Shown: positions 1 to 41,732 of the stretch, piece by piece
Layout of the letters: every line of letters starts with the position of its first letter
Numbering within the stretch: position 1 is the first letter of the stretch
Assembly (NCBI GenBank): GCA_937920515.1
Contig: CALEUG010000006.1
Location: 96,000 to 137,731, forward strand
Reading direction: 5' to 3'
Origin: an uncultured bacterium
GTDB taxonomy: Bacteria; Acidobacteriota; Aminicenantia; Aminicenantales; Saccharicenantaceae
DNA: 41,732 nt
The notes under the pieces: generated by a model
What the model was told of the DNA's origin: nothing
The model's input: the letters and a program-made list of their open reading frames with translations, nothing else
Databases searched by the model: none
Translations under genes and position numbers: made by a program

Positions 1-610
1 GCCCGAAACAGTAAACCTTGCCGAAGGCCGCAGCCGTGGCCTCGTTATAGAGCTGGCCGCTCTGGCTGAGGTAGGCTTTCTGGTCAAAGTACTGGGTCTC
101 AAACAGAGTGGTGGTCCCCTCGCAGGCGCTGGGAGTAAGAATCGGGGTGTCCATCAACCTGAAACCCCGGCCGTCAAAAAAGTCCCGGATAGCCCTGACG
201 GTCTCGGCCCTGACCTGGAGGATGGCATGCTGCTTCTGGGAACGCAACCAGAGATGTCGGTGCTCCATCAGGAAAGGAACGGAATGTTCCTTGGGAGTGA
301 TGGGATAATCCCTGGCGATCTGAAGAACTTCTATGTCTGATATCTCCAGCTCATAGCCTCCTGGCGCCCGCCGGTCTTCCCTGACTTTACCCCTGACGAT
401 TACCGATGATTCCTGGGTCAATTCGTCAAAAACTTTGAACAGGGGAAAATCTCTGTCCGGGTGGAAAATTGTTCCCTGGATTATACCGGTGCCGTCGCGG
501 ACCAGAAGAAAGCGCACCTTGCCGCTGGACCTTTTATTGTAAACCCAGCCGCGTATTTCAACTTCCTGCTCGTTGTGCTGGCTGATATCCTCAACGTAGA
601 CCCATTTCAT
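1..610 (-). CDS. asnS: Asparaginyl-tRNA synthetase, N-terminal part (cut by window edge)
   Basis: Class II aminoacyl-tRNA synthetase that charges tRNA-Asn with asparagine in the cytoplasm. Only the first 203 codons are present; the rest lies left of the window. I translated it by hand from the ATG at 610-608 ([10 protein letters not shown]). The N-terminal OB-fold anticodon-binding domain is visible ([20 protein letters not shown]), followed by the start of the class II core with [13 protein letters not shown] and [12 protein letters not shown]. The SGQLY form in place of SPQLY favours AsnRS over AspRS. No Shine-Dalgarno precedes the ATG, and a TATAAT box lies only about 10 bases upstream, so the mRNA may be nearly leaderless. 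It is divergent from the DUF4416 gene. The family call is firm; the C-terminal catalytic motifs cannot be checked here. Confidence 0.93.
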
Positions 611-619
611 AATGGAAGA

Positions 620-647
620 ATTATATCAAAATGACTGCCTAAATCAA
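620..647 (-). promoter_or_regulatory. Candidate promoter of asnS
   Basis: On the minus strand TTGATT (647-642) and TATAAT (625-620) are separated by 16 bases. The predicted transcription start is about 613, three bases before the asnS ATG, implying a leaderless or nearly leaderless mRNA. This is consensus matching by eye only. Confidence 0.5.
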
Positions 648-721
648 TCAGGCAATTCTCGAGAAGGCTCTGGTTTTTCGCTAACCATTCACTTCTGGTT
701 CTTGCAAATCGCATCACGATG

Positions 722-740
722 CTTTAAGTTATGTTTAAAG
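722..740. repeat. Inverted repeat upstream of the DUF4416 gene
   Basis: CTTTAA (722-727) and TTAAAG (735-740) form a perfect 6-bp inverted repeat with a 7-base spacer, 16 bases before the ATG at 757. It also overlaps an imperfect direct repeat (TTTAAGTTAT / TTTAAAGTTAT). It could be an operator in the asnS/DUF4416 divergent region, but arms this short and AT-rich can arise by chance. Confidence 0.25.
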
Positions 741-756
741 TTATCCGGTGTTCTGA

Positions 757-1296
757 ATGGCTGAAATTAAACCTTACAAGCCGGTCAAGCTGGTCTGTGG
801 AATAATTTTTCCGGAAGAAGAAATACGGAAGCAGGCTGAAGTTAGGCTGTCTGAAAAATTTGGCCCGCCTGACCTGGCCAGTCCTTCTTTTCCTTTTAAC
901 TATACCGATTACTACAGGCCTCAGATGGGCCCTGTTCTTTACCGGTCGTTCGTGAGCTTTGTCCGCCTCATTCAGCCGGAAGAGCTGGCCTCCATCAAGG
1001 TCTGGACCAACCAGCTCGAAGAGGATTTCAGGCAGCTGTTTCGGGCCCCGGCCAGACCGGTCAACCTTGACCCCGGTTACCTTAGCGCCTCAGCCCTGGT
1101 GATGGCCACAGCCAAGGCTTTCTCACACCGTATACCGATCGGGCAGGGGATATACGCCCATCTGGAACTGCTATTCGCCAGGAAAGGAGTACGGCTGCTG
1201 GACTGGACCTACCCGGATTTTCAACAACCAGGATACCAGGAATTTTTTCTGCTGGCCAGAGAAATCTACCTGAGGCAGCTCAGGGATAGATCATAG
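757..1296 (+). CDS. DUF4416 family protein
   Basis: A 179-residue soluble protein that I recognise as the DUF4416 family from its N-terminal KPVKLVCGIIF block, the FNYTDYY motif, and the later NLDPGYLS and LDWTYPDF motifs. The family is widespread in deltaproteobacteria, Nitrospirae and related anaerobes. Its function is unknown; older 'GTP-binding protein' labels have no support in this sequence, as I see no P-loop. There is no signal peptide or membrane segment. The ATG start lacks a strong Shine-Dalgarno sequence. It is transcribed divergently from asnS and converges with the methyltransferase gene, whose stop is only 4 bases away. Family membership is likely; the role is unknown. Confidence 0.85.
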   Translation: MAEIKPYKPVKLVCGIIFPEEEIRKQAEVRLSEKFGPPDLASPSFPFNYTDYYRPQMGPVLYRSFVSFVRLIQPEELASIKVWTNQLEEDFRQLFRAPARPVNLDPGYLSASALVMATAKAFSHRIPIGQGIYAHLELLFARKGVRLLDWTYPDFQQPGYQEFFLLAREIYLRQLRDRS

Positions 1297-1300
1297 TATT

Positions 1301-2104
1301 TCAGTCTTCTTTCGGTCCTGACCGAGCCCAGGCCAGAAATTTTTCCCTGGCCCCCGGCCTGTTGTTCAAAAATTCGCTGACGATAATTGTGGCCTGGAAA
1401 TCCGGATGCAGCGGGTCAGCAATCACCGCTTCCAGCCCATGGCCTATCAGGTTGCTGAGGAAGGTCAGGTTGACCACCCTCCTTCTGGGCAGCCCGTAAG
1501 AGACGTTGCTCAGGCCGGCCACTGTTTTGAAGCCCGGGAATTCCCTCCTTACCAGCAGCAGGCTCTCCAGAAAAAGTCGGCCGGCCTCGGGTTTTATGGC
1601 CAGCGGCCTGACCAGCAGGTCCAGAAAGATGTCATCCTGACTGAGCGGAGTCCGGTTGAAAATCTTGTTTAATATTTTACCCGCCAGGCCGACTGTCTGC
1701 TCTGGAGTCTCCGGCAACCCGTTGTCATCGAGGCAGGAAACGATAACCCGGGGACGGTAGTCGCAGACGAGAGGAATTATTTCTTCCATCTCCCGTTGCT
1801 TACCTGACAGCGAATTTAACAGGGCCCGGCCGCGGTGCGCTCTCAGCCCGGCCTCCAGGGCGGCCGGACTGGTGCTGTCAATGGAAAGCGGCAGAGAAAC
1901 TTTGTTTTGTAGCACTGGAATAATCCAGGTAAGTATCTCGGGTTCGCGGTCCAGCAGGGTAGAGGCGTTGAGGTCCAGATAGGAACAACCGGCATTTTCC
2001 TGCTTAACTGCCAGCTCAACCAGATAGCTCTCGTTCTTCTGAAGGAAGGCTTCTTCTACCGGCCGGCGGCTGGAATTTAGCAATTCTCCTATGATGATCA
2101 GCAT
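1301..2104 (-). CDS. Methyltetrahydrofolate:corrinoid methyltransferase-like protein (AcsE/MeTr family)
   Basis: A 267-residue pterin-binding TIM-barrel protein, close to the 262 residues of Moorella MeTr (AcsE). Shared features in order are the start MLIIIGELLN, SYLDLNAST, the pterin-site block SLPLSIDSTS, LLNSLSG, and GLSNVSYGLP followed by NLTFL and EAVIADPL. The Asn in GLSNVS matches the one that supports methyl activation in MeTr. Known members move the methyl of 5-methyl-THF to or from a corrinoid protein, as in the Wood-Ljungdahl pathway or the folate module of MetH. It is the last gene of the aminotransferase-serA-desulfurase run, 35 bases after the desulfurase. No acetyl-CoA synthase or CFeSP genes are in this window. 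A corrinoid protein encoded at 35199-35873 is a possible partner. Start ATG is at 2104 with a weak ribosome site. Confidence 0.8.
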   Translation of the reverse strand: MLIIIGELLNSSRRPVEEAFLQKNESYLVELAVKQENAGCSYLDLNASTLLDREPEILTWIIPVLQNKVSLPLSIDSTSPAALEAGLRAHRGRALLNSLSGKQREMEEIIPLVCDYRPRVIVSCLDDNGLPETPEQTVGLAGKILNKIFNRTPLSQDDIFLDLLVRPLAIKPEAGRLFLESLLLVRREFPGFKTVAGLSNVSYGLPRRRVVNLTFLSNLIGHGLEAVIADPLHPDFQATIIVSEFLNNRPGAREKFLAWARSGPKED

Positions 2105-2139
2105 CTTCGGGTCCGGTTATAAATAAAAAATAAAATCAG

Positions 2140-3294
2140 TCAGACTTCAGGTTGAAAGGGGGAGATGGCTCGCAGCTGGGCGATTATCTCCGGCATCTCC
2201 TTGAGCACAGTCTCCACATCCTGTTCGCTGTTAAACCGGCCCAGCGACATCCTGATGGCTGACCTGGCAATTTCCGGCTTCAGGCCTATGGCCAGTAACA
2301 CATGCGAAGCTTCTTCCGATTCCTCACTGCAGGCCGAGCCGGTTGAAACATAAATACCTTTGGTAGCCAGGGCCAGCAAAATAGCCTCGGCTTCCAGCCC
2401 GGGATAGGCAAAATTGACGGTAGTCTTTATTCTTTTTTCAGGATGACCGTTGAAAATTATGCTGGGAATCCTCTCTTCCAGACCGGCTTTCAATTTTTCG
2501 GCCAGCTTTTCCAGCCTGTCCTTATCCTTCTTCCATCTTTCCTGAAGGATTCGGGCCGCCTCACCGAAGCCGACAATCCCGGCTGTATTCTCCGTCCCCG
2601 CCCTGAGACCGAATTCCTGGTGCCCGCCGTGGATGAATGGCAGAATGGGTGTTCCCTTTTTAATGTACAGAGCTCCCACGCCCTTGGGTCCATAAATTTT
2701 GTGCGACGATACGGTCAGGAGGTCCACTCCCAGCTTTATGACGTTGACCTCCATCTTGCCAAATGCCTGGACGGCATCGGTATGAACCGGGACTCCATAA
2801 CGCCGGGCGATCCTGATTATTTCTTCCAGCGGTTGTATGGTGCCGATTTCGTTGTTGGCCATCATTACCGAGACCAGGGCTGTCTCTTCCGAGATGACCG
2901 ATTCCAGGTAATTGAGGTCCACCAGCCCGAAACGGTCAACCGGGAGGTAATGGACGACGTAACCTCTCTTCTCCAGGTATCTCGCCGTTTCCAGGACGGC
3001 CGGATGCTCGATGGCAGAAGTTATGAACTGCTTTTTCTCCGGTCGAGCTTCGAGAACCCCGATGATGGCAAAATTGTCCGACTCGGTTCCAGAGCCGGTG
3101 AAAATTATCTCGCTGCGGTGAGCCCCGAGAGCTGTAGCTACCTGTTCCCGGGCCTCGGTCAGCAGTTCTTTAACCTGGCGGCCGAGGGGATAAAGAGAGG
3201 ACGGATTGCCGAAATGTTCCCGGATAAACCAGGTCATCTTTTCAGCGACCCGGGGGTCAAGCGGTGTGGTGGCGTTATTATCAAGATATACCAT
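2140..3294 (-). CDS. nifS: Cysteine desulfurase, NifS/IscS type
   Basis: A PLP enzyme of 384 residues that removes sulfur from L-cysteine as an enzyme persulfide for Fe-S cluster and thio-cofactor assembly, giving alanine. The family signature starts the protein (MVYLDNNATTPLD). The PLP lysine is in SSHKIYGPKG, the substrate motif is RAGTENTAG, and the catalytic cysteine is in STGSACSEE. The length is normal. It lies 75 bases after serA on the same strand and 35 bases before the corrinoid methyltransferase-like gene. I see no IscU scaffold next to it. Serine is the carbon precursor of cysteine, which makes the position after serA sensible. Whether its main role is Fe-S assembly or tRNA thiolation cannot be told from the sequence. 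Confidence 0.93.
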   Translation of the reverse strand: MVYLDNNATTPLDPRVAEKMTWFIREHFGNPSSLYPLGRQVKELLTEAREQVATALGAHRSEIIFTGSGTESDNFAIIGVLEARPEKKQFITSAIEHPAVLETARYLEKRGYVVHYLPVDRFGLVDLNYLESVISEETALVSVMMANNEIGTIQPLEEIIRIARRYGVPVHTDAVQAFGKMEVNVIKLGVDLLTVSSHKIYGPKGVGALYIKKGTPILPFIHGGHQEFGLRAGTENTAGIVGFGEAARILQERWKKDKDRLEKLAEKLKAGLEERIPSIIFNGHPEKRIKTTVNFAYPGLEAEAILLALATKGIYVSTGSACSEESEEASHVLLAIGLKPEIARSAIRMSLGRFNSEQDVETVLKEMPEIIAQLRAISPFQPEV

Positions 3295-3369
3295 TTCTAC
3301 TTCCCAGGGCCATTGTACACCTTTTCGCTGATTAAGGAAGAGAGGTCAAATCCAGCGGAACTAATGGTT

Positions 3370-4275
3370 TCAGGCCCGGGCGAATTTTTCCTTCAGAATC
3401 CTGACCACTTCCATTCCGGCTCTTTTCTGGCCTTCCTCGGCTGCCGCACCCAGGTGGGGTGTAGCCGTTACCCGGGGATGGTCAATCAGCGAAAAGTCTT
3501 CTGGCGGTTCTTTTTCGAATACATCCAGGGCCGCGGCCTTGACCTTGCCGGAGTTCAGGGCCTGGAGCAGTGCCTTTTCATCAACCACCCCGCCGCGAGC
3601 CACATTGACAATAACCACCCCGTCTTTCATCAGGGCAAATTCAGCCTCACCCAGAATGGGCTTCGGGGTCTTGGGAACATGAAGGGTAATGATATCGGCC
3701 TGCCTTATAAGCTCTTCCAGATTGACCTGTTTAACGGGCAGGTCGGTGGTTATCTGAATAACATCGTAAGCCAGGATATTCATTCCGAAGGCCAGGGCCC
3801 TTCTGGCCACTTCTTTTCCAATACGACCGAAGCCGATGATGCCCAGAGTTTTTCCGTAAAGCTCGGTACCGGTGAAGGCCTTCTTTTCCCACTTGTGTTG
3901 TTTCATGCTCAGATTGGCCGGGCCATGATAACGTATTGCCCCCAGCATAAGGCCCAGGGTATGTTCGGCCACAGAGATTGAGGTGGCCGCCGGGGTATTG
4001 GCCACCTCTATTCCTTTTTCCTTGGCTGCGGCCACATCTATATTATCAAGACCGATGCCGGCCCTGATGAGCAATTTCAAATTTTTGCCGGCTTCGATGA
4101 CCGGCCTGGTGATTTTGGTAGCGCTGCGGACCACGGCCACGTCAAATTCCGGAATTATTTGTACCAGCTCCGGCTCGGTCAGCCCGGTCCGGACGGTTAC
4201 CTCGAAACCGGGAACTTTCTGCAGCTCGGCCACAGCCTCTTTATCCAGACTGTCAGCTATCAATATTTTTGTCAT
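3370..4275 (-). CDS. serA: D-3-phosphoglycerate dehydrogenase, short form
   Basis: An NAD-dependent 2-hydroxyacid dehydrogenase that oxidises 3-phosphoglycerate to 3-phosphohydroxypyruvate, the first step of serine synthesis. It shows the Rossmann motif GIIGFGRIGKEVA, the catalytic Arg in NVARGGVVDE and the catalytic His in TPHLGAA. At 301 residues it is a short form without the C-terminal ACT regulatory domain, so classical serine feedback through ACT is absent. Two in-frame ATGs are possible. I chose 4275 because the GGAGG upstream is 7 bases from it but only about 1 base from the ATG at 4281. The chosen ATG overlaps the stop of the aminotransferase gene (ATGA), which suggests translational coupling. 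A related hydroxyacid dehydrogenase activity cannot be excluded. Confidence 0.88.
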   Translation of the reverse strand: MTKILIADSLDKEAVAELQKVPGFEVTVRTGLTEPELVQIIPEFDVAVVRSATKITRPVIEAGKNLKLLIRAGIGLDNIDVAAAKEKGIEVANTPAATSISVAEHTLGLMLGAIRYHGPANLSMKQHKWEKKAFTGTELYGKTLGIIGFGRIGKEVARRALAFGMNILAYDVIQITTDLPVKQVNLEELIRQADIITLHVPKTPKPILGEAEFALMKDGVVIVNVARGGVVDEKALLQALNSGKVKAAALDVFEKEPPEDFSLIDHPRVTATPHLGAAAEEGQKRAGMEVVRILKEKFARA

Positions 4276-5420
4276 TGCCATCCCTCCCTTAAAACTTTCT
4301 GGGCGGCAGCCACCGAGGCTCCCGCCTGGAACTTATCATAACCCAGGTCCAGGAGAGTCATTTCCAGGGCAGACAGGGCAGTGATTATATCGAAGCCGCC
4401 CATGTAACCCAGGTGGGCGATGCGGAAGAATTCGCCTTTGTGCGGATCCTGGGCGTTGGATATGTAAGCCATGTATTTATTCTGCATGGTCTTGACCAGC
4501 TTGTTGCCGTCGACTCCCGCTGGTGTCTTAACCGCGGTCAGGATGTTCCCCGGTCTTTTGGCCAGCAGTTCAAGTCCGATGGCCTTGACCGCGGCCCGGG
4601 TGGCCTCACCCAGAACCTGGTGATGCTTGAGCAGGGTATCCATTCCCATGTTCCTGATGATATCCAGTGCCTTTTTCTGCTGGATGACCAGCGATACGGC
4701 CGGGGTCCAGGGAGTGGTTTGCTTTTCCAGGTTTTTACGGTACTTCTTGATGTCAAAATAGAACTTGGGCAGCTTAGAAGTTTCCACCAGCTTCCAGGCT
4801 TTCGGGCTGAAGGCGAGGTAAGCCAGGCCGGGCGGAATCATGAAAGATTTCTGAGAACCCGTGACCAGAATATCCACCTTCCAGTCATCCATCGGGCAGG
4901 CTGTGGCTCCAACACCCGAGATGCCATCGACCACCAGGATGGCCTCGGTGGCGGCCACCACTTCGCCAAAGCCTTTGATATCAAAGATGGCTCCGGTTGA
5001 GGTCTCCGACAGGGTGGTGAAAACGGCTTTTACCCCGGGGTTCTTCCGTATCTCTTCAGCCAGCTGTTCCGGGCTGAAATCTTCACCCCAGGGCAGGACG
5101 ACCTCTCTGGTGTCCAGTCCAAAAGCCCGGCAGATGTTCCCCCATCTTTCTCCAAACTTGCCACCGTTAATGGTGATGACCCTGTCTCCGGGTGACAGGG
5201 TATTTATGACCGCAGTTTCCATGGCCCCGGTTCCGGAAGCGGCCAGGATGTAAACATCTTCCTTGGTGCCGAAAACGTATTTCAGACCTTCGGTCACTTC
5301 CATGAAGATCTTGGAAAATTCAGGAGTCCGGTGATGGATGATGGGCTCGGCGGCCGAGGACAGCACTGATTCCGGTACTGGAGTGGGCCCGGGCGATAAC
5401 AGATAATACTTTTTTATCAT
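4272..5420 (-). CDS. Class V aminotransferase (phosphoserine or serine-pyruvate/alanine-glyoxylate type)
   Basis: A 382-residue PLP-dependent aminotransferase of the alanine-glyoxylate/serine-pyruvate family. It begins with YYLLSPGPTPVPESV, has the phosphate-binding AASGTGAMETAV region, and places the PLP lysine in VTGSQKSFMIPPG. Coupling to serA by an ATGA overlap implies the second step of serine synthesis, converting phosphohydroxypyruvate and glutamate to phosphoserine. The sequence type is not classical SerC, and this family also makes glycine from glyoxylate. The start is clear: AAGGAGG lies just before the ATG at 5420. It probably heads the serA, desulfurase and methyltransferase run. 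The family is certain; the physiological substrate is inferred from context. Confidence 0.88.
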   Translation of the reverse strand: MIKKYYLLSPGPTPVPESVLSSAAEPIIHHRTPEFSKIFMEVTEGLKYVFGTKEDVYILAASGTGAMETAVINTLSPGDRVITINGGKFGERWGNICRAFGLDTREVVLPWGEDFSPEQLAEEIRKNPGVKAVFTTLSETSTGAIFDIKGFGEVVAATEAILVVDGISGVGATACPMDDWKVDILVTGSQKSFMIPPGLAYLAFSPKAWKLVETSKLPKFYFDIKKYRKNLEKQTTPWTPAVSLVIQQKKALDIIRNMGMDTLLKHHQVLGEATRAAVKAIGLELLAKRPGNILTAVKTPAGVDGNKLVKTMQNKYMAYISNAQDPHKGEFFRIAHLGYMGGFDIITALSALEMTLLDLGYDKFQAGASVAAAQKVLREGWQ

Positions 5421-5456
5421 ATTATTCCTCCTTGGAATTTGACATTTATATCAAAT

Positions 5457-5485
5457 AATTAACCTGATTTGGCCAACAAAGTCAA
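5457..5485 (-). promoter_or_regulatory. Candidate promoter of the aminotransferase-serA run
   Basis: On the minus strand TTGACT (5485-5480) is followed after 17 bases by TTAATT (5462-5457). The -35 matches the consensus at 5 of 6 positions; the -10 is weak. It lies in the 68-base gap after the M20 peptidase gene, so transcription may also read through from that gene. Confidence 0.35.
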
Positions 5486-5488
5486 CCT

Positions 5489-6619
5489 TCATAGCTCCAG
5501 GAGAAGCCTGGTGAGGAGAGCTGTTCTTTGAATCATCGTCGTGAGAAGGAGATGCTCATGGGGAGCATGCATGCCGTCGCCCTCGGGCCCGAGCCCGTCG
5601 AGGCAGGGAAGCCCCAGGTGAGAAGCGATTGAGGCATCGGAACCGCCACCGCTCTGCCCGGGTTTTAAGTCAATCCCGAGCGAGGAAGCTATCTCCCGGG
5701 CCTGGTTAAAGAGAAGCCTGGAAGAGGGACTGAATTCCATCGGCGGAGTGAAGCTCTGCAGGCTGGCTTTAATTTTAGCCCCTTTCATTGCTGGTCGCAG
5801 CTCGCGCAGGTACGATTTCAGGGTGTGCAGGTCCTGGGAAGTCCAGAAACGGAGGTCGCAGATAGCCCAGGCCTTTTCCGGGACGACGTTGGCCTTTTCT
5901 CCTCCACCTATTAGCCCGACGTTCAGGCTCATTTCTTTTATTTTTAATTTCTTCAGCTTCTGTAACTGCAGTATCAATTCTTCTATGGCATTAATACCTT
6001 TATCGGGTGTGCTGGCATGGGCCTGCCGCCCGGTGCAATCTATCCGGACCACAACCCGGCCTTTCCTCTTTACTTTTATTGTTCCATCTGGCAGGCCGGG
6101 TTCCAGGCAGAGGACCAGGCCGGCTTTCCTGGCCAGTGCAGCAATCTGACGGTGGCTTTCATCGTTTCCTGTTTCCTCGGCTGAATTTAAGAACAACCAG
6201 ACCTGGCGGCGGGGTATGGCTCCCAGGTTAACGATCGCGGCCATTGCAAAAACCGCCATCACGATTCCGGCCTTCATGTCGAGGACACCGGGCCCGTAAA
6301 CCCTGTCTCCGGACAGGTAAAATGGCATTTTGTCAATCGTTCCCAGGGGCCAGACGGTATCGATGTGAGTTAGAACCAAGATCGGGTTTCTGAAGGCCCT
6401 GGTCCCGGGCCACCCGAATTCGACCAGGTGAAGGTCGCCTATTTCCTTCTGGGGAAATTTTTTTACCCGGGCCCCCAGACCGGACAGTTGCTTCAAAACT
6501 TCGGCCGAGCACCTGTCGACAGCTTTTTTATCGGAGGTCGGAGATTCAAGCTGGACCAGATTTTTTAAGAGCCTGAGCATCTCGCCCTGGCGAGACCGGA
6601 AGTACCTCAAGAAGTCCAT
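5489..6619 (-). CDS. M20 family metallopeptidase, glutamate carboxypeptidase-like
   Basis: A 376-residue dizinc hydrolase of the M20/CPG2 group, which releases C-terminal residues such as glutamate from peptides or N-acyl amino acids. The metal-site motifs occur in order: LTHIDTVWP (His), GPGVLDMKAG (bridging Asp), NSAEETGND (base Glu and ligand Glu), CLEPGL, and the last ligand His in MHAPHEHLL. The dimerisation domain lies in between, near RQAHASTPDKGINA. There is no signal peptide, so it is probably cytoplasmic. I chose the ATG at 6619 because AGGAGG precedes it by 4 bases; a TTG at 6634 would add five residues and consume the ribosome site. It is divergent from the GH63 gene. The exact substrate is unknown. 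Confidence 0.87.
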   Translation of the reverse strand: MDFLRYFRSRQGEMLRLLKNLVQLESPTSDKKAVDRCSAEVLKQLSGLGARVKKFPQKEIGDLHLVEFGWPGTRAFRNPILVLTHIDTVWPLGTIDKMPFYLSGDRVYGPGVLDMKAGIVMAVFAMAAIVNLGAIPRRQVWLFLNSAEETGNDESHRQIAALARKAGLVLCLEPGLPDGTIKVKRKGRVVVRIDCTGRQAHASTPDKGINAIEELILQLQKLKKLKIKEMSLNVGLIGGGEKANVVPEKAWAICDLRFWTSQDLHTLKSYLRELRPAMKGAKIKASLQSFTPPMEFSPSSRLLFNQAREIASSLGIDLKPGQSGGGSDASIASHLGLPCLDGLGPEGDGMHAPHEHLLLTTMIQRTALLTRLLLEL

Positions 6620-6756
6620 TTTCCCTCCTCTCAACTATTAATTGATTATATTCAATGTTTAAAAAATTTAAAGCAAAATAACCACCTTGGAGATTTGATG
6701 ATTGACCTCACCTGGTTCTTTTCCCGCGGCTGGATTGATTGCCGGCTCCGGCCCGG

Positions 6757-6785
6757 TTGATTATATCGCCGAATTGAATTAAATT
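6757..6785 (+). promoter_or_regulatory. Candidate promoter of the GH63-like gene (leaderless start)
   Basis: TTGATT (6757-6762), 17 bases, then TAAATT (6780-6785). The start of transcription would fall at or within a base or two of the ATG at 6792, and no Shine-Dalgarno is present in the upstream bases. Both observations point to a leaderless mRNA, though the boxes match the consensus only 4 of 6 each. Confidence 0.35.
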
Positions 6786-6791
6786 TTAGCT

Positions 6792-9149
6792 ATGAAAAAC
6801 CTGAAGTTTCTCTGGCTGCTGACTTCGGCCACCATTCTTATAACCGTTCTGTCTTCTAACGGAGAAGTTTATTATCCCTGGAAAAACACCTTCATCGGAG
6901 CCCTGGACCCCAGGGCCTGGCCGGGAATGATGGTCATTCCCAGCCCGGCTTCGGGCTTTGCCTTTGCTCCTAAGGTTTATCGTCAGGACAGGCTGGCCGA
7001 GTTTCACGATTTCTTCTATCTGGTATCCGAAGTGGGCCCCCATTCTCCCGATGGACTCTACGCTTCGATGAAATTTGACCTGCGGCTTCCTTTTAAGAAG
7101 GGAAGGGAAACTCCGATTTTTCTCAAGCCCACTCTTGATGATTATGTAATGCTGGTGGAGTGGAGCCGGCGTGATGAACAGACGGTTGTCGGTCGATACC
7201 GTTTTCCAGCCATCCTGGATCGGGTGGTGCTGGTTTTTTATTTCCCCTGGGATTTCAAGGGTAACTATTACTACCTGCCGGCCTCTGGTTACATCCACGG
7301 CCAGTCGGGCACCAGAAGAAATGAGCAGTTTCTCTGCTGGTTAAGCAATACCCCGGAAAAAGTTGAACAGGTGGATAACGAGCTCCATCTGACCTTCAAG
7401 GTCAAAGGTAAAACCGAGCTGCATTTCGCTGCAGGTTGCGGCGAAAGTCTGGAAACCATAAATGACCGGATTTACCGTTTCAGGAGCGGGGGAGCTATTA
7501 ATGACATCCTGAGCGAGGAACGGCTGGCCTACAATAAAAAGAGACTTCAGGTTACCGGGCTTTACCAGGGAGCGGCCGAAGCCATCACCAACAATCTCTT
7601 CTGGATGTCTCTTTACCAGAACGGGCATCACCGCTTTTATACCCCGGCCGGCCGGGGCTGGATATTTCCGCGGCCCGACGGCCAGCCCGACCACTGGACC
7701 ATCTTTGAGTGGGATTCCTTTTTCAATTCCCTGGAACTTGCGGTTGAAAGTCAGAGACTGGCCAGCGACGTGGTCAGGGCCGTTCTCCAGACCCAGTATC
7801 CCAACGGCAACATTCCCAACTGGCGCGGTCGCTTCAACGGCACCCCCGACCGCTCCCAGCCGCCGGTGGGCTCTTTCGTCGTGCTGAAACTGTTTCTGAA
7901 GACCGGCGACCGGGAGCTGATCCAGTTTGCCTATCCTTACCTGAAGAAGTGGCATCAGTTCTGGACAGAACCGATGCCCGGCGGCCACCCCAGAAGAGAC
8001 GGCAACAGCGACGGCCTGCTGGAATGGGGAAGCGATGCCGGGCTGGTAGCCGGGGAGGTACCCCCCTGGGAAAAAGAGGCCAGCGGCAAACAAAGGGCCA
8101 TGTGGGAATCTGGTCAGGACGACCTGCCCAACTGGGACGAAGCCGGTTTTAATGACAGAACCGGAACGATGGAAATGAACTGCGTTGATCTTAACAGCCT
8201 TTACGCCCTTGATGCCTACTCTCTGGCCCGGCTGGCCGAGTTTCTGGGGAAAGAGGAAGATAGAAAAAAATTCATGGAAGAATACGAAAAAATTAAGAAG
8301 CTGGTGAACCTTTATCTCTGGAATGAGAAGGAAGGATTCTACTTTGACCGGCACTGGGACGGCCGTTTTTCCACCAGGAAAGCGGCCTCCAACTTCTTCC
8401 CGCTGGTGGCCCGCATCCCTGACGAGAAACAGGCCCTGAAGATGCTGCGCCACCTGCTAAATCCTGAAGAATTCTGGGGAGATTTTGTCCTGCCCACCAT
8501 CTCCAGGGATGACCCGGCTTTTTCCGACCAGCAATACTGGCGGGGGACCATCTGGCCTCCGACCAATTACCTGGTCTATCAGGGATTGAAGTCGTATGGA
8601 CTGGACATGGTGGCTGCCGATTTTGCCCGCAAAAGCACCGACCTGTTTTTGAGGATCTGGAAAAATTACCAGCTCTGCCCGGAGAACTTCGATTCCAGGA
8701 CCGGAGAAGCCGGGGGACAGCGTTACCAGAGCTGGGGTCCGCTTTTTGCCCTCATCGGGGTGGAAGAATACCTGGATGTAACCCCCTGGGATGGTTTCAG
8801 GTTCGGGCAGCTCAAGCCTGAAAGAAAGGGCCTGTTGAAAAGGATGTCCATTATGGGTCGTCATTATGAGGTGGAGATGTCCCCATCCAGGGTGAGACTC
8901 GTTGAAGAGGGAAAGGAGCTGCTTAAAACCGACAGCCCGGCTATTTTCCGTCATTTTCTATATTTGCCGCGGGAAATTTCATTTGAGGTAAAAAGCCTGA
9001 AGAAAAACACCATCAAACTTAACCTCGGAACCCGGAAAAAGGGGCAGATACTCCTCAACGGCAAAGAAGCGGGCCAGTTTGACGGCCGTAAGGTTGAGGT
9101 CAGGGTGCCCGAGGGAGAACAGACGGTGGTTATAATCATTCAGGACTGA
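6792..9149 (+). CDS. Exported GH63-like alpha-glycosidase (MGH1-type hydrolase)
   Basis: A 785-residue protein with a hydrophobic N-terminal signal (residues about 4-22), so it is probably periplasmic or secreted. The C-terminal two-thirds is an (alpha/alpha)6 barrel of the GH63/MGH1 type. Visible blocks are HWTIFEWDSFFNSL, QYPNGNIPNW, MEMNCVDLNSLYALDAY, YWRGTIWPPTNYLVYQG, and PENFDSRTGE followed by SWGPLFAL. The Asp in WDSFF and the Glu after ENFD correspond to the usual acid and base region of GH63. Bacterial relatives such as E. coli YgjK hydrolyse alpha-glucosidic oligosaccharides, so imported or external alpha-glucans are likely substrates. The last 120 residues form a beta-rich tail. 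It is divergent from the M20 gene and monocistronic. The fold is secure; the substrate is inferred. Confidence 0.85.
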   Translation: MKNLKFLWLLTSATILITVLSSNGEVYYPWKNTFIGALDPRAWPGMMVIPSPASGFAFAPKVYRQDRLAEFHDFFYLVSEVGPHSPDGLYASMKFDLRLPFKKGRETPIFLKPTLDDYVMLVEWSRRDEQTVVGRYRFPAILDRVVLVFYFPWDFKGNYYYLPASGYIHGQSGTRRNEQFLCWLSNTPEKVEQVDNELHLTFKVKGKTELHFAAGCGESLETINDRIYRFRSGGAINDILSEERLAYNKKRLQVTGLYQGAAEAITNNLFWMSLYQNGHHRFYTPAGRGWIFPRPDGQPDHWTIFEWDSFFNSLELAVESQRLASDVVRAVLQTQYPNGNIPNWRGRFNGTPDRSQPPVGSFVVLKLFLKTGDRELIQFAYPYLKKWHQFWTEPMPGGHPRRDGNSDGLLEWGSDAGLVAGEVPPWEKEASGKQRAMWESGQDDLPNWDEAGFNDRTGTMEMNCVDLNSLYALDAYSLARLAEFLGKEEDRKKFMEEYEKIKKLVNLYLWNEKEGFYFDRHWDGRFSTRKAASNFFPLVARIPDEKQALKMLRHLLNPEEFWGDFVLPTISRDDPAFSDQQYWRGTIWPPTNYLVYQGLKSYGLDMVAADFARKSTDLFLRIWKNYQLCPENFDSRTGEAGGQRYQSWGPLFALIGVEEYLDVTPWDGFRFGQLKPERKGLLKRMSIMGRHYEVEMSPSRVRLVEEGKELLKTDSPAIFRHFLYLPREISFEVKSLKKNTIKLNLGTRKKGQILLNGKEAGQFDGRKVEVRVPEGEQTVVIIIQD

Positions 9150-9191
9150 GCAGCCTTTATGACTTTGTGTTCAGAAGTCAAAAATGGCCGG

Positions 9192-9830
9192 CTATTCGCG
9201 AAGCAGAAGCACGGGATAACCAGCGGCCGAGAGTCTCTCGGCCAGTTTCCTGGCCTCAACCTCGGTTGAAGCCTTGAGCCGGACCCGGTGAAAGGTTTGG
9301 CCATTTATTTGAAAAGCGGAAAGATAAACGCCGGGAAATTCTTTCTGCAATTTCTGGAAAAGTTTCCGGGCGTTCTCCTCAACCGCAAAAGAGCCAACCT
9401 GGAGAACATAAGCACCTGACCGTGGCTCCACTTTCGGTGGTTCATACCCCACTACTTCAAGCCTGACCCGGGCTGTACCGGGTCCCACCATCCCCAGCAG
9501 GCGGGCCGCGGCATAGGACAGGTCTATAATGCGCCCCTTGACAAAAGGCCCGCGGTCATTTATCCGGACTGTTACCTGCCGGCCATTTTCCAGGTTGGTA
9601 ACCAGCACCATGGTTCCGAAGGGAAGTGTCGGATGGGCCGCGGTCAGGTCATTCTGGTCGAAGATTTCCCGGCTGGAAGTGGGCCTCCCGTGAAACTCCG
9701 GACCGTACCAGGAGGCAATTCCTGTTTCAACGAAGCCGGACGCCGGCGGGCTGAGCGCCGGCCGGGAAGGCCGGCAGGAATAGAAGGCAGCCGATAAAAT
9801 AAGCAAGAATAAAAAGTACGACTTCTTCAT
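9192..9830 (-). CDS. rlpA: RlpA-like septal ring lipoprotein with SPOR domain
   Basis: A 212-residue protein with a lipoprotein-type signal ending at Cys19 (AFYSC, an imperfect lipobox). A double-psi beta-barrel follows (about 35-130) with the RlpA blocks GIASWYGPEFHGRPTSS, LPFGTMVLVTNL, INDRGPF and GRIIDLSYAAA. The C-terminal SPOR domain (about 138-212, GAYVLQVGSFAVEENA) binds denuded glycan strands at the division septum. In Pseudomonas RlpA is a lytic transglycosylase acting on stripped peptidoglycan. The Asp of NDRGPF, part of the catalytic region, is present. It converges on the GH63 gene with a 42-base gap and is divergent from the LOG gene. The architecture is classic; enzymatic activity is inferred. 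Confidence 0.93.
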   Translation of the reverse strand: MKKSYFLFLLILSAAFYSCRPSRPALSPPASGFVETGIASWYGPEFHGRPTSSREIFDQNDLTAAHPTLPFGTMVLVTNLENGRQVTVRINDRGPFVKGRIIDLSYAAARLLGMVGPGTARVRLEVVGYEPPKVEPRSGAYVLQVGSFAVEENARKLFQKLQKEFPGVYLSAFQINGQTFHRVRLKASTEVEARKLAERLSAAGYPVLLLRE

Positions 9831-9872
9831 CCATTATTATTTTGCCAGTCCCGGCTCTGAATTTCAAACTGA

Positions 9873-9902
9873 TTGACAATTTCTAAGAAATGAGGCAAAA
9901 AT
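9873..9902 (+). promoter_or_regulatory. Candidate promoter of the LOG-family gene
   Basis: A perfect TTGACA (9873-9878) is followed after 18 bases by AAAAAT (9897-9902), a weak -10. The better TATCAT at 9903-9908 is spaced 24 bases away, which is too far. It is in the 118-base divergent region between rlpA and the LOG gene. Confidence 0.35.
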
Positions 9903-9948
9903 TATCATATCTTATCAAAACCAATTCAGAGGCGTGCAGGAGTTAAGG

Positions 9949-10695
9949 ATGAAGAAAATAGAAGCCAGAAGACTGGATATGGCTGAATCCCCGTACCGCG
10001 ACCTGGAATTCCTGGAATCACAGGAAGGCAGGACACTGAGAATCCTGAGCGAATATGTCTGGCCCATGGCCAGGCTGGAAAAGCTGAAGGTGGAAAGCAC
10101 CATCCTCTTTCTGGGCTCGGCCAAGGCCAGCCCGGCCAGCTCTGATTCCATCCTGCACAGGTATTACTGGGAAGCCGAGGAGCTGGCCTACCGAATTACC
10201 AAGTGGGGCATGAACATCAAGCCCAGGGGCAGAAGATACGTGGTCTGCACCGGTGGCGGACCAGGTATCATGGAAGCGGCCAACCGCGGTGCCACCCGGG
10301 CCGGTGGCAAAAGCATCGGAATGAACATTTCTCTGCCCCAGCCCCAGCTACCGAACCCTTACATAACGCCTGAATTAAATTTTACCTTTCATTACTTTTT
10401 CATGAGGAAATTCTGGCTGATGTACAAGGCCAAGGCGGTCATCGCCTTCCCTGGCGGCTTCGGCACTCTGGATGAATTTTTCGAAATAATCACCCTGCTG
10501 CAGACGGGCAAGGTGTCGCGCAGGGAAGTGCTGCTGATTCTCTACGGAAAAGAATACTGGGACCGGGTGCTTAATTTCCGGGCCCTGGTCGAGTGCGGAG
10601 CCATCACCGAGGAAGACGTCAGGCTGTTCTCGGTATTTTCATCGCCCCAGGAGGCTTTTAATTACCTGAAAAAATACCTGCCGCAAATGCACTAA
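9949..10695 (+). CDS. LOG family protein (nucleoside 5'-monophosphate phosphoribohydrolase)
   Basis: A 248-residue Rossmann-like protein of the LOG/TIGR00730 family. It has the two hallmarks: GGGPGIMEAANRGA (nucleotide-phosphate binding) and PGGFGTLDEFFE (catalytic Arg/Glu region). Plant and bacterial LOG enzymes cleave the N-glycosidic bond of nucleoside monophosphates to free base and ribose 5-phosphate; in bacteria most act in purine or pyrimidine salvage. I chose the ATG at 9949 because GCAGGAG lies 6 bases before it; a GTG at 9934 would add five residues and swallow that site. It converges with the VanZ-like gene, 14 bases apart. The family is certain; the substrate base is unknown. Confidence 0.88.
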   Translation: MKKIEARRLDMAESPYRDLEFLESQEGRTLRILSEYVWPMARLEKLKVESTILFLGSAKASPASSDSILHRYYWEAEELAYRITKWGMNIKPRGRRYVVCTGGGPGIMEAANRGATRAGGKSIGMNISLPQPQLPNPYITPELNFTFHYFFMRKFWLMYKAKAVIAFPGGFGTLDEFFEIITLLQTGKVSRREVLLILYGKEYWDRVLNFRALVECGAITEEDVRLFSVFSSPQEAFNYLKKYLPQMH

Positions 10696-10709
10696 AGGCG
10701 CTGACACGA

Positions 10710-11090
10710 TTACTCAGCCTTCTGTTCTTTTTTAAGGTAAAACAGCCAGAAGACCGTCAATCCCACCAGAACCCCGATTATATCGGCCACCCAGTCCTTC
10801 CAGTCGCACTGCCTTCCCGGAACGAGACTCTGATGCAGCTCGTCCAGCAGGCCGATTGTAATCCCGGTCATCAAGGTCAGATAGGCTCTCAGAAAGGGTA
10901 GACCTGGCAGATTCTGGAAAAAGCCCAGAGCCAGCAGGAAGCCCAGCCCCACAAATTCCAGCCAGTGGGCTCCTTTGTCCCAGAAGACCAGGCCGAACTT
11001 TAATTTCAGGGTGCGGCTGGAAAGAAAAAAAATGAGACCGCAGTAAAACACGGCCGGAGCAAAGTACAGCCAGCGTTTTTCAAATCTCAT
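10710..11090 (-). CDS. VanZ-like family membrane protein
   Basis: A 126-residue inner-membrane protein with three to four hydrophobic segments (about 8-25, 40-60, 66-85 and 100-120). The VanZ-family signatures are FFLSSR after the first segment, WDKGAHWLEFVGLGFLL, and LLDELHQSLVPGRQCDWKDW before the last segment. VanZ of Tn1546 gives low-level teicoplanin resistance, but most chromosomal homologues have no proven role, and I claim no resistance here. An AAAGG sequence 8 bases before the ATG supports the start. It is divergent from purO. Confidence 0.88.
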   Translation of the reverse strand: MRFEKRWLYFAPAVFYCGLIFFLSSRTLKLKFGLVFWDKGAHWLEFVGLGFLLALGFFQNLPGLPFLRAYLTLMTGITIGLLDELHQSLVPGRQCDWKDWVADIIGVLVGLTVFWLFYLKKEQKAE

Positions 11091-11116
11091 ACAGACGACC
11101 TTTCTCAGTAAATGCT

Positions 11117-11144
11117 ATTTTACCAGCAGACGGAATTAAAACAA
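11117..11144 (-). promoter_or_regulatory. Candidate promoter of the VanZ-like gene
   Basis: On the minus strand TTGTTT (11144-11139), 16 bases, then TAAAAT (11122-11117), preceded by TGG, which gives an extended -10 (TGnTAAAAT). The predicted start is about 20 bases before the ATG at 11090, leaving room for its ribosome site. Confidence 0.5.
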
Positions 11145-11168
11145 GCCTCAAGATCGGGTCTGCTTTTC

Positions 11169-11206
11169 TTGACTATCAGAAAAGGGTATGATATTTCTAA
11201 CAGGAG
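11169..11206 (+). promoter_or_regulatory. Candidate promoter and ribosome site of purO
   Basis: TTGACT (11169-11174) precedes an AT-rich stretch. TATTTC at 11192 has 17-base spacing, and a better TATGAT at 11187 is only 12 bases away, so the -10 assignment is uncertain. CAGGAG (11201-11206), 6 bases before the ATG at 11213, is a good Shine-Dalgarno. Confidence 0.35.
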
Positions 11207-11212
11207 AAATAG

Positions 11213-11947
11213 ATGGACAAGCAAATAACCTACCTCAGTGGCCTGGAATATCCGGGCCGGTTTATCATGGCCGGACAACTCAAGGAAGGCGATGAACTCT
11301 GCCTGGTTTACGGCCTGACCGGCCGTTCGCCGGCCAGCCAGGCCAGGCGTCTGGTGAAGAAGGAAAACGGCATCTGGGTTGAGCCCACCGATCCCCAGGT
11401 GATAATGACGGGAAAGCCGGAGCTGTTGATCTACCCGGCCATAATGTATTCTCCCGCCGGCCTGGTCGTTTCCAACGGCAAACACACCACAGACATCATG
11501 GCTCAGCTGGAAGCGGTTCGTCAGCCTTTGCTGGCACTGGCCAGAGCACTGAAAGACTGGAAATACGAGCCCGATGACCCCATCTTCACTCCCAGGATCA
11601 GCCTGGCCTTCGGCGGCGGTTTCAACCTGGCCCTCAGCGTCATCAGAAGGGGCGAATTCGGTTCTGTCATCAGGAATTATTTTGAACTGCCTCTAATTCC
11701 AGGCAAGGGCTGGCTGGTAATGACCTACATGGGGATAAATGCCGACCCGCTGCCATCATTTTTCGGAGAGCCCATTTCCCTGGAAATGTCGGGAAGAACT
11801 GCCGAGGAAGTGGCCGAAGGCGTTTTCAACTCTCTGGCCCCATCTCCCGGCAAGCCTGATTTCCGGGTGGCCTTAGTCGCCCTGCGGGCCTCAGTTCACG
11901 ACGGCCAGGTCCAGGAAATTAAAATTATCAACAGACATGAAGGATAA
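11213..11947 (+). CDS. purO: IMP cyclohydrolase, PurO (archaeal) type
   Basis: A 244-residue protein of the IMP cyclohydrolase-like (PurO) family, unrelated to the N-terminal domain of bacterial PurH. It closes the ring of FAICAR to give IMP, the last step of purine synthesis. The start YLSGLEYPGRFIMAG, the GRSPASQAR turn, and YPAIMYSPAGLVVSNG are typical of the family. The next gene encodes the preceding formyl transfer step, which strongly supports the call. A clear Shine-Dalgarno (CAGGAG) fixes the ATG. The protein has no signal or membrane segment. PurO was defined in archaea and also occurs in scattered bacteria, so transfer or an ancient alternative is possible. Confidence 0.87.
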   Translation: MDKQITYLSGLEYPGRFIMAGQLKEGDELCLVYGLTGRSPASQARRLVKKENGIWVEPTDPQVIMTGKPELLIYPAIMYSPAGLVVSNGKHTTDIMAQLEAVRQPLLALARALKDWKYEPDDPIFTPRISLAFGGGFNLALSVIRRGEFGSVIRNYFELPLIPGKGWLVMTYMGINADPLPSFFGEPISLEMSGRTAEEVAEGVFNSLAPSPGKPDFRVALVALRASVHDGQVQEIKIINRHEG

Positions 11948-11951
11948 CAAC

Positions 11952-13034
11952 ATGGAAACCAAGGACCAGAGAACAGCCCGGACTCAATATCAGACCAGGG
12001 TCAGTGAAGATTTCCCGCCAGCGCTTGCGGTGGGAGAAACGCGTTTTACCAAGAAGATTTCCATGCGCTACGGTGAGAACCCCGGATACCCGGCGGCTTT
12101 CTACCAGGAAGAAGGGGCTTCAGGTCCCAACATGGCCACCATGGAAGTGCTACAGGAAGGGACCAAGGGCCTGAGTTACATCAACGTCGGTGACATGGAT
12201 CTGGGCCAGCGGCTGGCCAGGAAATTGACTGAGGTCTTCCCCGGTCAGGCCGTGGCCGTCATCATCAAGCATGAAATGCCGAGCGGGGTGGCCCTGGCCA
12301 CCACCGGCCTGGAAGCCTTTCAGAAAGCCTGGCAGACCGACCCGCTGTCCAACTTTGGCAGCGTTGATGTCTTTAACTTCCGGGTAGAGGCTGACCTGGC
12401 CCGCCTGCTGGTGGAAAGTCCCAGAAATATTGAAGTGGTTTATGCTCCAGACTTCAGCCCTGAAGCCCTGGAAGTTCTGGCCACCAGAAAAGTCCTCCGG
12501 GTGGTAAAAATGGGGGCGGGGCTGGACCAGCCTTCCGTTGATAACGGGCTGGAAATAAAAAGGGTAGCCGGGGGCCTGCTCGTTCAGAAAAGGTTCAATT
12601 CCCGCATCGTCTCACCCGATTTCATAGATGTTGTTTCGCAAAAAAAACCTGACGAGCTCCAGCTGCGGGCAGCCCTGCTGTGCTGGACGGTAGCCTGTTA
12701 TACCCGGTCCAATGCCATAGTCATTGGAACCGAAGACAAAATCCATGGAATCGGTTCTGGCCAGCGCAGCCGAATCGATGCCGCCGAAGACGCCATCCGG
12801 CTCTCCCGGCGCGGCTACGGACCGCTGGGCTGCGTCCTGGCTTCCGACGCCTTCATGCCCTTTCCGGACGTGGTCGAACTGGCTGCCAGCCACGGAATAA
12901 CCGGCATCATCTACCCCCTGGGCTCGGTCAGGGACCAGGAGGTCATAGCCCGGGCCGACCAGCTGGGTCTGGTAATGATGGTAACCCGAAAGCCCGGAGA
13001 AGTTGACTGCGAACGTTGCTTCCTGCATAGATAA
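11952..13034 (+). CDS. purH: Stand-alone AICAR formyltransferase (PurH C-terminal domain)
   Basis: A 360-residue protein equivalent to the C-terminal half of PurH. It formylates AICAR with 10-formyl-THF to FAICAR, which PurO from the preceding gene then cyclises. Family blocks are MRYGENPGYPAAFY, the catalytic Lys-His pair (K106-H107 in IIKHEMPSG), GGLLVQKRF, RSNAIVIGTEDKIHGIGSGQ and SDAFMPFPD. It is divergent: the usual QPGGSxRD is YPLGSVRD, and the usual RHFRH tail is replaced by CERCFLHR. No cyclohydrolase (MGS-like) domain is attached. I prefer the ATG at 11952 because AAGGA lies 7 bases upstream; the ATG at 11937 would overlap purO by 11 bases. The two genes look co-translated. Confidence 0.87.
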   Translation: METKDQRTARTQYQTRVSEDFPPALAVGETRFTKKISMRYGENPGYPAAFYQEEGASGPNMATMEVLQEGTKGLSYINVGDMDLGQRLARKLTEVFPGQAVAVIIKHEMPSGVALATTGLEAFQKAWQTDPLSNFGSVDVFNFRVEADLARLLVESPRNIEVVYAPDFSPEALEVLATRKVLRVVKMGAGLDQPSVDNGLEIKRVAGGLLVQKRFNSRIVSPDFIDVVSQKKPDELQLRAALLCWTVACYTRSNAIVIGTEDKIHGIGSGQRSRIDAAEDAIRLSRRGYGPLGCVLASDAFMPFPDVVELAASHGITGIIYPLGSVRDQEVIARADQLGLVMMVTRKPGEVDCERCFLHR

Positions 13035-13066
13035 TCCGCTTCGAGGAAATCAGACTGACAGCTTCC

Positions 13067-13537
13067 GTGAATAGCCAGATAAAAAAAGAAACGGGTTTGA
13101 TTTATGTTATTCAAAAACACCTGGCTTCCCGCCTTCACTATGACCTCAGGCTGGAAGAGGGCGGGGTATTGAAAAGCTGGGCCCTGCCCAAGGAACCTCC
13201 GGTTACCGGCGCCGAAAAGCGCCTGGCCGTCAAGGTGGAAGACCATCCCCTGGGTTATGAAAATTTTGAGGGATTTATCCCCGAGGGCGAGTACGGGGCC
13301 GGCCGGGTGGAAATCTGGGACCGCGGCTTTTATCAGCCGCTGCATCAAGATGAAAACATAAAAGAAATATTGATCCTGGGACAGAAATTGAAAGGTGTCT
13401 ATACCCTGGTCCGGATAAAAGACCGACAGAAGGGCCAGGAAAACCTGTGGATATTTTTCAGAAACAAGAACCAGGAAAAGGCCGGCTTGAAAGATGAAAA
13501 AAACACAAACGGGAAAACAGGCCAGAAAGATAAATAA
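13067..13537 (+). CDS. Stand-alone LigD-type 3'-phosphoesterase
   Basis: A 156-residue protein matching the 3'-phosphoesterase (PE) domain that is normally fused to ATP-dependent DNA ligase D. That domain heals 3' ends by removing a terminal ribonucleoside or phosphate before ligation. The active-site pattern is intact: His-x5-His-x-Asp-x-Arg in KHLASRLHYDLRLE, followed by KSWALPKEP, and the second His and Tyr in EDHPLGYENFEG, then IPEGEYGAG. No polymerase or ligase domain follows. Free-standing PE proteins are known in bacteria and archaea. The start is a GTG at 13067 with no strong ribosome site; it is 33 bases after the AICAR formyltransferase stop. The 3' end overlaps the next gene by 44 bases. 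Confidence 0.88.
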   Translation: MNSQIKKETGLIYVIQKHLASRLHYDLRLEEGGVLKSWALPKEPPVTGAEKRLAVKVEDHPLGYENFEGFIPEGEYGAGRVEIWDRGFYQPLHQDENIKEILILGQKLKGVYTLVRIKDRQKGQENLWIFFRNKNQEKAGLKDEKNTNGKTGQKDK

Positions 13538-14930
13538 GCTCTGGTGGTTGCTCGGTGTCCTGTCCCTGCTGTGGCTGATCAGCTGCAGGCCGCAGGACCG
13601 GAAAGGAAGCCCGGAGCCTGTTTTGCAACCAGAGTTGCTGCAAAAATTTGAAACGATGAAGAACCTCGGGCTCCGGCAGGAAAAAGCCCACGATTTTCTC
13701 AAACTGATAACCTCAGTCGGCAGCCGTCTGACCGGAAGCCCCGAAGCTGACCGGGCGGTTGAACTGGTTTACAACCTGATGACTGAGCTGGGCTTCGACC
13801 GGGTCTGGACCGAGCCGGTAAATGTCCGGCGCTGGGTCCGGGGGCCGGCCGAAGAGGCTGTGGCCAGGAGCCTGAAACTCGGCACTCAATCACTCAAAAT
13901 CTGTGCTCTTGGCAACAGCCTGGGCACCCCGGCCGACGGGTTAGAAGCGGGGGTGGTTGAAGTTAGGAGTTTCGAGGAACTGGCTTCTATGAAGGATATC
14001 ATTCCTGGCCGGATAGTATTCTACAACGCGCCAATGGACAGGACCGTGGCCGAGCCTTTTACCGCTTACGGCCAGGTTGCTGGCTTCAGGGTTCGCGGAG
14101 CTTCAGAAGCAGCCCGGTACGGGGCCAGAGCAGTCCTGGTCAGGTCGATAACATTCCGGCTCGATGACAATCCCCACACCGGGCTTATGGAATATGATGA
14201 CCGCCTCCCAAAAATCCCGGCTGCGGCCATCAGCACCGCCGATGCCGAACTTCTTCACAACTGGTTGCAGGTTGACCCTGAACTAAAGATCTGGTTTAGA
14301 ACGAATTGCCGTCAGGAAGAGCCGGTGACCTCGGCCAACGTCATCGGGCAGCTGACCGGATCGGAATTTCCGGAGGAAATCATACTGGTCGGTGGCCATC
14401 TCGACAGCTGGGACCTGAGCCCCGGCGCCCACGATAACGCCGCTGGCTGCGCCGTGGCCCTGGAAGTGCTCAGGCTGATAAAAGAAGCCGGGCTTAAGCC
14501 GAGAAGGACTGTCCGGGCCGTTCTGTTCATGGACGAAGAATTCGGAGGAACCGGGGGGCGGGCTTATGCCGCCTCTGAAAACAGAAAGCAAGAAAAACAC
14601 CTGGTAGCCATTGAGCAGGACAGGGGCGGAGCCGCCCCGGTCGGCCTTGCCTTCAGCCTGGAAAGCCTGATAGCCACACTAAAACCCTTAAAAACCCACC
14701 TTGAACCGCTGGGAATAAACTGGGTAAGAATCGGCGGCGGGGGAGTGGATATTGCTCCGCTGCGGGAAAAGGGAACAATACTCGGAAGTCTTATTCCTGA
14801 ATCCCAGCGCTATTTTGATTTTCACCACAGCTCCCTCGACGTACCGGAAGCCGTACATCCCCGGGAGCTGGAGCTTCAGGCGGTGATACTGGCCATGGTG
14901 ATCTATTTCCTGGCCGAGAAAGGAGTTTGA
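13494..14930 (+). CDS. M28 family zinc peptidase, lipoprotein (carboxypeptidase Q-like)
   Basis: A 478-residue exported peptidase. A positively charged start and a hydrophobic run end in a canonical lipobox LISC at Cys31, so it should be membrane-anchored on the outer face. A PA-type insert (about 150-260) precedes the M28 catalytic domain. Metal and catalytic motifs are GGHLDSWDLSPGAHDNAAG (His, two Asp), FMDEEFGGTGG (base and ligand Glu), AIEQDRGG (Asp), and the final His in YFDFHHSSLD. The arrangement resembles the carboxypeptidase Q/plasma glutamate carboxypeptidase group, which hydrolyses dipeptides and short peptides. It overlaps the phosphoesterase gene by 44 bases and lies one base before the GH57 gene, so it links two operon-like runs. 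Exact specificity is unknown. Confidence 0.89.
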   Translation: MKKTQTGKQARKINKLWWLLGVLSLLWLISCRPQDRKGSPEPVLQPELLQKFETMKNLGLRQEKAHDFLKLITSVGSRLTGSPEADRAVELVYNLMTELGFDRVWTEPVNVRRWVRGPAEEAVARSLKLGTQSLKICALGNSLGTPADGLEAGVVEVRSFEELASMKDIIPGRIVFYNAPMDRTVAEPFTAYGQVAGFRVRGASEAARYGARAVLVRSITFRLDDNPHTGLMEYDDRLPKIPAAAISTADAELLHNWLQVDPELKIWFRTNCRQEEPVTSANVIGQLTGSEFPEEIILVGGHLDSWDLSPGAHDNAAGCAVALEVLRLIKEAGLKPRRTVRAVLFMDEEFGGTGGRAYAASENRKQEKHLVAIEQDRGGAAPVGLAFSLESLIATLKPLKTHLEPLGINWVRIGGGGVDIAPLREKGTILGSLIPESQRYFDFHHSSLDVPEAVHPRELELQAVILAMVIYFLAEKGV

Positions 14931-14931
14931 G

Positions 14932-16254
14932 ATGCACTTAAGCTTTGTCTGGCATTTTCACCAGCCCGTTTACCACCTGCCGGACTCAGAGGTCTACCTT
15001 TTGCCCTGGGTTAATTACCATGCCACCAGGAATTACTGGCAGATGCTGAAGATAGTTGAGGAAATGCAGTTTCCCTGCACCATCAATCTGGTACCCTGCC
15101 TGTTAGAACAAATTATTGATTACGTCGAAGACCGGGCAGTCGACCCGGTCCTGGAATCGCTGCAAAAAGAACCTGAAAAAATCAATCAGGAGGAAACAGA
15201 CAGGCTGAGAAGATTTTTCCCCCAGTTTCATCAGGTAGCAACGGTGGCCGGACTGCAGCGCCGGGTGCTGGAGTTTTTCTTTTCCCCGCTGACCCGACCG
15301 GAAGAAAAAAGCCGGGATGAACTTTTGAACCTGAGAAAGGAAATGATTTCTGGATTGCTGCCTTATTTCCAGAAGCTCCGGTCAGACCGGTTGCTGGAGT
15401 TAACGGTTTCTCCTTATTACCATCCCCTGCTTCCGCTGCTGGTTGACCTGGGGCAGGCCCGGCCGGATGCTCCCGACCTGCCATCTTTCGAACACCCGGA
15501 AGACGCAGCCTGGCACCTCAGCCGGGCCCGGGATTATTTCGGCCAGCTTTTCGGTTTTTCTCCGGCCGGGCTCTGGCCTTCCGAAGGAGCTCTCAGCCAG
15601 GCCGCCTGCGTCCTGATTGCCGAAAGCGGTTACGAATTCACCATGACCGACGAGCATCTTCTCTGGAAAAGCCTGGACCACCGCCCCGACCTGGCGCTTC
15701 TCTATCAACCCTATGACTGTCACGGGCTTAAGATATTCTTCCGGGACCGGGAACTCTCCGATCTGATAGGTTTCGAGTACCACCGCTGGCCGGCAGAACG
15801 GGCCGTCGATGATTTTCTGCGAAAGCTTGAAAAGAAGGCGGCCGTTGTCTCCACAGAAGCCATCTGTACGATAATACTCGACGGCGAGAACCCCTGGGGA
15901 GCCTATAAAAACAACGGAATAGATTTTCTGAGGTTGCTCTTTGAAAAAATCAGGAACTCCGGGCATTTCCAGCCGGTGCTGCCAGGAGATTACCTCAGGA
16001 CACACCGCCCGGATAAAACGCTGGACCTTGTTTCCGGGACCTGGATGAGCAGCTTCTTCAAGTGGGTCGGCCACCCGGAAAAAGTCCAGACCTGGATAAG
16101 ACTGGCCAGGCAGAGGGAAACATCCGGTTTTTCCGAATACCTGGCCGTGGCCGAGGGCTCGGACTGGTTCTGGTGGGCGGGGGAGACCGAAGAGAAAGAA
16201 TTCGACCTGCTGTTTACGAGTTACCTGGAAAAAGCCGCGGGCCAGGAGAAATGA
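14932..16254 (+). CDS. GH57 family glycoside hydrolase (amylase-type, cytoplasmic)
   Basis: A 440-residue GH57 (beta/alpha)7-barrel protein without signal peptide. Conserved regions are the first motif HFHQPVYH (His8, His10), the nucleophile Glu218 in GLWPSEGALSQ, and the acid/base Asp317 in IILDGENPWGAYKNNG. GH57 members act on alpha-1,4 or alpha-1,6 glucans or transfer glucan chains; this shorter subgroup is often annotated alpha-amylase/alpha-mannosidase. Given the neighbouring glucanotransferase and glycogen synthesis genes, intracellular glycogen or maltodextrin is the likely substrate. AGGAG stands 6 bases before the ATG, and the stop overlaps or abuts the start of the next GH57 gene. 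The fold is certain; the activity class is inferred. Confidence 0.88.
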   Translation: MHLSFVWHFHQPVYHLPDSEVYLLPWVNYHATRNYWQMLKIVEEMQFPCTINLVPCLLEQIIDYVEDRAVDPVLESLQKEPEKINQEETDRLRRFFPQFHQVATVAGLQRRVLEFFFSPLTRPEEKSRDELLNLRKEMISGLLPYFQKLRSDRLLELTVSPYYHPLLPLLVDLGQARPDAPDLPSFEHPEDAAWHLSRARDYFGQLFGFSPAGLWPSEGALSQAACVLIAESGYEFTMTDEHLLWKSLDHRPDLALLYQPYDCHGLKIFFRDRELSDLIGFEYHRWPAERAVDDFLRKLEKKAAVVSTEAICTIILDGENPWGAYKNNGIDFLRLLFEKIRNSGHFQPVLPGDYLRTHRPDKTLDLVSGTWMSSFFKWVGHPEKVQTWIRLARQRETSGFSEYLAVAEGSDWFWWAGETEEKEFDLLFTSYLEKAAGQEK

Positions 16255-16256
16255 AC

Positions 16257-18215
16257 ATGGAAAAGCTCGTTTTTCTTTTTGCCGTTCACAACCATCAACC
16301 GCTGGGCAACTTTACGGATGTCTTCCGCAGGGCTTTTAACCGGGCTTATTTTCCTTTCCTGAAAACAGTCAGCCGCTTTCCCGGGTTCCGCTTCGCTCTT
16401 CATTTCTCGGGCTTTCTCTGGGATTACCTCATCCGGGAGAGAAGCGACTGCCTGGAGCTCATAAAGAAAATGGTTGATTCAGGCCAGGTGGAGCTTATGG
16501 GGGGCGGCTATTATGAACCTGTCCTGAGCCAGATACCGGAAAGAGACCGCCTGGCCCAGCTATCGCTTATGACCGAATTTCTTGAGGAGACTTTCGGGGT
16601 AAGGCCGGAAGGACTGTGGTTGACCGAAAGAGTCTGGGAACCGCACCTGGCCAGCCTGCTCAACCGGGCCGGTTTCCGCTACACGCTGCTTGACGAGGAA
16701 CATTTCCGCTACGCCGGGGTCAAGAATATCCATGGCTATTACCTAACCGAAGACGAGGGATTGACCTTTAAAGTTTTCCCGATAGACAAGACTCTTCGTT
16801 ATTACATTCCTTTCAGGTCGCTTCCCGAGCTCAGGTCCTATTTTGAAAAAATTATTAGTGAAGGTCGGGACACAGCCATCATCGGGGACGACGGAGAAAA
16901 ATTCGGGCTCTGGCCAGGAACCGACAAATGGGTCTATGAAGAGGGCTGGCTGGAACGGTTCCTGGAATTCCTGGAAAACATCCCGGTGGAGATGATGACC
17001 TTCGGCCAGTACCTCAAACAAAGACCACCGCTGGGCCGGGTCTACCTGCCCCCGGCCTCCTATGAAGAAATGATGGAATGGGTACTCGAACCCGAAGAAC
17101 AACGGGAATTCATCCAGCTCAAGAACAGCCTGCCGTCGGCCTCCCGCCGTTTTCTGCGGGGCGGGCTTTACCGTGACTTTTCCCTGAAATATCCTGAAAG
17201 CCATCACCTGCGCTGCCGCCAGCTCCAGGTTTCAGCCGAGGTCAGCCAGAGCGACGACCCGGAGGCCAGGAAAGATCTGTACCAGGCCCAGTGCAACGAT
17301 GCCTACTGGCACGGCGTGTTCGGCGGGCTCTACCTGCCCCATCTGAGAAGGGCCGTCTACGAAAAGCTGATTTCAGCCGAGTTGAAGGTCCCTTTTCTCA
17401 GCGGCTGGGAAAAGTTTGACTTTGACCTTGACGGCCAGGATGAATACCTGTTGAAGACTCCTTCCTTTTTTCTGTGGGTTAAGCCGGAAGCCGGAGGCGG
17501 CATTACTGAAATAGACGACCGCTATCACTGCTTCAACCTGACCGATGTCCTGACCAGACGCCTGGAGTTTTACCACCTGTATTCCACCGCCCATGGCGAA
17601 AATCAGGATGGTAAATCTATTCACGAACTCAGCCGGGCTCTGCCCCCCGAAGCTCAGAAGTGGTTGAAATTCGATAACTACCGGCGGCTGTCTTTTCTGG
17701 AAAGGGTGCTTCCTTCTGGAATAAATTACAAACAGTATGAAAAGAGTTATTATCAGGAACCGGGAGCTTTTATCGAAAATACATTTGTGGCCGGGCTGGA
17801 AGACGACACTCTGGTCCTGGAAAGGCAGGCCGCGGTGCAATTGCCTTCGGGGACTGTTCAGCTCAGGTTGTGCAAAAGGGTCAGGCCGGGACTCGGGGCG
17901 CTTCTTTTCGTCTACGAAATAGAAAACCTGTCGCCGCAGGAAGTGGAACTGACCCTGACCTCGGAGTGGAACCTGGCCTTCTTCGAAAATGAATTCTGGA
18001 CCGGGACCAACCGGGTGGAATTCCCTGGAGTCGAACTTTCGCTGGAAGCTCCTGAGGCTCAGGAGGTCTGGGTCTTTCCCATCAAGACAGTTTCTCAATC
18101 TGAAAAGGATTATGAAATAATTACCCAGGGGCATAGCTTTCATATTGTCTGGCGATTGAAGCTGGCTGCCTGGGTGAAAAGACTGGTTTATCTTGTTCTT
18201 CAGCACCGGAGATGA
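16257..18215 (+). CDS. GH57 4-alpha-glucanotransferase / alpha-amylase with DUF1925-DUF1926 tail
   Basis: A 652-residue GH57 enzyme similar in size and layout to Thermococcus litoralis 4-alpha-glucanotransferase (about 659 residues). The barrel begins with FAVHNHQPLGNF (His11, His13). The nucleophile is Glu124 in GLWLTERVWEP, against Glu123 in the T. litoralis enzyme. The acid/base is in IIGDDGEKFGLWPG (Asp211/212, against Asp214). A helical DUF1925-like middle and a beta-rich DUF1926-like end follow (ALLFVYEIENLS, LTLTSEWNLAFF). It transfers maltodextrin segments between alpha-1,4 glucans or hydrolyses them. The frame stays open upstream to 16062 inside the previous gene; I chose the ATG at 16257 because AGGAG is 8 bases before it. 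The ATG at 16251 would overlap the previous stop. Confidence 0.88.
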   Translation: MEKLVFLFAVHNHQPLGNFTDVFRRAFNRAYFPFLKTVSRFPGFRFALHFSGFLWDYLIRERSDCLELIKKMVDSGQVELMGGGYYEPVLSQIPERDRLAQLSLMTEFLEETFGVRPEGLWLTERVWEPHLASLLNRAGFRYTLLDEEHFRYAGVKNIHGYYLTEDEGLTFKVFPIDKTLRYYIPFRSLPELRSYFEKIISEGRDTAIIGDDGEKFGLWPGTDKWVYEEGWLERFLEFLENIPVEMMTFGQYLKQRPPLGRVYLPPASYEEMMEWVLEPEEQREFIQLKNSLPSASRRFLRGGLYRDFSLKYPESHHLRCRQLQVSAEVSQSDDPEARKDLYQAQCNDAYWHGVFGGLYLPHLRRAVYEKLISAELKVPFLSGWEKFDFDLDGQDEYLLKTPSFFLWVKPEAGGGITEIDDRYHCFNLTDVLTRRLEFYHLYSTAHGENQDGKSIHELSRALPPEAQKWLKFDNYRRLSFLERVLPSGINYKQYEKSYYQEPGAFIENTFVAGLEDDTLVLERQAAVQLPSGTVQLRLCKRVRPGLGALLFVYEIENLSPQEVELTLTSEWNLAFFENEFWTGTNRVEFPGVELSLEAPEAQEVWVFPIKTVSQSEKDYEIITQGHSFHIVWRLKLAAWVKRLVYLVLQHRR

Positions 18216-18245
18216 TACGCCTGGCCTGAGACCTTAAACAGGAAA

Positions 18246-18275
18246 TCTTTATTCAAGCGATTTATATGGTATAAT
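18246..18275 (+). promoter_or_regulatory. Promoter of the branching enzyme-glgC-kinase run
   Basis: A perfect TATAAT (18270-18275) is preceded by TGG, forming an extended -10 (TGnTATAAT). The -35 region is weak (TTTATT or TCTTTA at 18246-18253). The predicted start is about 18282, followed by an AAGGGA ribosome site and the ATG at 18310. This is one of the clearest promoters in the window, at the 94-base gap where the GH57 run restarts. Confidence 0.6.
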
Positions 18276-18309
18276 TTAGCCGAACTATCTAATTTGAGAA
18301 GGGAATTTT

Positions 18310-19995
18310 ATGAAAGACCAGATTGAAACCGGGAAGAAATTTTTCTGCCTGGTACTCCATAGCCACATTCCATACGTTCTGAATCACGGCACCTGGCCCC
18401 ACGGTACAGACTGGCTTTTTGAGGCGGCCGCCGAAACCTACCTGCCGATTCTCGATGTCCTGAACCGGCTGGAGAAAGAGGGTCTGAAGTCCGGGCTGAC
18501 CATCAGTCTGACCCCGGTACTGGTTGAGCAGCTGAAGGGTCAGAAGTTTGTCCGGGGATTCATCGATTACCTGACGATGAAGCTGGAAGCAGCAGTTAAC
18601 GATTATCTTTACTTTCAGAGGTCAGGCCAGAAGGAACTCCTGCCGCTGGCCCTGTTCTGGAGGAAGTGGTACGAAAAGACTTTCCGGTTGTTCGTCGACG
18701 AGTTTGGCTCCGACCTGGTATCGGCCTTTGCCCGTTTCCAGAAAAGCGGCCAGTTGGAAATAATTACCTCGGCCGCCACCCACGGTTACCTGGCTCTTCT
18801 CTCACTGGACGAAAGCGTGGCTCACCAGGTGCAGCAGGGGAAATTTGTCCATAAAAGATATTTCGGTCAACAGCCGGCAGGTTTCTGGCTGCCGGAATGC
18901 GCCTACCGCCCGGGTTATTCCTGGAAATCTCCCCTGGGGCATTCGGAATCATATTTAAGGAAAGGTGTTGATGAAATCCTAAGCGAGCAGGGGCTCGGTT
19001 ACTTTTTTGTGGATGCCCACCTGTTGAAGGGAGGCGAAGCCCGCGGCGTCTACCTGGAAAAATTTCCGGCCCTCAGGCATCTCTGGGAAAGATACCGGGA
19101 AAAGTTCAAGGCCACACCGGTCAGACCTCAGGACCCTTACCAGCCCTACCTGGCCCATCCCTCGCACCTCAGTTTCCTGGCCCGGGACGAAGTCTCTGGA
19201 AAGCAGGTCTGGAGCCGCTTCCAGGGTTATCCCGGCGATGGTCATTACCTTGAATTCCACAAGAAACATTTTCCAGGGGGTATGCGCTACTGGCGAATCA
19301 CCGCTCCTGATTCCGACCTGGCCGACAAGCTGCCCTATGATTACGAGGCGGCCCTGGAAAGGACCGAGGCCCATGCCAGCCACTTCGTCTGGCTTCTGAA
19401 TGAAACTTTGAAGAATCACCAGGCCGGAGTGATTCCGTCGCTTTATGACACCGAGCTTCTCGGCCACTGGTGGTTTGAGGGGCCGGAATGGTTTTACCGG
19501 GTGGTCAGGAAACTTTCTCACCCGGAATCTGCGGTCAAACCCGTCACGGTATCCCGCTGCCTGGAAGAGGTGCCGGCCAGCCTGATCGTTTCCCTGCCGG
19601 AAGGCTCCTGGGGAGAGGGAGGCTACCACTGGATCTGGTTCAACGAAGACACTTCCTGGATCTGGTCAAGAATATACGAGCTTGAGGATAGATGCCGCCC
19701 GTGGCTAAGGGATCCCGAAAAACTCCGGGGTCTAAACCCGCGTCTGGTCAAGCTGCTCTTCCAGGAAAAGTTCCTGCTGGAAAGCTCTGACTGGCCTTTC
19801 CTGATTTCCACCATGACCGCCCGCGATTATGCCGAGGCCCGGGCCAGCCTCCATTTCGAAAGGGCCAAAACGATTGTCCGGCTGCTGGAAAGAAACGGCT
19901 CACTCAGCCCGGAAGAAGATTTTTTCCTGGATAAGATAGAAGAGGAAGATTCCATTTTCAAGGAGATAATACTGCCCGATGGAAACATTCTATAA
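18310..19995 (+). CDS. GH57 1,4-alpha-glucan branching enzyme (DUF1957 type)
   Basis: A 561-residue GH57 enzyme of the branching subfamily (Thermococcus TK1436 type). It makes alpha-1,6 branches in glycogen and replaces the GH13 GlgB, which I do not see in this window. Motifs are LVLHSHIPYVLNHG at the start, the nucleophile Glu196 in GFWLPECAYRPG, and the acid/base Asp380 in LYDTELLGHWWFEGPEW. The helical DUF1957 C-terminal region (about 420-535) contains GGYHWIWFNEDTSWIW, typical of true branching enzymes. The length is normal. The promoter directly upstream makes it the first gene of a run, and the next gene, glgC, starts 17 bases before its stop. Confidence is high because motif set, domain order and context agree. 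Confidence 0.92.
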   Translation: MKDQIETGKKFFCLVLHSHIPYVLNHGTWPHGTDWLFEAAAETYLPILDVLNRLEKEGLKSGLTISLTPVLVEQLKGQKFVRGFIDYLTMKLEAAVNDYLYFQRSGQKELLPLALFWRKWYEKTFRLFVDEFGSDLVSAFARFQKSGQLEIITSAATHGYLALLSLDESVAHQVQQGKFVHKRYFGQQPAGFWLPECAYRPGYSWKSPLGHSESYLRKGVDEILSEQGLGYFFVDAHLLKGGEARGVYLEKFPALRHLWERYREKFKATPVRPQDPYQPYLAHPSHLSFLARDEVSGKQVWSRFQGYPGDGHYLEFHKKHFPGGMRYWRITAPDSDLADKLPYDYEAALERTEAHASHFVWLLNETLKNHQAGVIPSLYDTELLGHWWFEGPEWFYRVVRKLSHPESAVKPVTVSRCLEEVPASLIVSLPEGSWGEGGYHWIWFNEDTSWIWSRIYELEDRCRPWLRDPEKLRGLNPRLVKLLFQEKFLLESSDWPFLISTMTARDYAEARASLHFERAKTIVRLLERNGSLSPEEDFFLDKIEEEDSIFKEIILPDGNIL

Positions 19996-21163
19996 AAAAG
20001 TCCTGGTCATGATCCTGTGCGGCGGAAAAGGGGAGAGGCTCTATCCCCTGACCAGGGACCGGGCCAAACCCTCCGTACCCTTCGCCGGGAGTTACAGGAT
20101 AATTGACTTCAGCCTGTCCAACTCCCTGAACTCCGGCTTCAGGCGGATTGCTTTGCTTACCCAGTACAAGTCGCTTTCTCTGGAAAGACATATCCTCCAG
20201 GGCTGGAATATTTTCCACCCCGAAAGCAACGAATACATCATCTCCCTTCCAGCCCAGGGCCGGGTCAGCGAGCACTGGTATGAGGGAACGGCTGATGCTG
20301 TTTTCCAGAACATCTACACCATCCAGCAGGAAAACCCGGATATAATTCTGGTCCTGTCAGGAGACCATGTCTACCGGGCCGACTACAGGAGAGTGCTTAA
20401 ATTTTTCCTGGATAAAAAGGCCGAAGCCGTAGTCATGACCCATACCTGGCCGGTGACAGATGCCAGCCGTTTCGGCGTGCTGGGTATAGACCAGGACCAC
20501 CAGATCATCAATTTCACCGAAAAACCGAAAAAGCCTTTCCCGCTGCCCTGGGCCCCGGAACAGGCCTTGATTTCCATGGGTGTTTACATGTTCTCCACCC
20601 CGGTCCTGGTCAAGATCCTGATCAAGGATGCCCGCAACCCCAGGTCCAGCCATGACTTTGGCAGGGACATTCTGCCGGCGCTGATAAAAGAAAACCGGGT
20701 TTATGCCTACATTTACGAAGATTACTGGCAGGATATCGGCACGATTGATGCCTACTGGCAGGCTAACATGGACTTCCTTTCGGACAGGCCGCCGTTTCAG
20801 CTCAATGACCCGGGCTGGCCGATCAGGACCTACAAGCCGCAATACCCGCCATCCTACGTATCTGGTGGAACCATCAAGAACTCCATCATCGGAGACGGCT
20901 GTCTGATAAACGGCGGCCAGGTTCAAAACTCCATTCTGTCCTACGGTGTTACGGTTGAGCCGGGAGCAGCCGTGGATGAATCCATCGTCTTCGAGGGCAC
21001 GGTTATCAAGAAGGGAGCCCGGATAAAAAGGGCTATAATAGATAAGAGCGTGATCGTCCCGGAAAAGTTTTCAATTGGCTACGACGAGGCACGGGATGGC
21101 AATTATTTCAAGATCAGCGCTGGCGGTATCAGGACGGTACCCAAGGGCTGGAGGCTGGAATGA
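19979..21163 (+). CDS. glgC: Glucose-1-phosphate adenylyltransferase
   Basis: Makes ADP-glucose from glucose 1-phosphate and ATP, the committed and usually allosterically controlled step of bacterial glycogen synthesis. The 394 residues contain the nucleotidyltransferase start MILCGGKGERLYPLT with RAKPSVPFAGSYRIIDF, the sugar-binding region YWQDIGTIDAYWQANMDF, and a C-terminal left-handed beta-helix of hexapeptide repeats (about 300-370; IKNSIIGDG, ALLS-like turns). It overlaps the branching enzyme gene by 17 bases and the histidine kinase gene by 4 bases (ATGA), so translation is probably coupled on both sides. The ADP-glucose acceptor enzyme, glgA, is encoded on the other strand at 23906-25390. 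Confidence 0.95.
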   Translation: METFYKKVLVMILCGGKGERLYPLTRDRAKPSVPFAGSYRIIDFSLSNSLNSGFRRIALLTQYKSLSLERHILQGWNIFHPESNEYIISLPAQGRVSEHWYEGTADAVFQNIYTIQQENPDIILVLSGDHVYRADYRRVLKFFLDKKAEAVVMTHTWPVTDASRFGVLGIDQDHQIINFTEKPKKPFPLPWAPEQALISMGVYMFSTPVLVKILIKDARNPRSSHDFGRDILPALIKENRVYAYIYEDYWQDIGTIDAYWQANMDFLSDRPPFQLNDPGWPIRTYKPQYPPSYVSGGTIKNSIIGDGCLINGGQVQNSILSYGVTVEPGAAVDESIVFEGTVIKKGARIKRAIIDKSVIVPEKFSIGYDEARDGNYFKISAGGIRTVPKGWRLE

Positions 21164-22506
21164 TCACCTTATACCGGATGCAGCCGGCTAACTTCAACCC
21201 CGAGATTCCCAAGGAGCTGGTGCTGCTATCGATAATTGCCCAGAGCTTCTTCCAGCCATTCTCCCTGGAAGACAACCTGCTGGTAATTTTAACCGCCCTG
21301 ACTTCCGGAGCCGGCATCGGTTTTAACCGGGCCACCCTCTTCCTGAGCGAAGGGGACAAGCTCAAGGCCACCATGTGGCTGGGTCCGAGGTCGCCGGAAG
21401 AGGCCGAGGCTATCTGGACCATGCTCAGTTCGCCCGGACTGGGCTATGCCGAAATCGTGGAACACAACCGGGAGCTGGTCAGCCGTCTGCTGCCCGACCT
21501 GCAGCCAAAGCTCAAATCCCTGGAATATAATCTTGAAGATGAAGAGCTGAAATATCCGGCGGCCGCCGCCAGGGACAAAGAAATAGTCCTGGTGACCGGG
21601 GCCAGCAATGACCCCCGGGTTGACCGCCGCTTCCTGAATTTTGTTCAGGTAGAAGAATTTCTTTGTCTTCCGCTGGTGGCCCGCAACGAAATCATGGGAG
21701 AAATAGTGGTGGACAACGCCATCACCCATGCTCCCATCACCGCCCGGGACATTGAGCTGGCCAGCCTGTGCGCCCTGCTGGCTGGAAATTACATCCATAC
21801 CACCAGGCTTTACAAGAAGGTCCTGGAGATGGAAAAGATGGCCGCCCTGGGAGAGATGGCCGCCTTCATCTCCCACCAGTTGAGAAACCCCATCGTGGCC
21901 ATCGGCGGCTTTACCCGGCAGCTGGTCGACCAGCCCTGCAACCCGGAAAAATGCCAGAGAAACCTGCACATCATCCAGGATGAAATCCAGCACCTGGAAG
22001 AAATAATTTTCCGGATGAGCCATTTTCTCCGAATTAAAATCAAAGAACTTCTGCCGATAGACTACCGCCCCATTCTGCTGGGAATTAAGGAAAGACCGGA
22101 CATAAAAGCCAAGGCTGCCGGCAAAACCATTACTATCAGCCTGCCGGAAAACAATTCCCTGATACTGTGCGACCCGGTCTACTTTGAAGAAGCCCTGGTC
22201 AACCTGCTGGACAACGCCCTGGATGTAACTCCGCCCGGAGGCCGGGTTTACATCCGGGCCTGCCAGAGGAACAAGAAGTGGGTTACCATCACCGTCAAGG
22301 ACTCAGGCCCTGGACTCGATGAGAAGAGCCAGGAAAAGATGTTCAGTCCGTTCTTTTCAACCAAGGAAAGTGGCCTGGGGCTCGGACTGCTGTTCGTCCG
22401 GCGAGTCCTGGAATCCTGCGGCGGTAAGGTTGAAGTCCGGAGCAAACCGGGGCGGGGCACAATGTTCAGACTTTATTTTCTGGCCAGAGAAAGGGGGTCT
22501 TCATGA
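21160..22506 (+). CDS. Soluble GAF-domain sensor histidine kinase
   Basis: A 448-residue cytoplasmic histidine kinase; I see no membrane segment. An N-terminal GAF-like sensor (about 20-215) includes TSGAGIGFNRATLFL and LCLPLVARNEIMGEIVVDN. The dimerisation helix carries the phospho-acceptor His239 in FISHQLRNPIVAIGGF. The ATPase domain shows the N box VNLLDNALDVTPPGG, the G1 box DSGPGL, the F box MFSPFFSTK and the G2 box GLGLGL. The start overlaps the glgC stop by 4 bases and the stop overlaps the response regulator start by 4 bases. It probably senses a small cytoplasmic ligand or redox state and phosphorylates the downstream regulator. Coupling to glgC suggests a role in carbon storage control; this is inference. 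Confidence 0.9.
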   Translation: MITLYRMQPANFNPEIPKELVLLSIIAQSFFQPFSLEDNLLVILTALTSGAGIGFNRATLFLSEGDKLKATMWLGPRSPEEAEAIWTMLSSPGLGYAEIVEHNRELVSRLLPDLQPKLKSLEYNLEDEELKYPAAAARDKEIVLVTGASNDPRVDRRFLNFVQVEEFLCLPLVARNEIMGEIVVDNAITHAPITARDIELASLCALLAGNYIHTTRLYKKVLEMEKMAALGEMAAFISHQLRNPIVAIGGFTRQLVDQPCNPEKCQRNLHIIQDEIQHLEEIIFRMSHFLRIKIKELLPIDYRPILLGIKERPDIKAKAAGKTITISLPENNSLILCDPVYFEEALVNLLDNALDVTPPGGRVYIRACQRNKKWVTITVKDSGPGLDEKSQEKMFSPFFSTKESGLGLGLLFVRRVLESCGGKVEVRSKPGRGTMFRLYFLARERGSS

Positions 22507-22856
22507 AAAAAATATTGCTGGTCGAAGACGACAAGAGTTTGAGCCTGCTCTACCAGGAAGAGTTGAGCCGGGAGGGTTATGAGGTGGTTCTGGCTGCCGA
22601 TGCCGAGTCGGCCCTGGAACTGGTCAGGGCCGGCGGCTTTGACCTGATCATCACCGACATCCGGATGCCCGGCAAGGATGGAATTGAGCTCATCTCCAGC
22701 ATAATGGGGATGAGGAAGGACATTCCCATTATCATCAACACAGCCTATCAGAGCTATAAGGGTGACTTCATGACCTGGGCGGCCGATGCTTACCTCATCA
22801 AGTCGTCGTCACTGGACGAACTGAAGATAAAAATCAGAGAACTCCTGGCCGATTGA
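22503..22856 (+). CDS. Single-domain response regulator (CheY-like)
   Basis: A 117-residue receiver domain with no output domain. All conserved positions are present: the acidic pair Asp9/Asp10 in LLVEDDKS, phospho-acceptor Asp52 in IITDIRMPGKDG, Thr80 in INTAYQ and Lys100 in YLIKSSS. It starts within the last four bases of the histidine kinase gene, so the two are almost certainly partners. Lacking a DNA-binding domain, it must act by protein contact, either on an enzyme, on another transducer, or as a step in a phosphorelay. The nearest candidates by context are GlgC and the other glycogen enzymes, which is speculation. galT follows 34 bases later. Confidence 0.92.
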   Translation: MKKILLVEDDKSLSLLYQEELSREGYEVVLAADAESALELVRAGGFDLIITDIRMPGKDGIELISSIMGMRKDIPIIINTAYQSYKGDFMTWAADAYLIKSSSLDELKIKIRELLAD

Positions 22857-22890
22857 AGCCGGTCAGCCGAGATAGAGAGGTTTAACTGAA

Positions 22891-23934
22891 ATGCCTGAAC
22901 TGAGAAAAGACATCTTAACCGGTCGCTGGGTAATCATATCAACCGAAAGAAGCAAGAGGCCTGATGATTTCCGCCCGGCTGAAATTTCAGAACCAAAAAA
23001 AGAAAGCCTGGCCTTCTGTCCTTTCTGCCCCGGAAATGAATCCAAGACCCCGCCCGAAGTCTATGCGGTCCGACTTGATCATTCTGAACCCGACCGACCG
23101 GGATGGACGATAAGGGTGGTGCCCAATAAGTTCCCGGCCCTGCAGCCCGGCCCCCCACCACCCAAGAAAACCAGGGGATCCTACCAGTGGATGGAAGGGG
23201 TGGGAGTTCACGAGGTCATCATCGAAACCCCTGATCATAACCAGGAACTTTTCAGCCTGCCGCTCGACCACCTGGCCCGGATCATCCGGGTCCTGAGGGA
23301 ACGAACCATCAACATTGAAGAGGTCTATCACCACCAGTATGTTCAAATTTTCAAGAACAAGGGAAAAGAAGCCGGGGCTTCCCTGGCCCACCCTCATTCT
23401 CAGCTGATCGCCACACCGATAGTGCCAAAAAGAATCAAGGAAGAAATTTACGGCGCCGAAAGGCTATACCGCAACCAGTTCCGGGAGTGCGTCTTCTGCC
23501 GGATGATAAGAGAAGAACAGTTGAGCGGCGAGCGCATGATTTACCGCAACGAAAAATTCGCAGTGCTGGCTCCCTATGCTTCTCGCTTTCCTTTTGAAAT
23601 GGCCATTTTCCCGTTAAGGCATTCGGCCTTTTTCAGGGCCATAACCGACGAGGAAACGGACTTTCTGGCCGAAGCCATGAAACAGGCCCTGAGCCGGCTG
23701 AGGCTTCAGCTGTCCGACCCGGCCTATAACCTTGTTTTCCATCATGCCCCCAACCCCCAGGTTTCAGAAAAAGCCTGGCCGGGCATAGATTCTTATTACC
23801 ACTGGCACATCGAGGTCATGCCCATCCTGACCAAGGTGGCCGGTTTTGAGCTGGGAACCGGTTTCTACATCAATCCGGTGCCGCCGGAAGTGGCCGCCGA
23901 ATACCTCAGGAAAAACGAGCCGCCGGCCAGCTGA
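22891..23934 (+). CDS. galT: Galactose-1-phosphate uridylyltransferase
   Basis: A 347-residue HIT-superfamily enzyme that exchanges UMP between UDP-glucose and galactose 1-phosphate (Leloir pathway). It starts LRKDILTGRWVIIS, has the zinc-type cysteines in FCPFC (Cys43, Cys46), and carries the catalytic His-Pro-His at 167-169 in AHPHSQLIATP. The more common form is HPHGQ. The end YHWHIEVMPIL is also typical. In some bacteria this family acts on other nucleotides (for example ADP-forming variants), and its position beside glgC and glgA leaves open an ADP-sugar role. It lies 34 bases after the response regulator, and its last 29 bases overlap the convergent glgA. Confidence 0.9.
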   Translation: MPELRKDILTGRWVIISTERSKRPDDFRPAEISEPKKESLAFCPFCPGNESKTPPEVYAVRLDHSEPDRPGWTIRVVPNKFPALQPGPPPPKKTRGSYQWMEGVGVHEVIIETPDHNQELFSLPLDHLARIIRVLRERTINIEEVYHHQYVQIFKNKGKEAGASLAHPHSQLIATPIVPKRIKEEIYGAERLYRNQFRECVFCRMIREEQLSGERMIYRNEKFAVLAPYASRFPFEMAIFPLRHSAFFRAITDEETDFLAEAMKQALSRLRLQLSDPAYNLVFHHAPNPQVSEKAWPGIDSYYHWHIEVMPILTKVAGFELGTGFYINPVPPEVAAEYLRKNEPPAS

Positions 23935-25390
23935 GCATCTGGCGGTAAAGGTTCAAATAATCTTCGGCCGACTTTTCCCAGGAAAAATTGCTACCCAGGC
24001 CGTTTTCTACCAGCCGGGACCAGAAAGGTTCCCTCCGGTAAAAAGTAAGAGCCCGGGAGACGGCCTCGACCAGAGGACCGGTCTGGTATTCCTGAAACAG
24101 GAAGCCGTTGCCCTCAAGAGTGGCCGGGTTGAACTCAAAAACCGTATCCTTGAGGCCGCCGGTGCTACGGACAACCGGAACCGTTCCGTAGCGCAGGCTG
24201 TACATCTGGGTCAGGCCGCAGGGTTCGTAGCGGGAGGGAATAAGGAAGAAATCGCTGCCGGCATAAATCAACCTGGCCAGACGGTCGTCAAAGGCAATTT
24301 TCAGGCCGAGGCGGTCGGGATATTTTCGCCAGGCTTCTACCAGCAGGTTCTGGATTTCTATTTCTCCGGTTCCCAGAATAACCAGGTAAAGTTCTTTTTT
24401 TAGCAGCTGGTCCAGGCTCCTGACCAGCAGGTCAAAGCCCTTCTGCCCGGCCAGCCTGGAAACCATGCCCACCACCGGACGGACCGGGTCCGGGGAAAAA
24501 TTAAAGTGCCGGAGAAGCTCCAGCCGGCAGACTGACTTGCCGGCCAGGTTGCCCGGCGAATAGTGGGCGGGAAGGGCCGGGTCAGTCTCTGGATTCCAGT
24601 CCTGATAATCTATGCCATTTAAAATGCCGAAAAGACGCTCTGACCTCTTGCGCAGAACGCCCTCCAGTCCACAACCGAATTCGGCTGTCTGAATTTCCCG
24701 GCTGTAAGTCGGACTGACCGTGCTGATGGCATCGGAGTAGAGCAGCCCGGCTTTAAGGAAATTAACCTGGCCGTAAAATTCCAGGTCTTCCGGGTTGAAA
24801 AGATGGCCGGGAAGCCCGACCCGGCCGAGGAGGTCAGGTGGGAACAGGCCCTGATAGGCCAGGTTGTGAATGGTAAAAAGCAGCCTGGTACCATCAAAAA
24901 AGCCGTCAGCCGCCGGCCGGTGCCGGAGGTAGGCGAAGGCCGGGGCCGATTGCCAGTCGTGGGCGTGGATGATATCCGGCTTTAAGGAAAGAGCCTGGAG
25001 CGTTTTGAGGGCAGCCAGGGAGAAGAAGGCAAATCGCTCGCCGTTATCCGGATAATCTCCTTCCGGCCTGCTGTAAAGATAATCCCGGTCAAACAGCCGG
25101 TTGTTATCAATCAGGTAAACCCTGAAACCATCAGCCTGAAACTCCCGAACAGAAAAGGCCTTTTCCTGGCCGGGCCAGTCCACCGTCAATTGCTCGAAGA
25201 CCGGTTTAAGAGGAAGATTCTTCTTTCTCACCTCGCGGTGAAGTGGCATGATGACTGCGACTTCGACTTCGGGATTACGGGCCAGGTACCTGGGCAGGGC
25301 TCCGGTGACGTCGGCCAGACCTCCGGTCTTGGCCAGCGGGGCCATCTCCGGGGTCAGGAAGACAACTCTGATTCTGTTTTCCGGGTTCAT
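23906..25390 (-). CDS. glgA: Glycogen synthase (ADP-glucose type, GT5)
   Basis: A 494-residue GT-B glycosyltransferase that extends alpha-1,4 glucan from ADP-glucose. The N-terminal family signature is MAPLAKTGGLADVTGALP. IIHAHDWQSAPAFAYLRHRP follows, and then the second-domain motifs VGMVSRLAGQKGFDLL and PSRYEPCGLTQMYSLRYG, with STGGLKDTV. The length is usual. AAGGAG lies 5 bases before the ATG at 25390. It is transcribed against galT, with the last 29 bases of each gene overlapping, and it follows the CBM9-like gene by 9 bases, so those two are probably one transcript. Together with glgC and the branching enzyme this completes glycogen synthesis within 8 kb. Confidence 0.95.
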   Translation of the reverse strand: MNPENRIRVVFLTPEMAPLAKTGGLADVTGALPRYLARNPEVEVAVIMPLHREVRKKNLPLKPVFEQLTVDWPGQEKAFSVREFQADGFRVYLIDNNRLFDRDYLYSRPEGDYPDNGERFAFFSLAALKTLQALSLKPDIIHAHDWQSAPAFAYLRHRPAADGFFDGTRLLFTIHNLAYQGLFPPDLLGRVGLPGHLFNPEDLEFYGQVNFLKAGLLYSDAISTVSPTYSREIQTAEFGCGLEGVLRKRSERLFGILNGIDYQDWNPETDPALPAHYSPGNLAGKSVCRLELLRHFNFSPDPVRPVVGMVSRLAGQKGFDLLVRSLDQLLKKELYLVILGTGEIEIQNLLVEAWRKYPDRLGLKIAFDDRLARLIYAGSDFFLIPSRYEPCGLTQMYSLRYGTVPVVRSTGGLKDTVFEFNPATLEGNGFLFQEYQTGPLVEAVSRALTFYRREPFWSRLVENGLGSNFSWEKSAEDYLNLYRQMLSWPAARFS

Positions 25391-25399
25391 GTCTTCTCC

Positions 25400-26242
25400 T
25401 TAAATTTTTATTTCCTTCCGGGAAAAAATGACCCGGGAAAAACACTCGGGTATATGAGAATCATACACTCCGTGGGCGTTGAGGGCCCAGCCGGCCGAAG
25501 GTTCCAGCCTGCGACCCCCTGCTTCCAGGACTTCAAAGCGGGAAAAGCTCATCCGCCAGACGTCACCATCAACCGGGGGAAGAGGACGTCCCTGGGCCAG
25601 GATTTCCATACCTTTCCAGGGAAAGGCCAGTTCAACCGTCCAGCCGCGGTCGACATCCGAGGAATCGTTCAGGGTGCCATCCACCCGGACCGCCCATTTC
25701 AGGCCGGGGAAATCCCAGTCCATGAAGGCCCAGCGCCGGCCGCGCGGATGACGTCGAAAACGAGAGGCATCCTGGAACCCCCCCAGAACATCCACCTGCC
25801 GCCGGTACAGGTTGAATTCAGGCCGATCGAAAAAGCCTCCCGGCTTCAGGGCCTCCTGCCAGATGTAAAAAACCTCGTAAATGGTGCCCAGGGCATTGAC
25901 CTGAAGCTCGTAGTAGCAATCCGGCCCGGCGATAAAAACTTCAACGTCGTTCTCCAGCCAGAGGAAAGAGTCCCTCTCTCTGAGATGGGCCTGAACATCG
26001 GGTTCTTCCACCCAGAAGGCCAGGTAAAAATATTCATCATCCCAGAGAGCAGCCACCCTGGTCTCAAGCCAGGCCCGCTTTCCGGTAACCAGGTCGACGA
26101 ACCTCTCCGAACGGGGCGCTCCGTTCCAGGCCGGCTTATCCAGGTTCCCGTCGACTTCAAGAGGCAAAGAAGTCCGCAGGCAGGTATAGCTGGCCGGGGG
26201 AGCGGGCATCATTCGTTCAAAATCATATTTACTGTTTTCCAC
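25400..26242 (-). CDS. CBM9-like carbohydrate-binding protein
   Basis: A 280-residue beta-sandwich protein similar to the stand-alone carbohydrate-binding family 9-like group. Typical blocks are LPLEVDGNLDKPAWNGAP, VAALWDDEYFYLAFWVEEPD, DVEVFIAGPDCYYELQVNA and DRGWTVELAFPWKGME. No catalytic domain and no signal peptide are visible, which is unusual for a CBM9 protein, as most belong to secreted xylanases. The start is a GTG at 26242 with AGGG about 9 bases upstream; an internal ATG near residue 11 is possible. It precedes glgA by 9 bases on the same strand, so it may act on intracellular polysaccharide. Its function is not established. Confidence 0.75.
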   Translation of the reverse strand: MENSKYDFERMMPAPPASYTCLRTSLPLEVDGNLDKPAWNGAPRSERFVDLVTGKRAWLETRVAALWDDEYFYLAFWVEEPDVQAHLRERDSFLWLENDVEVFIAGPDCYYELQVNALGTIYEVFYIWQEALKPGGFFDRPEFNLYRRQVDVLGGFQDASRFRRHPRGRRWAFMDWDFPGLKWAVRVDGTLNDSSDVDRGWTVELAFPWKGMEILAQGRPLPPVDGDVWRMSFSRFEVLEAGGRRLEPSAGWALNAHGVYDSHIPECFSRVIFSRKEIKI

Positions 26243-26366
26243 GACTTAAATCCCTGTGACCTAATCGATGAAGATTAATATTACCAGCAAAAGCTGCTGC
26301 TGACAATCCGGGTGCTGTCAGAAGAACCTGCGGGTTGACAGCCAGAGCGGGGTAGGGCAGAATGAA

Positions 26367-26756
26367 GTGCCGATGGTAGTGGTGGCTGCGGTTTTTAAGA
26401 AAAAGGGCCGGGTGTTGCTGGCCGAAAGAAGCGGAGACGACCCCCAAACGGGATGGGAATTTCCAGGTGGAAAGGTTGAGCCGGGAGAAACCCCGGAACA
26501 GGCTCTGGTCAGGGAAATCAGAGAAGAAATGGGAGTGCCCATAACAGTTATCTGTTATCTGGAATCGGTAGACCTGCCGGGAGCCACCGACACCAGGCTT
26601 ATGGCTTTTGAAGCCAGGCTGGAGTCAGAGGACATAAGCCTGAGCTCGCACCGCCGGTATGCCTGGGTCAGGCCCGAAGAACTGAGCCGTTTCGGTCTTC
26701 TGCCAGCCGACCGGCAACTGGTTACTAAACTGCTGGCCCGGAACCTTCTGGGCTGA
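26367..26756 (+). CDS. MutT-like Nudix hydrolase
   Basis: A 129-residue Nudix protein that would hydrolyse a nucleoside diphosphate linked to another group, such as oxidised dNTPs, releasing pyrophosphate. The Nudix box is complete (GGKVEPGETPEQALVREI, then REEMG), and the first strand VVVAAVFKKKGRVLLAER resembles MutT/CTP pyrophosphohydrolase (NudG-like) proteins. The start is GTG at 26367, or ATG two codons later; neither has a strong Shine-Dalgarno. It is divergent from the CBM9-like gene and 58 bases before the rRNA methyltransferase gene. The substrate cannot be read from the sequence. Confidence 0.87.
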   Translation: MPMVVVAAVFKKKGRVLLAERSGDDPQTGWEFPGGKVEPGETPEQALVREIREEMGVPITVICYLESVDLPGATDTRLMAFEARLESEDISLSSHRRYAWVRPEELSRFGLLPADRQLVTKLLARNLLG

Positions 26757-26814
26757 GCCCCGCTGGCGGAGCGGGCAGCTTGAGCCAAACACTGAAACTG
26801 AAGACAGAAAAGAA

Positions 26815-28029
26815 ATGAATAAAGCCGGGAAACAAGAAAAAAACCGGGAGAAAACCCGGGTCAGGAAGGGAATTATTCTCAAGCCCGGTCGGGAAAAATC
26901 GGTCCTCAGCCGGCACCACTGGATATTTTCCGGAGCCATAAAGTCCTATCCGGAAAATTTCGTCAACGGAGAAATCTACCCGGTTTATTCAGACTCCGGT
27001 CAGCTCCTCGGGCACGGGTATTTCAACCAGAAATGCTCCCTGGCCGGAAGGTTGCTGAGTTTCGGCCAGGAAGACCCGCAACGGGCGCTGCGGAGAAACC
27101 TGCAGCAGGCAGTTCAGCTGAGACGGCAGGTCTATGGCCAGGCTGAAGCGGTTCGCCTGGTGAATGGCGAGAGCGATAACCTGCCCGGGCTGGTGGTTGA
27201 CCGTTACGGGCCCGGCCTGGTAATACAGGTTTCCACCCTGGGAATAGAAAAAATTAAGAGCCTGATACTGGGCCTGCTGAAAGAGATCCTGAAACCCGCC
27301 TACATCTACGAAAAATCTGTGATACCTTCTCGGAAAGAAGAAGGTCTGGGCGAGTCTGAAGGCTTGCTGGCCGGAAGGCTGGAAGAACCGGTCCTGGTCG
27401 AGGAAAACGGCTTAAAGTTCAACATCTACCTGACCGAATCCCAGAAAACCGGTTTTTTCTTAGACCAGAGAGAAATGCGTCAGCTGGTGCGCTCCCTGGC
27501 TGGTGGCTTGAAAGTCCTGGATGGCTTCTGCTACACCGGCGGCTTTGCCGTGGCTGCCCTGAAGGGAGGGGCCCGTCGGGTTGACCTGATCGATTATTCG
27601 AAAAGAGCCCTGGAAACGGCCGGGGCCAACCTGCGGCTTAACAGCTTTTCGGAAAATTCTTTCAGCCTGGTCAACCGGGATATGTTTGAATTCCTGGAAG
27701 AAACCAGACAGCTCGATTACGGGCTGGTTATCCTGGACCCCCCGGCCTTTGCCCGCAAGAAAGCCGATGAAAAGCAGGCGGTCAGGGCCTACCGGGAGCT
27801 CAACCGGCTGGCCATGTCGAAGATGCAGCCTGGAAGTCTTCTTCTGACGTTTTCCTGCTCTTATTATGTGGACAGCCAGACTTTCCAGAAGACCATCTTC
27901 CAGGCAGCCCTGGAAGCCGGTCGTCAGGCCAGGATAATCCAGCGCCACCGCCAGGCCCTGGACCATCCGGTCAGTATTTTCCACCCTGAAAGCGATTATC
28001 TTAAAGGCCTGCTTCTCTACCTCAGTTAG
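26815..28029 (+). CDS. rlmI: RlmI-like 23S rRNA cytosine methyltransferase
   Basis: A 404-residue SAM-dependent methyltransferase of the RlmI/YccW family. A PUA RNA-binding domain (about 22-100, KPGREKSVLSRHHWIFSGA and VYSDSGQLLGHGYFN) is followed by an EEHEE-type linker (VNGESDNLPGLVVDRYG). The Rossmann methyltransferase domain has FLDQREMR, the SAM motif LDGFCYTGGFAVAALKGGA, LDPPAFARKK, and the active-site cysteine in TFSCSYYVD. E. coli RlmI makes m5C1962 in 23S rRNA; homologues are usually annotated class I rRNA methyltransferases. The N-terminal 20 residues are unusually rich in Lys and Arg. Family membership is firm, while the modified base is inferred. A 485-base non-coding gap follows. 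Confidence 0.86.
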   Translation: MNKAGKQEKNREKTRVRKGIILKPGREKSVLSRHHWIFSGAIKSYPENFVNGEIYPVYSDSGQLLGHGYFNQKCSLAGRLLSFGQEDPQRALRRNLQQAVQLRRQVYGQAEAVRLVNGESDNLPGLVVDRYGPGLVIQVSTLGIEKIKSLILGLLKEILKPAYIYEKSVIPSRKEEGLGESEGLLAGRLEEPVLVEENGLKFNIYLTESQKTGFFLDQREMRQLVRSLAGGLKVLDGFCYTGGFAVAALKGGARRVDLIDYSKRALETAGANLRLNSFSENSFSLVNRDMFEFLEETRQLDYGLVILDPPAFARKKADEKQAVRAYRELNRLAMSKMQPGSLLLTFSCSYYVDSQTFQKTIFQAALEAGRQARIIQRHRQALDHPVSIFHPESDYLKGLLLYLS

Positions 28030-28130
28030 GATAACCGGAGTCATCCTTTATCTTTGAGAGGATTAAAGGCCGCTATAAATGAGTACTGTGGCCCGGTCTG
28101 GAGGGGATGGTTTTGATAATATATGAACAA

Positions 28131-28352
28131 TTATTCATATGTCAGGTGATGGACAATGAAGGTCAGAGTTGGCCACAGGTGAGGCCCCACTCGGCTGAAG
28201 GCCAGGCTAAAAGCCGGGCCTGAGGCTTTAGAGATGGTCAGGGTAGCTTCCCGGTCCGCACACGGTTGAGCCGGGCCAGATACCCTGATGAGACCTGAGG
28301 TATCTCTGTAAAAATTATAATTTTGAATCCCTCCTGCCCGGAAAGAATTCAC
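28131..28352 (-). pseudogene. Possible small ORF or gene remnant
   Basis: A 73-codon frame with no recognised domain and no Shine-Dalgarno that I can see. The segment FYRDTSGLIRVSGPA loosely resembles the C-terminal tail of some type IV pilin-like proteins, which suggests a decayed pilin end, but the rest of such a protein (the hydrophobic N-terminal helix) is absent. It spans two of the gap's inverted repeats. It may be a chance frame. Confidence 0.15.
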
Positions 28353-28468
28353 CTTCAGGCATTACACTCACCTTATCCGGAAATTTATCGGGATCGGTCA
28401 TAAAGAAAATCTTCTTCCTGAAACTCCAGAATGAAAGTATCACTGATGCCCTGACCGTATACAAGTGT

Positions 28469-28497
28469 TTGCCCCCGCCGGCAAAATTAAATATAAT
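28469..28497 (+). promoter_or_regulatory. Promoter of the 28515 membrane protein gene
   Basis: TTGCCC (28469-28474), 17 bases, then a perfect TATAAT (28492-28497). The predicted start is about 28504, giving a leader of about 11 bases that still contains GAGGAGG just before the ATG at 28515. Confidence 0.6.
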
Positions 28498-28514
28498 CAG
28501 GCGGAGGAGGCAAG

Positions 28515-28985
28515 ATGGAAGCCCGGGAAATAATCAGGAGAACACACCGCATCGCTGCCCTGGTCGGCTTTTCGGTCCTGGGGGCGATGGGCCTTTATCT
28601 GGTGCTGGTAGAACTGATCCGTAGCAAAATGGCTCCGTTCAACGGACTTTACCCGATAACTGACCTGCAGACCATCAGAAACCTTCGGTACCTGTTCTAT
28701 GGACTTTCGGCCGGGAGTGTTATCCTAACCCGCATCCTGCAATCTCTGCTTCTGAGGAAAAAGCCGGGAGACAGCCCGGAAGACCTGCTCAACAAGCTCC
28801 ACCGCACCTCTCTCATCATGGTCATCATGAGCGAACTGCCGGCCCTGTTCGGTTTGCTTTTATTTTTAATCCGGGGCTTATACCGCGATTTCTACATACT
28901 TCTTGGAATTTCGGTGGTGGTCCTCTTTATTTTCTTTCCCAGGCGACGGGCCTGGGAAGAATGGCTGGTCAGCCACCAGTCCTGA
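28515..28985 (+). CDS. Small four-helix membrane protein, unknown function
   Basis: A 156-residue protein I do not recognise. Four hydrophobic segments are visible, at about 13-34 (AALVGFSVLGAMGLYLVLV), 57-75, 95-117 (LIMVIMSELPALFGLLLFLI) and 122-140 (YILLGISVVVLFIFF), each flanked by positive residues. A basic, amphipathic stretch stands at the N-terminus, and the end is PRRRAWEEWL. The layout resembles small inner-membrane proteins with paired helices. GGAGGAGG directly before the ATG and a good promoter upstream argue that it is a real, well-expressed gene. It is followed by 118 bases before the M1 peptidase gene, which seems to have its own promoter. Confidence 0.75.
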   Translation: MEAREIIRRTHRIAALVGFSVLGAMGLYLVLVELIRSKMAPFNGLYPITDLQTIRNLRYLFYGLSAGSVILTRILQSLLLRKKPGDSPEDLLNKLHRTSLIMVIMSELPALFGLLLFLIRGLYRDFYILLGISVVVLFIFFPRRRAWEEWLVSHQS

Positions 28986-29068
28986 AGCCAGCCACGACCG
29001 CGAGAAAAGGCCCTGTTCAAAATGTTCCGGAGGCGAAAGTAAATCTGGTGGCTCTTATCCTTCGTATA

Positions 29069-29074
29069 TATAAT
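29069..29074 (+). promoter_or_regulatory. Candidate -10 box of the M1 peptidase gene
   Basis: A perfect TATAAT lies 29 bases before the ATG at 29104, inside an AT-rich patch. No good -35 is found at 16-18 bases, so it is tentative. Confidence 0.3.
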
Positions 29075-29103
29075 CTTCATAATTCTTGAGAAGTGAGGTT
29101 CAG

Positions 29104-31206
29104 ATGAAAAGACCATACCTGGAAAAGACCGGCCGGGTCTTCTACCTGTTGCTGGTTTTGTTACTGGCCTGTGGTTTGAAGGCAGCCTCCGCTGACCGGC
29201 CCGTCCGCTTTGACCTGAAGGTGGAATTGCTGCCGGAAACCGCCACCCTTCAGGGAAAGGGGACTATTGTCTGGACCAACCGGACGGCAGATTACATCCC
29301 GGACATTCAATTCCACCTTTACTGGAACGCCTTCAAGAACGAGCTTTCCACCATGGCCCGCGAAGCCCGCCGGGAAAAGATGATATCCAGGTACAGGGTT
29401 AAAAAAGATGAGTGGGGCTGGATTAAACTGATTTCCCTGAGCACGGATTCCGGCCTGGACCTGTTGCCGTCAGCCAGCTTCATCAGCCCGGATGAACCTC
29501 ATAATCCAGATGACCAGACTGTCCTGCGGGTGGAGCTGCCCGAGCCCCTGGCCCCGGGCCAGGCCATCACCCTGAACCTGGAATTCCAGGCCAGGGTGCC
29601 AGGAAATGGACTGAGAACAGGCTATTACCGGGACGGCTTTTTTATCGCCCAGTGGTTTCCCAAACCAGGAGTGTACGAAGAAGGCCGGGGCTGGAACTGT
29701 CACGAGTATCACCTGAACTCGGAATTCTATGCCGATTTTGCCGATTACCGGGTAGAAATTACAGTGCCCAGCCGGATGGTCGTTGGAGCCTGCGGAGAAG
29801 AAGTTGACAAACGGGATGACCCGGCTACCGGCAAAACCACTTATACTTATGTTCAGCAGAATATCCACGATTTTGCCTGGACAGCCTCCCCCCGGTTTGT
29901 CAAGCTGGAGCGCTGGTTTAAGGGCCAGGAAGAAGTCAGGCCTGAAGAATACCGGCAGATGGCGGCGCTGCTGGGCTTAGAGCCGGAAGAAATCAGGCTG
30001 CCGGATGTCAGGATGATCCTGTTGATAGAAAAGCAACATCAAAAACAGGCCGAACGGCATTTCAGGGCATTGAGAGCCGCTCTGAAGTATTATGGCCTGT
30101 GGTATGGTCCTTATCCTTACCGAACAATTACCATGGTCGACCCGCCGTTTCGAACCGGAAGCGGCGGAATGGAATATCCGACGCTCTTTACCGCCGGCAC
30201 TTCGGTCATACTGGAAAAGGATGTGCTTTCTCCTGAACAGGTTATAATTCATGAATTCGGGCACGGCTACTGGTACGGGCTGGTGGCCAACAACGAGTTC
30301 GAAGAAGCCTGGCTGGATGAAGGGATTAACACCTATTCCACCGGCAGGGTTTCGGAGGTGGCCTACGGGCCGGGGCGGCTGCCCCTTCGCTTCAACGGGC
30401 TGCCGCTGAACTGGCTGCTTAAAACCCCGGCGGTATACGACTGGCAGCTGGGCCGGCTGGTCTCAGCCACGGTGGCCGAGCTTGACCCGATAGTCACCGA
30501 CTCCTGGAAGTTCTACAACTCCATGAGCTATTCTCTGAACGTTTACTACCGGGCGGCCACCTGCCTCCATACCCTGGAGAGATTGCTGGGAGAAAAAATC
30601 TGGGCCAGGGTCATGCGCACCTACCATATGAGATATCGCTTCCGCCATCCAAAGACCGGGGATTTTATCCGGGTGGTTAACGAAGTTTCGGGCCAGGACC
30701 TGACCTGGTTCTTCCAGGAATTCTTTTATAGCGCCAATAATTTCGACTATGCCATCGCCTCGGTTGAAATCGGTTTGAAGCCTGAAAAGTACAGGGGAGT
30801 ATTTGACAGCCTGCCAACCGCCAATTCCGCCTGGCCCGCGGCCCCGGCCCGGGGAAAACCTGCTCTCAAGCAAGAAAAAATTTACCAGACGACAATCACC
30901 CTGCGCCGCCTGGGCCAGGCCCGTCCCGGGCCCGGGTACAGCCTGAAGCTCCGGGTTGATTTTGAAGACGGCAGCAGCGAGTGGCGGGAATGGGACGGGC
31001 AGGGCCGCTGGGCTCGCTTTTATTTCGAAAAGCCGGCCCGGGTAAAAACGGCAGTTCTTGACCCCGAAGCCATCTGGCTGGTCGACAGCAATTTTTCCAA
31101 TAACAGTTATTCGAAGACAGGCCCCGGAGCCAGGCTCATGTCCGCCACTGGAAAACTGGTCTGGTTCCTGCAGCACCTGCTGCTGACATTCTCCGGTCTG
31201 GTGTAA
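29104..31206 (+). CDS. Exported M1 family aminopeptidase
   Basis: A 700-residue zinc aminopeptidase. A signal peptide (about 8-33, with the hydrophobic run FYLLLVLLLACGL) predicts export. The first 200 residues form the beta-rich saddle domain. The M1 exopeptidase motif appears as GSGGMEYPTLF, in place of the usual GAMEN. The zinc site is HEFGH at 383-387 with the third ligand Glu406 in WLDEGINTYS, which is the classic HExxH-x18-E spacing. The C-terminal beta domain is followed by a hydrophobic last 16 residues. It probably degrades peptides in the periplasm. I chose the ATG at 29104 because GAGG stands just before it; the upstream TTG at 29086 would place that site inside the gene. A membrane protein gene follows after 16 bases. 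Confidence 0.91.
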   Translation: MKRPYLEKTGRVFYLLLVLLLACGLKAASADRPVRFDLKVELLPETATLQGKGTIVWTNRTADYIPDIQFHLYWNAFKNELSTMAREARREKMISRYRVKKDEWGWIKLISLSTDSGLDLLPSASFISPDEPHNPDDQTVLRVELPEPLAPGQAITLNLEFQARVPGNGLRTGYYRDGFFIAQWFPKPGVYEEGRGWNCHEYHLNSEFYADFADYRVEITVPSRMVVGACGEEVDKRDDPATGKTTYTYVQQNIHDFAWTASPRFVKLERWFKGQEEVRPEEYRQMAALLGLEPEEIRLPDVRMILLIEKQHQKQAERHFRALRAALKYYGLWYGPYPYRTITMVDPPFRTGSGGMEYPTLFTAGTSVILEKDVLSPEQVIIHEFGHGYWYGLVANNEFEEAWLDEGINTYSTGRVSEVAYGPGRLPLRFNGLPLNWLLKTPAVYDWQLGRLVSATVAELDPIVTDSWKFYNSMSYSLNVYYRAATCLHTLERLLGEKIWARVMRTYHMRYRFRHPKTGDFIRVVNEVSGQDLTWFFQEFFYSANNFDYAIASVEIGLKPEKYRGVFDSLPTANSAWPAAPARGKPALKQEKIYQTTITLRRLGQARPGPGYSLKLRVDFEDGSSEWREWDGQGRWARFYFEKPARVKTAVLDPEAIWLVDSNFSNNSYSKTGPGARLMSATGKLVWFLQHLLLTFSGLV

Positions 31207-31222
31207 GCGGGAGGAGACGACG

Positions 31223-32086
31223 ATGAGCCTTAAAACCCACCTCAATTCCGGTATTAACAGGTCTCTATCCAGGTTAAGACTCTCAGTCTACATCTGGCTG
31301 GTATTGCTGTTTCTGGCTTTGGTGGCCCTGGCCCCTATCAATTCTCTCCTGAGAAGCAACCTCGGCCATTTTTACCTTCCGGAAAAACCACTTATGCCCT
31401 TTGAATTTAACCTGGTCGAAGTCATTCTGGCCAATCAACAAATCCTGACCCCCTATGCCGGCTTTCTGCTGACCCTGATGCTGCTCGCCTGCCTGATTTT
31501 TATTTTCCTTAGCGCTGGCCTGTTCGGCCGGATGCTCAGCCCCGACCCGGTGGTAACCTTCAGGGAATTTCTGGCTGACGGAGCCCGTCACTTCTGGAAG
31601 TTCATTCTTTCGCTTCTGGCTTTTCTTCCATTTCTGGCTGTATTCTTAATCCTTTTCCAATTTCTGGCCGCCCCGCTTAACTGGTGGTCAGGTCGGGCCG
31701 TAACTGAATGGCCGGTTATCATCGCCTCCAACCTCAGGCTGTTAATCCTGATTCTGCTCTGGACTGCCCTCAAGCTGCTCCTGGACCTGGCCAGAATAAT
31801 CATGTTATCCGGGTCAAAAAAAGTAATCCCGGCTTACGTTTCAGCCCTTCTTTTCCTGAAACATAACTTTTTCGGGCTCTGGGGGCTGTACCTGCTGCTC
31901 GGCCTGATGGTTATTTCAATTTCAGCTTTCTGGTTATTTCTGCTTCGCCTTTTTCCGGCTGGTACCACACCTGGAGTTCTGGCCCTTATAATTGCGGGCC
32001 AGGTTTATATAATCTTCAGGGTTCTGGCCCGACAGGTCTTCATCGGGGTTGAATATTCCTATTACCTCAAACGGAAAGGCAGTTAA
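31223..32086 (+). CDS. Polytopic membrane protein, unknown function
   Basis: A 287-residue protein with about six hydrophobic segments: 23-42 (VYIWLVLLFLALVALAP), 76-100, 125-150 (ILSLLAFLPFLAVFLILF), 168-190, 214-235 (LWGLYLLLGLMVISISAFW) and 247-265. I recognise no family-specific motif; the layout resembles DUF-type integral membrane proteins of about 280 residues. A GGAGGAGA site precedes the ATG. It starts 16 bases after the M1 peptidase gene, and its stop is directly followed by the ATG of the beta-CASP gene, so the three are probably one transcript. A role in anchoring or regulating the peptidase is only a guess. Confidence 0.7.
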   Translation: MSLKTHLNSGINRSLSRLRLSVYIWLVLLFLALVALAPINSLLRSNLGHFYLPEKPLMPFEFNLVEVILANQQILTPYAGFLLTLMLLACLIFIFLSAGLFGRMLSPDPVVTFREFLADGARHFWKFILSLLAFLPFLAVFLILFQFLAAPLNWWSGRAVTEWPVIIASNLRLLILILLWTALKLLLDLARIIMLSGSKKVIPAYVSALLFLKHNFFGLWGLYLLLGLMVISISAFWLFLLRLFPAGTTPGVLALIIAGQVYIIFRVLARQVFIGVEYSYYLKRKGS

Positions 32087-33490
32087 ATGCTGAAGGTAAA
32101 ATTTCTGGGAGCCGCTTCCCAGGTCACCGGTTCCTGTTTTCTTCTTTCCACTAACGGCTTGAACTTCCTGGTGGACTGCGGCCTTTACCAGGAACGCGAT
32201 TTCCAGGCCCGCAACTGGGAGCCGTTTCCCTTCCCGCCGCAGAAGATTGATTATATTTTTCTGACCCATGCCCACCTTGACCACTGTGGGCTCATCCCGA
32301 AAGTGGTCCGGGAAGGTTTCCGGGGGCGAATTCTCTGCACCCCGCCTTCGGCCGAAATCCTGCCCATCGTTCTGCTCGACACGGCCAAGCTCCAGGAAGA
32401 AGATGCCCTGATCAAGAAGAAAAGGCATGAAAAAGAAGGACGCCGCGGACCGTACCCGGAAATTCCTCTTTACACCACGTCCGACGTGGAAAAAGCCCTG
32501 CCGCTGGTAGAAGCGGTGGATTATCACCTTAAAATCAACCTGGCCCCGGGGGTTCAGCTAACCTTCAGGGAGGCCGGCCACATCCTGGGTTCGGCCATCA
32601 TCGAGCTTGTGGTTGAAAACGGCCCCGTGGCCCGCCGGATACTCTTCAGCGGAGACCTCGGTCAATGGGATAAACCCCTGGTCCGCGACCCGGAAACCTT
32701 TACCCGGGCTGACTATATTTTCCTGGAATCCACCTACGGGGACAGGGAGCACGACCACCCGGAAAAAGTCTCCGACCGGCTGGCCGAAAACGTCAACCGG
32801 GTCCTGGCCCGGGGTGGTAACCTGGTCATCCCGACCTTCGCCATAGAAAGGGCCCAGGAGCTGATGTTTCACCTCAGCCACCTGGTCAGAGAGAAGAAAA
32901 TACCGCAGCTGCCGGTATTCCTGGACAGCCCGATGGCCGTTTCCGTGACCAATGTTTTTAGCCATTACCTGAAATACCTGGACGAGGAATCGCGAACCCT
33001 TTTTTCGTCCGGGAAAAATCCCTTCGACTTTCCCGGCCTGAAGCTCGTCCAGGACTTCGAAGAGTCCAGGCTGATAGATAAAACTCGCGGTCCGGCCGTC
33101 ATCATGGCCGGTTCGGGCATGTGCACCGGCGGCCGTATCAAACACCACCTGGTAACCAACATCAGCCGGCCGGAATCAACCATTCTGTTTGTGGGTTACC
33201 AGGCCAGGGGCACCCTGGGAAGGCAGATACTGGAAGGCCAGTCTCCGGTTCGGATTTATGGCCAGATGTACCAGGTCCGGGCCAGCATCGACCAGATCCA
33301 GGGTTTTTCGGCCCACGCCGACCGGGCCCAGCTCTGGAGATGGCTCAGGTCTCTGGAAAGACCGCCCCGGACCATTTTCCTGGTACACGGCGAAAAAGAA
33401 GTCATCCAGCATTTTGCCGGAGAAATCAGCAGTCAGACCGGCTGGCCAGTTAAAGTTCCTGAATACCTGAGCGAATACCTGCTCGATTGA
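32087..33490 (+). CDS. Metallo-beta-lactamase / beta-CASP RNA-processing protein
   Basis: A 467-residue beta-CASP nuclease-type protein of the CPSF73/Ysh1-like bacterial group. The start LKVKFLGAASQVTGSC leads to the zinc motif THAHLDHCG (His61, His63, Asp65, His66). Then come EAGHILGSAII, FSGDLGQWDKPLV, the beta-CASP region with PTFAIERAQE and FLDSPMAVSV, and the C-terminal motifs GSGMCTGGRI, GFSAHADRAQL and VHGEKE, which carry the remaining ligands. Such proteins act as RNA endo- or 5'-3' exonucleases; no KH domain is present. Start and stop are unambiguous: the ATG abuts the previous stop. A candidate terminator follows at 33500-33524. Substrate identity is unknown. Confidence 0.9.
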   Translation: MLKVKFLGAASQVTGSCFLLSTNGLNFLVDCGLYQERDFQARNWEPFPFPPQKIDYIFLTHAHLDHCGLIPKVVREGFRGRILCTPPSAEILPIVLLDTAKLQEEDALIKKKRHEKEGRRGPYPEIPLYTTSDVEKALPLVEAVDYHLKINLAPGVQLTFREAGHILGSAIIELVVENGPVARRILFSGDLGQWDKPLVRDPETFTRADYIFLESTYGDREHDHPEKVSDRLAENVNRVLARGGNLVIPTFAIERAQELMFHLSHLVREKKIPQLPVFLDSPMAVSVTNVFSHYLKYLDEESRTLFSSGKNPFDFPGLKLVQDFEESRLIDKTRGPAVIMAGSGMCTGGRIKHHLVTNISRPESTILFVGYQARGTLGRQILEGQSPVRIYGQMYQVRASIDQIQGFSAHADRAQLWRWLRSLERPPRTIFLVHGEKEVIQHFAGEISSQTGWPVKVPEYLSEYLLD

Positions 33491-33499
33491 ACGGGGTCG

Positions 33500-33524
33500 C
33501 GGCTGAGGACAGGAGTCGGTTTTT
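33500..33524 (+). terminator. Candidate intrinsic terminator after the beta-CASP gene
   Basis: CGGCT (33500-33504) and AGTCG (33514-33518) pair with one G-U, with a 9-base loop, followed by G and five T (33520-33524). It is 10 bases after the gene's stop. The stem is short, so strength is uncertain. Confidence 0.45.
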
Positions 33525-33654
33525 CTGATTAACCAGACTTGAGGGCCCGCCCTGACATATAAAACATCAACGATTCATAGCAATCATTTTCCCGATTTAA
33601 TTCTTTCAGTATGGGGTCGTGAGGGCAGGCAAATGGAGTGAGGTCATGAGCGAA

Positions 33655-33682
33655 GACCGGAAAAGAGTCCGGTCAGGTTTTT
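33655..33682 (+). terminator. Strong intrinsic terminator
   Basis: GACCGGA (33655-33661) and TCCGGTC (33668-33674) form a perfect 7-bp stem with a 6-base loop AAAGAG, followed by AGG and five T (33678-33682). On the minus strand no T-tract follows, so it acts in the plus direction. It is 165 bases after the nearest plus-strand stop. It may be a second terminator of that transcript, or end a small RNA arising in the 33525-33654 gap, where I see no gene. Confidence 0.7.
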
Positions 33683-33733
33683 AAAAATTCAGCCGGTGAC
33701 CATTAAAAACACAGAACAGAGCTGTTAGCAGCC

Positions 33734-35206
33734 TCAGCCGCCCGCTTCCGGCAGCTGTTCCAGCCCGCAGCTACCGGCATAGGCCTTCATGATTTTTTTA
33801 AGCTCACCGGCCTTTTCCAGGCAGAGCTCCGGCCTCTGGTACAGGGATAATCGCCTGGTAATCTCCTTGCCGGCTCTCTCGAAGATATCCAGCCGGCCGA
33901 GGGCCGTCCAGGTATCGTAGACGTCGCGGTCCAGGACCGAAGAAAAATAATGCTCCTGCCTGTACCATTTCCTGGTATGGGGAAGAACCAGGAAATTGAA
34001 ATCCGGGCCGAGATCGGCAAACAGGTGCAGCGCCAGGGGTTTTTCTCTCAGGGTTATGCCCCGGACCAGCCTCAGGGCCTGGCCGCAGATGTCATTGTCG
34101 ATGACCAGCTTTTCCAGGCTCTGGGTGCTCTCGAAGTTGAGCATGCCGGCACCGGAAATGACATTAATACCGGCCAGGGCGGCCAGGGTGGCACCCATGG
34201 CCGTTTCCAGCCCGGCCTGGGCATCGACCAGTTTGGAGTCGCTCAATCCCATGTAGGCGTGAGTGGGGAAACCCAGATGCTTGGCTATCTGGGCAAAGGC
34301 ACAGTCAATCATCATGGTTTCAGGGGCGCCCATGGGAGTCGTGCCTTTTCTCATGTCAAAACCGGCTGGGGACCCGCCGAAAATTACCGGGGCCCCGGGC
34401 CTGGCCAGCTGGCAGATGACCAGCCCGCAGAAACTTTCGGCCAGCTGCTGGACCAGGGTTCCGGCCAGAGTGACGGGCGAGGTGGCACCGGTCAGGCCCA
34501 TCGGTATGAGTTCCGAAGGCACACCCAGCCGGCTGCAGTCGATGAGGCTCTGGGCGGTCAGCCGGCTCCATTTAAGGGGAGGGGAGGGGCAGGCATCGAA
34601 GATGGCCAGGGGCTTTTCGGCCAGGGTCTTTTCATCTCCCCTGACTGCTACCAGCAAGTCCAGCATCGGTTTCAGGCTTTCCACCCGGAAAATTCCGGTG
34701 ACGAAAGGCTTGCGCGAAAAGAGCAGTCCCAGGTAAAGCCGGTAAATATCCGCCATCTCTTCCGGAACGTCGGCACTGACCAGGGCAGTGCTCTGAAAAT
34801 CCAGGTTTTCCAGGGTTTCCACCAGCTGGTAAAGGGTAACCAGGTCGGTGGTTACCGCCTCCCTTTCTTTCAGGGTGGCCGGGTCCAGAATTTTGATGGC
34901 AGCCGAACCGGGGTCAAAGTGTATTTCATCCCGCCCGACCAGGTATTCCCGGCTGCCGTCCAGGTCAAAGAGCCTGATTTCAGAGGGGCAAGTCTTCAGG
35001 CATTCCTCCACCAGGCTTCTTTCAATAAAGACACGACTTTTTCTCCGGTCTATTTTCTGGCCGGCTTCTTCCAGGAGCTTCAAGGCTTCCTCGTTTTCAA
35101 CAAATATGCCCGCTTTTTGCAGCAGTTCAATGGCCTCGTCAATAATCTGTTCCACGGCCTGCTGGCTCAGGAACCTGACCCCGGGTCTGAGGACTGCTTC
35201 AGTCAT
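33734..35206 (-). CDS. mttB: MttB-family methylamine:corrinoid methyltransferase (non-pyrrolysine)
   Basis: A 490-residue TIM-barrel methyltransferase of the trimethylamine methyltransferase (MttB) superfamily. Family blocks are RFLSQQAVEQIIDEAIELL near the start, FDPGSAAIKILD, the IFDACPSPPLKWS segment, GATSPVTLAGTLVQQLAE, FGGSPAGFDMRKGT and AMGATLAALAGINVISGAG. The frame is uninterrupted, so no pyrrolysine (amber) codon is used. Non-Pyl relatives demethylate quaternary amines such as glycine betaine (MtgB), proline betaine, carnitine or gamma-butyrobetaine, passing the methyl to a corrinoid protein. GGAGG is 5 bases before the ATG, and it overlaps the corrinoid protein gene by 8 bases. It is the last gene of the operon; the methyl donor cannot be told from the sequence. 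Confidence 0.93.
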   Translation of the reverse strand: MTEAVLRPGVRFLSQQAVEQIIDEAIELLQKAGIFVENEEALKLLEEAGQKIDRRKSRVFIERSLVEECLKTCPSEIRLFDLDGSREYLVGRDEIHFDPGSAAIKILDPATLKEREAVTTDLVTLYQLVETLENLDFQSTALVSADVPEEMADIYRLYLGLLFSRKPFVTGIFRVESLKPMLDLLVAVRGDEKTLAEKPLAIFDACPSPPLKWSRLTAQSLIDCSRLGVPSELIPMGLTGATSPVTLAGTLVQQLAESFCGLVICQLARPGAPVIFGGSPAGFDMRKGTTPMGAPETMMIDCAFAQIAKHLGFPTHAYMGLSDSKLVDAQAGLETAMGATLAALAGINVISGAGMLNFESTQSLEKLVIDNDICGQALRLVRGITLREKPLALHLFADLGPDFNFLVLPHTRKWYRQEHYFSSVLDRDVYDTWTALGRLDIFERAGKEITRRLSLYQRPELCLEKAGELKKIMKAYAGSCGLEQLPEAGG

Positions 35207-35873
35207 GGTTGCCTCCCCGGCGGGCCATCAGTTTCCGGGCGACGGAGACCGCCTGAACGGCGCTTTCTCCATAACCGTCGGCCCCGATTTCCCTGGCGAA
35301 TTTTTCGGTAACTGGAGCTCCGCCGACCATCACAGTGAACTTATCTTTAAGACCCCGGCTGACCAGAAGTTCGACGACTTTTTTCTGGTTGAGCATGGTG
35401 GTGGTCAGCAGAGCTGACAGGGCAATGATATCTGCCTCCTCGCTGGCGGCCACTTCCACAAATTTTTCCACCTTGACGTCAGCTCCCAGGTCGATGACCT
35501 CAAAACCTGAGGCCCTCAGCATGGAAGCCACCAGGTTCTTTCCGATGTCGTGGATATCGCCTTCTACCGTGCCGATGACCACCCGGCCGGCCGACTTCAA
35601 GCTCTGCCCGGAGGATTTCAGGGCCTCCTGAAGCACAGCCATAGCCGCTTTCATGGCCTCGGCTCCGGCAATAAGCTCCGGCAGAAAATAATCTCCGGCT
35701 TCCCATAGCCGACCCACTTCCTCTATAGCCGGGACGCAGGCTTGCTCGATGACCTGAAGCGGCGGCAGCTCTTCGGTTAGGGCTTTTTCGGCCAGAGGGC
35801 CGGCTTCATCCACCAGGCCCTGGATAATTGCCTGGCTCAGGTCTTGAAGATGTTTGTTCAGCTCTGGTTTCAT
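35199..35873 (-). CDS. Corrinoid protein (MtbC/MttC type, B12-binding)
   Basis: A 224-residue methyl carrier. An N-terminal four-helix cap (about 5-90, with EEVGRLWEAGDYFLPEL) is followed by the Rossmann-like B12 domain (about 95-215). The cobalt-ligand motif is GDIHDIG, with His108 as the lower ligand. ALSALLTTTML and VGGAPV complete the corrinoid pocket. It is the same layout as the B12 module of MetH and as MtaC, MtbC and MttC. In the operon it would take a methyl from MttB and pass it to homocysteine through the methyltransferase encoded just upstream, or exchange it with THF through the MeTr-like protein at 1301-2104. AAGGAGG before the ATG gives a firm start; the gap to the upstream gene is 24 bases. 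Confidence 0.95.
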   Translation of the reverse strand: MKPELNKHLQDLSQAIIQGLVDEAGPLAEKALTEELPPLQVIEQACVPAIEEVGRLWEAGDYFLPELIAGAEAMKAAMAVLQEALKSSGQSLKSAGRVVIGTVEGDIHDIGKNLVASMLRASGFEVIDLGADVKVEKFVEVAASEEADIIALSALLTTTMLNQKKVVELLVSRGLKDKFTVMVGGAPVTEKFAREIGADGYGESAVQAVSVARKLMARRGGNHD

Positions 35874-35897
35874 ACCTGCCTCCTTTGCCGGTTCCGT

Positions 35898-36794
35898 TCA
35901 TTTGATTCTATCAAAAAAGCCAACGATTTTTTCAGAAATTTTTTTTATGTGTTCGGGTGAGGTTCCGCAGCAGCCTCCGATAACCCTGGCCCCGGCTTCT
36001 ATCAACCCCGGAACGTGCCGGGCATATTCTTCCGGACCCAGCTCGTAGTAAGTGAGATTATCCGGGCCGACCCGGGGCTGGCCGGCGTTGGCCTGGGCCA
36101 CCAGCGGCCGGTTGCTAAGAGTGCGCAGGATTTTTATCAATCCGGCCATCTCTGCCGGGCCCAGCGTGCAGTTGGCCCCGAAGGCCTCCACTGCATTTTC
36201 TTCCATGGCCCGGATAAAGGCTTCGGGAGAAACTCCCATCATGGTGTAATAACCGCGCCTGGTAAGATTGAAGGTCATGGTCACAAAGACAGGCAGAGTA
36301 CAGGCTTCTCTCGCCGCCCTTAAAGCCAGAAGGGCCTCTTTCAGGTCATACTGCGTTTCTATCAACAGGAAGTCCACCCCGCCATCAGCCAGACCTTCTA
36401 TCTGAGGACGGAAAGCCTTTAGCATCCTGTCTTCGGTCAGGTCGCCCACCGGTCTTAAGAATTTGCCAGTTGGCCCGATGCTCCCGCCGACATAGCCATC
36501 TTCCGGGCAAACGCTTCGAGCCAGCTGAGCAGCCTTCAGGTTAAGTTCGTAGGTTCTGCTCTCCAGCCCGTACCCGGCCAGTTTCAGTGCGTTGCCACCG
36601 AAGGAGTTGGTCAGAATGGCCCGCGAGCCGGCTTCAAAGTAAGAGAGGTGAATACCGACCACGGCTTCCGGCCTTTCTTCGTTCCAGGCCTCTGGACAGT
36701 GTCCGGGAGGAAGCCCGGCCCGGAAAAGCTCGGTACCCATGGCCCCGTCCAGGAGAAAGACCTGTTTTTCCGTCAACTGCTTGATATCAAGCAT
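35898..36794 (-). CDS. Homocysteine S-methyltransferase (MetH homocysteine-module type)
   Basis: A 298-residue barrel equivalent to the N-terminal homocysteine module of MetH and to BHMT. It transfers a methyl to homocysteine, giving methionine. Zinc ligands are all present: Cys209 in GANCTLGP and Cys275-Cys276 in VIGGCCGTSPEHI. LLDGAMGTEL, LTNSFGGNALKL and GGSIGPTGKFLRPVGDL are like the MetH module. No B12, folate or reactivation domain is fused, so it depends on other proteins. I chose the ATG at 36794 because GGAGG is 7 bases upstream; longer frames reach 36857 inside the previous gene. The start overlaps the end of the RACo gene by 8 bases. A role with S-methylmethionine (MmuM) is less likely here because corrinoid genes flank it. 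Confidence 0.88.
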   Translation of the reverse strand: MLDIKQLTEKQVFLLDGAMGTELFRAGLPPGHCPEAWNEERPEAVVGIHLSYFEAGSRAILTNSFGGNALKLAGYGLESRTYELNLKAAQLARSVCPEDGYVGGSIGPTGKFLRPVGDLTEDRMLKAFRPQIEGLADGGVDFLLIETQYDLKEALLALRAAREACTLPVFVTMTFNLTRRGYYTMMGVSPEAFIRAMEENAVEAFGANCTLGPAEMAGLIKILRTLSNRPLVAQANAGQPRVGPDNLTYYELGPEEYARHVPGLIEAGARVIGGCCGTSPEHIKKISEKIVGFFDRIK

Positions 36795-38592
36795 CGTTTT
36801 TCCTCCAGTAGTGGCGTCCGAGGTGCAGGGCCTTGAGAAATTCAGCCTGAAATCCATCCACCTCTGCCAGTGAAATGTGTTGCACCCGGGCCGGCAGCTT
36901 CAAGGCTTCCCTCCTGGCCTTCTGGCTCAGCAGCATCAGCCCGGCCCCGGCCAGGGAAGCGTTGCCGGCAAAAATAATTTTCCGGAGGGGCAGGGGAGGG
37001 AGAAGGCCGGCCGTGATACACTGGGCCAGGTCAACCGAGTTGCCGAAGACACCGGCCAGGTAAATCCCGTCGAGCTCTGTCCATTTCAGGCCAGACGAGC
37101 GCAGCAGGAGCCGCATTCCGCTTTTTATGGCCGCCAGGGCCAGCTGCAGCTTTCTGATATCAGGCTGGGTCAGAGCCAACCGAGGTGCCACCTGAATTTC
37201 CGGGCGGCCGGCAGTTATCCTGCCCGAAGGCAGCAACCAGCCGGCCTTCAGGGATTCAGCCAGGACCCCCAGCAGGCCCGAGCCGCAGAGTCCAGTCGGC
37301 TTCTGCCGGCCTGTGGTCCGGTAGACAAATTTGCTTTCCGACCAGCTGACGTATTCAATGGCCCCGGGGACAGCCGGCAGCCCGCAGGAAATTCCGCTGC
37401 CTTCAAAGGCCGGGCCGGCAGCGGTGGAAGCCACCAGGATTGTCCTGCCTTTCTTGAGCGCGATTTCTCCGTTGGTGCCAAGGTCAACGTAAAGATAGTT
37501 ACCGGGTTTATCGGCCAGCGCGGTATAAATAAGTCCGGCCGTTATATCCCCGCCGACAAAGCCTCCAAGGTTGGGGCTGATGAAGACCATGGCCAGGGGA
37601 TTAAGCCTGAGGCCGATTTCCGATGCCGGGACCGGGTCATGAAGTAAAAAGGCCGGCTTAAAAGGGGCACTCCCCAGTGAGTCAACCGGTACCTTAAGGA
37701 AAAGATGGTTCATGACCGCGTTACCGGCCAGGCAGACCGCATATATCATCTTTGTTCTGGCCCTGGCTTCGAAGGACAGAGCTTCAGTTAATCTGGCGAT
37801 TGAATTCAGGGCAGCGCGCTGGAGTTTCTGGAGGTGGACAGGTTTTCCGGCGGCAAAACCAACCCGCGAAATCAGGTCGGCTCCAAAGGCAGCCTGCAGG
37901 TTGGCCGAACTGGCCGAGGCCAGGGTTTTCCCCTCGACCAGGTCCAGGAGCCGGGCCGAGACGGTGGTTGTTCCCAGGTCGAGGGCCAGCCCTAAGATTC
38001 TATCGTCGCCGCGACCGGGTTCCAGGTCCAGTAGCAGTCTGTCATCATAGATTACAGCCGTAAACTCCCGCGAAAAGACTGTTCGGGTTTTAAGTTTACG
38101 ACTCGCAGCCGGACTTATTGCCAGTTCCTTCAGGCCAAGGCCAGACTTTATCGTTCGCAACAGACTTTCAGCTCCGGGTTGACTTTTCACCGAGAGCTGC
38201 AGAACATATTTTTTAACCAGCGGGTTGAAATCCCGCAGAGCATAGAGTCTTTTCGGACTAATTCCCCCGGGCAGTTTCTTTATTTCCGGCAGCAGGAGAA
38301 GGTCGTCCGGAATCCGAACGGTTAAGGGCTGTCTGAGTCGGAGCTGGCAGGCCAAGCGAAAGCCGGGCCGAAGTCGCCGCTCGAGTCTCAACCCCTTTTC
38401 AGCTTCACTTTCTTCAGGCCAGCATTCTGATTTCACTTCCACAAAACACCGGCCGCAGATTCCCCGGCCCTGGCAGTACAGCTTGATAGGCAGACCGGCC
38501 TCAGACAGCACCCGGGAAAGCCTCTGCCCCCGGCTGGCCTCAGACACCACGATTCTTTTACCGGTTATCAGCCGTACTTTTATTCTGCCCAT
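36787..38592 (-). CDS. RACo-type reductive activator of corrinoid proteins
   Basis: A 601-residue ATP-dependent activator that reduces inactive Co(II) corrinoid to Co(I), as RACo (AcsV) does for the acetogen corrinoid protein and RamA-like proteins do in methanogens. The N-terminal [2Fe-2S] ferredoxin domain has Cys40, Cys46, Cys49 and Cys82. A linker and middle domain (about 95-190) lead to the ASKHA ATPase-like domain (about 200-580) with LGLALDLGTTTVSARLLD, YVDLGTNGEIAL, AAGPAFEGSGI and LAGVFGNSVD. This domain layout is the RACo/DUF4445 type. It is first in the operon and overlaps the homocysteine methyltransferase gene. Its presence means the corrinoid protein is kept active without the SAM-dependent reactivation domain of MetH. 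Confidence 0.92.
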   Translation of the reverse strand: MGRIKVRLITGKRIVVSEASRGQRLSRVLSEAGLPIKLYCQGRGICGRCFVEVKSECWPEESEAEKGLRLERRLRPGFRLACQLRLRQPLTVRIPDDLLLLPEIKKLPGGISPKRLYALRDFNPLVKKYVLQLSVKSQPGAESLLRTIKSGLGLKELAISPAASRKLKTRTVFSREFTAVIYDDRLLLDLEPGRGDDRILGLALDLGTTTVSARLLDLVEGKTLASASSANLQAAFGADLISRVGFAAGKPVHLQKLQRAALNSIARLTEALSFEARARTKMIYAVCLAGNAVMNHLFLKVPVDSLGSAPFKPAFLLHDPVPASEIGLRLNPLAMVFISPNLGGFVGGDITAGLIYTALADKPGNYLYVDLGTNGEIALKKGRTILVASTAAGPAFEGSGISCGLPAVPGAIEYVSWSESKFVYRTTGRQKPTGLCGSGLLGVLAESLKAGWLLPSGRITAGRPEIQVAPRLALTQPDIRKLQLALAAIKSGMRLLLRSSGLKWTELDGIYLAGVFGNSVDLAQCITAGLLPPLPLRKIIFAGNASLAGAGLMLLSQKARREALKLPARVQHISLAEVDGFQAEFLKALHLGRHYWRKNDA

Positions 38593-38629
38593 TTTTTCAT
38601 TTCATCTCTTCCAGGTAAACGCTGTAATA

Positions 38630-38658
38630 ATTGTATTAAATTACCGGGTTCCGTTAAA
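38630..38658 (-). promoter_or_regulatory. Candidate promoter of the corrinoid operon
   Basis: On the minus strand TTTAAC (38658-38653), 17 bases, then TACAAT (38635-38630). The -10 matches 5 of 6 positions and the -35 matches 3. The predicted start is about 38623, some 30 bases before the RACo ATG at 38592. The remaining 38660-38859 gap shows no gene and belongs to the tldD upstream region. I recognise no cobalamin riboswitch box in it. Confidence 0.4.
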
Positions 38659-38749
38659 CAATGAATTTATCAGGCTGCCCGATTGATTCAGGCTGGTCCG
38701 ACCGGAAGTGTCAGACCTTCTAATAACTTTCCTGCCGCAACAAAATAAC

Positions 38750-38778
38750 TTGACCCTGAGCTGCCGGATAGGTTAAAA
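38750..38778 (+). promoter_or_regulatory. Candidate promoter of the tldD-tldE pair
   Basis: TTGACC (38750-38755, 5 of 6 match), 17 bases, then TTAAAA (38773-38778, weak). The predicted leader before the ATG at 38860 is about 75 bases. Confidence 0.3.
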
Positions 38779-38859
38779 GGATTAAGAACAGACAGTAAGA
38801 TTTGAGAAGCACTTTATAAATTGAATTCAGACTTTAATGACGATTTTAAGGAGAGCGTC

Positions 38860-40383
38860 ATGAAAAAATTTTATCCCGAGCTCAAGACCATCAACCGGCG
38901 GAAGTTCCTGAGCCTGGGTCTTCAGGGCAGCCTGGCCCTGGCCGCCAGCCCGGCTCTGGTCAGAGCGCTTCTGGCCGGGGAAGGACAGAAGCTACAGGTG
39001 CCCGACGAACTTCTACAAAAAGCCCTGGCAGTTGCCCTGGAACGGGGTGGTGATTTTGCCGATGTTTACGTGGAAAACAGGGTGACCAGGAGCCTCGTCC
39101 TGGAAGAGGGCAAGTTCAAGAGCGCGGTTTTTGGCCTGGTCCGGGGCGCCGGGGTCAGGGTGATCGACGGCGATAAAACCGGCTATGCCTACACCGACGA
39201 ACTGACTGAAGAAAAAATCATCAGGGCGGCCGAGGTCGCTTCCTTTATCGCCACTTCCGGCCAGAAAGCACAGCCGGTGGCCCTCAGAGAGCAAAAGAGG
39301 CCATCTTATATCAGTGTCAAAATTCCCCTGCAGGAGGTGGCTGATACCAGAAGGATGGATATAATGAAAAGGGCTCACGAGGCAGCCCTGAGCTACGACC
39401 CTCGCATCAAGATGGCCAGCATAGATTACTACGACGAAATCAGGGACCGAATAATAGCCACTTCCGAAGGAGTGCTGCTCAGAAGAAGCCTGCCGCTGAT
39501 ATTCTTCATCGTCCAGACCCTGGCCGCGGGCAACAACACTTCCCACCTGGGCCGGGAAAGACTGAGCCGTCATGCCGGCCTGGAAATGTTTGACGAGCTG
39601 CCGCCGGAAAAAGCAGCCCGGGAAGCGGCCCGGGAATCGGTGGCCATGCTGGAAGCCCGCGAGGCTCCGGCCGGAAAGATGGATGTGGTCATCCAGAACG
39701 GGTGGGGCGGGGTCCTGGTTCATGAAGCGGTCGGGCACCCGCTCGAAGCCGATAACATAGCCCGGGAGACCGGAGCCTTCGTCGGCAAGCTCGGGCAGAA
39801 AGTGGCCGCTGATATTTTTACCATGGTCGACGACGGCAGCCTGCCCAACTTCCGCGGCACAACCGATTTCGACGACGAGGGCACCCAGATGAAAAAGAAT
39901 GTGCTGATAGAAAACGGGGTGCTGGTTAAGTACATGACGGACATCCTGTCGGCCAGGCAGCTTAAAATGGAGAGGACCGGGAACGGTCGGCGGGAGAGCT
40001 TCCGTTACTATCCCATACCCCGGATGACCAATACCTACATCGAGAAAGGCAAGGATAAGCCCGAAGACATAGTGGCTTCAACCAGAAACGGCCTTTACGT
40101 TCAGAGTCTGAGCGGCGGCAGCGTCAACCCGACCACCGGCATCTTCAACTTTACCTGCCGGGAAGCTTACCTGATAGAAGACGGCAGGAAAACCATGCCG
40201 GTCAGGGGAGCTACTCTGATCGGCAGCTGCCTTGATATCATCACCAGAATAGACGCCGTGGGCGACGACCTGGATTTTGGCCCCGGGATCTGCGGCAAGG
40301 GACAATCAGCCGAAGTTACCGCCGGGCAGCCGACCGTCAGGATCAGAGGCATCACCGTCGGCGGAACCAGGCAGAGAAGTTAA
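38860..40383 (+). CDS. tldD: TldD-family metalloprotease with a twin-arginine signal
   Basis: A 507-residue TldD-type protease. The N-terminus reads NRRKFLSLGLQGSLALAASP, a Tat signal, so this TldD may be exported folded, unlike E. coli TldD, which is cytoplasmic. The zinc site is HEAVGH (His288, His293), with the third ligand probably Cys478 in GICGKG. The domain starts with FADVYVENRVTRSLVLEEGK, which is standard. TldD/TldE cleave unfolded peptides, for example the leader of microcin B17 or CcdA. I chose the ATG at 38860 because AAGGAG is 6 bases before it; the TTG at 38821 would bury the Tat motif. The partner gene follows after 12 bases. The Tat call rests on a clear RRKFL motif and hydrophobic run. 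Confidence 0.91.
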   Translation: MKKFYPELKTINRRKFLSLGLQGSLALAASPALVRALLAGEGQKLQVPDELLQKALAVALERGGDFADVYVENRVTRSLVLEEGKFKSAVFGLVRGAGVRVIDGDKTGYAYTDELTEEKIIRAAEVASFIATSGQKAQPVALREQKRPSYISVKIPLQEVADTRRMDIMKRAHEAALSYDPRIKMASIDYYDEIRDRIIATSEGVLLRRSLPLIFFIVQTLAAGNNTSHLGRERLSRHAGLEMFDELPPEKAAREAARESVAMLEAREAPAGKMDVVIQNGWGGVLVHEAVGHPLEADNIARETGAFVGKLGQKVAADIFTMVDDGSLPNFRGTTDFDDEGTQMKKNVLIENGVLVKYMTDILSARQLKMERTGNGRRESFRYYPIPRMTNTYIEKGKDKPEDIVASTRNGLYVQSLSGGSVNPTTGIFNFTCREAYLIEDGRKTMPVRGATLIGSCLDIITRIDAVGDDLDFGPGICGKGQSAEVTAGQPTVRIRGITVGGTRQRS

Positions 40384-40395
40384 GCGGAGGGAAAA

Positions 40396-41730
40396 ATGGA
40401 TTACATAGCAATAGCCGAACAGGTCATAAAAACCTGCAAGCGGAAAGGAGCCGACCTGGCCGAAGCCTACCTGGCCAGCAAACGGGAACTGAGCCTCAAG
40501 GTCAGAAACGGAAAAATCGAGAGCATTCAGGAAGCCAGCAGCTACGGCCTGGGGCTCCGGGTCATAAGCGGCAATAAACTGGGCTTTGCCTACGTTAACG
40601 ATTTCCGGCCGGAGAGTCTGGAAGAAACGGTCGACCGGGCGCTGGAGTTCGCCCGGTTCCTGACTGCCGATGAAAATAACGTCCTGCCCGACGACCCGGG
40701 TGTCACCGAGGTCAAGGGGCTGTATGACCCGGGGTTGAGCCAGGTGGCCCTCGACAGGAAAATTGCCCTGGCCCGGGAAGTGGAAAGCCTGGCCCTGAAG
40801 GTTCCGGGAATTACCAGGAGTGCCGGGGCCAGCTACGGAGAGAGCGAGGGTCAAATCGTCCTGGCCAATTCCCTCGGTCTTGTCAAGAGCTACAGGAGCA
40901 GTGGCTGCGGCTTCGGGCTGGGAGTGATCGCCGAAAAAGGCGACCAGAAATCCAGCGGTTACGAGTCCTGTCAGCGCCGCTTCTTTTCCGACCTCAAGCC
41001 GGCCTCCGAGGTGGCCGTTAGGGCCGCGGACAAGGCCCTGCAGATGCTCGACCCCCGACCGGTAAAAACCCAGAGGGCGGCGGTTATTCTCGACCCCGAC
41101 GTGGCCTACGCCATCCTGGGTGGAATCATTCAGGCCATAAACGGCGAACGGGTACTCCAGGGGGCCAGCTTCCTGGCAAAAAGGCTCGGCCAGAAAATCG
41201 CTTCCGACCTCATCACCATAATTGACGACGGAACCCTGGAAAAAGGCCTGGCCAGCGCGCCTTTCGACGGGGAAGGTGTGCCGACCCTAAGGCGCCCGGT
41301 GGTGGAAAACGGCATCCTGAAAGGTTTTCTTTATAATTGCTATGCCGCCAGAAGGGCCGGCGTCAAGAGCACCGGCAACGCCAGCCGGGGCGGGTTTGAC
41401 AGCCTGCCGGGAATCGGACCGCACAATTTCTACATAGCGGCCGGCAAGCATAAACCGGAAGAAATTATTGCCGCCACCGACAGGGGAGTGCTGGTCAAGG
41501 AAGTAACCGGCTACGGAATAAACCCGGTCAACGGTAACTTCAGCGGCGGGGCAGCCGGGCTGTGGATAGAAAACGGGAAAATCGCCTTCCCGGTCAAAGG
41601 CATTACTATCGCCGGCACGGCCGAGGAAATACTTAACGGAATAGACATGCTGGGCAGCGACCTGGACCTCAACCGCAGCCGGACCGCCCCCACTCTCAGA
41701 ATAAAATCCCTGCAGATCGGCGGCGAGTAA
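40396..41730 (+). CDS. tldE: TldE/PmbA-family protein, partner of TldD
   Basis: A 444-residue TldE (PmbA) protein, the non-catalytic partner that forms a heterodimer with TldD and shapes the proteolytic chamber. It begins with ADLAEAYLASKRELSLKVRNGKIES, and its middle reads AAVILDPDVAYAILGG without any HExxxH, as expected for TldE. DGTLEKGLASAPFDGEG and GNASRGGFDS are family blocks. It has no Tat or other signal peptide, although its TldD partner does. GGAGGG stands just before the ATG. The gene ends 2 bases before the window edge. Confidence 0.92.
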   Translation: MDYIAIAEQVIKTCKRKGADLAEAYLASKRELSLKVRNGKIESIQEASSYGLGLRVISGNKLGFAYVNDFRPESLEETVDRALEFARFLTADENNVLPDDPGVTEVKGLYDPGLSQVALDRKIALAREVESLALKVPGITRSAGASYGESEGQIVLANSLGLVKSYRSSGCGFGLGVIAEKGDQKSSGYESCQRRFFSDLKPASEVAVRAADKALQMLDPRPVKTQRAAVILDPDVAYAILGGIIQAINGERVLQGASFLAKRLGQKIASDLITIIDDGTLEKGLASAPFDGEGVPTLRRPVVENGILKGFLYNCYAARRAGVKSTGNASRGGFDSLPGIGPHNFYIAAGKHKPEEIIAATDRGVLVKEVTGYGINPVNGNFSGGAAGLWIENGKIAFPVKGITIAGTAEEILNGIDMLGSDLDLNRSRTAPTLRIKSLQIGGE

Positions 41731-41732
41731 AA

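Follow-up and report, generated by a model that had tools for sequence, protein, structure and literature searches.

We conclude that a compact four-gene operon in an uncultured bacterium of Candidatus Aminicenantes, assigned through its named relatives to the genus Ca. Saccharicenans, probably encodes a variant methionine synthase that is split into separate proteins, reactivated by RACo, and supplied with methyl groups by an amine. The specific arrangement toward which we somewhat lean is a cobalamin-dependent synthase built around a corrinoid protein (CorP), fed from a methylated amine by an MttB family methyltransferase and reactivated by RACo. Gene content and order, protein families, the predicted fold, co-occurrence patterns, and an empty site in relatives were observed directly, starting from a 41,732-nucleotide stretch of the genome (here, the window).

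Operon structure and encoded proteins

The four genes are open reading frames on the minus strand of the window. They encode RACo (36787..38592; 601 aa), an ATP-dependent reductive activator of corrinoid proteins with 2Fe-2S and ASKHA domains; HMT (35898..36794; 298 aa), a homocysteine S-methyltransferase of the MetH N-terminal type; CorP (35199..35873; 224 aa), a corrinoid-binding protein that combines a cap domain, a Rossmann domain, and a DxHxxG motif; and MttB (33734..35206; 490 aa), a non-pyrrolysine member of the MttB superfamily from a distinct clade (FDACPSPPLKW, FES). RACo and HMT overlap by 8 bases, as do CorP and MttB, and a 24-base gap separates HMT from CorP; these coordinates bear out the original observation of one operon with 8-base overlaps at its first and last junctions. 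The starts of HMT, CorP, and MttB are each preceded by GGAGG or GAGG. Conserved plus-strand genes flank the operon: tldD-pmbA on the RACo side (38821..41730; Pfam and gene maps) and, on the MttB side, a membrane-protein-like gene and a beta-CASP hydrolase gene (31223..33490; gene maps), of which the hydrolase gene has a Pfam match and its neighbor has none. The gene maps show no transporter beside the operon, and no riboswitch reached the gathering score in the 19 sources scanned with Rfam (11 plus 8).

Family motifs and domains are present in all four predicted proteins. RACo contains CQGRGICGRC at residue 40 and matches Fer2 (1.1e-7), Raco_middle (8.9e-48), and RACo_C_ter (3.5e-63), so that the 2Fe-2S, RACo middle, and ASKHA domains of a RACo/RamA activator are all there; its relative among solved structures is 3zyy (3.6e-92). 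CorP has DIHDIG at residue 106, matches B12-binding (PF02310; 3.9e-31) and B12-binding_2 (PF02607; 4.2e-22), and is related to 1y80 (2.5e-50) and MttC (7xcn_M; 2e-48), with matches to the MtgC and pyl_corrinoid models under the cut-off. The sole Pfam family matched by HMT is S-methyl_trans (PF02574; 8.3e-73; profile scores refer to 35898-36797, which extends the gene by one codon). Its cysteine motifs, GANC at 206 and GGCCG at 273, are presumably involved in binding zinc. A search against solved structures places HMT closer to MetH (1q7m, 1e-51 over residues 4-292; 5dml, 1.1e-20) than to BHMT (1lt7, 2e-16 over residues 11-224), and it was not classed as BHMT.

Relative to the metH model, the homocysteine and corrinoid modules (positions 2-315 and 648-861) are matched in neighboring operon genes, and the folate module lies outside the operon. 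This module corresponds to MeTr (1301..2104, minus strand), a standalone methyl-THF:corrinoid methyltransferase located among cysteine desulfurase, serA-like, and aminotransferase genes. It matches metH model positions 341-585 (1.6e-24) and the solved relatives 4o0q (4.8e-38) and 2yci (8.4e-35). MeTr accompanies the operon in all 10 operon-bearing genomes, and its orthologue adjoins HMT in a serA-type operon of two other genomes (G027 and G033). MeTr is a probable second donor module. There is no PF02965-type SAM activation module among the operon genes. Overall, the B, C, D, and E modules and a RamA/RACo activator, five genes in all, are present within the window.

MttB clade

MttB belongs to the MTTB family (PF06253; 1.8e-87 over 9-471), which places it in the superfamily. 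It carries GLSDSK at residue 320 and has no in-frame stop. We rejected assignment as a pyrrolysine trimethylamine methyltransferase, as there is no in-frame amber codon and the TIGR02369 score is 378 bits (cut-off, 525); L321 occupies the Pyl334 position and S351 the Tyr364 position. Rfam PYLIS_3 matches all fell within coding sequence and were read as mttB coding homology. The AlphaFold2 model (mean pLDDT, 92.4) superimposes on MtgB of Desulfitobacterium hafniense (9yce/2qne; TM 0.91) and on MttB (7xcl/7xcm/7xcn; TM 0.90-0.92). MttB shares its fold and a non-pyrrolysine loop with this MtgB, but the two are only 30% identical, and MtgB lies outside the window clade, which is separated with an SH-aLRT of 100 in a quick tree with long branches. 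Where the window MttB has D204, W213, E359, and S360, D. hafniense MtgB has L, Y, F, and M; among the pocket residues, the clade-specific acidic D204 and E359 give no more than a hint about the substrate.

Among the loci of this clade that were listed (the best 80 of 420), thirteen are neither titled Aminicenantes or Acidobacteria nor shown to belong to the order. HMT occurs near MttB in eight of these, seven of which also have an activation-protein homologue; in the other five no partner adjoins MttB, the upstream flank being truncated in two.

Alternation with MetH and MTHFR in Ca. Saccharicenans

Among 19 Saccharicenans genomes, 9 have the operon without methylene-THF reductase (MTHFR) (one of them, G010, truncated to RACo and part of HMT where its contig ends), 9 have MTHFR without the operon, and only the genome of the window, G000, has both. 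RACo is found in 10 of the 19, MttB in 9, and MTHFR in 10; RACo and MTHFR occur together only in G000 (Fisher p 1.2e-4, kinship ignored). Of the 10 MTHFR genomes, 9 encode either full-length MetH or a 780-aa MetH-like protein, and the remaining one, G001, has the beginning of a MetH gene where a contig ends; none of the nine operon-only genomes encodes either protein. All eight operon-lacking genomes inspected show an empty site at the same syntenic place. This near mutual exclusion with MetH and MTHFR, at a clean syntenic site, supports the methionine synthase role first proposed for the gene set.

The operon-only genomes gave no match to MTHFR (PF02219; 9 of 9) in a search that covers homologous forms of the enzyme. 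It is unlikely that incompleteness explains this: the product of the missing fractions for eight of them (G010 set aside) is 5.6e-9 if independent, and G042 and G043, which are single contigs of 4.4 Mb, likewise gave no MTHFR match. A hidden synthase of the MetE or core MetE type was rejected because PF01717 was matched in 0 of 40 relatives. Given that MTHFR, MetH, and MetE were not found in the nine operon-only genomes, the net supply of methyl groups there most likely comes through MttB, and the operon set is the likeliest sole methionine synthase. In addition to the operon system, G000 encodes, on contig C4, the MetH-like 780-aa protein, a 193-aa partner, and MTHFR, a set that we take to resemble the Thermotoga-type MetH with a separate activation protein (TM0268/TM0269). 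This set is distinct from the operon and is the competing system of that genome; the single activation-protein (A1) match in G000 adjoins its MetH-like gene.

A search of the nine operon-only genomes for the SAM-type activation protein gave no homologue, which leaves RACo as the only candidate reactivator identified there. The expectation that RACo stands in for SAM-dependent repair is therefore supported for these genomes but does not extend across the order, where many MttB genes have a PF02965-type protein alongside. MttB also has an activation-protein homologue as a neighbor in what looks like a catabolic cluster (G028, contig C32), and thus we do not accept the presence of such a homologue as proof of methionine synthesis, for which it is not specific.

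Distribution across the order

The four genes recur in the same order within the genus and beyond it (e.g., G019, G022, and G026), so the arrangement is not a chance one. Relatives thus conserve the gene order, the outcome that the original proposal called for; elsewhere in the order HMT is often separate from RACo-CorP-MttB (G027, G028, G029, G030, G032, G033, and G039). MttB matches occur in 75 of 94 genomes and in all 35 genera of the order. Outside the genus, 45 of 75 genomes by hand count have MttB together with MTHFR; thus, the exclusion is a genus-level pattern that reflects few independent events.

Discussion

The catalytic steps and the substrate proposed here are all predictions from gene content and distribution. 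MttB would transfer a methyl group from a methylated amine, probably a quaternary one, to Co(I)-CorP, and methylated CorP would pass it to homocysteine on HMT, yielding methionine. RACo, with ATP, would return oxidized Co(II) corrinoid to Co(I). MeTr is probably also able to charge or discharge CorP with methyl-THF. Weighing against this reading are the companion MeTr in every operon-bearing genome, the coexistence of MttB and MTHFR outside the genus, the second system in G000, the lack of a neighboring transporter, the separation of HMT in seven genomes, and the five loci where no partner adjoins MttB. We advance more tentatively, and at less than an even chance, the idea that the synthase is folate free, with the MttB clade replacing the folate module of MetH and CorP handing amine methyl groups directly to homocysteine, and is the sole methionine synthase in operon-only Saccharicenans. 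If so, the methyl group of methionine could not come from serine in these organisms, and the synthase would extend over Aminicenantes and, going by contig titles, Zixibacteria, Krumholzibacteriota, Gemmatimonadota, and an Asgard archaeon.

Alternatively, the operon may be part of a folate-fed, MtgCDE-like split synthase, in which methyl groups pass from methyl-THF through MeTr and CorP to HMT, with MttB as a secondary inlet that operates only if an amine is available, as in Ruegeria. The constant presence of MeTr in operon-bearing genomes, its position next to HMT in two serA-type operons, the coexistence of MttB and MTHFR outside the genus, and the dual use described for Ruegeria MtgBCDE in the accessible text of PMC12478193 all fit this route. 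However, methyl-THF would be without a known source in the nine genomes lacking a PF02219 match, and MeTr was not seen near MttB in seven of the eight HMT-bearing loci listed outside Aminicenantes, so we consider the folate-fed route unlikely, if credible. Less probable still is catabolic amine demethylation, with methyl groups flowing from MttB through CorP and MeTr to THF and HMT diverting little for methionine. MttB-CorP pairs are known in catabolism (PMC12478193, accessible text), and in the G028 cluster three MttB genes are accompanied by genes for CorP and for MeTr-like and MTHFR-like proteins, but methyl-THF has no known further use without MTHFR, MttB is present in every genus of the order, and operon loss within Saccharicenans goes with the presence of MetH and MTHFR.

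It is very improbable that HMT acts alone from betaine or S-methylmethionine, its neighbors being functionally unrelated. The model NF005718 (PRK07534), named betaine--homocysteine S-methyltransferase, does match HMT, at 234 bits against a cut-off of 338. We nonetheless rejected a BHMT-like enzyme working alone, given the stronger and longer match to MetH and the recurrence of corrinoid protein or RACo genes next to HMT in several settings, including G042, where HMT follows CdhD-type CoFeSP genes and RACo.

The amine-fed, RACo-reactivated synthase that we favor is not without precedent, given MtgBCDE, its nearest known counterpart, and split MetH with a RamA-like activator. As described in the accessible text of PMC12478193, Ruegeria pomeroyi MtgBCDE moves amine methyl groups to THF via MtgD, mtgD is required for methionine, and a metF paralogue is induced; all four mtg genes are colocalized in Sinorhizobium meliloti. 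Shared with this system are a PF06253 donor, pterin and homocysteine proteins, a RamA-like activator, and a single corrinoid hub for amine demethylation and methionine synthesis. Here, in contrast, the operon includes HMT, about 32 kb separates it from MeTr, and the operon-only relatives gave no MTHFR match; the MttB clade also differs from MtgB, a comparison made with 2qne rather than Ruegeria MtgB. The Phaeobacter inhibens split synthase, according to the accessible text of PMC5764234, likewise has separate homocysteine, corrinoid, and pterin proteins and a DUF4445 RamA-like activator in place of PF02965, but it is described there without MttB, in an aerobe, and with a DUF1638 protein also required. 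Core methionine synthases MesA-MesD similarly make methionine without methyl-THF, and methyl groups for MesA-C are predicted to come from corrinoid proteins; these enzymes are of the MetE type (PF01717), whereas the operon acceptor is of the MetH type (PF02574) (PMC7857596, accessible text). Neither the operon in Saccharicenans nor an MTHFR-free, MttB-fed synthase was described in the papers found, most subscription papers lying outside the scope of the search.

In nearly all textbook routes the methyl group of methionine originates from methyl-THF. If the proposal is correct, the operon represents an unusual route to an essential amino acid, in which an amine enzyme joins or replaces the folate donor, and some anaerobes would have to salvage methylated amines in order to make methionine and, from it, SAM. 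Folate-linked methyl synthesis could then be lost and regained as a unit, with MetH and MTHFR alternating with the operon. The proposal also gives a testable biosynthetic role to an MttB clade whose members usually carry annotations of trimethylamine or quaternary-amine catabolism, and such an annotation is unsafe ground for inferring methylotrophy.

Results

Operon layout and protein families

The four genes are open frames on the minus strand of the window and encode the corrinoid activator RACo (38592-36787), a MetH-type homocysteine methyltransferase (HMT; 36794-35898), a corrinoid protein (CorP; 35873-35199), and the non-pyrrolysine methyltransferase MttB (35206-33734). RACo and HMT overlap by 8 bases, HMT and CorP are separated by 24 bases, and CorP and MttB again overlap by 8, so that the original prediction of a four-gene operon with 8-base overlaps at its first and last junctions was correct to the base. 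GGAGG or GAGG precedes the start of three of the four genes. Pfam and NCBIfam give consistent family assignments for all four; as the proteins do not reach the NCBIfam equivalog or exception cutoffs for known MttB, MtgC, and MetH, we claim no named subfamily for them. Matches to Rfam PYLIS_3 lie within MttB genes in the window (34147-34246) and in three further stretches (L047, 7963-8062; L055, 6907-7006; L079, 5190-5289). Pyrrolysine insertion at the window match was rejected because the gene has no in-frame stop, and the match is therefore read as mttB coding homology.

The predicted structure of the window MttB (mean pLDDT, 92.4) is about equally close to MtgB and MttB (TM, 0.90 to 0.92). 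It forms one clade with its neighborhood relatives (SH-aLRT, 100) in a 41-row quick tree with several long branches; MtgB, MttB, and the accessory MttB copies found in the same order fall outside this clade. One row of the tree (L019_acc) was mislabeled accessory and is identical to a core row. The window MttB carries D204, W213, E359, and S360 where MtgB has L, Y, F, and M (MttB residue roles were taken from PMC9842639), and L321 at the pyrrolysine position of MttB. The separate clade and the residue differences make a substrate other than glycine betaine possible. The nearest solved protein to HMT is MetH (1q7m; 1e-51, residues 4 to 292), followed by MmuM-like 5dml (1.1e-20) and BHMT (2e-16, residues 11 to 224); given this proximity to MetH, a corrinoid methyl donor is more likely than betaine itself.

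Distribution in the genus and order

Among the 19 Saccharicenans genomes sampled, RACo occurs in 10 (G000, G002, G004, G006, G008, G009, G010, G011, G014, and G015), MttB in nine (the same set minus G010, in which RACo and a piece of HMT lie at a contig end), and methylene-THF reductase (MTHFR; PF02219) in 10 (G000, G001, G003, G005, G007, G012, G013, G016, G017, and G018). RACo and MTHFR coincide only in G000, the genome that carries the window at C6:96000-137731 (2.56 Mb, 47 contigs, 91.7% complete), and none of the 19 lacks both (Fisher P = 1.2e-4, kinship ignored). Full-length MetH is found in MTHFR genomes G005, G007, G016, G017, and G018, and a MetH-like protein of 780 amino acids in G000, G003, G012, and G013; in G001 (74% complete), MetH is represented only by its start, where a contig ends. 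The MetH-related content of the nine genomes with the operon and without MTHFR (operon only) consists of separate HMT, CorP, and methyl-THF:corrinoid methyltransferase (MeTr) genes and weaker corrinoid-domain pieces. All 10 operon genomes carry MeTr, as do G003, G012, and G013; none was seen in G001 or the five full-MetH genomes. No match to the MetE-type domain PF01717 was detected in the 40 relatives searched, a set without G042 and G043; 10 of 14 control genomes gave one.

Contig C4 of G000 encodes, in a row, a 193-amino-acid activation-protein homologue, the MetH-like protein, MTHFR, and a Cys/Met PLP enzyme. In the genome of the window, this MetH-like/MTHFR row (L056, 3825-9180) is a second route to methionine, and we present G000, with both sets, as an intermediate. 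The 193-amino-acid protein has no Pfam match at 0.001; its relatives match PF02965, the SAM-type activation module of MetH (e.g., the G013 copy at 5.7e-7 and the G003 copy at 0.013).

Across the order, 75 of 94 genomes (74 over the cutoff) and 35 of 35 genera have MttB matches, and 62 of the 94 genomes have MTHFR matches. By hand count, the 75 genomes outside the genus comprise 45 with both, 21 with MttB only, seven with MTHFR only, and two with neither; the sharp exclusion is thus a feature of this genus alone. Of the MTHFR matches outside it, many are fusions with an HMT-like domain (open frames of ~600 to 720 amino acids) or weak partial matches. Two single-contig genomes of 4.4 Mb each (G042 and G043) encode MttB and HMT, with no match to PF02219. 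MetH-like proteins of 800 to 820 amino acids (model positions 1-3 to 849-881) occur in G038, G050, G051, and G070, which have MttB genes elsewhere in the genome.

Operon site and history

The operon lies between tldD-pmbA and a beta-CASP gene on a single contig in seven of 10 genomes (G000, G002, G008, G009, with the tldD end observed in an adjoining stretch, G011, G014, and G015); its flanks are on two contigs in G006, and one was seen in G010 and none in G004. Of eight operon-lacking genomes inspected (G001, G003, G005, G007, G012, G013, G016, and G017), tldD directly adjoins the beta-CASP gene in five, and small open reading frames intervene in G007 and G017 (one each) and G003 (four). G018, whose best tldD match has 42% identity, is outside this comparison. 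The beta-CASP metallo-hydrolase of the window (32087-33490) reaches 416 bits against the type VII Cas14 model (cutoff, 800) and 331 bits against the aCPSF1 model (cutoff, 580), and is likely an RNase-type rather than a CRISPR protein.

RACo-HMT-CorP-MttB also adjoins tldD-pmbA in G019, from another genus of the family. In a five-marker tree of 23 genomes, the operon genomes fall into a single clade (bootstrap, 98) and the remainder into three lineages, which would be explained by three losses or by one loss plus one regain. In the MttB tree, the window MttB groups with that of G027 rather than with that of G019 (SH-aLRT, 87), and the operon MttB may therefore have been transferred between lineages. 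There were therefore few independent events.

Discussion

The original prediction set RACo, rather than SAM, as the means of corrinoid repair. This holds for Saccharicenans, where a PF02965-type activation protein was found in 0 of the nine operon-only genomes, but not more widely: of the 33 strongest matches across the order (E of 1.8e-61 or better), 27 are proteins of ~200 amino acids at most 700 bases from MttB, and four of the other six belong to the MetH-like operons of G000, G003, G012, and G013. A relative of this protein also lies beside MttB in L085 (G028 C32:15000-32613), a cluster with three MttB copies, two CorP genes, and MeTr-like and MTHFR-like genes. As that cluster is catabolic looking, the activation protein by MttB is not alone a mark of methionine synthesis.

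Gene partners vary outside the genus. RACo-CorP-MttB is a stable core there (G027, G028, G029, G030, G032, G033, G034, and G039); HMT is joined to it in G019, G020, G022, G025, G026, and G031, and elsewhere the core stands without an adjoining HMT (~5 kb away in G034). HMT instead lies between desulfurase and MeTr, adjoining the latter, in the aminotransferase-serA-cysteine desulfurase operon of G027 and G033; the orthologous window operon (1301-5420; cysteine desulfurase, serA-like, and aminotransferase genes) holds MeTr without HMT. In G042 (L208, 235-6589, contig C1), a CooC-like ATPase, two CdhD-type CoFeSP genes, and RACo (two open reading frames) immediately precede HMT, which suggests that HMT can use other corrinoid proteins, here as a MetH-type acceptor fed from a Wood-Ljungdahl corrinoid protein.

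A pattern scan of named genomes gave 475 stretches, 420 encoding relatives, of which the best 80 were used. In the 46 loci extending 3.8 kb or more upstream and 0.9 kb or more downstream, we counted, near MttB, CorP in 38, RACo in 27, the activation protein in 17, HMT in 16, MeTr in one, and no partner in six. Thirteen loci are neither titled Aminicenantes or Acidobacteria nor recognized as members of the order. Eight have HMT near MttB (L190, L196, L197, L201, L203, L204, L206, and L207), seven of them with the activation protein and L203 with MeTr, and five (L197, L201, L204, L206, and L207) hold the full CorP-HMT-activation-MttB set; no partner was found in L186, L193, L198, L200, or L202 (upstream side incomplete in L193 and L200). 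Some bin titles may be incorrect, as L202 (Spirochaetales) falls on approximately the same branch as L199 (Aminicenantes). An uncharacterized group of Asgard MttB-like proteins has been read as quaternary-amine methyltransferases (PMC11291895), in a paper whose main text does not contain the word "methionine."

Precedents, as described in the respective reports, are Ruegeria MtgBCDE, with dual use (PMC12478193), the Phaeobacter split synthase, with a RamA-like activator (PMC5764234), and Bmt, which acts alone on DMSP and betaine (PMC12366255). In the proposed route, methyl groups would pass from MttB to CorP and via HMT to methionine, with RACo reactivating the corrinoid and MeTr serving as a second port. 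The retention of MeTr in operon genomes is the main point that an MttB-fed reading leaves unexplained. Since HMT accompanies RACo-CorP-MttB or MeTr depending on the genome, HMT, MeTr, CorP, and RACo look like regrouped modules of one split enzyme. As MTHFR is missing from the operon-only genomes, MttB is likely the net source of methyl groups in these organisms.
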